DNA of 64,000 bases from Polytrichum commune (taxonomy: Eukaryota; Streptophyta; Polytrichopsida; Polytrichales; Polytrichaceae), in NCBI GenBank assembly GCA_950295325.1, contig OX485806.1, positions 20,150,001 through 20,214,000 of the forward strand, read 5' to 3'. This document shows positions 1-64,000 of this stretch, piece after piece. Below the pieces are notes generated by a model that searched no databases, was not told where the DNA came from, and worked only from the letters and a program-made list of their open reading frames with translations. The translations under genes and the position numbers were made by a program. How positions within the stretch are numbered: position 1 is the stretch's first letter; the number at the start of each line of letters is the position of its first letter.

Positions 1-1760
1 AACCAATATAGCTTTTGAACACAAAATCAATCAAGGCATGCTTTGATGTGTTCAAATCCCCTTTCAATTGGCATCAATGCCCATATTGATATGATTTATA
101 TACCTTGTAGCTGTACTCAGCGCTTAAAGTACAAACAAATTGAACAGAAATAAGAAACTTGAGAGCTCAACGTGAAAAATGTATAGATTGCCAGATCCTT
201 GGGTAAATACTTTAGTCTCTACATAGATAAGCAATGTTGGCAAAGAACAAGCGTTGATAAAACATCTAAGATCGGCATATAATTCTTACCAAATGGATAA
301 ACCTCACTACATATCTGTCCACAATGAGACAAAATATTGGACAGATTGCCACCGTTCACATCCAACAGTTAGGCACAACAATGGCTGTATAAAAACTAGC
401 AGGCATCATCAAAATTGAGAAGCCACACTCCATGGAGGTTGAGCTACCACATCTTGAAGCAAGAAACCCAAAACCATTAACAATAGGTAATTGCATTGCA
501 CGTCATGCTTCTCAAGAGATTGAATGAATGGAAATATGTTACAGAGCTTCTAATTATGGGGCTGTGGTATACAGAAGTATCTCTCTAGATACAAACCGCA
601 GACTTCAAGTCGGTTGTAAGAAGTTGGCTCCTCTAATTGTCTCCTTGAGATGCCACTTGTTGTCCTGTTCCTCTCCTAATCCACATTACCAGTAGCCAAA
701 TTGACAGGCTGAGAGTGGGGGAGGCTTGTACTATCCAACTGCTGAGAATCGTGTCCTCGTACTATCACACTTGTAGACATGTGATTAGGGAAATAGACAC
801 TCAAAAGTGTAACCAGGATTAACAGCAGAGTTGGCTTTGTATATTGAGGGATCCGCAAATACTGTCTATTGGCGTTCAATTAGGAGGAGAAATGAAAATT
901 TCAACCACCACTATTTCCAACAGTTTCAGAGACAACTGCCTTCACTCTGTCCCCATGTTCCCGAACCCTGTCAAAGAAGCCCATCTTCAGTTTCACTCGA
1001 CTTTGCCGCATTACCGCACTCCCCACCATCAGACAACGGAGTGCCTGCCTAAATTACTGAGTTGCAACTTGGCAGCTTGAGGCCTGGATGAATAAGGAAG
1101 GATGGAAATCCTAGAACCTTGCATCAATTCCCATCGCAGAGAAGTAAACCTCTGGCACTGAATTTCTCCAGGGCTTCTCAAGACCAAAAGCCCACCACAT
1201 CTTTCTAACACTCCTGCATTTAGTCCCCGACTACCACACCTTCCTGTCACTGACCTTAATTCTCAGTCTGCATTAGCACACAATGAGGACCAGTCCCTTT
1301 TGCACTGCAATCTCTTCTATAGAGGCAAGACTGTTGAACAAATGGAGACCAGTGCATTGGAGGATCCCTGTCAGCTGCATTGTGCAAGCCATTGCTCGTC
1401 ACTAGATATTGTTGACCACCACCAACTTTAAAGCAAGTCCGATCCGGCCTTGAAGCACCATTTTCCGCACCTTCCAAAGTGGTATATTTTGCTTCGAAAG
1501 CCAGAGAGTCAGTGCTACTTGTGACAACCTACAACGAGCCCATCACAGTAACGTATCCTAGTGAGAAACATATGACCTGATTCTTTAGAACAGTTCTAAT
1601 CGGCTAAACTGGATAAATCGGTCTGTTCTCACCCCATCACCGCTCTTAGAAAATGAGCTACATCGTCGTTCTGTAATGAGCAACACCCGGAGGCCACAGG
1701 GTTGCAGCAATCAAAACATTTGAAAAAGGCCTTTAACCTCTAGAGGAGACACACTTTTGA
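1..1760. other. 3' flank of the CDPK gene, no gene seen
   Basis: I see no convincing coding sequence here. The open frames are short, on both strands, and show no domain, repeat or codon pattern that stands out. The part next to the kinase stop codon (about 1,000-1,760) is probably its 3' untranslated region and terminator, but no unmistakable poly(A) signal could be fixed. Confidence 0.4.
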
Positions 1761-3347
1761 CTATCTCATTGAGTAGCTTGGAGGGTTCAAGGAACCATCT
1801 CTAAAGAGTCTCATACTCAGGCTGTTAAATCGGTCGCGCGAATACTGTCTGGAAGCTTTCCTCCAATCTGTACCTCTTCGCATCATAACAGCAAATTCGT
1901 CATAGCTGATACGGCCATCTTTGTCAGTGTCGACCTCCAGCAAAATTCCTTGTACAACATCTGACTCTCCGTCGGATCTAGGAGAGTCCATGGCATCACC
2001 GACGGCTTCTTTCAGCTCTCCTACTTCGATGTACCCACTGCCATCTGTGTCGAAGAATTCAAATGCTTTCCGAAGATGTTCGTCATCATCTAGCCGTTGC
2101 AAATGGATGGTTGCTGCAACAAACTCACTGTAGTTCAAACTCCCCTTGCCATCTACATCCGCCGCATCCATGAGCAACCGAGCCTCTTGTTCAGTCAATT
2201 GCGACCCAATTTGGATCAACCCAACCTTCAGCTTCTCAAAGGTAATGGTCCCACTGTTATCGGTGTCCATCTTCTCAAACATCTCCTTCAGACCTGCTAT
2301 TTCCTCGCCGCCCAAGGACTCCGCAATAACCTGCAAGGCTCTCTTCTTCAGTTTGTTCATTGCCGAAAACTGCTTTAACCTCGACCTCACGGCGTCCAGC
2401 GGAACGTTCGGGTTCTTCTTCGCATTCTGCAACCAGGGATGGTCTAGCACCTGTTGCGCATTGTAGCGAGCTTTCGGATCCGGCTCAAGCATGTGCCGCA
2501 CTAAAGACTTGGCAGACTCGGATACTTTAGGCCAAGGATCCCTTTTGAAGTCCAAAATACCCCGGAGAATCGCCTGTGCAACTCCTTGTTCTGTTTCTGC
2601 CCAGAATGGCGGAACACCACACAGTAAAATGTACAGGATAACTCCAGCACTCCACACATCTACCTCGGGTCCATAGTTCCTTTTCAACACTTCGGGTGCC
2701 ATGTAGTAAGGACTTCCCACGATTTCCGAAAACTTCTCTCCTGGCTTGAAGAAGACAGAAAGCCCAAAGTCGATGGCCTTCAACAGTGAGTCCTCATTTT
2801 TACTCGCAAACAAAAAGTTCTCCGGCTTGAGATCCCGGTGCATTACCCCTTGTCTATGGCAAACCTGCACGACCTCAACGATCGTGCGCGTCACCGCAGC
2901 TGCCCCTCGCTCCGTGTAATGTCCACGGGCGATAATCCGGTCGAAAAGCTCCCCACCTTCGCAAAGCTCCATAACCAAGTGCACGGCATGGTCATCCTCA
3001 TACGCACCCTTGAGAGTGACTATGTTGGGATGCTCAGGCAAATGGTGCATAATGGCCACCTCCCGCCGCACATCCTCTACGTCCACCGCTGTCCTCAGCT
3101 TCTTCTTCGAAATAGACTTACTTGCAAACACATCCTGCGTCTCCTTGTCCGTGCACAAGTATGTGATACCAAATTCACCACGCCCTAGCTCCCTCCCCAG
3201 CACATACTTGTCCGTTATATTCGCCTTTGGCTGGTTCTTCAGAATCTGCGCCCCATTTACCACATATCCATCTTGCGCAAACGGGTTCTGCTTTCCCCCC
3301 TTCCTGGACTTCTTCGCCGCCGACGACCCAACGCAACAGTTCCCCAT
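1761..3347 (-). CDS. Calcium-dependent protein kinase (CDPK/CPK), intronless
   Basis: A single uninterrupted frame of 528 codons encodes a complete CDPK, a Ser/Thr kinase fused to its own calmodulin-like calcium sensor. The chosen start gives MGNCC, the usual N-myristoylation and palmitoylation signal, so the protein is probably membrane-associated; an in-frame GTG 15 bases upstream is not a plausible start. The kinase domain spans about residues 48-306, with glycine loop GRGEFG (55-60), catalytic lysine near 77, HRDLKPEN (Asp near 172) and DFG (193-195). The autoinhibitory junction follows (about 316-350). Four canonical EF-hands begin near Asp361, Asp397, Asp433 and Asp473. The C-terminal tail is like that of the AtCPK7/8/10/13/32 branch (inference from memory). 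All key residues are present. The oddity is the absence of introns, because plant CDPKs of this kind usually have several; a retrocopy or a lineage-specific intron loss is possible. Confidence 0.97.
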
Positions 3348-3774
3348 CCTTCTCTCTCTCACCCTCTTCTCGTCTATTCACTCTCATTTAATCACCTTCT
3401 CCGCAAAACCCTACCTTCATAGTTCTCCACCTGCTAACAAACCCTCTCACGCCACACGACACCAATCCTCGCCTCCTTCCCCGAACCCACAAAACCCTAG
3501 CACCCCACGGGAGCTCCCACCTGATCAATCACCGGAGGCGATAGCGAGATACAGGTGCGGGCCCCCGAGCTCCGATCTAACTTACAACCTTACCTTCGAC
3601 GAGCGACCAACACCATAACGGCAAACCCACGAATTGCACCTGAGCTCCTGAGCGCCTCTGCCTTCAAACCCTCCTGAGCCGCCTTCATGGCGTACCAGGA
3701 GCTATCACGGGCTTAACTTCAGCAACAACGGTCTAGAATCTGGAGAGCGTTGAAGCATTTGATGTGCAGCACAT

Positions 3775-3777
<3 letters not shown>

Positions 3778-3807
<30 letters not shown>
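3778..3807. repeat. (AG)n microsatellite
   Basis: About fifteen uninterrupted AG units lie some 430 bp upstream of the CDPK start codon. On the gene's strand this is a CT run. Confidence 0.95.
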
Positions 3808-3808
<1 letters not shown>

Positions 3809-4009
3809 AACGGATTGCACTCTGCGAGGGCCTCCCTCCTCATGAGACCATAACGATGGCTTCCTCCTGCCCTTCCCCCTCTCCCCGTCTTACTCTCCAA
3901 TTCGCGGTTGCGCTTCCTTGACTTGGAGATCGCGGTGACGCGTGTCCCTGATGCTTCCGCTGCTTCTGCTTCTGCTTCTTCTTCTCCACCAAAACTCTTT
4001 AAGTTAAAA

Positions 4010-4034
4010 CATCATCATCATCATCATCATCATC
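4010..4034. repeat. (CAT)n microsatellite
   Basis: Eight perfect CAT units lie upstream of the CDPK gene. They generate artificial histidine or aspartate runs in overlapping open frames. Confidence 0.95.
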
Positions 4035-4309
4035 GATCCCGAGTTCCTTCAGAGTGCAGTGACTTTCCACCAGATTCACGTATCGTGGGCACCTTCCATT
4101 GGTAAAGGAATCCTGCGCAGAAGCTTCGATGAAGACCCAGTTCCCTTCAAACCCTCCTGCCGCCATAGCCAGATGGGATTTTGTACGCCAGGACCCGCAG
4201 GTGGAGAACTCGTGACGAATGTCCAAGGACGGTGCAAGGATGAAGCAAGCGTTTCATCCATCCTCCCATGAACTACACCAACCATTCTCTCTAATGTCAC
4301 CACTTCTAT

Positions 4310-4685
4310 TTACCTTGCTCAATACTCATTGCAAACCGCCTGTGAACTGTCACCCACACTAAATGTAAACCTAACACTAGTTGTCATTTCTTGTAAAATA
4401 AATAAAACATTTGGGCGCTTTAGATTTCCTATGTTGCAATATTGTCACTTACCAACTAAATTTTCATCCAAGTTTCAATCATCCATGACAATATTTCATC
4501 ATAGAATTGTTAAGAGGCGGAACATTCCAAACTTTTTTTTAATAACAGACATAGATTGCATCCAACTCTCCATCATCCATGATAGTACTTGTAAACTTTA
4601 TCCATACAAAGTGTCATTTAGGAAAGTTATCAAATAAAGACATCACATGACACTAAATACAATATCTAGTGTACTTAATGTACAC
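4310..4685 (+). repeat. Dispersed repeat Rep-A, copy 1
   Basis: First of five copies of a family of about 370 bp in this window. Shared landmarks in order are: a block near AACACTAAATGT, a TTGTCATTTCTTGTAA block, TTGTCACTTA, CATCCATGACAATATTTCAT, a TAGGAAAGTTA block, and a 3' end with the inverted pair ACACTAAAT / ATnTAGTGT. No coding capacity is seen. The small hairpin at the 3' end suggests a non-autonomous mobile element, but the superfamily is unclear. Confidence 0.7.
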
Positions 4686-4907
4686 TAATATGTGCAATTA
4701 GGGCGGCTTCTCTAATAGGCTGCCTCATTACCCATGCAAATTAGCGTACGACAAAATCTAATTTTCAGAAACTTATATAACTTTGTGGACTCGTCCCTAT
4801 AGGAAGCAGGAAAAAACCAAACCTTGTGTTTTGTGTATGCGATAAATAGTGTGGCATACATCAACAAATTAGGGCGGGGGGGGGGGACCTAATTGTATGC
4901 ATCTTTG

Positions 4908-5131
4908 TACATTGTTTATGGTAACTAGTGTCACTTACTATTTGGAATTACACGGTTTCATAAATTTTTGTTGTAGATTTTCGTTTTTCACCAACACAAG
5001 TAAATGAGGTGCTTTGACATTATAGAACATATTAAGTGTCTTTACTTGATAGAAATTTGCAATCCAAGTAAACGGTTATAAGATGGCGTCACTCCGATTA
5101 GTAGGTGATGCTAAATACCATAAACGGTGTA
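4908..5131. mobile_element. MITE, TACACnnTTTATGGTA family, short copy
   Basis: Imperfect inverted ends of about 27 bp (left TACATTGTTTATGGTAACTA, right reverse complement TACACCGTTTATGGTATTTA) bound about 224 bp of non-coding AT-rich DNA. A second member with the same ends lies at 21,902-22,435. The target duplication is not clear. Confidence 0.6.
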
Positions 5132-5159
5132 GTTGATGAGAAGCTACAATGAATATCCT

Positions 5160-5525
5160 ATTCAATGTCACCAATTCTAATTGTAAATCGTGGTATATTG
5201 TCATCAACACTAAATGTTAACCCAACATTATTTGTCATTCCTTGTAAAAAAATTTGGGGGATTATAAATTTACAATGTTGCAATTACTGTCACTTATCAA
5301 GTGATTTTCCATCCAACTTTCAATCATCATCCATGACAATATTTCATCACAAGTTGTTGAAAAAAGAAGGTAGGGTTTTGGCCAATGGATGATCTCATCT
5401 ATCATCAATAAAAACAATATTTGTCCACTTATTCATAAGAAGTGTCATCCGAAAAGTTACCATAGTAACATAAAGCACCATATGACACTAAATACCATAT
5501 TAAGTGTAGTGTGCGGCAATATTCC
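5160..5525 (+). repeat. Dispersed repeat Rep-A, copy 2
   Basis: Same orientation and order of landmarks as the copy at 4,310-4,685, with many substitutions and small gaps. It starts near the block TCATCAACACTAAATGTTAA and ends with the ACACTAAATACC / TTAAGTGTAGTG pair. Non-coding. Confidence 0.65.
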
Positions 5526-5689
5526 CAAGGGGCATTTAACCCCTAAGGTATGTGGGTGTTAGTTGGTTTGTTTTCCATGTTCTCCAACTTCTATCGATTG
5601 CATTTACACAACAAAGCTTGTGTTGCATGAGAAAATCTACACTGACACATCTGCAAAAACCATAATGAAAAGCGGACCTCCCCTGATTT

Positions 5690-5910
5690 AGTTATGGTTA
5701 TCGGAAGTGCATGATTGTAGATTTCTTAATTGGATACATAGATCTTCCCAATTATGTTCATTATTGAATGTAAAGTAGTTATTAATATGTGAAGACACAA
5801 TTCAATATCTTTTAAACACGTGTCTTTATGATGTGTGCTCTTTGATCTTCATCAAATCACATACCAATCAAATCTAGGGGTCCGATCAAGAAAACAAGCC
5901 ACTTAAGTCC
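5690..5910 (+). repeat. Dispersed repeat Rep-B, copy
   Basis: A second low-copy family. Landmarks are TTATCGGAAGTGCA, a block with CTTCCCAATT, GAAGACACAATTCAAT, TTTTAAACACGTGTCTTT and ACATACCAATCAAAT. Recognisable partners lie near 16,040-16,175, 26,930-27,040 and 31,065-31,240. It is too decayed to classify. Confidence 0.45.
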
Positions 5911-6939
5911 CATCTACCTTAAAATGCACTCAACTTTTTTGGGTGGCAAAAGAGTATACTAAATTAAAATGGGTTTGGAACATTTTTGAAGAAGATCAAT
6001 AACCTTAAAGTGAAATATGATTGCACGGGTGTGACCCATGCGTGTTCTAAAACTTCACAACATTAAGTTTCGGCCATCTATGTGTCGAAGTCATGAAGAT
6101 TATAATCTTTGGAAAGAAGGCAATACCAAATGGGCAACATTGGCAAGCGATACCTTAGTTGGTGTGAAATTCCATGTGCATTTAGGGGCTAAAACACAAC
6201 CAAGGCACGAGGGTTTTATTTGGTCACACGTCTTAATAGGAGACCTACATTTGTGCGGTATATGGCATTGGTTTGGAGCTAAGGTTTCATAGCAATAAGA
6301 CACGTGTTGCAATGAGATCGGACTATGTGCTCAATATTTTGGCATTACACTATGTTGGATTATTAGCGTAATTGGCAAGGCATGTGTGGCCACTTAAAGA
6401 GAAAGATAAATTTCCATTGTGACCTCATGTAGCTTTGACATTTCAATGTGGATTCATGTAGCTTGTACGTTAAAAATGATACTATGTATGATTTTTAGTT
6501 GCTAATCGCATGAGACAATTCTCAATCCAATGCAATGGTCACAATTGTCTGTGGAGTTGGAAGTGCCTGCAATTTGGCCACATACCTTAAGTACTCAAGT
6601 GGGTTAGGTTGTGTGATTCATGCCCGCCTTTAACCACACGTGCGATTTTTTTGCATTTACATGCAAGGTGATCCCATAGGTAGGGTGGATTTACCTTGAA
6701 CTATCATCCTTCTTATTGATTTAATACATTCTATGAAGAATTTCCATGGCTATCATCAACTTAGCGTATCACAATATTCTCAAGGGTTGTTTACACATAA
6801 TTGAATACTAGATCAGATGTGGCTAGGGGTAATGCCCACCTTCAACCACAACTTACTATGGTTTTTATGCAATCCAAACAATGTCCACTTGTAGTTGACT
6901 TTTGGATCTGACCTCATTTATTGTCCCTCTTATTGTTAT
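5911..6939. other. AT-rich intergenic DNA
   Basis: No gene, RNA gene or structured repeat could be supported here. The short open frames are unconserved in appearance. Confidence 0.4.
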
Positions 6940-7104
6940 ATAACATTATTCAGATCCATAACAATGTTATGTGGGACTAACAATATTCCACGGAATAGTC
7001 CCAAATATTCATTACATTCAAACTTAAGGTCAAAAATATTCGAGAATATTTTGTTGAATATTGTCGGTCCCACATAACATTGTTATGGATCTGAATAATG
7101 TTAT
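6940..7104. mobile_element. Hairpin-forming mini-MITE, 165 bp
   Basis: Perfect 38-bp inverted ends occupy 6,940-6,977 and 7,067-7,104 and begin ATAACATTATTCAGATCC. Pairing continues less perfectly inward through CAATATTC. The element is mostly arm with a short loop and has no coding potential. It sits in TA-rich flanks, so a TA target duplication is possible but not provable. Perfect arms suggest recent insertion or strong hairpin-mediated correction. Confidence 0.75.
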
Positions 7105-8597
7105 GTACATCCATCTTCCAACAAACTAATATAATCAATAAGTTGTGCCACAACCAATTAGTATGCTACAACGTTCCAAATAACCGGGTACAAACAACTA
7201 CTTTAGTGGTTGTGGTGGTCATCCACGGCCACCTTTAACCACAACTCCATCAATTTGTTTTTGCATGGACACACCCATGTGTACTTGAGGTTAAAGAGTG
7301 GACTTTACCTCAATTATCACTCTTCTTATCGTTGCATTCCATGAAGTGGAGGCAAACAATTCGTGAATTCTAGTGTAAGTTTGTCCTAGCGTAATTGGCC
7401 CCTAGAATCTAAGAGACAAGAATTCATGCGGACCATGAAATAGTGTATGGATGAAGTGTTACATATATATATCCTCCGATGGACTTCTTTAATTAAGATA
7501 GAAAGCTATTGTGGCAAAATACTCTTAAGGCTCATTTACACACAAAGTTGGGTGGTTGTGCTTGTGCTTGTCGCAACCATCACCACCAACCTCAACTACA
7601 CGTTGTATCATGGTCGATGGAGTGGGAAGAGGTATGCTTTGGCATTATAAATGGGCCGTGTCTTCCTTGATCGTCACAAATGGAGCCCACGAAGGAAACT
7701 AGGACCATCAACCGCCGTGGTTGCAATTGTGTGTAAAAAGGCCTTTCAAAAGAGCCCACACCAAGCTTTGTGAGCCTATTAGGACACCTCCAAAAATTCA
7801 CATGCTTTTGCGAAGTGGGTGGCCTCATGTGAACATTCATGCAATTAGCTAATGTGTTGAAGGATGGAAGCAATTTCAACCACAAAAACAATCAAATAAA
7901 AGTCCAAGAATCCATGATATCAAACGGGTTTCAACCGCATTGGTTTTTGATTGATACAAATATGGGGTTTGCTTTTATACCTCTCGACCGGCTCACATGA
8001 GATGACACCTTCATGGTTGGTGGCAAAGTGTGGGTCAACGTCCGTTGTATACGAGTGAGAGAAGTTGCCCAACCAAGCATCTCACCACCATCTTGAGGTT
8101 GGCAAAGGATTTCATTGCGACCGACCGTACCTAGTTTATTGGAGTTCACACTACGTATTTGTGAACCGTGTAATGTGAACATGAATCCATCTTCGTGGTC
8201 ACACCTTTTAGCTTCTATGATAGTTGCCATCCACTTTGCATGAAAATCAGAATCAGCTAAGTTTCTTTTTAATTTGGATATGTTTCCATGTCATCTGAAC
8301 TTATGCGCAAAATGGACCAAAAAACTCCACCTTTTTTCACATACATTGAGTTTGGTATATATATATATATATATTGCGGACTACAATATTAAGCTTATTT
8401 CCATGTTGGAGTCATAATGCCACATAGCTTATTCATTCTATGACAATAAAATGATTATCTAGAGTATTTACATTGAAATATGTGTATGTATAATTATATT
8501 CCTAGATCCAATATCAAACTATGATAGGGTCTCATTATGGGTTATACACTACATATTTCCCTTTAGAAATGTTGGACACCTAGTGTTGCACCGCACT
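7105..8597. other. Intergenic DNA without a recognisable gene
   Basis: Minus-strand open frames at 7,592-7,891 and 7,931-8,230 show no recognisable domain. A short (TA)n run lies near 8,357-8,374. Nothing else is supported. Confidence 0.4.
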
Positions 8598-8598
8598 A

Positions 8599-9086
8599 CA
8601 ATCCACCCTCTATAAATGTTAGGCTCTGGAGTAAAATTTTCCTAACATTTATAGTGAGTTAACATTGTAACAGTTATAAAGGGAGTTTTTTGAATGCTTA
8701 ACAAATATAAATTCATTACAATTATGGAGGGAGAGTTTTGCAAAAATATCATATATAAAATATGTGTATCAAATCAATATTTTATTTTTATGAAACAAAA
8801 TAAGAATCAATATAGTCTAGATGAATAATTTGATCACAAAAGTCAAATTTGGTGGCTTTTGCCACTTTGAAAGGTTGTGAGTCAATGTAATGGATGTCAT
8901 CACACAATATTGGATGTATTTCGTAGGTTAACATTTATAAGTGGCAAATTAACAAAGAGGGGAGTAAATTATTGTTAACATTTAACATAGTTAACATTCT
9001 AGTTAGCAATATGAGGGGAGTACAATTTTGTTAACAAATATAATGAGTTAACGTTTATAAGTGTAACATTTATCGAGGGTGGACTG
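8599..9086. mobile_element. Mariner/Stowaway-like MITE with TA duplication
   Basis: Inverted ends of about 23 bp with two mismatches (left CAATCCACCCTCTATAAATG, right reverse complement CAGTCCACCCTCGATAAATG) bound 488 bp of non-coding DNA. TA lies on both outer sides (8,597-8,598 and 9,087-9,088). The CAGT-type end and TA duplication fit the Tc1/mariner superfamily. Inner copies of AACATTTATAAGTG-like words show that the subterminal regions are repetitive. Confidence 0.75.
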
Positions 9087-9088
9087 TA

Positions 9089-10085
9089 TAGAGATACCTA
9101 TGTTAATATCTATTGCAATTAATGTGGACCTTGGCCAATATATAAGTTACACATCATCGTGACCCCAATTACAACTGCATATTTTGCACAGTTGCAAGGG
9201 TTAAGCAACATGTTGAGGACTCGAATGAATGACTTGAGGAATAACAAATGATATTTAATTGAGAAATAAATATTATCTATACATCCTTGCCACATAACGT
9301 TGCTAAGCATCTACATGATAATCTCTTTCCAACAAAAAGAGTTTGCAATTTTAAAGACCTTGAAATTACAATTGCTTGTCAAAAAGCTCACAATACACAA
9401 CATGAGTGCTCCCCATAAATGAGGAATTCCAAAATTCAAGGAGAATCATGCTCATGTGGTATTGTACCTGGTCTCACATAACACAACAAGAAGTTGTGTG
9501 ATGTCAAGTCATCCACGAGGCCTAGATTTACCAAAGGGATGTTCATCACGACAAAAGTGAAATAGTCCTTGGCCACATAATTTGGAATTTGTTTTGCAAC
9601 ACCTACCATGGGGGGTGTAGTAAATATCCCCCCCCCCATAGATTTAGTTTTGATTCATACTCAATAGATCTTAGTAAACTAATTTGTGGTCTTTGACCAT
9701 GATTCAGTTGTTGTTTTGGCTTTCAATAATAATTTACCAAGCTCTACATAAGAATTGACGTTTTCACCCCTCCCCTATGAAAGGTGTCATGAATGTGTAT
9801 CTAACCACATGGCTTGAGTGCAAACTTGTGATTTCTCTTACACAAGATCATTTTATTATAACCACCTTCCATTTCTTAAGCATGTAAACTTTGCAGTAAC
9901 TAATCTACTTGGCAATCATCTTCCATTGTCAAGTTTGTATGTGTTGTGGTGAAAAACATCTTTAAGTATCATTTCTTCTACTAAATACAAACAACTAACT
10001 ATTCACATGTTGGGTAGAATCACCTACAAGTAGTGCCTCCTCCCCTTACTTCACATGATTAAATGAACCAAAGACCAATAACATA
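9089..10085. other. Intergenic DNA without a recognisable gene
   Basis: Only short unsupported open frames and a C run near 9,630 are present. Confidence 0.4.
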
Positions 10086-10212
10086 CATTATTTAGTAATG
10101 TGTGTTCGTTCATCCGGGCCCCGAGAATATAACCATGGGATGCCCCTAGCTAGTGCATATTCATAGTTATATTCTCGGGGCCCACATGAATGAACGCACA
10201 TTGCTTAATATT
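10086..10212. mobile_element. Small inverted-repeat element
   Basis: Arms of about 40 bp pair across a loop of about 30 bp. The core GGGCCCCGAGAATATAAC is perfect in both arms, and the outer part (TTCGTTCAT against TTCATTCAT) has mismatches. The GC-rich core stands out from the AT-rich surroundings. It is probably a tiny MITE; no target duplication was fixed. Confidence 0.6.
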
Positions 10213-10499
10213 GGTATGAAAAAAAGGTTTTTTTTACTTTATCCTCTTGTAGTGCCCCATTGAAATAAACTATAAATAAATAAAGCTTCTCACATGTATT
10301 GGGACTCCCTATCCATTGTTTTATGGTCCCTCGATAGGGAGCTAATAAATGGAAGGATGAACTATCTATGTCCTTTCATGCTACACTAACCCTTTCTCTT
10401 TAACTCGGGCCAAAGTGATGCATGAACCTTTGTCTTCAAGCCCGATTTAACTTGTAGCAAAGCGCTCTCTAACAAATTGTATATAGTGTCATAAATTCA

Positions 10500-10866
10500 A
10501 TTTGTCTTGCTCAAAACTAATTGTAAACCACCCGTGTAGTGTCACCAACACTAAATGTCAACGTCACATTATTTGTCATTCCTTGTAAGAAGATTTGGGC
10601 ATTACAGTATAGGCTTACGATGCTGTAATTAATTGTCACTTACTAGGTGATTATTCATCTAAATTCCACTCACCCATGGCAACATTTCAATACAAATTTG
10701 TTAGGATGCAAAGTATACCAAACTTGGTTGTAATTATTGGCATGAAACTCATTCAAATTTCAATCATCCATGAGAATACTTGTAAACTAAAAGTGTCATT
10801 AGAAAGTTACCACGGTGACATAGAATACGACATGACACTACTATGTACAATATTTAGTGTATTGAC
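10500..10866 (+). repeat. Dispersed repeat Rep-A, copy 3
   Basis: Aligns by eye through its whole length with the copies at 4,310 and 5,160. It shares TAGTGTCACCAACACTAAAT, ATTATTTGTCATTCCTTGTA, a TTGTCACTTACTAGGTGATT block and a final TACAATATTTAGTGTATT. Non-coding. Confidence 0.7.
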
Positions 10867-13800
10867 TTAAAGGCACAAAGTGGTGTTGGAAGGGAGAAAA
10901 TCATTCACACGTGGAAGCCGTTCCTTGAAAAATCCGATTTTTGCTTCTAAGTTCTTCATGTTTCCGGTAAACATGAGAAGTACACTCGTGTGCAGGGGTG
11001 GAGCCAAGATTTTGACTCAGGGGGAGCCGACCTCATAATATGGTAATATCCAATGTATACTTTATTTTCAAAATTCAATAGGTGGTCGAATTTGATTATT
11101 TATTGAGAGATGTGGACTCATTGAGCCGACATCCCCATAACTTTTTTGACAATGTTGTTAATATCTAAAGCTTTGGCAATGGTCTTTTCGATAAAGATGA
11201 TCATTAGATCGATCATCAAATCATTGCCAATAGACATCGCCAATTATAAGCAAGTGTCCAACTTTCCTTCAATGCACTCGTAGAAAACATTATGAAAAGC
11301 AACCATTGTCGATTTCCCATTGCAATTATTTTGACCAACATGCTCTGCAGTCGCTAAACGATTGCAATTTTTCTTGGGTTTTACCAACTAATATTCTAGG
11401 AATCTGGGGCTTGTAATATACCGTTGGAATGGTCTCGAAAACACCTCTCCAATGGTGTATTACACGTTTAAAAAAATTTAACATTGCAATCGTAAAAATA
11501 AAAATAAAAATAAAAATAAAAATGTAGTTGTTTTGACATAGTTTTCTACTACTAATCTCAGGGGGGTTGAGCCCCCTCCCCCAAATCCCCCCCCCTTCCT
11601 TTGGCTCCACTCCTGCTCATGTGTGATAATTCCTCAACACCAACAGTCCTTTTCTTTTGTTCCTTCAATAGAATGTAAAATGAGACACACTAAGCTTGAA
11701 GGGACTAACATTGTTTGTTTGCTTACTTCCACCAACATGTTCCTTGAATATGTGAAGTAATACACATTGGTGGCAAGATCCAAATGAGGAACCGCATGAC
11801 AATTGAACCTCCATCATTTCTAGATTCAAGGCAAATATTTTTTTGATTTGTTCATGTGTCGATCGGGATAGATTTCCCCAACATTTTCAAACCTGAATGA
11901 CACATAACATTATTCAACTGCATGGTTGTGTTCCATTCTATATTCAACATCCGACATGGGCCTCCAATGTCTTACCTCCATGAAAAGAAACTTAGAAAAT
12001 AGGAAGTAACTGATGCCGGTACAAATAATGACTAGTACTAGTTTGCAAAGTAAAATATTGTGAATAATGTCGGTATTTTCAATGATGTCTCATCTATTAA
12101 TAGTAATATAAGGGAACAATATTAGGACGAACAATGTTTCATGTGAATATTCTTGGGACGAACAATAATATCTATGCATAGTGCTGGGAGTATGACTCCA
12201 CCCAAATTTCCAAGTTCAGCCTAAATGCATGAATAAGAAACGGAAATACCAGCTTGTTTGAGGGCCCATGAAATATAATGACGTATTCCAAGGTCATGGA
12301 ACCGACCCACATGGCTGTATAATGTTATGCATGTACCTATAGATTACAAACCACTATGATTTGTTGATCTTGAACCGCCCACCTTTCAACATGTATACAA
12401 TACATTTAATGTAACTACAATTTGACACACATGGAATCTGCCACTTTTCAAGATCCTCGAGGAAGGCATGGCCCCATACACAACACAAAATTATCTTCCG
12501 TTTCTTAAGTTAAGTGAGTGACGTGATACTTTGGGAACTACAACATCCTTAGAATATGTTACTTCAACAAAAACTAATTAAAACTCTTTGGAGTCGCCAA
12601 CACATACATCGTCATGAAGTAATTTATGCCCCCGCGTTCATTCATATCTTGTCTACTTTGTTGTGTGTGTGTCCCTTTACTTTCTAGAAATGAGGTGAGA
12701 TAGTTGAAGTCAATGTCAACGGACACCGGAGTGGAAAATTGCAAAAAAAAAAAAAAAAACAAGGCATCATTTAAGTTTTTTAGTGACATCGGAGGGAGGA
12801 GTTGAAGTCATGAAGTCAAGAAGAAGGCGACAAGTCCACATTGAAAGCCGGACCAAGCCTCCAAGACATTGTGATCAAAAATTTGGAATGTCCACGTTAC
12901 AAGGTGAGTTTATCTATGTTAGTTCAAATTTTTTTATGGCTTGAAGCACAAATGACTTGGGAACCGTCTTTAAGCTTCCGAATAACTCTCCCTTGCCGCC
13001 TTTGAAGTAAGGAAACATATTTAGTCCAAGCGGCAAAAATTATAAAATTACTCCAAAAGAAAAGAAATCCTCCTCTTCTCCCTTCCAACAATATTGGTGC
13101 AAATATTGGTGCATTGGCATAGTTGTAAGGAGAAGTGGAAGTTTGAGAAGCGGAGTTGATCGTCTTTACATTCCAAACCAAATATTGGTTGCTTATGTTA
13201 TGTGGGATTTTAAGTAATTTATATGATTAGGTTGGAATGAATTGGAGATTGTTCCATTTATGTGTTTTTTGTTGTTATAACATATTCTTGTTATTCAAAC
13301 ACTTCTGAAGATTACATATCTTTTGAATTTATTTCTATAATATAGAGATTTAAGGTTCGCGTTTGATACCTCCACTTATGCTACATAGAAATTGGATAAA
13401 TGCGATGATGTCGACTTGCATGTTTGACATCAAGACAAATACACTCTCTCATAAGTTTACCCCCTTATTCCACGTGAAAATGCTTGGCTAGCAAATGTCA
13501 CGAGATCCCATCCAAAGCTTCCATGGCATTGCCATAACCTAAATTCCTTCTATAGCACATAGACACCCCCACACCCCACCAATTATGTTGACTGTCAGAC
13601 CAAGAACCCTTAATGTGCAAGTAATCCAATATATTTTGAACATGTGTCCTTTTAGTGTGTACGTTGCTAGATCTACACAACATGTTCAATACAGACGCAT
13701 GATTAAGATAAGGAACCAAATTAGGCATGATTACCTACATTTTAATGTTTGTTTTTTTGACTTGCCTTGGTGCCAATATGAGTTTGAGCAACAATGCAAA

Positions 13801-14910
13801 CAATTTTCAAATCCTAGGCTATGTGGGGTCCACCTATGACTGTTTGTATAGGTTGGTAGGTGCCATCTAACTCGTTTGATCATAGGCATGTTCATATAAG
13901 GTAGTAGCACCTTAAACCAAATCAACCTTCAAAACCAACAACCTCGAACTATTGCATAACAAGTAAATGTTGATTTTGGGAATGCTCGCCATGTGAACAT
14001 CACCCCCCTCATAGTTTTGGGTGCCAACACAATTTTCACTTCAAAAATTTGTATTTATTTCAAAATCAAGGGAAAAAAAAAACTTGCAGTACACCTAGTC
14101 TCCTATTATTCACATGTAAATAATTTTTTTTTGTTCATATGGTTGCCACATGTATGGACAAATAACTTAACTTCTTGGTTTAAGGTGCTCCCGCCTTAGT
14201 TTGTGTGATGGTACCCCCGCATGATGTCGTCCTCATGATCTTTAACCCCTAACTTCCCACGCCTAATTTCCCTCAAATTTGCCCACAAAACGTGACCCCA
14301 ATTTCAGCAACCGTAGCTAAAGATCCAAAGCTTTTTTTGACAAACCAATTGTATAGATGTTTGCAAGTTAGAGGTGACTACTCACATACACATTTGAAAC
14401 ATTAAAGTTCTATTATGTAGGAAATTATAATAGTATTGTCAATAATGGTCTTGAGGAGTGGCAATTTAGACATCAAATTGGGGTTGGTTTTTTCATTGAA
14501 CCTCGACACATAAAGAAAAGAAAAACCAACATCGGATAATCCAATGTGAATTTGAGCCTGTTGGCCCTACCCTGCTCAAGAATCCCCTTGGTGCAAGGTG
14601 GTGTTTATTGCCTACCTTGTGGTTGGTGGGCTCTTGTTTGTATAAAAATATATATAAATAAGAACAAAAATAAACAAACTACATTTTTTTTATATCCATA
14701 TATTATCTTGGGGGGGGGGGTTCTTGTTCATTGTCGTGTTTTCTCTTATTAAGTACTAGGTATGTGAGATATTTGATGGCTATTTGGTACATGGTTTTCA
14801 TTGTTTTTTTTATTTATATTAGTGATGTGGGGATATGTAGGTTCTCAAGGAGTTCTATGCTTCTTGTGTGAATGGCTCCCCTTACTCCTATGGTGATAAT
14901 TATGAGGGGG
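10867..14910. other. Long AT-rich intergenic stretch
   Basis: No supported gene. It holds an (AAAAAT)n run at about 11,494-11,523, an A run near 12,743-12,759, and G or C homopolymers near 11,588 and 14,711. Several open frames of 60-95 codons occur on both strands, all without recognisable features. Confidence 0.4.
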
Positions 14911-15291
14911 TTAAATATTATAGCCTTGTGCTCTTCTTGCATCTACTAACGGGTTGTATTTGTCTTCTTTTGTTTGTATGGCTTGGTCAAGGAATTTGTC
15001 ATGCGTAAAGGTGAATTCAAAGATTCGGATGGTTAAGTCCGGTGTAGGTATTAGTGAACCATTTTGTTCATAAGCAACGCCTTGTATGTAAACGATATTT
15101 GGTCTTAGTTTTGCGAGGCATTCACATGCGCACCTTAGTATCCATGGCGGGATGGTGATGTCTTGGTGGTTGCCATGTTGGTTCCAGGCATTAATGAGTG
15201 TGAGGTGTCTAGTGTATACATTTGATTTTAGTAGGTTGGTGAGTTGGTGGGTAGCGGAATTGTGTCTTGCAATTCTTAGGCCAAACCTCAA
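14911..15291 (-). pseudogene. Fragment of a PD-(D/E)XK-like endonuclease domain
   Basis: An open frame of about 126 codons with no ATG at its upstream end reads RPNIVYIQG, then FEFTFTHDKFLDQA, then TKEDKYNPLVDARRAQGY. The order of an acidic/polar turn, a strand with FEFT, and a downstream TKxxKY...LxxxRxQG resembles a nuclease-like C-terminal domain that I associate with repetitive-element proteins in algae and marine invertebrates. That attribution is from memory and is not firm. The frame ends abruptly and no companion polymerase domain is seen nearby, so it is a relic rather than a gene. Confidence 0.4.
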
Positions 15292-17823
15292 CCCAAATCA
15301 TCTCCAAATGACAAAATGCTATCCTCATTGAAAAGAGGGAAAGATACCTACTTAAATCAACTCACAAATCTTGAAACCATTATTATGTGATTTTTTGGGA
15401 AGCTTTGCAATTTGAGGTAGTGGTGTCACAACTACGTGCCTTCCACATGGATTTACACCCACCAACACATGTCCAACTAAAAATTCCAATGGGGGATGTT
15501 TAGGATATGTTGCAATTGAGTGTCATGCAAAATTTCAGATCAATTAGGAATCATTTGCACATAGGGATCAACAAAAAACATGTTTAGGATATGCTGCCCC
15601 TAAACCGCGGAGGTGACAAATGTCAAGATTTGGTTCGTGGACCGGTTCCATTGTTAACCAATTGAGAGCACACTCCCATATTTGAATTGATCCAAAAATA
15701 GCTAACTCTATTGAATCAAAATTATCCACGTGGCATAACATAGCAAACTCCAAAATAAACAAGAGGAGTACTTGAAACTATCTAGAAACCACCCGGACTA
15801 GTGTCAAAGGGGTCAAAGCAAACTGCTCACGACCATATTATGGTTGTAACATAAAAAATTAGGTATGCACTCACTTCACTGATAGCATTTGAAACACATG
15901 CTTAAGTAGAGGAACGCAATTAGCAAGTCCAAATCATCCCCGCACCCATTTTCCTTGAGTTTTTTTTGGAGTTCATATGAATATCTTATTCATTTTCAAA
16001 AGTTTTTTCCCCCTTGTCAAATTATCATAAAGACCTTCACAATGAATGTTGAGTATGAATCCTAAAATAATTAACAAATTCTTGCATGTAGTCCAATGTC
16101 TTTTAAACACATGTCTTTTTGATGTCCAATATTAAATCCATACCTAACCACATACCAATCAAATATAGGTGTTCATTTGAAATAAGTACCCAAACAAGGT
16201 ATGCTTACCCTAACAATGGACACCAAAAAAACATGCGTTTAATAAAGATTGGGCTCTATTTGTTAACTATTACAAGGTCAATACTGTAGGTGATAAGCAT
16301 GTTCAACACGATTTAGTTCAAAATCTGAGTTTTAAAAATGCCACGTGTCACTTTTAACGAGTTGAAACGTCTACAAAATTACTCCGTGCCACCTCATATA
16401 ATTAGCATTTCGGCATCAGAGTTTCAAATTTACTTTTCACCTATGGTCGTTAGCATGAATTGAAGGAGAGACATAGTGTGAAGAGAAGAAGAGATTATTC
16501 ACCTTGATATTAAGAAAGGTTTTCATAAGAGCTACAAAATGTACGAGGTATATGGGGAAGGCCTCTATTTAAGATTGTATCCATTTTGAACTAATAGTGT
16601 GTGTTTAAGACCATACAAGAAGTGGGTGGAGACTTGAGAGCTAAATTTGTCCTTGGAAGGCCCATTGGCATTCCTTAGCTATAGCAAGCATTCCTACTAC
16701 AAGAGACATAACATTAGTCAACTAGCCTCCATACTTCAATGGGCTGGAGAAACACCACAATTGGATATCCACATCTATGAGGGGCTGATCACACCGGCCA
16801 ATTTTGACACCATCCGTCAACATCTTCGGCTGTAATAGTGTGGAAAGTGGTGGGTCAACATCTATTTGTGAACATAATCCCCAACGCTTTCACGGCTGGA
16901 ACTGGACGGAAAGTTTGGTGTGATCAGGGCATGAGCTTGCGGAGTGCAACAATGATAAAGTGACACGCCGTTGCGTAGGGTAACTATGATTAGATGATAT
17001 ACCAATTCCCTCCCAAGTGACCGTGTGCATAGGGTTGCAAGGCCTATCTATTCACAAAACCAAATATCCCCCATAATGCCGAGTTACTAGGCACAAACAA
17101 CGCCGCCATCAACGCAACACCGAGATAAGTAAAGTTTGGGTATTTTTGGGCTTTGGAAGTGAGCTTGCTTGTTGCCTAGTGTTATGGACTTTTTTTTGTC
17201 TAATTCATGCTTTCAACTTAACTTGAATTGTTTAGGCTTAGCATCAACCTTTAACCTAAAGTTCCCAATAAGCAAGGTATAATCATATCCACGTTTTTCA
17301 ATCACATTTCTTATCCCCCCCCCCCTCCCCACTCTCTCCACTCCTCGTGCTTGGCCTCATTTGGCGTGCATGGTTGGTAGGTTGTTATGGTGTTGGGCCC
17401 GGTAGCCGACCGACTTCAAAGCTATGAAGTTAGGACTTGTACTTTGCACTTGCGTGAGTTGCGGTTGTTTGACATGCCACCTCCTGAGTGGTTGAACTTC
17501 ACATCTTGTAGAGTAGTTTTAGATATTTTGTGGGTCTACCATAACTCTCTAGCAGCTTGGGCACCTTTCTACCTAATGGTTAATTAAAGTGCAAAAGTAA
17601 GTCAGGCGGTCCAAAAAATAATATTCTGGGCAGGTTCAAGGAGTAATTTAAAGTAAGTTAGACATTCATCCAAGTCATTTCTATAATTTATGGATGGTTT
17701 TCCAAATTTCATCTATGGCGGCTACGATTAACCTAAACACTTCCCTTAACCAACATTCCTTACCCTAAAGTTTGTCTTTTACTTGTATGTCAAGGTTTTG
17801 CTTGGCAACAAAAATTTCTTTGT
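15292..17823. other. Intergenic DNA; Rep-B-like copy at about 16,040-16,175
   Basis: No supported gene. The 62-codon open frame at 16,647-16,835 has an ATG and a reasonable composition, but I recognise nothing in it. A decayed Rep-B copy is visible by its TTTTAAACACATGTCTTTTT word and ACATACCAATCAAAT. Confidence 0.4.
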
Positions 17824-18024
17824 GTGAGAGTTATATGGAGTGGTCTTTATGAGGGACTATGTTGCTATGGTGTTTGTGAGAGATTAAGCTTGAGAAGAGT
17901 GACAATGGCAGGGCAAAAGACATTGCAATGTATGTTTAAATCCATTGGTAGAGAGGAAATGCATGTACACGTGGAGCGTGAATTTGAGAGCTTGTATTAT
18001 TGTTTGTCATTTGCATTATTATGA
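17824..18024 (+). pseudogene. N-terminal fragment of a pogo-type transposase
   Basis: The frame contains MAGQKTLQCMF (from 17,905), followed by a stretch with REEMHVHVEREFE. This matches the start of the transposase at 52,890 (MARQKTLSSMF, then a stretch with KDEMEVCVQWDF). Only about 40 residues align before the frame ends. No terminal repeats like those at 52,576/62,605 were found around it, so it is a decayed remnant of the same or a sister family. Confidence 0.65.
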
Positions 18025-19469
18025 TTTTAGGCACTCTTTGAATGTAGTTTCTTTTTTCGGAGACACCCAATGAAATGAATTTTCCAAAAATTTAGGCACC
18101 TTCAAAATCGGTTGTTTTTTTGCCCAAGTTGCTAGAGAGCTATGGTACTCTTCATTATTATAGGCAAACCAACGTCACATGGAAGTCACCAATTTATTTC
18201 AAAAGTGACTTTGTTTGCATTCGACATTTAATCTTTACATGCAATGCCACATAATGGTTGCGCATGTTTTCAAAAGATAATATTCTTGCACTAGGAGCTA
18301 AAGTTGTTGAGTTCTCCACCATTGGGAACAAACTAATTGGATTCATCTACTATCATGATGAGCTTTGAAGTGATTGTAACCATACTATAGTTTGTGTTAG
18401 TGCAAGCACGGTAAAGTGGACAACTCCTTATCCCTGCCTAGTGTTAAGTGAAAGTGATTCAATTTTATGTACTAACTTTGAATTTTGTGAAGAAATAAAC
18501 CATAGACATTTTAAAAACATCTTGATCTACAAAGCCAAGCAATTTATGATGACAAAAAGAATTCCAAGAAAAGTCTACCTATTTTAGAAGACGGTGCAAG
18601 TGGCGTGCAAGTAGGTGATATTGAATAAGTGACCGTCTAAAATTTGTTTAAAATATGATAAAATTACATTAAATTGATGGTTTTTTACAAAGTTTTGTGG
18701 CGATGCCCTCAAGTAGATAATGAATTCAAGGAATATAAAAAAAATTCTAACTTCAAAATAGTTAAGGTCATGAAATCTACATTCAAAACCAGACTCAACC
18801 ATTTGTTTTTGAGCATCACTTTTGATGCTAAGTATTGAAGATCTCAACTTGATATTCTACATTTGAGTATTTAACACAACAATAGAGGTCATCATAAAAA
18901 AATTCCAATTTAAATAACTCTTTGCTACTACTTTTAGGCCTTTCACCAAAAAAATTATGGTTTTAGTACAACAGAGCACTATTTTGGTCCACTTTACCAT
19001 GCTTGCACTGAAATTTATTATTTTGAAGAAAGTAACAATGTCATGACATGAATATTCTTGGTTTCCCATCAAGTTACAACACTCTTACTTTTTGCCTACC
19101 CATATGAAGATCATTTTTTTCTCCTTTCAACTATCAAAAGTAGAGCTTACTATGTCTTTGCTAAAATCCACTCTATACAACTTTCTCTTGTATGTCAGTC
19201 AAGCCAAACAAAGTCCCAAGGACTTGCGCTAGAACCCCATGCATTTAAGGATACACGTTTGTGTGAGTGTACGTATATTGTCACGTCCGTGTTTTATTCA
19301 ATAAAGTGCAACATAGTCTTTGCTCGTATCATTGATCAATGGCATGCTTTTGTAGACGAGCTTAATTTGAAACTCACGTCTTCAAGTAATTCTTGAAGAT
19401 TGTAATGGAATTCTCACATGAGAATGTACATATTCGAATATTCAAGTTGGATGAAAATGATAATACTTA
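18025..19469. other. Intergenic DNA without a recognisable gene
   Basis: AT-rich, with short unsupported open frames on both strands. Confidence 0.4.
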
Positions 19470-19705
19470 GGGCCGGTTCACACTATGGCCATCAAGTCGA
19501 GAGGCCGTGGGATTGAGTGGCCAAACTTTGTTGAGAGTTCAAAGAAATGAGCTGAAAATAGCTAATAAAATATAGTAAGTGGAGCCTTTGGCCGGGCATA
19601 GTGTGAAGCCTCCAAAGGCTAAGCCCAAAGTCCTAACCTTTGGCCATGAACTCCCATGGCCTCTCAACTTGGACGGCCATAGTGTGAAACCTCCAAAGGC
19701 CGAGC
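19470..19705. mobile_element. Decayed Harbinger-like MITE
   Basis: It begins right after TTA with GGGCCGGTTCACACTATGGC, close to the ends of the intact elements at 19,850 and 46,445. The right end is rearranged. A unit containing CATAGTGTGAAnCCTCCAAA and AGCCCAAAGTCC occurs twice, about 80 bp apart (near 19,605 and 19,680), so the element has duplicated internally or lost its end. Confidence 0.5.
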
Positions 19706-19849
19706 CCAAAGTCCAAACCCAAAGGAGCATCCCACTTTATTCCTTGCTCAGAATAACCCCTCCAATCTAATGGTCAAGATCTTGTTAATGATTGATATTT
19801 TAATGAAAAAAAAGGTCGGCCTCTCGACGGAAGTTCAACATAAGATTTA

Positions 19850-20223
19850 GGGCCGGTTTACACTATGGTGGAGAAGGCCTCTGGTTGGTCAAGAATGCTT
19901 GGCCAAGACATGGTTATATGAGGCAAATGGTGGATGTGCCGGAGAAGAATTAAAGGCAATAAAATATTTTTATTGAGTTGGGCTTCTCCGGCCTCTTGAG
20001 GCCGGACAAGAAACTCCTCCTCCGGAGAAGCCCAACTCCAAAAAGTGCCGCCATGTAGGCGGCCATGTCATTTTATCATCCATGAGAAAAGTTCACCACC
20101 ATTGTTTTCTTCACCTAGTGTAAACACCCACCGGTCAAGAGTTGCATTTTCGACCAATCACAATTGAGAAACGCCCTTTTTTTCATGACCGGTGGGCTTC
20201 TCCACCGTAGTGTAAACCGGCCA
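19850..20223. mobile_element. PIF/Harbinger-like MITE with TTA duplication
   Basis: Inverted ends of about 28 bp with a few mismatches begin GGGCCGGTTTACACTATGGT on the left and TGGCCGGTTTACACTACGGT on the right strand. TTA flanks both sides (19,847-19,849 and 20,224-20,226). The 374-bp body is non-coding and rich in CTCCGG/GGAG words. The trinucleotide duplication and GG-start ends fit PIF/Harbinger-derived elements. Confidence 0.8.
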
Positions 20224-20226
20224 TTA

Positions 20227-21124
20227 TTGTGAAGTTAATCAATGCAAAATATATTGAGGCTTTGTTCAATGTGGCGCTATTATTGCTAGCCCATGTTTGT
20301 TCATTTAGAAAGTAACTTGTTGAGATGACTAATGGAGAGATATGGAAAGGAGTGGGTGGGTGAATAAGGAATGAGGGTTGGGGGCGCCACATGGGCAACC
20401 ATTAGTTGTAGTTGTGTCACCATATGTAGTCAAAATGTGGTAAAACTAAAGGTTGAGATTTCAGATTGGGCGGAACCCTATTGCTCCGTCTGCTTGTCCC
20501 ATTGGTTCATTTAACCATGCAAACCACATGAAGGAAGCATCGCTTGAAGTACCATGTGAGTAGTGTCCTTAGTGAGTAGAGAAAATGACTCCTCAAATAA
20601 TTTAGTCATTGCAACATCACATGACTTTTCTCAACTCCTTCGTTGTGTTCCATGGGACTAGGACTGCGGCAAGCATAATTCTCCTTTAATTTTGGGATTC
20701 CCCATTTATGGGGAGCACTAAAGATGTGTATTACAAAGCTTTTGACAAGAAACTATTATTTATCATAGTTTTTAAAATTACAAACTCTTTCTTTGGAAAG
20801 AGATCATCATCTGGTTTCTTAATAATATCATGGGCTTTAAACTCTTGAGAATGAAAGGCAACCATCAAGTGGGTTAGCCACCTCAATATTTAGATGTTTA
20901 AGAAATGGTATATAGATGTGTGCACACACAAATAATAGGAAACCTCCTTCACGAGGCATGCTTATCATACACACTACATTATGCAATTGCAACTTGCACT
21001 TGAAGGATGTGGCCATGGAATATTCCACTTTTGTCATGACTTTTTCTTTCCACTCATTGAATTTTTTCGGCATGGGAGATGAATACTACACTAACTATTT
21101 GTATTTAGTATCATACCAATCCTA
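20227..21124. other. Intergenic DNA without a recognisable gene
   Basis: Nothing supported beyond short open frames. Confidence 0.4.
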
Positions 21125-21470
21125 ATTTTCTCGCTCAATACTAATTGTAAACCATTTGTGTAGTATCACCAACACTAAATGTAAACCCAACATTATTTGT
21201 CATTCTTTGTAAAAACAACTGGTCATTACATATTTGTAGTGGTGCAATTCTTGTCACTTGCTAAGCAAATTTCCATCCAATTTTCAATTATTCATGCCAA
21301 TATAGTATTACAAAAATGTTAGGATGCTGAATATACCAAAATTTGATGAACTTAAAGTACATTGGGATGATAGTACTTGTAAACCTATTCATAAGAAGTC
21401 TCATTAAGAAATTTACCACGGTGACCTAAAATACTGTGTGACACTAAATGCAATACTTAGTGTAGTGCTA
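21125..21470 (+). repeat. Dispersed repeat Rep-A, copy 4
   Basis: It has TAGTATCACCAACACTAAAT, AACATTATTTGTCATTCTTT, TTGTCACTTGCTAAGCAAAT, and a 3' end ACACTAAATGCAATACTTAG followed by TGTAGTG. Same orientation as copies 1-3; more decayed in the middle. Confidence 0.65.
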
Positions 21471-21689
21471 CAATGGTTTCGATAGTGGACCTAAAATCAC
21501 CTGATGTATCAAAACGTTTAACACACTTGGTTTGACAAAGATATTCTAATGAGATGATATTTATGGTGTGCCATGACCTTGACTTGAAAACCACACTACT
21601 ATCCAACAACTACCTATAACACACTACAAGTCAAATGCAAGGTTATCGATAGTTGGGATGGTCCCTTGGTATTAATGCATGAAAGCCAA

Positions 21690-21815
21690 ATAACTTGGTG
21701 GCTCCAACCCAAAACCTTAACCCAAATCTCATGGGAATTCCAAGGTTAAAGTCACCTAGTTTCATATCAAGAGCTAGGATGGGTGACCTCCCTAACATTG
21801 TTTTTAGTGATAGGA
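21690..21815 (+). repeat. 5S rRNA-derived element, decayed copy
   Basis: Contains, in 5S order and spacing, AATCTCATGGGAATTCCAAG, GTTAAAG and GAGCTAGGATGGGTGACCTC. These correspond to the 5S region GATCCCATCAGAACTCCGAA, GTTAAGC and the box C region GGATGGGTGACC. It shares the diagnostic ATGGGAATTCC variant with the copy at 44,672. It is therefore part of a mobile 5S-derived family (a 5S-type SINE, or the LTR of a Cassandra-like TRIM), not a working 5S gene. Confidence 0.65.
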
Positions 21816-21901
21816 TTGAGTGGACCATAATGATAGGATGCTTGTGTCATTTTGGTCACTTCACGTTAACTTGTTGTGTCATGAAACTACCACGTTTCTA
21901 T

Positions 21902-22435
21902 TACACCATTTATGGTATTTAGTGTCACATACACTATTTGCAAAGGGCTTAAACTACATGCCTAGAGATCTTAAAGTGTCACACCGGCTAATTGCCAATA
22001 CGATGTCATTCGTCAACACAAGTAACTTCTTTAAATGAGAAAAAACAATCTACATTATGACATTCAGAGTAGCACAATGGGATGCTTTAGATGATAGTCT
22101 TGCATTTTAGTTTGCAAAGGGAAGAACTTTTTGAGCATACTAAAGGCAAGTGTCATTTTATTATGCAAGAGGAAGATACTCTTGGGCATACTAATGGCAA
22201 GTGTTATTTGTGTATGCTTTAGTCGACTGGTAAACCATTGTGTAACATAGGTATGCACCTCATAACACTATTGAACATATTCATGCCAAGGCATTAGTAA
22301 GCGCACTTGAACACCAAATGACATGAGGTGACACTTATGGTGAAGTTGTTACTCATCAGTGTAACCTAGCATATGCCTCAAAATAGGGTAAGTGACACTC
22401 TTACGCATGTGACGCTGAATACCATAAATTGTATA
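21902..22435. mobile_element. MITE, TACACnnTTTATGGTA family, long copy
   Basis: Left end TACACCATTTATGGTATTTA and right-strand end TATACAATTTATGGTATTCA form imperfect inverted repeats of about 27 bp around a non-coding 534-bp body. Same end family as 4,908-5,131. A duplicated inner word (TGGGCATACTAAnGGCAAGTGT-like) occurs near 22,135 and 22,195. Confidence 0.6.
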
Positions 22436-22599
22436 GTGGACTCTTGTGAACTATCAAACCTAGAATGATTATCATATTTTAAGCACGCAGCCCAATCTCT
22501 TGTGAACACGCGTCTTCAATCGAGCCGCACCAAACCACATACCACTCAAATATACGTGTCCGATTCAAAGCCAAGTAACCGAATTAGGCACATCTACCT

Positions 22600-23133
22600 T
22601 GCTTACGAGCCAAGTCAAGCCAAGCCATGTAGGCGCTCGGACGACCAGCACGCGGCGGCCCCGTCGCCGCGCCCCGGCCTTCCCGCGCGGAAGCCGCTTG
22701 ATCATCAAGCAAAAGGGCAAAGGTGAGCGAAAACGTGCTAAAAATCTCGAACCTCATGCCCGTTGGCGAGCGGGGCGCCTGGCCCTACTTCGGACACGGC
22801 GTCAATGGCAATGTCAACCACTTCGATCTCGGAAAGGCGTCGACAAAGGCGGACGCACATGCATTCCAACTTACAGCTTTACCGCAGCCAGGGTGGATGC
22901 TGACGAGGGTCGGTCTCTACTTTGTCCGCAGTTGTTACCGATTCTTGAGTGATGAGGTTGCAGCATCACAAGTTACATGTAGGCCGCCACAGAGGAAAGT
23001 CATCGGCTCGTGTATACTTGATACACCGGATGTTGTATCATCTCATCACTTGGCTTGGGACTGGTCGTCATGCACGGCATCCCTGACCGCCAAGATTGCA
23101 GAGTTGCAAACTCCGGAGCCTGGAACTTATTGA
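22600..23133 (+). other. GC-rich island with open frames, possible gene fragment
   Basis: Composition changes sharply from AT-rich to GC-rich at about 22,620-22,900. Two overlapping plus-strand frames run through it: 22,599-22,952, arginine-rich, and 22,723-23,133, with the phrase PVGERGAWPYFGHGVNG. I recognise neither product. A bounded GC-rich patch with no exon structure could be a captured or decayed exon of a GC-rich gene. Which frame, if any, was coding cannot be decided by eye. Confidence 0.25.
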
Positions 23134-23276
23134 ATTGGAAAAGAGGATAGCGACCATCCTTTCACATCACCAAGCGTCACGATGATCGACTCATCAGGAT
23201 ATTGTAAAGTTCATGAAACTTTAGGAACTCGTGGACTAGGTACCCAAGGTTCCTTTTCTTCGTCCTTAAGCTGTTG

Positions 23277-23545
23277 AGCATTTCAGAATCCACATGAACA
23301 TCTGAAGATGGGGTTGCACGGTTTTCTTTCTAAAGCGTCGACGTGCGTGTGTGTCGATTACTACTTTTACCTAAGATGCAAAATACCAGGTATCAAACCC
23401 CGATACATCCATGAGTCCAAAGGTACTCAAACTACCTTATCTTCTTCTTCTTTTTCTTCTTCTTCTTCCCTAGATTTAGCATTTCAGAATTCGCATGAAT
23501 TTCTGAAGATGGGATTGCACAGTTGCCTTTCTAAAGCTGCTCCAG
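23277..23545. repeat. Direct duplication of a unit of about 65 bp
   Basis: The unit AGCATTTCAGAATnCnCATG followed by AACATCTGAAGATGGGGTTG is present at 23,277 and again at 23,478 (about 80 percent match by eye). A TTC-rich microsatellite lies between the two. Confidence 0.6.
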
Positions 23546-23554
23546 ATCATTGAA

Positions 23555-25830
23555 AGGGTTAGAGCCTGTGTGAAACACTGAAGATATTCCTCAACAAGCA
23601 TGCTCTCTCATGCAAATATCAAAACCACTTTGCATCAATTTCATCCAGGTGTATGATTCCGAGGAAGTTCTGGATTTAGGTTCGCTGCTTCACCTTGGAA
23701 TATAGGCAATTGGGTTCACACTGCTTTTCTACAATATCCAAATGGAATCGTTTCGTTGTACTGAATGAAACAGTTCATCTTCAATATCCAAATGGGATTG
23801 TTTCGATGTACTGAATGACAGCCTCATGCAAGAATCGGACTACTAAAAACTACCATACCTGAAAGCCATTATCCAGGAGACCTGATTCGTTGGTCCAGAC
23901 CGATTTGTGAAGCATCTTGAAGTGGATCACGCATCAGGTAACTTCGATTCACCTGCTGAAGCTTTTCTATGTAGGCTACGGGATGTATCCGGCACATCAC
24001 AAACCTTTAAATCCACATATCACCACTGATTTCACATTGATTCAATCACATCAACCTACAACATTGAATCAATGCCCACCAAACATAGGGTAACAAATTT
24101 TGATAATTGATTCCTTCACTTACGAACTGCGAGACCTTAAGTGAAGGTTGAATTATAAGTTGAGTCAATGTTGAATGAATTCATGAGTCTTGATGTGTCG
24201 GAGGTGATGTCAATTGAATGGTAGTCATTGTCTAGGAAGGTCCCCTCTGCTTGATTGCCCAAAGTCAGGGTTCCCAATGGCCACTTCACTTGACCTAAAA
24301 TTTGCCATCAAGCATCATTTTGCAGCAAAGTTTTATAGCATGTTCTCAACATAACATTATTCAGTTGTGTTTGTATGCCACAGGGTGGGGTTGGGAATAA
24401 GTCAGATTATGTATGGAATTATATTTGTTTATTCAAACACCAAAACATTGCACTGGCATATCCATGTTGAAAACTTGAGTGAGGTGATACACTTATATTT
24501 TTAGAATGAAACTGCTGATATTAGCTAAATAATGTTATGAACATATTGTTGTTTTGTAGCTTACATAATCTAGTGTAAACTAATCTTTTAATCGATTCCA
24601 AATATATATAGTTTGTGACTTGATGAAACATTTTATTAGTTGATGTGAATCACAAAGTTGCAACAACATTTGCATATTGTTCAATATCATTCTGTGGCAT
24701 GTCATCCACTCTCCTCTCATTGGATATCTAGTCCATAAGCTCACATTATTATTCAATCGAATATAGAATGTAAGATGTTTCCACCTTCAACAATGAGAAC
24801 ATGTCAAAATTTTCAGCTCTTGCTACTTCTTGTTTGATTGTTGTAACAATCAACATGGATAATATCCACCTTGTTTTGATTTAGGAAATAATGTAACTCT
24901 CAACTACTCTGAATTGTCCTACTAGTGTGGGTTACCATTTGGAGTTATGCATGGCTATAACATTTTATTGAGCATATGATTTGTTTACTTCAATCTACAT
25001 AAATAGTTAGTATGCACATCAAAGAACATGATATAACTTGGTAAAAATGGACAATGTTGGTAAAAAATTATATAACACGTAACTCCAAATGGTAACCCAC
25101 ACTAATAGGAAAATTCAATGTAGTAACGAATGAACTTTGGGAATATGGTGGAGTTGGGAGTTCCGTTGGCAACCAATTTAGTATATGATTACTTCTTAGC
25201 TTTGGTGGCAAAGAAGAGACGATCATGATGTTGCTTGGTATGAATGATTGTATTTGCTTCATCTTCAAGTTGGTCTAAGTCCATATGTAATCTTGAAACA
25301 AACATCATGAAAATTAAAGGCCCCTCAAAGACTACAACCTTCTTTGTAAAGGTGAACACCTTAAATGGGCGCGGACAAGTTGGCCTAAACATATCTCCCC
25401 TCAATAACAAACCCCTATGTTCCTACATGATTGATTGATTGAAAAAAATCGGTTCGCTAAAATACCTCCAATTATAATTGGATGGACTAATGATAATCAA
25501 GAGCTAGGAAGGATACATATCCAAACACTATTCCGATGTTAGGCTTCTTAACCTTGAAGTTCCCATGGGATCGAGGTTAAGACCATGGGTTTAAGCACCT
25601 TTACCTTTGATAGTACAATTTAATGTGGTTGGCTTCTACAATGCAGAAGGTACCCAAATTCATGGAGCAAAGATAAAAACCTAGTTCTCTTTGCATAATC
25701 CTCCTCTCAACTACACAATTGAAAAATGGTAGAAAAGCCCCAACTAGCAACAAGCTCCATATTGAAGTTTTTCCTACTCAATTGGAAAGCAATAGAACAT
25801 CCACTAATTCGGCACCTTAACCCTTAATAA
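23555..25830 (+). repeat. Old direct duplication, block A
   Basis: Matches block B (26,385-28,115) in order and orientation at three points. These are the block around CTGTGTGAAACACT to the TTCGnTGnACTGAATGA word (23,563-23,820 with 26,395-26,615), the block around TTTGCATATTGTT and a CCACCTT...CAATGnGAACAT block (24,640-24,900 with 27,480-27,790), and the CAACTACACAA to TTCGGCACCTT block (25,670-25,825 with 27,950-28,115). Identity is roughly 75 percent. A short CAATATCCAAATGG unit is also tandemly duplicated near 23,737 and 23,792. No coding frame survives in both blocks. Confidence 0.6.
25490..25610 (-). repeat. 5S rRNA-derived element, decayed copy (reverse)
   Basis: On the minus strand it reads CGATCCCATGGGAACTTCAA, then GGTTAAGAAGCC, then a GGATATGTATCCTTCC block, in the order and spacing of 5S rRNA positions about 30-100. 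More decayed than the copies at 21,690 and 44,672. It interrupts block A of the direct duplication. Confidence 0.5.
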
Positions 25831-26384
25831 CTTCCTAGTATGTATTGTTTTTTCATTAGGTCATCTAGAATATGAGCCTTCTAAACCTCAAATTTTTATT
25901 TTACCTAAAAGAAAAGATGTTGCTAATGATTTAAAAATCACCTTAAAATGATAAAAATATTTTATATTCTTCATGATTGTTTTATAGTCTATTTAGAATC
26001 AATAAACTTCAAGAAATTGTGATGAATATATGCAATAAAAGTATGGTTCAAAATTTCAAGATTATATTAAGAATATGTATAGACTTTGAGGTAAGAATAA
26101 ACCCATTAAAAAAATTCAATTTTCAATCGAAGTGATTATAAGTAATTTATCAACAAAGGGAAAAGTAAATTCATTCTTGACTTTAAAAATATTTGTGACC
26201 AACCATCTTTTTATATTGGAATGGGATCTTTGCCATTGACAAGAAAATTTCACGAGGAACAAGATGATACCTATTGTGATCCTCCTAGCACCTTCCTTAT
26301 GAATGAATTTGCCTTCAAGAAGTCATTCATAAGCCAAAATATGGTCTCTTAAAAAATTAAGGGTTAAAAAGTAGCACATCCAGT

Positions 26385-28115
26385 CTATTCAAAGGGCCTT
26401 GGCCTGTGTGAAACACTCAAGACATTCCTCAACAAGAATTCTATTTCATGGACACACCACACATATTTTCCATTGGTTTCATCCACGTGTATGATTAGGA
26501 GGAAAAGCTGAATCCGAATTTCCTGCTTCACATTGGAATCAATGCAATTGGGTTCACACTGCATTTCTTCAAAATCCGAATGAAGTAGTTTCGATGCATT
26601 GAATGACACACCTCAATGCATATCAATAATATGCACAAGGTATGATCCAAGAAGATGTTGAGTGCCAGAACAACCATGAGTGCAATGACTAAGGTAAGTG
26701 GCCTTATACGGACACTTTTATCTCTGAACCCACTTCTTTTAGGATATGAGACACACAATTAGTGCCACATGATTAGCAGATGCAAGTCATGCCATAATCG
26801 CTTTATTCACAATATTTGGAGATCATATGAGGAAAAGAAAAATCAATTATCAAAGTGAAGATACTTGATCCTATTAAAATGGTCATATAGATCCCAACAA
26901 TAATGTTGACTATGTATTGAGCCTAACCGTTAGCGTATTTTGAGGATGTAATCCAATCTATTTTTAACACATGTCTTTTGGTGTTCTTTCTTAGATCCAC
27001 ACCTAACCACACACCACTTTATAAATCTAAGGTGTCTACATTTTGGGGGAATTCGATTAAACTGGTCTACCTTATGTCCAAGTTCATGCAAAATTCTCAT
27101 TTCATCAAGCCATCATCGAGGAAACCTTCCATAAAGGCAAATTGCAGCATCACTTGCTTTTCTGCATGAAGTCATTCAAGCTCATTTCATGTTGTCACAT
27201 GATGCAGCACAAGCAATAGACGCTCATTCAACACCCTTCTTTGTCATTTTCAAGAATTTGTCAAATCATCATCAAAAAACTGCCAGTATGTCAAATATGC
27301 GTACTTGTCCCCAACATTTCTTCATTGACAACATTTATGTTTTCCACAACATTCACCACAAAAAACATCACATTATAGAGTGTTGCATTCATGTGATCAT
27401 TGACACTTTGATATCGTTATTTGTATCAAATGAACGCCCTTTCTCTGCTTGTACAACATTTCATTAGTCAACTAGAAACACAAAATTGCTTCTGCATTTG
27501 CATATTGTTGCAGAAGTTGCACATTAGATGACAACTGCTCGGTTACTAGATGCCAGACATCAGACTTTGACCAATCACATCCATTTTCTTTCAAGGTGAA
27601 GATATTGTAAGTTAATTAGGACACCATCACTCGATTGATTATGAAATCTAAGAAGTTCCACCTTTCTTCACAATGGGAACATCTGAAAGCATCATGCCCC
27701 TGCAGAATTGCTGTAACAAGCACATGAATATATGCACCTTCCTCTAAATTAAAAATCTACTTCACCAGTAGGTACCTCTAAAAAGCAAGAGAATTGTATT
27801 TAAACTTTGCCACCTCTACAAATTCTCTCATATGAGATGAAGTGTAGGAGTTGGGGACAATTGTTGTAAATGAATTCACTGTCTGATGATGTCTCGGCTT
27901 CGACAGTACAATTACTAGGGATTCTACATACAAGCAAGAGATGCCCCAGACTTGTGAAGTTCAGAAAAATAACCTACCTCTCTTTCCATTTTCCTTCTCT
28001 CAGCTACACAAAAAAAAATGGTGGAGTAGCCCTAACTAGCAACACACTCCATGAAGTTTTCTCTACATGATTGGAAAGCAGCAGTACATCCACTGATTTG
28101 GCACCTTCTCCACAT
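26385..28115 (+). repeat. Old direct duplication, block B
   Basis: Partner of block A. It begins near GGCCTGTGTGAAACACTCAA and ends near ATTTGGCACCTTCTCCACAT, just before the proteasome palindrome. The blocks differ by several insertions; a Rep-B-like patch at about 26,930-27,040 occurs in this block. No gene is recognisable. It may be the decayed remains of a duplicated non-coding or pseudogenic unit. Confidence 0.55.
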
Positions 28116-28212
28116 GCAAATCAGAACCTAACAATACCCAGATGATCACATATCTCCTACTATCTTCTGAACAAGCATACTACTCAGTCTGACCAGGATC
28201 GAGGTGAGAAAT

Positions 28213-29962
28213 GTGGACACAGCAACAGAGAAAGATGCATCTTTGGCGAGTCGGTTTGTTCTGTTACCAAGGTTAATTCCATAAACCACTATCTACAAAC
28301 AAACAATGGGGTATACAGGAAAATGACCCAAATTGAGCACTGCGTGTCCTGATTTAGCGGCTTGATAGTCTTTACAAAAGTCCATGTTTGGGCCACTTTC
28401 TTAAGCTTTTCAACTCTAGCCCTCAAATATCTTCTGTTGCCATGGGAGATGCAGAACTTGGAGGAGGTCCTTGGTTGTCGTGAACTGTCCTTCTCCACTC
28501 ATGCACACGTGCACCATCTTTGTCCACTATCTTGATCACGAAATTTGGGGGTGCCACCACAAGTCTATTTCTCACCTCATCGATGCATTTGTAAACGAGC
28601 TGCAAGGCCTTGTCAAGTGACATGTTCTTCTCGTAGTACCTATCCATAAGCGAGAGTATGAAATACGCTCCTGTATCACATTCATCAATTCCACGTCAGT
28701 ACACGGCTCAACTTTCCTTCCGGTCAACACGTTGTAGAAAGTACAATACATCCTGTGGGTGAATAAAAAGCAATTAGGTGTCTCTCTGGTGCCAACCGCT
28801 CCTCGTTCAATCTTCCATCGGAGCTACTAGTATCCTTCATTAGTTTCATGATGGATATTGGAATATGGGGGCAACGGATGAAAGCCGATATATAGGACAA
28901 TTGCCAAATGCAAACAGGTGGTAAAAGAGCTCTCACCATAACCCATGCCACCTTTCTCAAGCTTATGAAGAGTAGAAATATAGTCCAAGTAGTATAGGGA
29001 AGGACCGTCGTGCTTATCCCACCCAGCCAGCATCATATTCACTTGATATGGGCTCTGTCCAAATTCAAGTAAATGCACAAGAAAGGCGTGTTAGTCCACA
29101 TAAAAACACGTCTAGGTCAGCGACCACAATAATCCTCTACAGCTAAATGGTATACTACAACATCAACAATAAAGAACACATCAGCGGCAGCAGACCTTCA
29201 CATCAGTCAGACTCCCAGCTTGATTGTGCAAAAGGGTTCGATGTATCCCTGTAATCCTAAAATTCGCAGTGCCACTGTTGCTCATTGTGTAGTTAAATAG
29301 GTGTGCATTACCTTGCGAAGGGCTGTTGCAAGTTCACCGCGAGTGAAATTTGCAGCTGCTGAAGTCGAAAGAGGGATTCCGTTGCGGTACTGGTACAACA
29401 AGATGTTCTTCTGAATAAATTCGGAAAACTGAACCCTACATAATCACACAACACAACACAACCCAACACAACACAACCCAACCGGTGACTGATTATCATA
29501 ATGCCCATCCATAAATGACTGCTCAATACGTGAACTCGATTACCCAAAACAGGACCTCAAACCCTCTCGGACTCATCAAACCCTAAATCCCTCACAAGGA
29601 GACCAATTCTGGAATTACCTGTCGCCGCTCTCGCCGGTGCAGCCGAGGAGCTTGTGGGAGTCGAGCACCATGATCTTGTCCTCATTGGTCTTCTGCACCA
29701 CGATGCTCTGCACTTGCGATGTGTCGGCCACCACGAGCGCGAATCCATCCCCTACCATCCCGAACACACACTCCATCTTGAAGTCTGCAGCCGATCGGAT
29801 TGAACGTGGCAATCAGAAGGGGAGATGTGAGACTTAATCGGTGCGCCAGGAGGTCCGGAAGCAGGGGAGCAACGGATTTGGAGACACCAAATGGCGATTT
29901 CCCAGCTTTGTTGCGAAAACGAGCTTCTTCTCCGCTGCCTCTCTTCCGAAGCCTTGTTTCCC
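28213..29962 (-). repeat. Palindrome arm A (inverted duplication with PBD gene)
   Basis: The reverse complement of this stretch matches 31,390-33,126 almost base for base. Every exon boundary of the two gene copies obeys the same coordinate sum (61,339), so there are no net indels across the transcribed part; I noticed only scattered substitutions. Near the inner end the copies differ by one short indel of about 14 bp beside the AAGGCTTCGG word. Outside both ends the sequences become unrelated. Confidence 0.95.
28423..29776 (-). CDS. PBD: Proteasome subunit beta type-2 (beta4), copy A
   Basis: Four exons (29,776-29,619; 29,435-29,312; 29,054-28,937; 28,670-28,423) with GT-AG introns encode 215 residues. 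The protein starts [20 protein letters not shown] and contains [51 protein letters not shown] and the C-terminal [18 protein letters not shown]. This matches the eukaryotic PSMB2/PBD family, a non-catalytic beta-ring subunit (beta4) of the 20S core; Arabidopsis PBD1 is of similar length (about 204). No N-terminal catalytic threonine is expected, and none is present. It is divergently arranged with copy B and about 1.8 kb of DNA lies between the two start codons. The few coding differences I found from copy B are synonymous, so both copies appear functional. Confidence 0.95.
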
Positions 29963-31389
29963 TTCTTGCTCGTCAAGCAAAGTGATTGCAATATGGAGGT
30001 TAACCCCTCACGTAGGCCTAAACATCCCAAAATGGGAATCTCACTTACAGTGTGCCCTCTATAAGTGTTGCCTCCATAAGTGTTAACATTTCTATTACAA
30101 GGTAATTTTTCTGTAAGTGGTCTAAATATATAGGTCTTAGTTAAATAAACACCTAATACTTTATCTCACATGAAGTGCGTACATCTCATAAGGCATTTTG
30201 ACATTCCATCCATAGGTCAAATTTGTCTATCACCGCCGAATGGTTGATCACAAAATCATCAAATCATCAATAGTTATTTTTATGTTTTGTGAAATACTTG
30301 TATGACACAAGGAATTTTCACAATTCTCTCATGCTTGTGACATATGATGTTTGTGACTTCCCATCATTTCACGATATTTTATGATTTTGGACAGTCAAAT
30401 AAGAAAATCAAGCGGTTGAGTTATCTCAAATAGGTGTTATTTTTTGAAAGAAATGATTTGGTGGGGATCGAGAACAATAATCAACATTCCAACCATGTGT
30501 ATGTACTTTAAACTTCAACATTTACAACTTTAAATTTCACATCGATCCCAAATAAGATCTCTAATTCATCTTTGGTTTGGGTTGGACCCCCTGAGCATTT
30601 TGCAAATTAAGTTATATAGGGCTTGAACAACAAGCAATGGCAATCACTTGGAGACCTTTAGGAGGGGTTTGAGAGCCATGATTTGTAATCCATCATGTTC
30701 CTTCACATATCATTAACCAATAGCATGTCTCTTTCACGATCCCATGTTGACAGAAAATGATGGGTTTTCATAAGTGTCCAAGTCCAAGAAAACTTCAAAA
30801 TTGAGAGCAAATTATAGACCTAAAGACTTTACACTTGGGTTGAAGTCCAAAGTACGGAAAAATAAAGCGTGTCCAAATCCCATATTACTCACCAACATTC
30901 TTCCTCCTTGATAAATACTAAGCCATGTATGTCTTATTCAATTCATTGTTCTCGTTCTTCATCTTTTATTGATCAAGTCATCATGTCCAAATTTGTCTTT
31001 CATTAGCAAATCTATGATGAAACGTCAACACAAACCAAATTGCTAGATTGCAAATCATACCTCCCCGTGGTAGGTTATAATTATCAGAAATGTACACGTT
31101 TGTCAATTCCTTAACTAGATAGACATGTCCTCCCAATTTATTCATCATTTGAGTCTGGAGTAGTTAATAAAATCTGAAGACATAGTCTAATTTCTTTCAA
31201 ACATGTCTCTTTAGAAAGTTTGTCTGATTAAGAAAAGCAACTGAATACGTTAACAAGATGAATTATTAATCTCGTGAGCTCCAGTACCCTTATGTGTCAT
31301 CACCTAGATTTTGAGCTCGGGCAAAGCGCTGCCCTTCCGCCTGCCCGTTGCCCGGGAGCAAGCAAAGGCCGGAGGGAGCTGCTCTAGCG
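29963..31389. promoter_or_regulatory. Spacer between the divergent PBD copies
   Basis: This single-copy spacer of about 1.4 kb must hold most of the promoter sequence for both PBD genes, because the duplicated arms carry only about 170-190 bp upstream of each ATG. It contains a Rep-B copy (about 31,065-31,240) and, near 30,045-30,115, a short stretch resembling the end of the MITE at 8,599 (CCCTCTATAAGTGTT). No TATA box was assigned. Confidence 0.45.
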
Positions 31390-33126
31390 CCCAGCAGAAG
31401 GCTTCGGAGAAGAAGCTCGTTTTCGCAACCGAGCTTGGAAATTGCCATTTGGTGTCTCCAAATGCATTGATCCCTGGCTTCCGGACCTCCTGGCGCACCG
31501 ATTAAGTCTCACATCTCCCCTTCTGATTGCCACGTTCAATCCGATCGGCTGCAGACTTCAAGATGGAGTGTGTGTTCGGGATGGTAGGGGATGGATTCGC
31601 GCTCGTGGTGGCCGACACATCGCAAGTGCAGAGCATCGTGGTGCAGAAGACCAATGAGGACAAGATCATGGTGCTCGACTCCCACAAGCTCCTCGGCTGC
31701 ACCGGCGAGAGCGGCGACAGGTAATTCCAGAATTGGTCTCCTTGTGAGGGATTTAGGGTTTGATGAGTCCGAGAGGGTTTGAGGTCCTGTTTTGGGTAAT
31801 CGAGTTCACGTATTGAGCAGTCATTTATGGATGGGCATTATGATAATCAGTCACCGGTTGGGTTGTGTTGTGTTGGGTTGTGTTGTGTTGTGTGATTATG
31901 TAGGGTTCAGTTTTCCGAATTTATTCAGAAGAACATCTTGTTGTACCAGTACCGCAACGGAATCCCTCTTTCGACTTCAGCAGCTGCAAATTTCACTCGC
32001 GGTGAACTTGCAACAGCCCTTCGCAAGGTAATGCACACCTATTTAACTACACAATGAGCAACAGTGGCACTGCGAATTTTAGGATTACAGGGATACATCG
32101 AACCCTTTTGCACAATCAAGCTGGGAGTCTGACTGATGTGAAGGTCTGCTGCCGCTGATGTGTTCTTTATTGTTGATGTTGTAGTATACCATTTAGCTGT
32201 AGAGGATTATTGTGGTCGCTGACCTAGACGTGTTTTTATGTGGACTAACACGCCTTTCTTGTGCATTTACTTGAATTTGGACAGAGCCCATATCAAGTGA
32301 ATATGATGCTGGCTGGGTGGGATAAGCACGACGGTCCTTCCCTATACTACTTGGACTATATTTCTACTCTTCATAAGCTTGAGAAAGGTGGCATGGGTTA
32401 TGGTGAGAGCTCTTTTACCACCTGTTTGCATTTGGCATTTTTCCTATATATCGGCTTTCATCCGTTGCCCCCATATTCCAATATCCATCATGAAACTAAT
32501 GAAGGATACTAGTAGCTCCGATGGAAGATTGAACGAGGAGCGGTTGGCACCAGAGAGACACCTAATTGCTATTTATTCACCTACAGGATGTATTGTACTT
32601 TCTACAATGTGTTGAGCGGAAGGAAAGTTGAGCTGTGTACTGACGTGGAATTGATGAATGTGATACAGGAGCGTATTTCATACTCTCGCTTATGGATAGG
32701 TACTACGAGAAGAATATGTCACTTGACAAGGCCTTGCAGCTCGTTTACAAATGCATCGATGAGGTGAGAAATAGACTTGTGGTGGCACCCCCAAATTTCG
32801 TGATCAAGATAGTGGACAAAGATGGTGCACGCGTGCATGAGTGGAGAAGGACAGTTCACGACAACCAAGGACCACCTCCAAGTTCTGCATCTCCCATGGC
32901 AACAGAAGATATTTGAGGGCTAGAGTTGAAAAGCTTAAGAAAGTGGCCCAAACATGGACTTTTGTAAAGACTATCAAGCCGCTAAATCAGGACACGCAGT
33001 GCTCAATTTGGGTCATTTTCCTGTATACCCCATTGTTTGTTTGTAGATAGTGGTTTATGGAATTAACCTTGGTAACAGAACAAACCGACTCGCCAAAGAT
33101 GCATCTTTCTCTGTTGCTGTGTCCGC
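31390..33126 (+). repeat. Palindrome arm B (inverted duplication with PBD gene)
   Basis: Near-identical inverted copy of 28,213-29,962, in head-to-head orientation with a unique spacer of about 1.4 kb. Homology stops within a few bases beyond GTGTCC at the outer end (33,126). Differences seen include two adjacent substitutions in intron 3 (near 32,440) and two near 32,610. Confidence 0.95.
31563..32916 (+). CDS. PBD: Proteasome subunit beta type-2 (beta4), copy B
   Basis: Exons 31,563-31,720, 31,904-32,027, 32,285-32,402 and 32,669-32,916 join in phase to 215 codons plus stop. All introns are GT-AG (GTAATT, GTAATG and GTGAGA donors). The product appears identical to copy A: beta-ring subunit 4 of the 20S proteasome, a structural, non-catalytic position in the cytosol and nucleus. 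I noticed synonymous differences from copy A in exon 4 (Asn AAT/AAC, Arg CGC/CGT, Pro CCA/CCT). The exon pattern shows DNA-level duplication, not a retrocopy. Confidence 0.95.
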
Positions 33127-33523
33127 ATTGAACAAAACATGAAACTCTGTTTTGGAAAGCATCTTAGTTTCAGGTGCACCATGATGTCTAGCCCTAGTTC
33201 AAGCTGTTAATACAGTCATGGATTGTGGACTACAACAGGAAGGACTTACCAACTTGGTGACCAATGCTTAATTAATGATTTGTCTCTTGCTTTTGGCTGG
33301 GGTAAGAAAACAGAGGCATAAAGAATAGCCATTGATGAATGTTTGCAATCAAGATTTTGAAGGTGATAGATGAATTCAAATAACTGGGCGTGGAATTTAA
33401 AAAAATTAAAAAGACCTAAAAATGACCTAATTTTTAAAACAAGATTTGTAGGCAAGAGTCCCATTTTGGGATGTCTAGGTCTATAATAGTTAAGGCCGGC
33501 TTACCTTACATACTCTTAACTGA
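33127..33523. other. Short intergenic stretch
   Basis: Nothing supported between the outer palindrome boundary and the next MITE. Confidence 0.4.
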
Positions 33524-33897
33524 GGGCTGATTCACACGGTCCCAAGTCACTTGAGGTCCATCTGTGCAATCTTAGCCATTGAGAGCATGGAAGTTGGGAC
33601 TTACCAGTTGGCATGGGGTCCCAAGTCCTAAGTCCCAAGTATGACATGGATGCCTACATGGCAATACGTTTTGGAGGTGAGGCTTGGGACTTATGTTGAG
33701 AGTTGGATCAAACAAAATGCTAGACCCAACTCTCAACACAAGTTCCGCGATTTTTTTGCATAAAATAATCAAGATCTGAGTTTAATGATAATTAACCATA
33801 TTTTAATGTTTTCATGAGGCTCAAAAGTTGAGACTTTGCCTCCATGTTGGGACTTGCTAACATGAGTGGGACTTGGGACTACATGTGAACAGAGGCC
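33524..33897. mobile_element. Harbinger-like MITE, diverged ends
   Basis: Left end GGGCTGATTCACACGGTCCC and right-strand end GGCCTCTGTTCACATGTAGT followed on both sides by CCCAAGTC. The pattern (GG start, TTCACA block, then a pyrimidine word) is like the elements at 19,470, 19,850 and 46,445. The CCCAAGTC word recurs inside. The target duplication is not clear. Confidence 0.5.
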
Positions 33898-35326
33898 TTC
33901 ACTTTCTAAGTATTTGGTTCCCTTCCAATTTTCAGTTACTACACCAAGTGACCAAATGCATGACAAAATACTCCATGGACTCATAATGCAATGCACTGCT
34001 CGAAACATGAGAATCAGACTGTCAATCATTGCATCCACCAACTTTTCTGGAGTAAAGCAGTGGAGCAAGTTTTTTGAAACCATTCCTCAGAATTTCATCT
34101 TTCACCAATTTCAAAAGGTCTTACCTTGCAGGGAGTCCCAATTTGGATGTGAGCATAGCTGTGGGTTGATTCCACAACTCACACCACTTGTCTATGTTGG
34201 ATTCAATTCCAATTGACGTTGACAATCATAAATCAAAGAGCATGTTCGGCAACATTTGAGTGAGGATGGATTGAAATTGTAGGTCCAATGTACAATATTG
34301 TGTCAAAAGCCTGCAGGAGCAGCCAGACCTCTATGTTTTGTGGATTTCAAAAGAAAGCATGCAGACGATGCCAAAATCCAAGGAACCCACAACCGCACAC
34401 ACCAGAAAGCACAAAAATCATTGGAGAGCTATTCCCTACACATGCAAGGCCAACATCCTGTCACGCCTGTCAAATGAAGAAGCCGCACTTGCAGCAGGGG
34501 TGAGTTGATACAATGTCACATGTACCACTGAAATACAGGTTATCTTCCTAAAAGAACTTGTTAAGGAAGTCAAGTTTCTATCCAATTGGTAAGTCTGCCA
34601 CACCCTGTGGCAAGCCCCATGATTTTTTGGGGCTTGATTATGGTGGATCCACCATCTGAAAGTCCTGACCTAATAACCTTTATTGAAAATCAATCACCAG
34701 AACTATCTATCTATCTCTTTATTTATAACTGCTAAAAAACACAGATCTGCAGCAAACGTTGTAATTCAATGTGAAGTTGTGATCTGGAAAACGGTGAATA
34801 ATAATTCTCTTTGCTTGCAAAAGGTATCACGAGAATTCAAGGCAGTTATAAAGAAGCTGCGACATTTGGTGCATTTACTCTCTCTGCCACCAGACTTATC
34901 CGTCACTGGACTTCAAGGCTTGGTAATCATATGACCCATAATCTTAGCTTCCATAAGGGAGGTTCATATATTCAAGTAATCATTCCTAGCACTCAAAAGG
35001 GAGAACAGCACGATAAATAGATTTAGAGAGAAAAGTATTGTGGAGGGATCCCATCCTCTCCACCCACCATTTCTTTGGGTTTCCACCTCCTGCAACCTGC
35101 TACTCTCACTGTCTCCCAAATGTTCACCTTCTACCTGCTCATTGTTTACTATAAAAATATCCAAACATGTGGGATCAACCCTTCAGATTCCCTGCAAGAA
35201 CCTTAAACATGAAGGCCATTTGGCCTTTGCAAACCCTACTCGCTCCATTCAGTACGGTTTGCATGGTAGGTGCAAGCGACCTATCCAAGAAACTAAGGGC
35301 AGAGAGAGATGGGGTCCCCTGTGCAG
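33898..35326. other. Region upstream of the LRR gene; 5' exons probably lie here
   Basis: The downstream LRR gene has no start codon in its first certain exon, so earlier exons should lie in or before this stretch. Candidates are an exon-like segment near 34,350-34,500 containing CRRC and CHAC pairs and ending at a GTGAGT donor, and one ending at 34,921 before GTAATC with the words HLVHLLSLPPDLSVTGLQG. Neither joins with certainty to the next exon. Confidence 0.3.
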
Positions 35327-38300
35327 CACTCTACCCAATATGGAGAGCTTACAATCTCTTTGGTGGCAGGTGGCATCCCACACAGATCTGAGATCTTTGA
35401 GCTTCCGTAAATGCAGTAAGGTTTCTGCTCCTTTCTCCTCACGACACTGTTTAAATTTTCATAGTGCCACCCAGCAATACCTTGAATTTCATAAGACGGT
35501 AGAAGTATGGCGAGATGCTAAATCTTAGTGATTTCCAGAAGCAACGAACATGCTGCAGCATCCCCCAAGTTTTTGCTTCTCCAGTGCCAGGTCTCAGGAA
35601 ACTAGAGTTTTAAAATCAAACAACTGACACACATGCTCCACTGTATTGAGTTCTCAACTAGATAGAGCAACCCAATGGAGAGACAGTCATCAGCAACTCC
35701 CTAAACTGCCGTAGCAGTTTTCTTCCCTCAAAACCATCTCTGTTTTATTTGCAAGTGACCACCAGTCACTTGAATCTGAAAAGAAGGTAGATGCATTGTG
35801 AGATGCTAAATGCTCAAACCTTAGTGATTTATTGCAGTCAACAAACATGTTGCAACATGCCCCAAGTTCTTCATTGTCCAGTATGTGGTCTTAGGAATCT
35901 AGAGTTCTTTAAGGATGCAACTGAAACACATTCCCAATGTGTGTTGGAAAGAGCAACCCAAAGGAGATAGTGATCATCAGCAACTCCCCAACTTGCCAAA
36001 GTAGTTTTCTTCCGTCAAAACCAAATCTGTTTGCGTCTGAAAAGGGATCATCACCAGTCAGGACTCAAGCTTGTGTCAACCCTCAGGTGCAAAACTTCGG
36101 CAGTTCTTACCTATCCTAGAAGCTGCAGCTGGGGTAAACCTGAAGAATGAAAGGCCTCGGTCACTGGAAGTGATTGACTTCCGGAATTGCATCCATTTGT
36201 CGGACTCTGATGTCGATGCACTGTGTGTCCTCCACTCTCGGGTATAAACACATCTCTTCTCCCACCTTTTAAGACTCTTGTTGTGTGATATTAAAGACAG
36301 GACAAAAAGGACCTTGATTCTGTTCCTTCCAGTAAATCTGAGACATACAGTAAAGTTCCCAGCATACTAAATCTTTTACCTGAATTGTGAACGATTTCAG
36401 CTCCATGATATCAATCTGGCCAACTGCACCTCCATCACAGATGCAGCCCTCATTTCGCTCTCAAAATACGAGCAATCAGCTTCGGAGCAACAACAGGTCC
36501 CACCCTCCAAGTTGCTGGGTGCAAAACAGTATGGCGAATCCGGAAACTTTGTGGACCACCATGGTCAAAACAAAAGCCAGACCAAGCAATACTTTGAATG
36601 TGTAGAGATTCAAGGTGAAGCCAAAACTGAGATTCGTGAACTTTGTAAATGATTGCCTTCCAAAAATAAATCTAGGAGGATACAATAGGTCTCATATCCT
36701 GCACAGGTATGTAGGTCTGTCAGACTGCAAGGAAATAAATAATCACAGAAGAGTTATTCTAAAATCTTAGTCACTGCCACCCTTGGAAACAGACATGTCA
36801 CATGAACCACTGAGTCTAAAATAGTCCCTGACAATAGGAGAGAAAGGGAATGGAAAATCCTGCCAGCCATTTCCAACTGAGGCGAAGTGCCGCCAGTATG
36901 TACTTAAGGAAATCAAGAACTCGGACCAAGCCATCCCTGTCTTAATGGACGCCCTAAAGCTGACATCAAAAGAGACCATGCAACAAGGAAACAACGCAAG
37001 CCAGGTGATAAACCAGGGAGATTTCTCAGTTGGCAAAGGACCAGCAACGATGCAATTAATCGATGATGGCAATGCACCTGCAGCATTGATGCAAATAGAT
37101 TCAAGTGGCACCAAATATATGAGCTACAAAGTGGAATCAGTAGGTGACAAACAGCTTGCCACACGGGAAAGGATTATCGTTCCTAACCTTCTCGCCTCCA
37201 AAAAAGTGGACCTCACTGATTTTGCAGAGAAGATCAGGTCGTCAAGTGCAGTGCATGTGGCTGGAGCAACACAGGTTACAGATCAAAGGCTCCAACTGCT
37301 GACTAAAAATAAATCAGATCAAGTAGTGGAGGCATTCACCACCACAATGAATGACATTGGGGTGTATATTATTGCTGATGAGAGCTGCAGACAAGAAGAG
37401 CCCACAAGAGTTGATCCTCAAACTAAAACAAAATATGATGAACCTGTAGTGGAGAAGAAGTATGCCCATTCTCCAAATTCAAATGACTCCGCTTTACAAC
37501 CATTGAGGATGGGCAATACTCCCCACAACAAAGCTTTCACAAATATAAGGAATAAGGAGAGAGAAGTAGTAGCTCTGGTCAGGAAAAATCCCAAGATTTC
37601 TGAGACAACAGACATACTTATGAACGATGGAGCGGACGAGAATGTGGAAAAATTCAAGGGGTTAAGAGCACTCTCTGTTTCAGGATGCTGTGAGATAACA
37701 GACAAAGGTGTGCAGGTAAGCCATGCTTATTAATCACCTCTTGTGCGTGTCTCCTCCCAGCCTCTTCGGAAAATCATCAATTATGAGTTGCCTTGTGTTT
37801 GATGTGGGAGTATGATAGCCTTGATCTGAGATAAAATTTACTTTGAGATTGGAAAAAATGAATCCATCCTTTGTACTTCTCCTCTAAATATGCACCTGCA
37901 GGCACTACTAAAAGGTCCCTCAAAAGAGTCCCTGCTGTCATTGGACATCTCAAAATGTGGACAAATTACCGGTGCTGGGTTACGACTGCCTCTGAAGTCT
38001 GCCCTGGAGGTTTTGACAGCAAGTCAAATGCTCAACATTGTCCGTTTGACATTGCAGCTCACCTGTGACATTGCCCTACAACACCTTTTCCTCACAGCCT
38101 GCCCAAAGGTAAGTTTAAGGATTGCAACAACGTAGTACAATCGCCCAGGTTGATGTCTTCAATGATTATTCCCGACACCCTGCTTCTGTGGTTCATAATT
38201 ATCCCAAAGTGGCCCTTCCAGAGTAGTAACACTTGAGTCTGCAGAATGTTCCCTTACAAGCAACAATCTCATATGATAGACTAGTCTTTGCACAGTAAGT

Positions 38301-40266
38301 AGTTGATGTCAATTGGTTGCTTGAACAGCTTGAAGACTTATGTGTGATGTCCATTAACCTCCAAACATTGAATGTTTCGAGCTGCGTGAAGCTCGTCCGC
38401 ATGCAGCTGAAATGCCCAACCCTCGCTTCACTGGATTTCTCCCTCTGCGGTAGGTCTATCTCCACCTGAGAACATTTTGCATTCAACAACCATCCATTAC
38501 ATGCTATTGCCGGCATAGTTTGGACTTGTCTCAGTGTCATTGAAATTGTTGTACTTAACCCTTACAGGATGTAGGGGCTCAATGTACGACATATACATGC
38601 AATTTCTACGAGCCTCACCAAGTCTTAAATTTAATTCTCTTTGAAACTCTATTTAGTACATTATCTTATGTCAAGGATTAAATAAACATATACTCATATG
38701 TGACATTGATGACGAAATACAAAGTATGTGTTTGTATCCAAGGGCACTAAGGCTGTGTATTTGAACCTAAGTCTTTGATAATATAAAAGTATGCAATCAA
38801 TTTGAATAGTGCACTTGAGGGAGTTAATTTTGGATAGGGTCGCTTATGTCATAATTAGCTGAAAGTGGAAGTATATAGCTCAAATAGACACTTTGGTGCA
38901 TGGAGAGGCCCAGTCATTCTCGAACGCTTAAGGGTTAACTTAGACTTGATAGAGTGACCAATTAATACCAGTTCTTAATTAATGAGCAGAGTTGTGAGAC
39001 TTACAAAATCGGCTTTTTTGTGCAGAGAATTTTGAAGCCTTTGGCAGGTTCTACTGCAGTGCGCTTTTGAGTATAAATGCAACTGGTTGCCGCTTGTTGA
39101 CCCCTGCTGCCATGTCCACTATGCTGGACTCTGCCTCAGGACTGCAGGAGCTTCGTTGTGGAGGGTGTGACCACCTCGATCGCATCGACATCTCCCAGAA
39201 ATCTTTGCTGCATTTGGAGGTCTCTGCTTGTCCATCCCTGAGAAGGTCAGCGCCCCCCGGCCCCCCGACAAGTTGAATTAACCCTTAAGAACACCCAGTG
39301 TGTCTTTATATGGGATATGTGACAATTTGCACAAAATTCCAACAAGTGTTGAAATAATATTTGATCTGGTCCACACTGAATCCATATTATCACAACCTAC
39401 TGACAAGAGGGAGTGAAAATAAAGTCATGTGACGATGGTGATTTGATATACATTTTGAGTCTAGGTCATTTATACGAGCTCAAATATCCCTATTATTCAT
39501 TCTTCATATAGAGATTAGTAGCAACACATATCTTTCAGCATGTACAAGAAACTGGCTGTGTAAATTCAGGGCGAACCTCATTTCACATACACAAGTCAGT
39601 TCTCAAAACCAGGTGAGGGTTATATCCCATGGTGCAATCAACCGATTGATTCAACCCTAAAGAGATCAGAAGTGCCTGAAGTCCTACTGATGGTTCACTC
39701 CACTATGAGCAGGCTGTATGCATATTCAAGGGTATTAAAGGTCCTGGAAGCATGTGGGTGCAAGAACCTGACTGAAGTCCACCTCTTTTCATCCCTGTTG
39801 CGGCGCATGCTGTTCTCAAATTGCCCTTTACTAAAAACCCTGGTTAAGATACTAAAGCACCATCCTATGTCTTACATAAATAAATATAAGCAAATCTGTA
39901 GGGATGCAAAGGTATGTGCATAAATAGGTTGTATAAGAAAATTTGTAACCTGCCACATACCTTTGCCCAATGCACTGGATGTCACTTTTGAAGGAATACC
40001 AATGTGTCTCGGACCTCCAGGTAATACCCATGGATGCCATCAAAGAGTCAGTTGACGCAGCAGTGAAGAATCGAGCGCAGAACAAAAATCTGGCTGACGA
40101 CGGATTTAAAATCTCCATCAGCGGCTGCAACATGCCTGAATCTGTCCGGAAAAACCTAGCAAAACTCACAAAACAATGGAAGGCCTGCTTCAAGTCCTCA
40201 GGTGGTGACACACAAAAAAAGCTCAACCACAAAGCAGATCCCAAAGCTAAGTCCATAAAGCATTGA
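35327..40266 (+). CDS. Leucine-rich-repeat protein (AMN1/F-box-LRR type), 5' end unresolved
   Basis: Exons fitted by splice sites and phase: 35,327-35,420; 36,104-36,241; 36,401-about 36,496; about 36,867-37,715; 37,902-38,108; 38,329-38,449; 39,026-39,245; 39,713-39,842; 40,021-40,266 (stop). They encode repeated cysteine-type LRRs such as LEVIDFRNCIHLSDSDVDAL, LHDINLANCTSITDAAL, LRALSVSGCCEITDKGVQ and LLSLDISKCGQITGAGL, then the shorter LQTLNVSSCVKL, LQELRCGGCDHL and LKVLEACGCKNL. The C-terminus is basic. A long low-complexity insert lies between repeats in the fourth exon. This repeat type occurs in F-box-LRR substrate receptors of SCF ubiquitin ligases and in AMN1-like proteins. No F-box or BTB domain was located, so a ubiquitin role is inference. 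It is tail-to-tail with the NFKBIL1-like gene. Confidence 0.8.
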
Positions 40267-40986
40267 CAACCACCTTGTCACTGGGGAAATGAACAAAGCC
40301 AATATCTCATACGACACCGATACAGACCAATGTGCGTGAGTTGGATTGTCATGGGTAAGAACCCCTAAGTTGTCACTGCACTTAAGCAGGAGAACGTGCA
40401 TAGTCAATAGGCCACAGTAGTGGTGATATAAAAGCAGAGATCTGGTGACTAATCATCATCAGATTTCAGCATAATGCTTTTGCCCAATGTTGTGGAACTG
40501 TGGAAGAACTTGATAAAAAGAAATGTAACCAAGTATATCTTTCTGAGGTCAAACTTTAAGCAAGGATCATTCTGATGAATAAGAACACAGGAAGTCGCAA
40601 ATATACCAAGAGACAGTTAATTCCATGTGGAAATTCATAGAAAATAGAAATTTATGTGCCAAAACTGCATGCAATCTACAACATATCTTTGTACTTCTCC
40701 AAGACTGTTCTCTTGGCACATCTGATGTATTGACAATTAGATAACCTCAACCTCAAGATTCAAAATTCATGTTCTAGAATACATCCTCCTCTCTTTGCTA
40801 ATAAGACTGTACAATTCTTACTCTTAACTTTGGGAGAGCCTTTCCTAACACACAGAAGGCTTTGCACAAAATCACATTCTCATGCATGCAAGTCCTGACA
40901 CCCCAGAAAGCAACGTGCATATCCAGATGATACTGCAAGAAGTGTGGCCAATACTTCACAAGGGTTGGGCATTGGCACCCAAGCCA
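40267..40986. other. Tail-to-tail intergenic region
   Basis: About 720 bp between the stop codons of the LRR gene and the NFKBIL1-like gene, presumably shared by their 3' untranslated regions. No other feature seen. Confidence 0.5.
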
Positions 40987-43900
40987 TCACAAGTCTCTAG
41001 ATGTGGCATTACGTTCACTCGACAAGGAGTTTAGCAACTGGCTCACTGTATTTACACCTAGAAGTATAGCATCCCTGTGTATATCTGACAGTCGACTGCC
41101 AAAGACCTGCAAAAACTTGTCTGGATGCCTGCAATTAAATGCAAAAATTTACTAAATCAGGTTTAATCAGATAAGACAAGAGTGATCAAGCCATTTTCAA
41201 CTGTTACTGAAAACATAAAGTGTTGAGGACTTCAAAAGAATCAGTTTGACATGTTACTGACTATCCGATAGTGTCATTCCAATAATTGTTCTGTGGTCCT
41301 CAGATCAGACTTCTTTGATGTATTTCGCATACATTTCAAGATAATTAGAACACAACTTCATATATCCACTTACCTATACATGCTTGAGGTGTATTCTGAT
41401 AATAACGAAGCTCATGCTACCTGCTTTTTAAATAACTCCCAAAACCAGAGTAGATTCTGATGAAATCACTAGACTGAAAACAAAAATACGCAACAGTATT
41501 TGTTGTGAATTGTTGATTAGCTGCTTGTCAAATTGACACTTGAGAATAAATGTAATCTAAGCACTAAGTGGCCATAGAAAGGACACTGACCATCGAAGCC
41601 GTTCTTGTTGAATGAGAGAATGTAAGTCATGCCCTGATATATGGAGGAGCCCCAATATAAGCTCCTCCCCATCTGCATAAATGTGCACAAATCATTGCTC
41701 ATATCCATCCACGAACTAAATTTCCCACAAATTCCCAATTTCAAGCATAAAAACACCTTCACCATCCCAGGAAAGGATGATTGCTTATTAACATGCTTAC
41801 ATTTTTCTAAGTATGATTAAAATCAGGAAAATAGAATTAAGGATAAACTTTGAATAAGGAAAGCACATGCACAACTTAATGCATTCTTAGTTACCTCCCT
41901 TGTCTAATTAATATCTGGTGCAACTTCCATGATGACACTTATTCCTAAAAGAGTTCAGCGAAAGACCAATCAGCATGGGTGGTACAACTACATCTATACA
42001 GGATGAAAAAGTTGTGGACTAAACAGGAAACCACTTAAGTAAACCAATGCAATTTTGCAATATCATGAAAAATGTCAGTGAGTCAGGAAACTATACCTGT
42101 GCTTCCCTTCCTTTCCATCAATGGCCAAGGAATATCCTGGAACTTGATGATCCCATTTGCACTTTCATCGTTTGGTGAAGAGGGATCAGGAATGTTATAT
42201 CCATATTTCTGTAGAAAACTACTCCACTGGACCTGATAAGACTCCCACTTTTGCGAGGCTATTACTTTCAAGTCCGCATAATCATGCTTGAAATTATTCT
42301 GTTCACCTCCGTTCACTTGTTGCTCAAAATCAGCCTCTTGGACAAGGAGTGTTAAACGGGATTGGTTGCGGAGGGCTTGTATTCCCGCTAACCTTTGCTC
42401 CTCTTCAATTCCAGCCACCAGCTTCCTGAGACCTGCTTCACAAGAGAGAGAATTGGTTCATGGACTTGCCACATATCAAGCCAACTTGAGCAAAGCTGGA
42501 GAAGACCAGCCCTTAAGAACGTCGATCAATTAGAGTTGAGGACATAACTCCAACAAGAAGTAAAGAATTTGAGGACATAATTCCCAACAACAACCTAGCT
42601 GGCTTCTTCAACTGTGTACCTGTCTAAGTACTAAAGCCAAGAAAAACATCCTACCTAAAGAAATAGGAGTTTGTCCACATTCATTGACAGCATATACATC
42701 AGGTTTGTAGAGCTGGAGGAGAGCTGCTACTTCTGCATGGTTTCCTGAAGAAAACAAGGACGACATGTCATTGCAAGGAAATCATCCACAATTTCAATAG
42801 CTATTTGACTATGCATGAGGCTCTGTTTTGACCCATTTCTCAAAGATAGCCTTGAGGTGGTTGACTTACCTATGATGTAATATAGGATCCTTATCAACAT
42901 TGGCATGCAAATCTATAACTTTAAAGAACCTACAATGGTCCTTCCCAGATGACAAGAATATAAGTACTGGAAATATTACAAATTCAGAGAGATTCATAGA
43001 CCTCAACATCAACAAACTAAAGTCATTACTGATTGTGAGATGGGGTGCACCCAAAATTCAGATTTCCTCATTTCCTTTTAGATGGCTTCCCAACAGATTT
43101 GTTGGGTTAGTCCAAACCCTGCATACTAATTTAGAGCTACTCTCCACTGACCTGAACAAGCAAAGTGTAGAGGAGTGTTCCCAGAGTTGGTTTTCCTGTT
43201 TATGCGCTTCCCATCACCAGCCCCTGCACCCAGAAGTGCCCTCACCACCTGCCCCCTTCTTAGCAATGCTCCAAGAATGAAGTCACTAGTTTGGAATAGC
43301 ACCCCATTAAAGATGACAAGAGAGTAAATATCAGGAAAGTAAAAAAGAAGAATTCTTCAAGGTATAGAAGTGGAAGGACAAGATTGACATAGAGCAGAGT
43401 ACATACATGAAGGTGCCCGTAGAGTGAGGCCCAATGAAGTGCAGAGTAACCCAAGTTGTCTTTGTAAGAGATATGTACACCCTCCTTCAGTAATTCAACA
43501 ACTCGCTCAACATCTCCCAACTTTGCAGCTTCATGTAGTAATTTCTCTTTGTCTTCCTGACCAACAGCAAAACCAAGATAACTCAAGTCACTATGGGTTG
43601 GACTTGTAGGTACTTGTCAATTAAACATCTATCACGATGATTTACAAGAACAAACTGGACGACATTCAACTGAACTCACATGCAATATTCCATGATACCA
43701 CATGTTATGCTTTACAGGTACAAAATCAGTACCTACATGGACATAGTATTAGCTGCTAAAAATTAGAGAACCTATGAGGTGCCTACTCACATTACCAAAG
43801 GACGGTTTGTGCATTGAAAATTAGCAGATATCAAATTTGGAAGACCTAGGAGCCTACTAACACCCTTACTAACACCAACGAGGAACATCAAATATTTAGG

Positions 43901-45595
43901 ACTTCTTATTTGGCACCTAATATGTAATGACCAACTTAAATATCAAACCCCTCAATCTTATAAATGTTGATAAAACTAATATATTCCAAACATCTTCTCC
44001 ATGTCTAAATGCTCTATGAGTAGCCATCCTGTAAGCAATAGGGAAACCTAACAGACATACATCCAAATTTTCTGTGGTCAGTACTTGTCGACTAGCACTT
44101 TGTGCCTTGACCTTTCGCTTCTTCACCCTTCTATGGTCTTCAATTACCTTCCGCCTTTTGCAATGCTTTTTGACTGCCAAGGTACCTGCAAACCAGTAGG
44201 TACAAATCAGAGACAGGATGGGCTGATGCAGGCCGAGGATTTCAAGACCTTTGAAAAGCAGCATTCAAGTACAATTAAAGGTCAGTGCTTCTAAAGTATA
44301 CAAGTCATACTACTGATATTTCATGAATAGCTCTTTCTCCAATCCAGAACCAATCACATCTCTACTATGTTCTTGATTCAAACAACACGATGTAAGCTCC
44401 AGTGAACTCATAAGGTGGTTGCCAATGCAGACATGCTCAATACCATGCTAGAATACCAACGCAACATCCAGTTGAACCTCAGTTATTTCCATCACAATAC
44501 TCCACAGACAAGTAGGAAAAGCACGGATGCTCAACACGAGGGAAACTCCACTACAACCTCAATTGTAGTCCTAAACCCTAAATTTTTTATCAGATTCAAT
44601 ATCGAGTGTAGAGATACTGAGAATCTGCTGCAAAACTACCATTCGAATGCTAGATATATGAATGCTACATTGTGCCTGGGTGGCTTAAACCGCATAAGCC
44701 AGATCCCATGGGAATTCCGAAGTTAAGCCGCCAGGCCGGAAGAGTGCTCGGATAGGTAACCTTCTTACCAGTCGACTTCTGGTGCACCCTAAGACGTATG
44801 GTCCGCCCAATCATAGTGGGGTATTAGGTGACCCGAATATATTCAGGTGAACCAAATATTTTTAACCAACCATGTGAGAACGAACCTAGGGGCTTGCCCT
44901 TGGGGGGGAGATAGGTCCATGCTGGCTTCTCATCTTTGGGCCGTTATAATTCTGGTGATGACCGTTTCGGATTTACATATAGAGTTAGACCAACTCGAGG
45001 AGAAAGCAACATCATAACTCACGCCGGTGGCAACATCAGATCTTTCTGTCTTTCTTTCTTTTTCTATGCTACATTGTACTCATCTTCAATCATTTCCGTA
45101 AAGAATCGAGTTGAGGATTTAAATTCTAGATTAAATCACCTACAATGCAATAGCCGGCTTGTCCATGCCCATTCACGGTGTTCGCCTTTAAAAGGAGGCA
45201 GTACTTTTCGAGGGGCCTCTAATAGTCGTGATGCCCGTTTCTGTTTCCGTTTCCGTTTCGGGATTACATAGAGACTTAGATCAAGTCGAAGATGAAGCAA
45301 CACCATAGTTCACACCGATGACAACATCTTTCTTTCTTTCTTTGTGCTACATTGTGCGCATCCTCAATCATTTACGTACGGAATCGAGCTAAAGATTTAA
45401 TTTGTAAAATAAATCGTGTAATTTGCAATAAGCATGAGCACCTTCTTGTGGGGGAGCTGGAGTAGGTATTGCTGACTGTCGCAGGAATGTCCAAGCCTTC
45501 TGGAGTCTCTGTCTTCTTTCAAATGAGGTTCCAAGCGGATTCTCAAGTGCCGTTCGCATAAGTTTCACCGCATCCTGCTCCTGCGGGGTCCCCAT
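40987..45595 (-). CDS. NFKBIL1 (IkBL)-like ankyrin and J-like domain protein
   Basis: Eight exons join in perfect phase to 383 residues: 45,595-45,442; 44,185-44,085; 43,556-43,407; 43,248-43,152; 42,744-42,655; 42,432-42,097; 41,672-41,591; 41,128-40,987. Exon 1 starts MGTPQEQDAVKLMRTALENP. Exon 2 is a basic, nuclear-signal-like stretch (KKHCKRRK, RRVKKRK). Exons 3-5 carry ankyrin repeats (KLLHEAAKLGDVERVVELL, GYSALHWASLYGHLH, VVRALLGAGAG, GNTPLHFACSGN, VYAVNECGQTPISL). Exon 6 has a coiled region, KWESYQVQW and FQDIPWP. Exons 7-8 give LRWHPDKFLQVFGSRL, the J-domain-like ending of mammalian NFKBIL1 (381 residues). The length, order and IPWP/RWHPDKF motifs support the family. NFKBIL1 is nuclear and linked to splicing control in animals; its role in plants is not inferred here. 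Intron 1 holds a 5S-derived element. Confidence 0.88.
44672..44790 (+). repeat. 5S rRNA-derived element, best-preserved copy
   Basis: 119 bp with 5S layout: GATCCCATGGGAATTCCGAA then GTTAAGC at the box A region, GTGCTCGGATAGGTAACC at the box C region, and GGTGCACCCT at the 3' end. The 5' strand of helix I is not preserved, so a functional 5S rRNA is unlikely. A tail follows (CCTAAGACGTATGG, AGTGGGGTATTAGGTGACCC), which I associate from memory with Cassandra TRIM LTRs; a 5S-type SINE is the alternative. Inserted in intron 1 of the NFKBIL1-like gene, opposite to its transcription. It is a fossil or solo copy, with no second LTR seen. Confidence 0.7.
44934..45425 (+). repeat. Tandem duplication of a unit of about 190 bp in an intron
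   Basis: A unit from the GATGnCCGTTTC word to the GAATCGAGnTnAnGATTTAA word is present at about 44,950-45,125 and 45,225-45,405. Shared words include CATAnAGAGnTTAGA, GAnGAnGAAGCAACA and TGCTACATTGTnC. The second copy has extra GTTTCC units. The units follow the 5S-derived element in the first intron of the NFKBIL1-like gene. Confidence 0.65.
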
Positions 45596-45789
45596 TCTAC
45601 TCCAAATGTGTTGACTAGAGTCTACATTCACTCTTTTCGATTAATGGCATTCGCACAGCATCAAACGTATGCTGGAGTGGCCACTAAAGTGCTGCAATGA
45701 CGAAATCAAGTCGTCTTCTAATCCCCGAGAAACGGGCTACTGATTCGCCTCTAATTTTTCACATCAATTACGATAATCTCACTATGACC

Positions 45790-46180
45790 TGCTTGAGATT
45801 CACACTCACAAAACCCCCGATGCCTGAGACCAGCTCCACAACCTAAACCAAGCGCAAAACGAAATAATTCACACGTCTTATGAACTGCAGTGAATTTAGC
45901 TCTCTTCGCATGTCTGCCTCCATAATTTCAACGGCACGCTCTTGCCCATAAAGTCAGAATGAGGAAATTATTATGGCATCCCCTCGAGGCTTTCTCTGAT
46001 TCTTTCAGATTCACAATTGCAAAAACCCCGATGCCTAATACCAGCTTCAAAACCTAACGCAGAACAAAATAATTCACACGTCGCATGAATTGTTGCGAGT
46101 TAAACTCTCACTCCACATCTCTGCCTCCAAAATTTCAACGGAATGCTCTTGGTCACAGAGTCGAAATGACAAAACTACGG
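45790..46180. repeat. Tandem duplication of a unit of about 205 bp
   Basis: The unit from AGATTCACAnT through CCCCGATGCCT, AAATAATTCACACGTC and CCTCCAnAATTTCAACGG to GCTCTTG occurs at about 45,798-45,955 and 46,006-46,165, about 80 percent identical by eye. It duplicates the end of the small minus-strand ORF at 46,074-46,331 (VEILEAEMW in one copy, VEIMEADMR in the other). Confidence 0.7.
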
Positions 46181-46331
46181 CATCCTTCGACTTGATCCAT
46201 TCCACAGCAAATTGAAAATAACATCCTTGTATCAATGCCGTTCGCCCTTGAATCGGACCCCATTGCCTTGAGATTCTCATAAAAGCCTTAGGGTTTGGAT
46301 GGGAGCTGACAAATGGCAGCGATTCCTCCAT
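46074..46331 (-). CDS. Hypothetical small ORF or upstream exon
   Basis: An ATG-started frame of 85 codons (MEESLPFVSSHPNPKAF...) upstream of the NFKBIL1-like gene on the same strand. No domain is recognised. Its last third is tandemly duplicated downstream, which is unusual for a true terminal exon. It could be a first exon of the neighbouring gene, a separate small gene, or part of the 5' leader. Confidence 0.3.
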   Translation of the reverse strand: MEESLPFVSSHPNPKAFMRISRQWGPIQGRTALIQGCYFQFAVEWIKSKDAVVLSFRLCDQEHSVEILEAEMWSESLTRNNSCDV

Positions 46332-46444
46332 TCTTGGATGTCTGGGCCCCTGTCAACGTGAGGGAGCGTTCACACTTGTAGGTAAAGTTGACTTCATTAG
46401 TAACCGTTTATCTATCAAATGGTTTACCTTCAGTACTACACTAA

Positions 46445-46957
46445 GGGGCGGTTTACACTATGGACCAAGAGCCATGACCAAGAAAATTAAATCATTTTCA
46501 TGGTCACAGCTCTTGGCCAAGAGCTGTGACCATGAAAATGATTTAATGGATTTTTGAGTGGCTTGGTCACTCTTGTAGTGTAAAGTGGATTTGGACCGGG
46601 ACAACTTTGGGCTGATTTTTTTAATTTCTATCCCAACGATCTACAGTAACGTCAAAAAAATTCGGGAAAAAATAAATTAAAAAAATAAATTCGGCCAATG
46701 GCTGATTTTCAGCCTTACGGCTCCCTTGATTTCCGTTGAGTCGAGCATTTTGCCTCGCCTCAACGGAAAACCCGTTGGACCATGGCACATTATCCAAATG
46801 GCAGATTTTAGTAGTTTTTGGGGACCTCAAAGTTAGTGGTCATTCTCCTTTTTTCAAGGTAGTGTAAAGCCAAATGGGACCAAGAGCACTTTACTCTCCA
46901 ATCACAGATTTTAGAATTTCATGGTCATGGCTCTTGGTCCATAGTGTAAACCGCCCC
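46445..46957. mobile_element. PIF/Harbinger-type MITE, intact ends, TAA duplication
   Basis: Perfect 36-bp inverted ends starting GGGGCGGTTTACACTATGGA bound 513 bp. TAA is duplicated at 46,442-46,444 and 46,958-46,960. Next to the left end is a perfect 60-bp palindrome (46,487-46,546, centre TCTTGGCCAAGA) that repeats the subterminal sequence. The element sits inside the 3' end of a reverse Rep-A copy, and removing it with one TAA restores the Rep-A ACACTAAAT / ATTTAGTGT arrangement, which confirms the boundaries. The perfect ends point to recent insertion. Confidence 0.93.
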
Positions 46958-46960
46958 TAA

Positions 46961-48297
46961 ATATTGTATTTAGTGTCATATGGTATTATTATATAAGTGT
47001 GGTAACTTTCTTTCTTAATGACTCTTCTTATGAATAAACTCACAAATATTGCTCGTCCCAAATTACTTTTAGTTCATCCACTTTTGGCATTTTTTGTATA
47101 TTGGGAAGTCCATGTCACTGAGGTGTTGTGAATGAAGGGTGTGTGGTTGTGGGCAGACCACATCCAAGGCATCCATTCACAATGTCCCATCCTACGGTCT
47201 ACGAAATTGCTCGGGCAGCCCGAAAAAAAACTTCCAACAGATGATATTTTGGGGTAGCATAGGAGCCTTTAGATGTGTCAAATCGCAATCAATGGCCGAT
47301 ATTTCCTAGCCCCTGACCACACGGGAGACGTTCATAGCGCCTCACTCATGCATATGGGAGGTTGATTAATTAGGAGTGGGGGCAGGAAGGCCCCCTAAAA
47401 GCAATGACAGCAAAAAGTCACATGAACAAGACATGAGGGCTAACAACCTTTATTGCCAAAATCATCAAAGGCCTCATCCTAACATTGCCAGGCTTCAAAC
47501 CCAAGCCCCTCACACTCCAACCTAGCATGTAAAAAGGGAGAGCATTGCCTCCCTCCAAGGTACAAACAAAGCTAGTGATGTCATGTCACCATCCCTCCCA
47601 AGTTACCAACCCCATCTCTCCGGGTCCACATCTCTTGGGTTGGGCACATGGCCCAACTTAGCTACCCCGTAATTGTTTTTAACCGTTGGGGAGGCAAGGC
47701 AGTCAGGCGAGCAATTGTACAGCACAACAAAAAAACGGGTACCACCAAGGCAAGCCACCGCAACCTGCAGAACGCAATAAAAACGCAAATTGCATTTTAC
47801 CCCAACGTAATAAACACGTGGCATGTGTTTTACCCTATGGTAAATAAACCAAACACATTTATTGTCACGTAAAGTTGCTTACTTTTATGGTTTCAACCCA
47901 CGTCCTTCAAAGGCCACCTAGGCCATGTGCCCAACCCTTCTAAGTTCGCCATGCTTATGAATCAGCTCATGTGGCTCTATGCCATAGGCCAACACCCATT
48001 TTGCCACCACCTTTCACCTTTACACAAAAATGGTCAATCTCCCCCCACCATCCCAAATGAGGCATGGCCCCATAAATCCATCCTCACTAGCACCCCATCC
48101 CCAATACACCAAAACAAATCCAACATATTTGAAATATGTTGTCATGGATGCTTGAAATATTGTATGAAAATCATTAGGGAAGTAACAGTAATTGCATCAT
48201 TGTAATTCTAAAATATCCAAAAACTCTTAAAAAGAATGACAAATATTGTCAGGATTACAATTAGTGTTGGTGACACTACACAGGCGGTTTGCAATTG
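46961..48297 (-). repeat. Dispersed repeat Rep-A, copy 5, reverse and interrupted
   Basis: The 3' end of Rep-A (reverse) spans 46,961-about 47,060 and its 5' part about 48,130-48,297, where the reverse complement of TGACAAATATTGTCAGGATT and CACTACACAGGCGGTTTGCA matches the other copies. About 1.07 kb of foreign sequence lies between them. That insert has an unclassified minus-strand open frame (47,603-47,824) and no terminal repeats that I could find. Confidence 0.55.
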
Positions 48298-48302
48298 GTA
48301 TC

Positions 48303-49163
48303 ACGGGGAGGTCACTCCCTCTTTAATTAATGCATACATGTGCGCTCGGGACCTATTTATTGGGGGGCTATTTACCTTGCAAAAAAAATTATAAGGTATG
48401 GTATTTCTCAAAATAAAGGTAAATGCTTGTATTTTAATACACCCTATCGGTCATTATAATTTTTTGGTGGAAACATTAAAAAGTACTCTATTTTTTTTCT
48501 TATATTCCAAGTAACCAATTTTTTGACTTTACCCCAAGTTTTTTTTCTCGGAGCCCAATTGTTGTCCATTTTTTCTTAGACCGCATTTTATTTTGTAAAC
48601 CCCATTTTTTTTTGGTTTTGTAAGCGACATTTTTTTTCATGAAGGACATTTCTCTTCTTACAAAAATGAATTGTGAAGTTTAGCTACAATGCCAAACTCG
48701 CGTGAACTAAATCAAAACAATAAACCTAAGGCAAAGGCATGCAACTAAAAAATTGTCTTAGACTGTGAAATAAAGTCAAACAAAGCACCAAAATTTTCCC
48801 TCCTGGCACGTGAGTAGAGACCATTAACTCCACATTGGAACCGTTGGTTCAATAACGTTCAAGCAAGCCAATGTGCAAAGTCATCCATCCAAGCATTTTC
48901 AACATAAAGTTGCCCTCTTCATCCACTAGCACAAACCCTACCCTAGACCCGCTACCCCTAGTAATTGTTTCCACATTATTTTACATGTACTAACTAGATA
49001 AAAGAGGCCAATATATGCGATGGTATTTTACATGTAAACATGTGTCATTATTTTAAAAACCCCTGTATTATATGTACATTTTTTGCAAAATTTACCTATA
49101 ATGAATATATTAGACCTTATTTTTTATCGCACATTGTTTCTACGATTTTTGCCAGTGACCGAT
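48303..49163. mobile_element. hAT-like non-autonomous element, older copy
   Basis: Related along its length to the element at 55,963-56,779. Shared are a GGGGCTATTTACC-like block, ATTATAAGGnATG, a CACCCTATnGGTnATTATAA block, TTTTATCGCACnTnGTT and GCCAGTG at the right end. The ends are diverged (GGGGAGGTCACT against GTGACC), and the 8-bp duplication is no longer recognisable. It lies beside the 5' end of the interrupted Rep-A copy. Confidence 0.55.
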
Positions 49164-49789
49164 ACTCATGTGTCCGAAGTGGACATGTAATGGTTCTCAC
49201 CTATCATAAATGTGTCCTATTATGATTCAACATTACATTGGTTCTACCTTGTCTTATTGTAACATCCCACACTAATGGTTATGTTGTCCTAACATAATCT
49301 AAACTCCCATGACAAGCTTGTCCAACCTTGTTGAAATGGTTAATTTTATGGTACTGAATTTCACATAAAGTGTTGTCCATATACAGTTGTTTCGCCACAA
49401 AATTGCATTGGCATCCTCGCTTAGAGATTAGACTAACTTGCAATCTACTTGCCCTCCTCTGCTTTGTTTGTCCTATTGGGAGTGGTTGCCATGTGAGATT
49501 TTTAGAACAGCTTGTATCAGAGTTAGAGGCTGTAAAAACAACTGGACAACTAAAGGTGGAACAAGAGGTGTCTTTGTACTATTTTGTTTTTTCACTGTCC
49601 TAGCATCTAGGGTTGATCCTACCCCGTCCTTGGTTGATTTTCTCCTCCCAAGAAATGTCTGTCCTGTCAAAGGGCCCAGGGGGTGGGATCTGCAACCTCG
49701 CCCGCATATTTTCAAGAGTTACATCCCGCACCCTAAACCTTTCTTATGCACCAGCTTTCAAGCACGTATTGGTGTCCTTGTGGACGATT
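49164..49789. other. Possible downstream exons of the duplicated-exon gene
   Basis: The minus strand contains an exon-like segment near 49,610-49,690 with a plausible acceptor (TTGCAG) and the words PPPGPF and DISWEEK, but phase does not fit the upstream exon simply. No gene model could be completed. Confidence 0.25.
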
Positions 49790-49925
49790 GTACCTGCAGG
49801 AATTTCCAGATCTGAAACTAAACCATATCCGTCCTGTAGATCTTCCGTGGCCTCCTCTATAACAAAATCAAATCCTTCTTCGAAAGAGACACATTTCCTT
49901 CCCAGATCCACAATGTCCACCTCCA
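49790..49925 (-). CDS. Hypothetical first exon, proximal copy
   Basis: ATG-started exon encoding MEVDIVDLGRKCVSFEEGFD and continuing to LVSDLEIPAG before a possible GTACAA donor. I do not recognise the protein. The same exon with its upstream flank is repeated 284 bp away (ATG at 50,209). Composition looks coding (acidic, regular), and most differences between copies fall in the second half. Confidence 0.35.
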
Positions 49926-50339
49926 TGGCGATTGACTAGGATAACGTCGATCAAAGTTACAACTCTTTCAAATCCTAAACTAGCAATACAACAGCCTTTC
50001 CCCAACTTCCTCACTCGCTCTGAAGCTGTCTAGTGGCGTGAGCAAGGAAAAATGACAGAAGAATGACAGAAGAATGACAGAAGAATTTCTAGATCTGAAA
50101 CTAAACTCTGTCCGTCCTGAACATCTTCCGTGGCCTCCTCTATTACAAAATCAAACCCTTCTTCGAAAGAGACACATTTCCCTCCCAGATCCACAATGTC
50201 CACCTCCATGGCAGGCGACTAAGACAACATCAATCGAAGTTACAACTCTTCCAAACCCTAAACTAGCAATGCAACAACCTTTCCCCAACTTCCTCACTCG
50301 CTCCGGAGCTATCTAGTGGCGTGAGCAAGGAAGAATGAC
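49799..50339 (-). repeat. Tandem duplication of a first exon plus its 5' flank
   Basis: Two units of about 255 bp, offset by 284 bp (49,799-50,056 and 50,083-50,339), are roughly 90 percent identical by eye. Each contains the coding start MEVDIVDLG and the flank with TTCCCCAACTTCCTCACTCG and CTAGTGGCGTGAGCAAGGAA. Between them lie three copies of GAATGACAGAA. Duplicated promoters and starts could give alternative first exons. Confidence 0.75.
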
Positions 50340-50341
50340 GG

Positions 50342-50620
50342 AGCTCGGGTTCGGTGTGGGGTAGTGGTGGAGACGGATATGACGGATGGACAGACGGGTG
50401 GACAGCTGGACAGACGCGTGGACAGCTGGACAGGCGGAAAGCCGCGTCGGGCAGGATGGAGGACGCGTCGGGCAGGACGGAGGACACGGGCAAGAAGGCC
50501 AATTCGGGCAGGTAAGACGGGTCAGGACGGGAGGACGGGTCGGGACGGGAGGATAGGAACGGGCTGCCCGAGCATGAACGCTGCCCGCGGGAGGCGTCCT
50601 ACAAACGCTCGTAGCACTAA
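50342..50620. repeat. GC-rich degenerate minisatellite
   Basis: Overlapping short units such as GGACAGnTGGACAGACG, GTCGGGCAGGAnGGAGGACG and GGACGGGTCGGGACGGGAGG. The composition is strongly GC-rich and purine-biased on this strand, unlike the flanks. It lies directly upstream of the duplicated exon. Open frames across it are low-complexity artefacts. Confidence 0.8.
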
Positions 50621-50859
50621 AATACGGAGATCCATTCGCGATGTGCACTTGAAAAGGAAACCGACACTTCACAAACAATGTTGGTATGATGGATTAATAA
50701 AATATAATGAAGGACGATTGATTTCAAGATTTTGTATGAGACAAGTGCATATGAAACACAATACCAGATAGCAAGCCCGCAGTTGTGAAGGTTTTTTTTT
50801 CTTATTTTTGAGAAACATTTGCAATGTAGGGCGTCGGCTCTTGAAAGATAAATGGGGGA

Positions 50860-50860
50860 A

Positions 50861-50896
<36 letters not shown>
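50860..50896. repeat. (AAT)n microsatellite
   Basis: About twelve AAT units without interruption. Confidence 0.95.
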
Positions 50897-50899
<3 letters not shown>

Positions 50900-50934
50900 G
50901 CTTGCAATATAGACAATTGGATTGAAACAAACAA

Positions 50935-52573
50935 AATTATATCATTATTTTACAATCATCATAAATTATTGATTTTTTGGATTGGTTATGTTCAACAAAA
51001 CCACACATGGAAGACTAAAGAAGTGTCAGATTGAACTCTATGTGTCAATATTAGGTTAATTGATAAATCACAATGACTTTAGAATGAGATTTGGGTATCA
51101 AACCTAGGTAAGAGTTTGTTTTATGTGATTTCTAGAAAATGATGAGATTTAGGAGTGGATTATCAAGGTCACTCAATGCAATACATGCAATTGCACGGTC
51201 TCTCCCTTACATCTAACCATAGTCCATCCGTAACGACTCGCTATATCATGGATTGTAATGTATGGAGTCATGGCTCATCAATTACTTTTTTAAGTAAACA
51301 ATAACCACATGTAATCAGGGCCAAGGGCACCCTAATATGAACAGCAGTCTCTCCTTGATTATTTGATAATCTAATGAGTCATGAAATACTATAGTGACAA
51401 CCCTGTGGATTATGATGTTTATTGATAAAAATTTATTTGAAAGAGGCGGTAGGACCATTGTCCTCACCTGGACTAACTGAAGGACAACATCCTGTGAGTT
51501 TCTAGAACCATAGGGCAAGACAAGTTAGATAGTAGCCAAGACCATAGTCCTTAACATACACCTTGGTGAATTGAATGTCATTGCACAATTAAATCCATGG
51601 TTGATTCCCACTTTATCTGATGATGTAATAGTTACCTTCATAAATTTATTTATATTTTCTTAATTTTATTGCTTTAGAGAGTAATTAATTAATACTTAGT
51701 TCTTTTGATCTATGATAAAGTTGTGCAAAAGACTATGGTCAACCCTTATTTGGAATTCACTCTTTACAATTTTATGTTACTGCGGTCACATTCATGTTCG
51801 CTATGATAATGACACATGACACATAGCTTCTCATCCTGATCGCTTGATCACAAACTATAATATTCACCAAATTTTTAACTTAATTATCATGCCCTCTTCC
51901 CAAGAATTGGCATTTTTCTTTCCCTGGTTACTTGTGACAATTTATCACAATTACTTATGAAGCATTGTTATTGAGAAATATTCATCCAAGACACATCAAG
52001 AGTTATCATTCACAACTTTATCCAAGTTATTAGGACACGACTATTCATTAACTTATAGTTGTACCTTTTAGATATAGAAGAGTCACACCTTTACATTAAG
52101 GATACCTCTTCTTAGTATCTCTTGAGACTAATATAAATACTATTGTTGTAACCACCTTTTAATACAAGGATTTTTTAAATCCTCTCTTTCCATGACTTAT
52201 TCTTCATGTTATTACTACCTTTGTAGTTAATCTTCAAGCAAGCAATCAATCACGATGCTTTCTTACAAGCATAAATTTTAGGACATTTCCATATTCCTAC
52301 AGTGTCTTAGTATATTGATACCCTTTGTGTTCAACGATACAAATTGCAATGACTTCAAATTCTAATTCATCGTTCACACAAAGAATTTATCAAATTGATA
52401 AACTCACAAGTGTGAACGACTCCATGTGAAGTGTAAAAAAGGAGATGTTACTCATTTGATCGGGTTGTTGGAATGTGGTCAATGGCAAAGTTGACCCAGG
52501 AAGTTCCGAACCTACTCTAAAAGTGGCTTGGGATCCTAAAGATTACAATTCTCGTTCGGACATAATCCTTCAT
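50935..52573 (+). mobile_element. Ty1/copia fossil, left part (presumed 5' LTR, leader, start of gag)
   Basis: The last 100 bases (from about 52,475) read as copia-type gag sequence, ending exactly at the TA duplicated by the pogo-type element. The same gag continues at 62,608. The DNA upstream is therefore probably leader and 5' LTR, but with the 3' LTR outside the window its start cannot be fixed. The copia element is broken and older than the element inserted in it. Confidence 0.55.
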
Positions 52574-52575
52574 TA

Positions 52576-52600
52576 CCGTACGTTAAGGGCAGCTTTGGCG
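52576..52600 (+). repeat. Left terminal inverted repeat of the pogo-type element
   Basis: 25 bp beginning CCGTACGTTAAGGGCAGC; 23 of 25 positions match the right end. Preceded by TA. Confidence 0.93.
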
Positions 52601-52889
52601 CTCTCTTGCCAAATAATTATTAAAAGTAAAAAAATAGTGTTCGGCGGCAAAAAAAAAAACTAAAAAATTCGGCACTTTCAATAGTTTAATAATGCAAATT
52701 TTGGCATACATCCAAGAAGTTGTTATGTAACGGTAAACAAGGATGTTCGTTCACGATTTCATCCAAGTTTGGCCGCTAATATATCCCTAATCTTGCCCTA
52801 ATCTCTCTTAGTCCTAATTGCCAATGTTTTTGTCTACTGAGAGATTTGTTGATTGTTATGCAGTGTTGTACATGTTTTTTAGAGCGAAA

Positions 52890-55005
52890 ATGGCGAGACA
52901 AAAAACTCTAAGTAGTATGTTTAGTGTTATCAACAAAGATGAGATGGAAGTGTGTGTGCAATGGGATTTTGCAGCTTTCAATGAGAAGTTGGAGATGGAG
53001 CATGGCATGTGCAAAGAAGTGATGAAGCGGCCAGTTGGAAGGCCAAAGAAGGAAATAGAAGCTGTGTTGTTGACACTAAAAGTGGAACCAAAGGAACAAA
53101 CATCAAAGAAAGCAAAGGTTAGAGGACCTTACACTAATTGGTTTTTGCCTATTCTATGGAAGCCCATCTATGCAGCTGTGAAGCAACATAAAAACCTCAC
53201 AGTTGCTTTGAATTATTTACGCACAAAGCACAAGGTACCAGGAGAGACTTATAGTCACGGGTAGGTCACTTAGTGCATTTTAAAAACGACATGCACCATA
53301 ATATAGAGAGAATTAAAATCATTTGAAACAAAAATTATAAAGGAATTCCAAATAATGAAGGGGCCATTAAATGTAGACAATCCCATTATAAGTAAGTTAG
53401 ATGGACATAAAATGTGGGCCATTATTTTTTTGTAAAATTAATATAGGGGCTGAAGATAAGGATCCTAGAAGGTATGTTTAGTATGTTTGCTATGGTTTGC
53501 TATGTGTTTTCTTCATAACTTTGTTTGCAATCATGATATTACTGTTTGCACCCTTCTTTGTTTCCATGGTTTCCCTTAACACTCGTCAATGCATTAGGAA
53601 GTAAATTAGCTTTTATTACTTAAAAAGAATATAGAGTACAAAAAATTGCAGTGATTTGGACAGTATAACTAATGGAAGGGTGCAAAAAAAATGGGCCATT
53701 TTTGAAATTTAAGTAATTATAGGGAGGCTTTAATTCAGCCCTTGAAGGTAAATAGCTCCAAAACAAAAAAAACCCCAGCTGCACGTGGTGCACAAAAATG
53801 CCTTAGTGTGATCTATCCGTGCTTTTAGTGTTTATGACAAACTTTCTAGAGGCTCTCTATACGAGTGGTTTTCATCTACAGGCATTTTAAAATAAAGATA
53901 CAAGCATCACATCTTGAAGGGATTTTCTTCTTTTACCAGAGGTACACAACATGGTCATTTGCTCGCACAATTTCCGGAGTTAGAGGAGGAAATAATTAAG
54001 ATGCTTGAGGGCCATCGAGATGATGGACAACCTCTCTTTGCAACTACTGTACGAGGTTTAATTCGAAGTTTAATTCAAAAGAGAGAACCTAGTTTACTTG
54101 AAACCGAAAATCCAAACCGGTTTAGGGTTTCATTAGCATGGACCCGCAAGTTTGTTCGAAGCAAGTTGGATTGGACTTACAGGGCAACAACAGGAGCAGC
54201 TCGGAAATTACCAAGCAATTGGGAAGAACAAAGACTTCGAATGGCACAAAGGGCTGCATTTCTTGTGAAGGCGTATTCCATCCCTACGGAAATGTTTGTC
54301 AATACAAACCAGACCGGCATTCATCTTGTTCCTACAAGTGGAGCTCGAACTTGGACAAAAAGAGGGTCAAAGCATGTACTTGTACACGGAATGGAGGATA
54401 AGAGACAAGTTACAGTCTCGGTGTCTTCCTCAGCGAATGGTAACCTCTTACCTTTTCAAGTCGTATTTACTGGCCTGATGGACAAAAGTTTGCCTCCTCG
54501 AAATACAAGTCGCCTGCAATGCGAAGGGGCTGGATGACAACTTACATGTTCTAAAAACCATTGGTCTAACATGTCTACTTGCCAAGAATTTGTGGAAACA
54601 ATCTTACAACCCTACAGGAAACAAGTTATTGATCGATTAAACATGCATAAGGATTCAAACCTTATCTGGTTACTGGACTGTTGGAGTGTGCACAAATCAA
54701 AGGAATTTATTGCATGGATGAAGGAGAAACATCCAACTATTCTCCTAATATTTGTTCCAGCAAATTGTACATCTATCTATCAACCTGCAGATGTCATTCT
54801 TCAACGGCCATTCAAACATGGTTTTAGAAAGGCATTTGATATTTACACTACATCTGTGATTGACAAACAACTTGAGGAAAATGAGGCAAAAGATGTTAAG
54901 CTTGACTTTCGTATGTCATCTTTAAAACCTTTACTCTGCTCATGGTTGTTTGAGGCATGGCACCATGTCAACAAACCAACAATGATCAGACGCGGATGGG
55001 CATAA
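52890..55005 (+). pseudogene. pogo/CENP-B-type DDE transposase, inactive
   Basis: Start chosen at MARQKTLSSMF because the fragment at 17,905 starts the same way. Exon 1 runs to about 53,262 (GTAGGT donor) and contains a VGRPKKE motif. After an intron of about 680 bp, exon 2 resumes near 53,941 (ACCAG acceptor). Its N-terminal half (ATTVRGLIRSLI, RFRVSLAWTRKFVRSKLDW, TTGAARKLP) is the CENP-B/pogo-like DNA-binding region. The DDE_1 core follows with TNQTGIHLVP, WLLDCWSVHKSKEF and YQPADV. The first catalytic Asp, expected in the TDQTG motif, is Asn here. The Trp codon at 54,535 is TGA, and the stop at 55,003 falls where the family continues; similar coding (CGLEQVFNSTF) goes on to about 55,150 with more stops. 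This is a dead transposase. Confidence 0.88.
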
Positions 55006-55302
55006 TGCGGACTTGAACAAGTTTTCAATTCAACATTTCAGTGCACTGCAATGGAGGAACACATGAAGACACCACTTTTCAAGGAAACATCATTTGAATC
55101 GAGAGAAGAAGAAGAAACAATTCAATCAAGGGAAGAAGAAGAAACAATTTAATAAAGGGAAGAAGAGGAAACAAACCCTGATGACAGTGTGGAGGGTATT
55201 ATGGAAGATGGTTTAGTACAAGTTGCTGAAATCATCACAACCAACAAAAATTTGACCATTTCAGCATTGAAAAGTCTAGCTCGAAAAAGGTAAATTTCTG
55301 CC

Positions 55303-55361
55303 ACACGAGGAGGAAGAACACCAGTGCGGAGCGGGAGGGAGCGTCGGAGGCTAGTCGGGGG
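55303..55361. repeat. GC-rich direct repeat R1
   Basis: Matches R3 (62,177) from ACACGAGGAGGAAGA through AGCGGGAGGGAGCGTCGGAG and on into GGC-AGTCGGG, with few differences. It differs from R2 on the right side. It may mark an older junction of captured sequence inside the pogo-type element. Confidence 0.75.
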
Positions 55362-55386
55362 AGCGTCAAAGGCGAGTCTTCAGGCG

Positions 55387-55954
55387 ACTTGGAGTGTGTC
55401 AACTAAAGGTTTCGCGACCTGCAATACAAATTTCTTACAAACATTATCGGTAGGTCAATATACTTTCATTAGTTGATGTCTGAACCCAAATTCCAAGGCT
55501 ATATTGAAAGCCTAAAGTCTTTCAAAGTCTAAAGCCTCAAGAATTTCAGTACCTAAAGTCTCAATGTGCATCACAGGCCAGGAAGCTAGACACAAATTAC
55601 TAGCACACTTAAATTCGACTGGAATGTGCCAATTACGGATTTCACAAACTGCAATGCAACAATCTTACAGACATCTGATGGTCTTTGTGTGCTTTTACTA
55701 ATTGATATATAAGCCTAGATTCCAAGGCCACATATATTAAATTCAGAGCCTAAATAGTCTCAAGCATCGCAAGCCAAGCAAGTTACCACATGTTACTAAC
55801 ACTATTAAATTCGACTGGAGTGTGTCAGTTACAGATTTCACGACCTAAAATGCAACAATCTTACAGATATTTGATATTCTTGTGTGCTTTCACTAATTAA
55901 TATCTCAAATAGATTCCAAGCACTGTCAAAATCGAGTGTCTCAATACCAGATGC
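55387..55954. repeat. Three-unit tandem array of about 190-230 bp units
   Basis: Units start at about 55,387, 55,617 and 55,807 with GACTnGGAnTGTGnCAnnTA, followed by ATTTCACnACCT, TGCAAnAnCAATCTTACAnA and TTnACTAATTnATAT. They are about 75-85 percent alike. The hAT-like element interrupts the third unit or the DNA just after it. No coding sense is evident; a subterminal repeat array of the pogo-type element is possible. Confidence 0.7.
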
Positions 55955-55962
55955 CAAGTGCA

Positions 55963-56779
55963 CTCGGGGGGGGGCACTCCCTTGTATATTTTGCATACAC
56001 CTGCGATAATGACCTATTAAAATGGGGGTTATTTACCTATGAGAAAGGATTATAAGGGATGCTAATTTTTGAAATAATGGTAAATTGTTGTGATTATTTG
56101 CACCCTATTGGTAATTATAAATTCTTGGATGGTTGATTTTATGGTACCCTATATTACTTATATGTCGAGGCTTCCGGTGGTGATTGCTTGATTTTTTTCG
56201 ATTGTTTGGAAGCCGAATCCTCCGATTGTTCCAGGGCCTCGGATAAGCAGAGTGCCACTCTTGCACCAAGTTGAGGTCTGCCAACTAGGGTTGACGGAGG
56301 CGGGGGCGAGAGAGGGTGGGAGCAGAGTCCGAGGAGTTTTGTAGAGGAAACGGCTAATTGCCGAGCTTTATGGAGGTAGCTCGGATTTTTCAATTTTTAC
56401 CCGAGAGTGGGCCTAGAGAGTGCAAAATTTATTGGTTGATAGCCCCCATTTCCTAATGTATTTAGGCAATTAGCCGGCATTTTTTTTTTCATTCATGCAA
56501 TTTCCGAAAGGTCTAAAGTGGGGCCGGTTTTATATTTTGGTGGCAAAGTATTTAATTTTTGAAACTATCGTTTTTTCTCCATGCTATTTTATATGTACCA
56601 CTTAGGTAATTTAATCATGTTTTGTCAAATGCTATATTACATATAATCATGTTTCACAATCCCAGAGCACCCTATACTACATCTAATAATTTTACAAATT
56701 TTACGCCAAATTTTTATACAAGACCCTATATTTTATCGCACGTAGTTCCTACATTTTTCGCCAGTGCCCCCCCCCCGAG
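55963..56779. mobile_element. hAT-like non-autonomous element with 8-bp duplication
   Basis: Ends CTCGGGGGGGGGCACT and (reverse strand) CTCGGGGGGGGGGCACT are inverted repeats. CAAGTGCA is duplicated exactly outside both ends (55,955-55,962 and 56,780-56,787). An 8-bp duplication with short ends fits the hAT superfamily. There is no transposase. Inside is a GC-richer block (about 56,155-56,395), open on the minus strand and absent from the related element at 48,303, so it is probably acquired sequence. Confidence 0.85.
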
Positions 56780-56787
56780 CAAGTGCA

Positions 56788-57539
56788 TCAAGATTCAAGA
56801 AACCTGTAGATAGATAGGTCAGTTTGAGAGCAGTAGAATTGGTTCTGCCTGCAGCAAAGGTTTGAGAAAATGTAACATAAACCACAGTCAAGGACATATG
56901 TAAATTCTGGTGTAGGGTTAAGTGTGGTCACATCCAGCAACTACTTACACGATGTCAACAGGTCAAGAGTTAAGTCTCTCAGTGTCTAAATCACTTCGAA
57001 GGCACGGCGATCCTTTCGAAGATAAACAGTTCGCCGAACTCTACTCTCCACAGAAACTACCTCGAATCCAATGACGACTCGGCACAGTGTTGTCCAGCTC
57101 TATCGTCAAATAACAAGGTAAATCTAACACTTCTTTAAGAAGCAAAATCATCCAGCACTCACCGAACTCTTTCCATTCCAATTCAAAATTCAAGATCCAT
57201 CTCCAACTTGAGCAAGATCACATCAAAACAAATTCCAACTTAACCCTTTCCCAATTTTTTCCCAGCGAACTTACCATGTTCACCAAAACCACCGAGATGG
57301 AGCAACTCATCAGATTCTCCAGCAAAATGGTTGCCGATATCCTCACCACTCCGAAATTCTCACAAAACTCATCCCGGAAACACTCACATCAAACAGCAAC
57401 CCGGAACAACCAAGAATTCCAAAGCTCCAGGATGGCATGAGACACATGTGACCTTATTTTTCACCAACAAACCCAGCTCTATTCACATGCACTCATCACT
57501 ACAATTCCGGCGAGGGAGGAAGAGCAGCAGGAGGGAGAG
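56788..57539. other. Interior of the pogo-type element, no gene recognised
   Basis: Balanced composition with a few exon-like phrases, but no supported frame. It could be further captured host sequence. Confidence 0.35.
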
Positions 57540-57593
57540 CACGAGGAAAAAGAACACGAGGAGGAAGAGCACCAGTGCGGAGCGGGAGGGAGC
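57540..57593. repeat. 54-bp direct repeat R2 bounding captured DRE2
   Basis: Identical over 54 bp to R3 at 62,177-62,230, same orientation. It starts CACGAGGAAAAAGAACACG. It abuts the last coding bases of the DRE2 fragment. Confidence 0.93.
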
Positions 57594-58125
57594 ATCTGCA
57601 ACCAGCAATGATCCTTCAAGAGTAATCTGCAAATTCCATCACAAACATGATCATTTTCTCCCATTAACTTGGAGTAGTACAATCATATGCACCTACTGAA
57701 AACGAAGACAATTCCTTGCTGTGGGAGTCCAAATTCGACGGAAAGACGGAAATACGGATTCCATTTCCGTATTTTACCTTGCTTATGTGAAGATAATAGG
57801 GTCTCTTAGGACAAAATTAATTGTACCAGGAAATAGAGTATTCTAACCCCGCCTCGTGCGATAAAACGACTCTAAATAAGTACTATGACCGGTCCGTCAA
57901 ATAGGATGGGCGGACCATGTAATCATGGTCCGGACCAAGTAACGGACGCACCAAGATTACCCAACGGCCCGGAAGTGGCGGTTATAACGGGCCTTATGAC
58001 GGTTGGGGGAAAAAGAAAGCCGTTGGTAAAAATGTTAGTAAACCCGTTGGTGAGAACCGCCGGAAAACGGTTGGTAACCGTTTTCCGTTAAACCAAGCGG
58101 TAACAGGGGAAGGAAGAGGGAGGAA

Positions 58126-58136
58126 GGATATTTAAG
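58126..58136 (+). promoter_or_regulatory. TATA-like box upstream of the 690-codon ORF
   Basis: GATATTTAAG lies about 235 bp upstream of the ATG at 58,366, in a region otherwise GC- and purine-rich. A pyrimidine-rich stretch (CCTTCCTTCTCCCTCCC) follows about 10 bp downstream. Two imperfect GCAGTGGGnTTGCnGGGACTC units (58,225 and 58,265) sit between it and the ORF. Confidence 0.45.
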
Positions 58137-58365
58137 GGTCCCTTCCTTCTCCCTCCCACTTTTTTCTGAAAAAGGCAACCTGTTGAGAGAACGAGTGGTG
58201 AGGTGTTAATTCTTTCGAGCCGCCAGCAGTGGGATTGCTGGGACTCTGCACTTTTCAGTCACCGGCAGTGGGCTTGCCGGGACTCTGTGGCAATTAGACG
58301 GAAGGGAAGGGATCCGGGAGAGAGGGAGTTTCCGTGGTCGAGCCGGAAACTGAGGGAAGAGGAAA

Positions 58366-60438
58366 ATGCCGGAAGCACGGGAAGAGGATCAGAGGGAACC
58401 TATCCCGGTTCCGCTCAAAGCCCTCATCCCTGCAATTCCGAGGGAGGATAGGGAGCTACAGGAGCTCGCGGAGGATCTCCGGGTTATGGGCTGCGCGGGG
58501 TTGCTAGCCAAACCCTGGAACCTCCGAGCCGAAGATACTCTCCGAGAGTTTAAGTTTGAGAGAGGAAATCAGTGGCTAGGGACAAAGAGGAGAGATCCGG
58601 AACACTGGACTCCGGATATTTGGAACAGGGTCTACGGGTTTCCTCGGGGGATTACAGAAGGATGGGCCGGCCGCCGCGACGGCTTGTTCGCTGGAAAATT
58701 TAGAGGGGACGCGGATCCGAAGGACGGCTTCCACCCCGGGAACTGCCGGAACCTGAGAGAGAGGAGGGTGTTGGAATTCCTCCTACCTATCCTTAACCCG
58801 GACAAGCCGAAGCGGATTAGCCTTACCATGGCTAACACGCTGTTCGGTGCCATGTCCGGAGTCCGGCCTGTGAACTGGGGGCTGATTATCCAGGAGATAG
58901 TGGGCCGGGCCCTCCCCCATATTGGCCGGAAACCCTCCTTCCTCTCCCCCTTCATTTTGCATCTCTACCAGCATTTCGACTGCATCACGGCCGAGGAGGA
59001 GGACCTACTCACAATAGCGGCGGACGAGGTCACCTACAAGCTGCTTCCGGAAGCCGGAGACGTCGAGACGGAGACCTCCAGCGACCCTATTCTTCCGGAA
59101 GCACCTCCCTCGTCACCCGGAAGCCCGCCGCCAACCGTCTCGAGGCCACTCTCTCCTCCTCCCCCTCACCAACATCCGGAAGCCAGACCCAGCCAGGAGA
59201 CCCCATGGCGGAATGTGGATCTATCTGCTTGGGACTTTCCGGAGAACCCGTTCAAACGGTTCCAGGAGGGGATGGAGGACCTCAAGACCCAGTATTACCG
59301 ACTGGAGCACATCGTCAGGGGGGCAAACCATGCTCTGGACGACTGCGGACCCGGAAACATTCTCCGGGAATTGGCAAAGAGGGCGGACCGGAAGGAGCTG
59401 GAGCAGGCCAAGACGGAGAATGCCCACCTCACCGCACAGATAGCGGCCATGACTCAGGAGCTGAGTCAGAAGAGCGAGGAGATCCGGACGTACCATGCGG
59501 AGCAGGCAGTGCTCTTCAGCCGGATCCGGGAACTGGTGGGTCATCCGGCGGAGATCGTTAACAAGGCACATCTCTACGACCGGATGATGGAGTCCGGAGA
59601 TCCCGCTTCCGCCAGGCAGACCCTCCCCATCCTCGTGAAGTATTCACGGACGATGAAGGATCTCCTGGCGGAAATCCAGAGGGTGGTCCCGCCAAGCGGA
59701 ACACCGCGGAGGGTGCTCTATCCGGGTCCGCCAGGGTCACCAACCAGAACCCTCTACGAGGTGGTTGGTGAAGTAGCCCTGGTTCAGAATCCGCCGTCCT
59801 CTGCAGGACCCAGCCAGCAGGGAGGCGGCTCTCGGCCTGGTAGTTCCGGAGGGGCTCCGGAAAGGGTCCGTTCTCCCCAGGTGAGGCGGAAGAGCACCGG
59901 GTCGGTCCGATCCGGAAGGGGCCGGTCCCCTGTTCCGCGGAACTCGGATAGGTCCCGGACTCCGGATAGGGCTAGGACGCTGATCCGGCACCAGACTTCC
60001 GATCGGGAGGCAACTCCGAGTAGGGGCAAGGCCCCTATGACCCACGCCTCGCCATCGTCTCCACGGGACTGCCAAATGGTGAGTCCCTTTCCTCCGCCAC
60101 CCTCAAGGGCGGCCTCCAACAGGGATCCGCAGACGGCTTCGATCTCGGGCGGACGGAATCCGGAGCAGGGCACCGGAAGCGATCCTTCTCCAGTCCGAAG
60201 CATCCGGATGGGGACAGCTTCCGGAACCCCAGGGACAGTCTCCGGAACACCAGGGACCGCTACCCCACGGACCGAGAGGGCAGCGGATTCGGAGGACGAG
60301 GTTGCTCCGTCTCCGAACATGAGGAGGATGCTCACGCGGCTGCAGAAGGCATCGCCGGCAGGGGGCTCATCCGCCGTCAGCGGGTTAGGGAGTCACTCAA
60401 AGGAGGGATCGGCTCCGAAGAAGCACCGGTCTTCTTAG
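58366..60438 (+). CDS. 690-residue protein of the CCGGA-rich element, function unknown
   Basis: One intact frame from MPEAREEDQREP to a TAG stop. Residues about 30-230 form a globular, conserved-looking domain (GLLAKPWNL, DIWNRVYGFPRGITEGW, FLLPILNPDKPKRISLTMAN, VRPVNWGLIIQEIV, FLSPFILHLYQHF). Its rhythm resembles the 'putative plant transposon protein' and plant-mobile-domain families; this is a resemblance, not an assignment. A proline-rich linker (about 240-300) leads to a coiled-coil region (about 310-450). The C-terminal third is Ser/Arg/Pro-rich with many RSRTPDR-like units, suggesting nucleic-acid or protein binding. No catalytic motif is seen. CCGGA words occur in all three codon phases, so the DNA bias is not a codon preference. 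It may be a gag-like or accessory element protein. Confidence 0.65.
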   Translation: MPEAREEDQREPIPVPLKALIPAIPREDRELQELAEDLRVMGCAGLLAKPWNLRAEDTLREFKFERGNQWLGTKRRDPEHWTPDIWNRVYGFPRGITEGWAGRRDGLFAGKFRGDADPKDGFHPGNCRNLRERRVLEFLLPILNPDKPKRISLTMANTLFGAMSGVRPVNWGLIIQEIVGRALPHIGRKPSFLSPFILHLYQHFDCITAEEEDLLTIAADEVTYKLLPEAGDVETETSSDPILPEAPPSSPGSPPPTVSRPLSPPPPHQHPEARPSQETPWRNVDLSAWDFPENPFKRFQEGMEDLKTQYYRLEHIVRGANHALDDCGPGNILRELAKRADRKELEQAKTENAHLTAQIAAMTQELSQKSEEIRTYHAEQAVLFSRIRELVGHPAEIVNKAHLYDRMMESGDPASARQTLPILVKYSRTMKDLLAEIQRVVPPSGTPRRVLYPGPPGSPTRTLYEVVGEVALVQNPPSSAGPSQQGGGSRPGSSGGAPERVRSPQVRRKSTGSVRSGRGRSPVPRNSDRSRTPDRARTLIRHQTSDREATPSRGKAPMTHASPSSPRDCQMVSPFPPPPSRAASNRDPQTASISGGRNPEQGTGSDPSPVRSIRMGTASGTPGTVSGTPGTATPRTERAADSEDEVAPSPNMRRMLTRLQKASPAGGSSAVSGLGSHSKEGSAPKKHRSS

Positions 60439-60511
60439 TTAGGAGAGTAGCTAGATTAGTTAGGCAGAATAGAGGTAGGCAGGTAGGACTTAGGAGTTTT
60501 TGAAGACGAGT

Positions 60512-60726
60512 AATAAAATTTTCTCTTGGTAGTGTCAGCGGAAAACCCGGATCTGGATCCGGGAAATCCGGGAGACTGGGTGTAGTTAGGGTTTTCTTAA
60601 GCGGCGGCCGCTTGGGCCGCCGCCCTCAGTTTAGGGATTTTTGAGCCTCTACTTAAGGCTGAATAAGGAGCTTGAGAAGGGTTCCTTCTCAATTGTTGTA
60701 TTGCGATTACTCCTATTCTGAATAAA
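60512..60726 (+). terminator. Poly(A)-like signals downstream of the 690-codon ORF
   Basis: AATAAA occurs at 60,512-60,517 (74 bp after the stop) and again at 60,721-60,726. The second follows a TTGTTGTATTGCGATTACTC stretch and precedes a T/C-rich segment, like a plant polyadenylation region. Between them lies a perfect GC palindrome (GGCGGCCGC core, near 60,603). Confidence 0.45.
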
Positions 60727-60839
60727 TGTCTTTGCTTCTCACTCCTTGACTTCTCTTTATTGATGTTTGCGTGAATGATCCGGAGATTGTTGGTGGAAGA
60801 AAAAAAAAAAGCATGAGGGATAGGAGTTCCGGATAGGAC

Positions 60840-61410
60840 ATGAGAGAGGAGACCCGGATCAGATCCGGTTATCGCCTTGTAGATCCTCTATGAGTGTAGT
60901 GGGAGGGAAACCTCACTAATCCGGTGGGTTGGGTAACGTCTAGGTGGGATAGCCGCTGGGAAGATTGGGTGAGATCCGGAAGGGATCCGGACTTACGCCA
61001 ATCTGATCTTCTGAAGAGGTCCCACCGTCCTTAGACGGACCTATCTGGATTGGTGGTACGGATCGCCCAGTTAGCTCAGATTGAGTAGAATCCAAGGTAG
61101 AGGTAGCCGGACAGATCCGTCGTACGGAGAAGGAGAGGTCCGGATCAGTAAGGATTCCGGATTGGAGGCCACCTCCGGGGTGCAGTAGGAAGAGATCCTC
61201 ATTGTTCCGGGTGTTTGGGTAACATCCCGGTGAGACAGCCGTGGGGGAGATTAGGCCAAGGTCCGGAAGGGATCCGGACTTAACTGATCTTCCGAAGAGG
61301 TATCATCACTGGTGGACGGGGCAATCCAGAAAGTGGTACGGGTCACCCACTCATCCCGTCGAGTCAGATCTCCGGCCAGAATCCGGACTCCTTTGGTCAC
61401 TATAGTCCCA
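60840..61410 (+). repeat. Tandem duplication of a unit of about 286 bp, non-coding
   Basis: Two units of roughly 75 percent identity share, in order, a GGATCAG word, TTGGGTAACnTC, GGTGnGAnAGCCG, TCCGGAAGGGATCCGGACTT, CTGATCTTCnGAAGAGGT, TGGTACGGnTCnCCCA and AGAATCC. They begin near 60,840 and 61,126. They lie between the poly(A)-like signals and the right end of the element, and may be structured RNA or integration-related sequence. Confidence 0.75.
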
Positions 61411-62176
61411 AGAAACAACCCGGATCTCTCTGTGTGACCTGCCAAGACGGATCTGATCAATCCGGATTGATTGTGAGGGAGGTTCCGGATTGCAACCTTA
61501 TCAAGGACGTCTTCACCGGAAGAAACCACCTATTCTAGAGGGTAGACGTAGAGGGGTGGGTAAGCATTATAATTAGGACCTAGAAATATCATCCGGAAAG
61601 GCACACTCCGGAAAAAGGCTAAGAGTGTCCCCAAAAACCAAAAATCCGGAAATTTGGCTAAGGAAGAGGAAATAAGCAGGTACGGAGAGTTTTAGACCTC
61701 CTACACTTCACAGAATCCTTGGACGATACTAGGGTCATCCGGACAACCCGGATTAGGCACTTAAAACCGCCAATCCGGATATTTTGGTGTTCGCGTGTTC
61801 CCACACTTGCAGCAGTCGCAATACGTAAGGTAACCTACCTTTTCTCCAAGCTTGAAAGTAGGCATGCCCCTGTGTGGGCATCCAACACACCGGAAGGCAT
61901 CTCCCAACCTACACTGCAACGAACAATAGAATCCGTCAATAGAAGCTTCAAAAAAGTGAATCATAAACATTGTCTTCAAAGCATAATAACCAGAAATAAA
62001 TTTCAATTCGTCTGAGTCACTCACACTTCCACAGGCTGACTTCGGATTGCTGATTTGTGCAGTTGTAAGCCTGGTTTCCTCTTGCTTCGCCTCAATCTCT
62101 GCCTGCCCACATGAGTAGTTCTTGCAGGCCTTCTTAGCAACACCACAGTTATCTGCGACTGCAAATGCCAGAAGTA

Positions 62177-62230
62177 CACGAGGAAAAAGAACACGAGGAG
62201 GAAGAGCACCAGTGCGGAGCGGGAGGGAGC
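62177..62230. repeat. 54-bp direct repeat R3 bounding captured DRE2
   Basis: Identical to R2 (57,540-57,593). On its right it continues with GTCGGAGGCGAGTCGGGCGA, which R1 also has. It adjoins the intron 5' of the first DRE2 exon. Confidence 0.93.
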
Positions 62231-62580
62231 GTCGGAGGCGAGTCGGGCGAGTCGGGGAAGACAAGTTGAAGAGCAGGAGATTAGCTTGCACTTCTTATGC
62301 AACCAAGAACCCCCGCGCACAAGCTCGGCGCCCTAACGTGATTTCAGTTTTGTCAAGAGGTCATGCTTGGTGTCAACTTTGGTTTTAGTAACTTCATGCA
62401 ACTCGTGTAGCTTGTGTGGCCTTTGTGTGAGCTGTTTTCTCCACTTTTACCTATGCATTACTGGTATGTGTTAGAAGTTTCATGATGTTCGGCATAATTG
62501 GACTTTAATTTCACTTCTTTTCAACATGCTTTACCATGAATTTCCAAAAAAAATCGGCTTTCCTTTTTATAATTATTTTA

Positions 62581-62605
62581 CGCCGAAGTTGCCCTTAACG
62601 TACGG
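62581..62605 (-). repeat. Right terminal inverted repeat of the pogo-type element
   Basis: Reverse complement begins CCGTACGTTAAGGGCAAC and matches the left end at 23 of 25 positions. Followed by the TA duplicate. Confidence 0.93.
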
Positions 62606-62607
62606 TA

Positions 62608-64000
62608 TAGTGATACGCAAATAGCTTGGATTCATACTTTGCCACATCCTAAAGAAGTATGGGATAAGTTACATGCTACTTATGCCAAATCTAACAAAGG
62701 CTTTCAAGCAACCATTCATAAAAAGTTGGTGCATTTAACCATGAATGAATTTCGAAGTATTATTAAAAAAGGTGGAAGAATGGCAAGGCGTGTTGGAGGA
62801 AGTTGCGGGGGCGGGTCTAAAAGTTGATGAACAACACCAAATCATGTTGTTGTTAGCTGCACTCCCAAACATTTGGTGAGCGTTCGTCACCACTCAAGGC
62901 AATATTCCTGACCTTACTTTACCATATAAGGTTGCAAATATTTTTCAAGAGGATTCTATGATGGGGCCTATCCACAATAATAGTAAAACATCAGCTTTTA
63001 TACCAACAATAAATTTACTAAAAAGGCTTGTCCTCAACGACACCCTTCAAGTTATCCATCCAACCAATCAAAACAAGCTTCAAGCTCTAGTTATTGTAAA
63101 TACACTCCTTCTAAACCTTATGTTTCACATAATCATATCCAAGTTGAAGCTCATCTTACTTCCCTTATAATATGCCATTACCATCCTAAAAAGGGGCATA
63201 AATCTCCCAAATGCCACCAACATGTGCGTGGTCAGAATAATATATGGTATAAACAAACCACAATGCAAGCAACTATTGTGAGTCAAACTAAACCCTTGCA
63301 GTTTGTTTAGTGCGGTCACCCAAAATAACCAAGACTTTCACACAACTTGGTATCTAGACTCGGGTGCAACCCAACACATGTCATCCATTAAGAGTTGGTT
63401 TCATACATATCTACCACTCTTTCCCCCTTGCCCCATATATATGGGCGATGATACGCAACTTAATGCCATTGGCATTGGTTCAATTTTGATAACATTACCA
63501 ACTAGGCAAGTCATCATTATTGATGGCGTACTACATGTTCCCAATTTATTTAAGAATGTAATATCAACAAGTCAAATCACTTCTAAAGGCAAAAGTCAAG
63601 TTGCTTTTGTAAACATACATTATTACTATTTCTACCCCACATGATAAGGACTTCAGTATTACATGTGATCAAGTTGGACATTTATACCCATTTGGCGTTG
63701 GCTTATGTCCCGCTATCCAATCATGGAAGAAACAAGTATTTCAACCAAAGACACCATCTACTCGTCCCAACAAGGGCAAATGGTCATCCACAAAGTTTCA
63801 CGATGAAACTTTTCTAGCTCATGACTCCCTTAACAAGGCACATGATCCTATCTCAGTCAAAGATGCCTTATCTAGCCTAGATGCTATGCATTGGAAAGCT
63901 GCAATGGATAGTGAGTATCAATCTCTCATGATAAATAAAACTTGGATATTGGTTGATTGTCCTTAAGATCGGCTAGTTGTTAGTAGCAAATGGTTAATTA
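62608..64000 (+). mobile_element. Ty1/copia fossil, right part (gag, protease, start of RT), runs off the window
   Basis: Copia-type gag resumes at the TA duplication (HPKEVWDKLHATY). An aspartic-protease segment with WYLDSGATQHMS lies at about 63,340-63,600. The beginning of the reverse-transcriptase region, with the usual MHWKAAMDSEYQSL and NKTWILV words, lies at about 63,870-63,960. The element is clearly broken, with several breaks, and incomplete in this window. It continues from 50,935-52,573 and is older than the pogo-type insertion. Confidence 0.85.

Follow-up and report, generated by a model that had tools for sequence, protein, structure and literature searches.

A 4.1-kb unit in a 64-kb window (the whole stretch of DNA analysed) of the Polytrichum commune genome raises the question of how an element can spread when its only long open reading frame (ORF) resembles no known transposition enzyme. 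The unit is a mobile element of 4086 bp (57720..61805, plus strand). It starts with TGTGGGA (57720..57726) and ends with the inverted match TCCCACA (61799..61805, both plus strand), giving a terminal inverted repeat of 7-8 bp, and CTTGC is read in the sequence on its left (57715..57719) and right (61806..61810) as a target-site duplication. The sharp boundaries, the length and the duplication are all as claimed in an earlier note on this DNA, which also expected the same ends to recur elsewhere in the genome, with a separate 5-bp duplication around each copy. Such copies were found: 32 of the 37 matches listed, the window's own among them, cover element positions 1-4086, so that the same genome holds 31 more full-length, same-end matches (4083-4136 bp), with a total of about 88 copies observed. 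Twenty-five distinct loci were read with their flanks, and after setting aside two that have lost ends (L017 and L020), 23 complete copies were scored for duplications. The 5-bp duplication was perfect in 18, had one mismatch in four and was missing in one, L023. Two derivatives that lack the ORF (L029:180-2099 and L032:3729-5461) have the same ends and perfect duplications, ATGCT and CGTGG respectively, so in cis the ends are enough and the ORF is not needed. The earlier suggestion that the element borrows an enzyme in trans survives. In a derivative that is otherwise mostly 76-82% alike inside, the right terminal ~110 bp still shows 97% identity.

The insertion had been placed inside a DRE2 intron, which is only partly borne out. 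Minus-strand exons adjoining the element match CIAPIN1 (2e-14), and by eye the element sits just past a splice-donor-like AAG|GTAGG. The last DRE2 exon was not seen by eye past the element, so DRE2 may be a gene fragment here. Elsewhere, a candidate giant autonomous version of the element on C7 (29-kb span) was rejected, as it is a copy with a Gypsy element inserted at element positions 1280-1284. Domains for reverse transcriptase, RNase H and integrase are recognisable in this nested Gypsy, which has TGTCGC...GCGACA as its ends and is flanked by a GAGGA duplication, showing that integrases of the Gypsy type have been at work in this genome.

Ends of the form TG...CA with a 5-bp duplication are a trait of LTR retrotransposons and are present in the 4.1-kb element, but direct long terminal repeats are not found at its two ends, and no long terminal repeats were found inside the 57720-61805 unit. 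Non-autonomous LTR retrotransposons such as TRIM, LARD and TR-GAG make 5-bp duplications and are mobilised in trans, but they keep direct terminal repeats, of which none were found here. Of the proposal that the unit is a non-autonomous LTR-like element, the ends and duplications, which are integrase-like, stand; no internal LTRs and no demonstrated LTR pair back the rest.

A unit with such ends, short inverted termini, 5-bp duplications and no LTRs inside is also what a single LTR would look like, and the copies could be solo, ORF-carrying 4.1-kb LTRs of a retrotransposon whose intact elements are rare. Longer spans with both ends were seen and are candidates for such intact elements: three units of ~5.1 kb (C2:58644479-58649529, C2:33300261-33305380 and C1:37239137-37244229), one of 11.2 kb (C7:27530897-27542083) and one of 30.8 kb (C5:7035664-7066453). 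For L023 (C5, 7057012-7052900), the copy with no duplication of its own, there is a 5' end 9.4 kb upstream on the same strand, at 7066453, and the two could pair, with L023 as the right LTR, if the bases just before 7066453 are AACGT. Two candidate 5' ends on C2 (14813204 and 14816925) are 3.7 kb apart. However, same-strand neighbours within 40 kb amount to four pairs among about 88 copies, with no demonstrated LTR pair, and the three of these pairs that were read are not LTR pairs as listed. The C7 pair is the nested Gypsy within one copy; in C3:10130143/10132960 the second member is a derivative flanked by a duplication of its own; and in C5:7035664/7052899 (L023), CGTGT follows the far end and CGACC precedes L023, so the two do not form one pair. 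The fourth, C3:10270838/10272818, 2 kb apart, is probably one copy. Comparison of 20 loci revealed no flank common to any directly at the ends. Moreover, if one LTR held the promoter, the poly(A) signal and the 2.1-kb ORF, its R region would be about 2.6 kb. The solo-LTR reading is thus disfavoured, and we regard it as unlikely.

The most striking sequence feature of the element is a short palindrome. The bias towards the word CCGGA described earlier was confirmed and sharpened to TCCGGA, which occurs 34 times (57929..61779) against 2.69 expected under a first-order Markov model, with a maximum of nine in 500 simulations; the hexamer palindrome ranking second occurs seven times. The density is 8.3/kb in the element, compared with 0.15/kb for the remainder of the window. 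TCCGGA occurs in all three reading frames, and 25 copies of it remain in the ORF-less derivative of 1920 bp. The first 876 bp of the element hardly contain it, with only one occurrence before 58596. In non-coding sequence, variation is lower at CpGs within the motif (0.0156, 42 columns) than at CpGs elsewhere (0.0343, 170 columns). Conservation extends to CCGG outside the hexamer (0.0183, 68 columns), so the constraint may reach beyond the palindrome. TCCGGA has been linked to LBD transcription factors, a link for which our literature search gave no usable support. The word bias had been read as a sign that the unit is foreign to its host; the bias itself holds, and the unit is better described as a high-copy family with a dense palindromic motif.

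The 690-codon ORF (58366..60438, plus strand) is the sole long sense ORF of the element and is under strong purifying selection. Mean dN/dS was 0.087 among the 16 stop-free copies out of 23 and 0.039 for residues 1-235, and divergence at codon positions 1, 2 and 3 was 0.022, 0.014 and 0.090. As previously described, this single intact ORF encodes no known transposition enzyme: Pfam returned only weak matches to coiled-coil families (in one search, the best 25 of 102 families), with no integrase match to the window ORF and no Gag match in the results for the ORF and its relatives. Public relatives number in the hundreds, and none among the matches listed has a Pfam domain. The conserved N-terminal part (approximately residues 25-230; 58438..59055, plus strand), predicted with low confidence to be helical, had no Pfam match in seven relatives at E up to 10, and neither these seven N-terminal parts nor the window ORF matched PF20167 or PF03078 at that threshold. 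Residues 295-440 (59248..59685, plus strand) form a long helical, coiled-coil-like part. A PDB sequence search gave chance-level hits (E 0.46 or worse), no relatives were confirmed in one scan each of viral contigs and genome contigs, and the structure models, with mean pLDDT of 48.6 and 49.8, were poor and too weak for a fold search.

An ORF that is alone, strongly conserved and free of stops in 42 of the 64 best-matching copies, with an N-terminal part that Pfam does not recognise in seven relatives, could encode a recombinase of an undescribed class, which would make the 4.1-kb element autonomous. Residues E61, E211 and D213 (numbering of the first sequence in the alignment) are invariant; despite these few acidic residues, no clear D/D/E-like catalytic set is evident by eye among the conserved positions. 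The arrangement of coiled coil, proline-rich region and basic tail looks instead like that of a structural or nucleic-acid-binding protein. An autonomous recombinase is therefore very improbable.

Eight AACGG/CCGTT cores, clustered at 57941..58089 (plus strand) and presumably MYB3R/MSA-like, lie upstream of a TATA-like TATTTAAG (58129..58136), a probable promoter. A probable poly(A) signal, AATAAA, is at 60721..60726 and a second AATAAA at 60512-60517 (all on the plus strand; the last three by eye). The 3' tail contains two diverged, TCCGGA-rich direct repeats (60894-60969 and 61180-61255, plus strand) at a 286-bp spacing. An RNA gene was considered and rejected, as two Rfam matches were far below gathering scores and no tRNA was found. 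Movement through RNA could be envisaged if a Gag-like protein packaged its own transcript via UCCGGA repeats, with retrotransposon enzymes supplied in trans. Consistent with this, the probable transcription start precedes 33 of the 34 TCCGGA sites, the 3' tail as RNA outdoes its own shuffles in folding (z -2.9, 0 of 20), purifying selection is of the cis type, and mosaics between two subfamilies were seen among the copies, as template switching would produce. However, gene conversion could also yield mosaics, 16 TCCGGA sites lie past the probable poly(A) signal, no terminal repeat is present from which reverse transcription could rebuild the promoter end, and the Pfam results contain no Gag. 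In favour of the RNA route, plant retroelements bear extra proline-rich or coiled ORFs (PMC11728184). In the same account, an Athila ORF carries Transposase_32 (PF20167, related to PF03078), and a Tekay 5' ORF, conserved within its group, encodes a proline-rich product in which the helices are separate and the disordered regions long. These resemble the protein studied here in being of unknown function and outside gag-pol, but they sit in LTR elements with gag-pol whereas the 690-codon ORF stands alone. Overall, we consider the RNA route quite improbable.

We tentatively favour another explanation, plausible though short of probable, in which a bare DNA unit is moved by a Gypsy-type integrase or related transposase acting in trans and encodes its own, probably TCCGGA-binding, coiled-coil factor. 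Such a DDE enzyme, contributed by a Gypsy retrotransposon or by a DNA transposon of the Ginger2/TDD kind, would recognise the ends and insert the unit. The element's own protein would be a dimeric coiled-coil factor rather than a recombinase and would bind the TCCGGA repeats of the element that encodes it, either for assembly of a transposition complex or for escape from silencing. The same-end copies, their duplications, the two ORF-less derivatives, ends that fit TGTNR, the nested Gypsy with its integrase, the constraint on the ORF, the TCCGGA enrichment and the low variation of CpGs in the motif all point this way. An enzyme with matching ends was not found, and no partner enzyme was present among ten ORFs from the flanks of copies, of which eight had no useful Pfam match and the others were a CACTA transposase (Transposase_21, L028) and DUF4218 (L008, same locus). 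The idea of a new DNA-transposon group also survives.

Several observations sit less easily with an integrase supplied in trans. The scarcity of TCCGGA in the first 876 bp is odd for sites that bridge the ends, and the C5 cluster that includes L023 could be an LTR arrangement. The strong purifying selection on many copies points to a cis preference, which is less expected of a trans-acting DNA-transposon protein.

Mutator-type duplications are longer than those of the 4.1-kb element, of which no autonomous, transposase-bearing member is known. Titles listed in a literature search named no element of its kind, which does not prove its absence from print. One close likeness is to Ginger2, TDD-4 and TDD-5, which are described as having Gypsy-like integrases, TGTNR ends and 4-5 bp duplications (5 bp in TDD-4 and TDD-5) in DNA units without LTRs (PMC2836005); the ends, duplication and lack of LTRs are shared here. 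Unlike the 4.1-kb element, whose ORF has no integrase match, Ginger2/TDD encode their integrase, and their inverted repeats are about 50-180 bp (about 40-270 bp for Ginger as given there) rather than 7-8 bp (PMC2836005). VANDAL elements and their anti-silencing VANC proteins offer a second parallel, with a non-transposase protein and a dense short motif, partly in tandem repeats; the VANC21 motif has nine bases in the same orientation, mainly in non-coding DNA, whereas the TCCGGA palindrome also fills the ORF (PMC5735166).

A broader proposal is that these copies represent a separate class of plant element, LTR-less and inserted by an integrase-type reaction, whose sole protein marks, protects or assembles its own DNA, with TCCGGA spread through all of it, the coding region included; we regard this as doubtful. 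That protein would then represent a new family of factors that act on DNA or chromatin with sequence specificity. Ends and duplications of the retrovirus type in a unit without terminal repeats, together with a lone conserved non-enzyme protein that has a dense palindrome in its own gene, are in our judgement an unusual combination. Should the protein bind TCCGGA, the element would offer a simple and testable example of mobile DNA that marks itself, and discovery of a partner integrase would mean that integrases move non-LTR DNA in a plant.

The element (window 57720-61805, forward strand) is 4086 bp long, starts with TGTGGGA, ends with TCCCACA and is adjoined by CTTGC on both left and right. 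In a search of the 407.8-Mb assembly (64 contigs; the window lies on contig C4) with the whole element, 32 of the 37 matches listed, including the window's own, covered positions 1-4086 at lengths of 4083-4136 bp; this count is a lower bound since scoring reached 36 of the 711 first-look candidates. Merging this search with those for the ORF (64 of 1467 candidates scored) and the 3' end (40 of 406) gave at least about 88 distinct copies, a tally in which at least one copy may be double-counted and 22 are known from the 3' end only. Flanks were examined at 25 distinct loci, made up of the eight strongest DNA matches together with ORF-list rows 2-21; three loci belonged to both sets. Ends were missing in two of these loci. 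The 5-bp duplication was perfect in 18 of the 23 two-ended copies, carried one mismatch in four and was absent in one (L023), and no strong target preference was seen across the 23 sites. Comparison of 20 loci revealed no shared flank sequence in register with the element ends; other repeats common to the flanks lay at differing distances. Related ORFs common to the flanks of copies L012, L019, L021 and L023 (77-80% DNA identity, no useful Pfam match) represent a further repeat close to these copies. Two shorter units of ~1.9 kb (L029:180-2099, the same as L025 from 8279 on) and ~1.7 kb (L032:3729-5461) lack the ORF, and each has the element ends and its own 5-bp duplication.

In the window, the element neighbours C-terminal exons of DRE2/CIAPIN1 (61761-62291, minus strand, Pfam 2e-14). 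One cysteine expected in the conserved motif reads tyrosine and the last exon was not seen at this locus, so the gene may be a fragment. A calcium-dependent kinase with EF hands is also encoded in the window, pointing to a land plant as the probable host. Two copies of a 57-bp direct repeat (98% identity) flank the element, one ~120 bp to its left (57540-57596) and the other ~370 bp to its right (62177-62233). Within the element, eight AACGG/CCGTT cores in ~150 bp (57941-58089), upstream of a TATA-like box, presumably resemble G2/M (MYB3R) promoter elements, and RNA folding of the 3' tail (60820-61480) beats shuffles (z -2.9, 0/20 shuffles).

Within the unit, no direct repeat linking both ends was found. 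Among the about 88 copies there were four same-strand neighbour pairs less than 40 kb apart. C7:34948994/34978202 was rejected as an LTR pair, as the 29 kb between them reflects a single copy split by a ~25-kb Gypsy retrotransposon (L033:1442 to L035:6903) with RT, RNase H, integrase and Gag domains; GAGGA is the Gypsy's own duplication and the outer AGGTG that of the split element. In C3:10130143/10132960 the second member is a derivative that lacks the ORF and bears a separate CGTGG duplication. The outer flanks of C5:7035664/7052899 are CGTGT versus CGACC, and these are therefore separate insertions. The pair C3:10270838/10272818 consists of an ORF and, 2 kb away, a 3' end, and is probably a single copy. 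A 5'-end search (40 of 340 candidates scored) matched six ORF-less 3' ends to 5' ends, with spans of 1941, 5051, 5093, 5120, 11187 and 30790 bp. Candidate units with both element ends, whose ORFs do not figure in the set of 64 ORF matches scored, are C2:58644479-58649529, C2:33300261-33305380 and C1:37239137-37244229 (each ~5.1 kb) and C7:27530897-27542083 (11.2 kb). On C2 the same search placed 5' ends at 14813204 and 14816925, separated by 3.7 kb, and it placed a further one at C5:7066453, which lies 9.4 kb away from L023 and shares its strand. Same-strand ends cluster around L023 at C5:7035664-7066453, which could reflect nested insertions or an LTR arrangement. L023, the sole complete copy without its own duplication, could for that reason represent the right-hand member of an LTR pair beginning at C5:7066453, and this possible arrangement is the main weak point of the case against LTRs.

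The palindrome TCCGGA occurs 34 times in the element, compared to a first-order Markov expectation of 2.69 and a maximum of 9 in 500 simulations; the next most frequent hexamer palindrome occurs 7 times. All 23 aligned copies carry 30-39, and the 1920-bp ORF-less derivative carries 25. The ORF contains CCGGA in each of its three reading frames, and the first 876 bp of the element hold only one TCCGGA. Non-coding CpG variation was 0.0156 in the motif versus 0.0343 at other CpGs, but CCGG outside the hexamer is likewise conserved (0.0183), so that the case for the hexamer as such is weaker. Within the ORF, the gap was small (0.0285 versus 0.0361). C>T or G>A made up 285 of 450 singleton changes, an excess that past methylation would give.

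The ORF was free of stops in 42 of the 64 best matches, a sample biased to intact copies; the other 22 carried TAG (17) or TGA (5). Divergence at codon positions 1, 2 and 3 was 0.022, 0.014 and 0.090 in 23 copies, and 0.047 (5') and 0.063 (3') in their non-coding parts. Mean dN/dS was 0.087 in 16 stop-free copies, leaving out four with one stop and three with frameshifts, and was 0.039 for residues 1-235, 0.087 for the coiled coil and 0.254 for the tail. The copies form two subfamilies with mosaics between them, including L009, L010, L025 and L026. Divergence is strong in the N-terminal coding part, mostly at silent sites. The protein is conserved, and this means that it is necessary for spread. 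Database searches returned 50, 210 and 440 relatives at thresholds of 0.01, 0.001 and 10, respectively, with no Pfam domain among the matches listed (50, the best 120 of 210 and the best 120 of 440). A Pfam scan of 51 relatives gave weak matches (best E 0.0007), largely to coiled-coil families among the 25 listed out of 102, and none for the N-terminal part in seven relatives scanned. A presumed likeness to Transposase_32/Athila ORF1 found no Pfam support. Low-confidence AlphaFold models (mean pLDDT 48.6 and 49.8) predict that the N-terminal part is helical and that residues 295-440 form long helices.

LTR-type integrases leave TG...CA ends and 5-bp duplications. PMC2836005 describes the same ends and duplications for the Dictyostelium TDD-4/5 transposons. 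The element resembles both in these features, yet it lacks an enzyme. Because of this, and because ORF-less derivatives moved with the same ends, we infer that an enzyme supplied in trans would move the element. The dense palindromes and the coiled coil suggest that the protein is a putative dimer binding its own element's DNA. According to PMC5735166, VANC proteins bind the DNA of their own VANDAL elements, preventing silencing. The element's protein may similarly have an anti-silencing, VANC-like role, or it may serve as an assembly factor.
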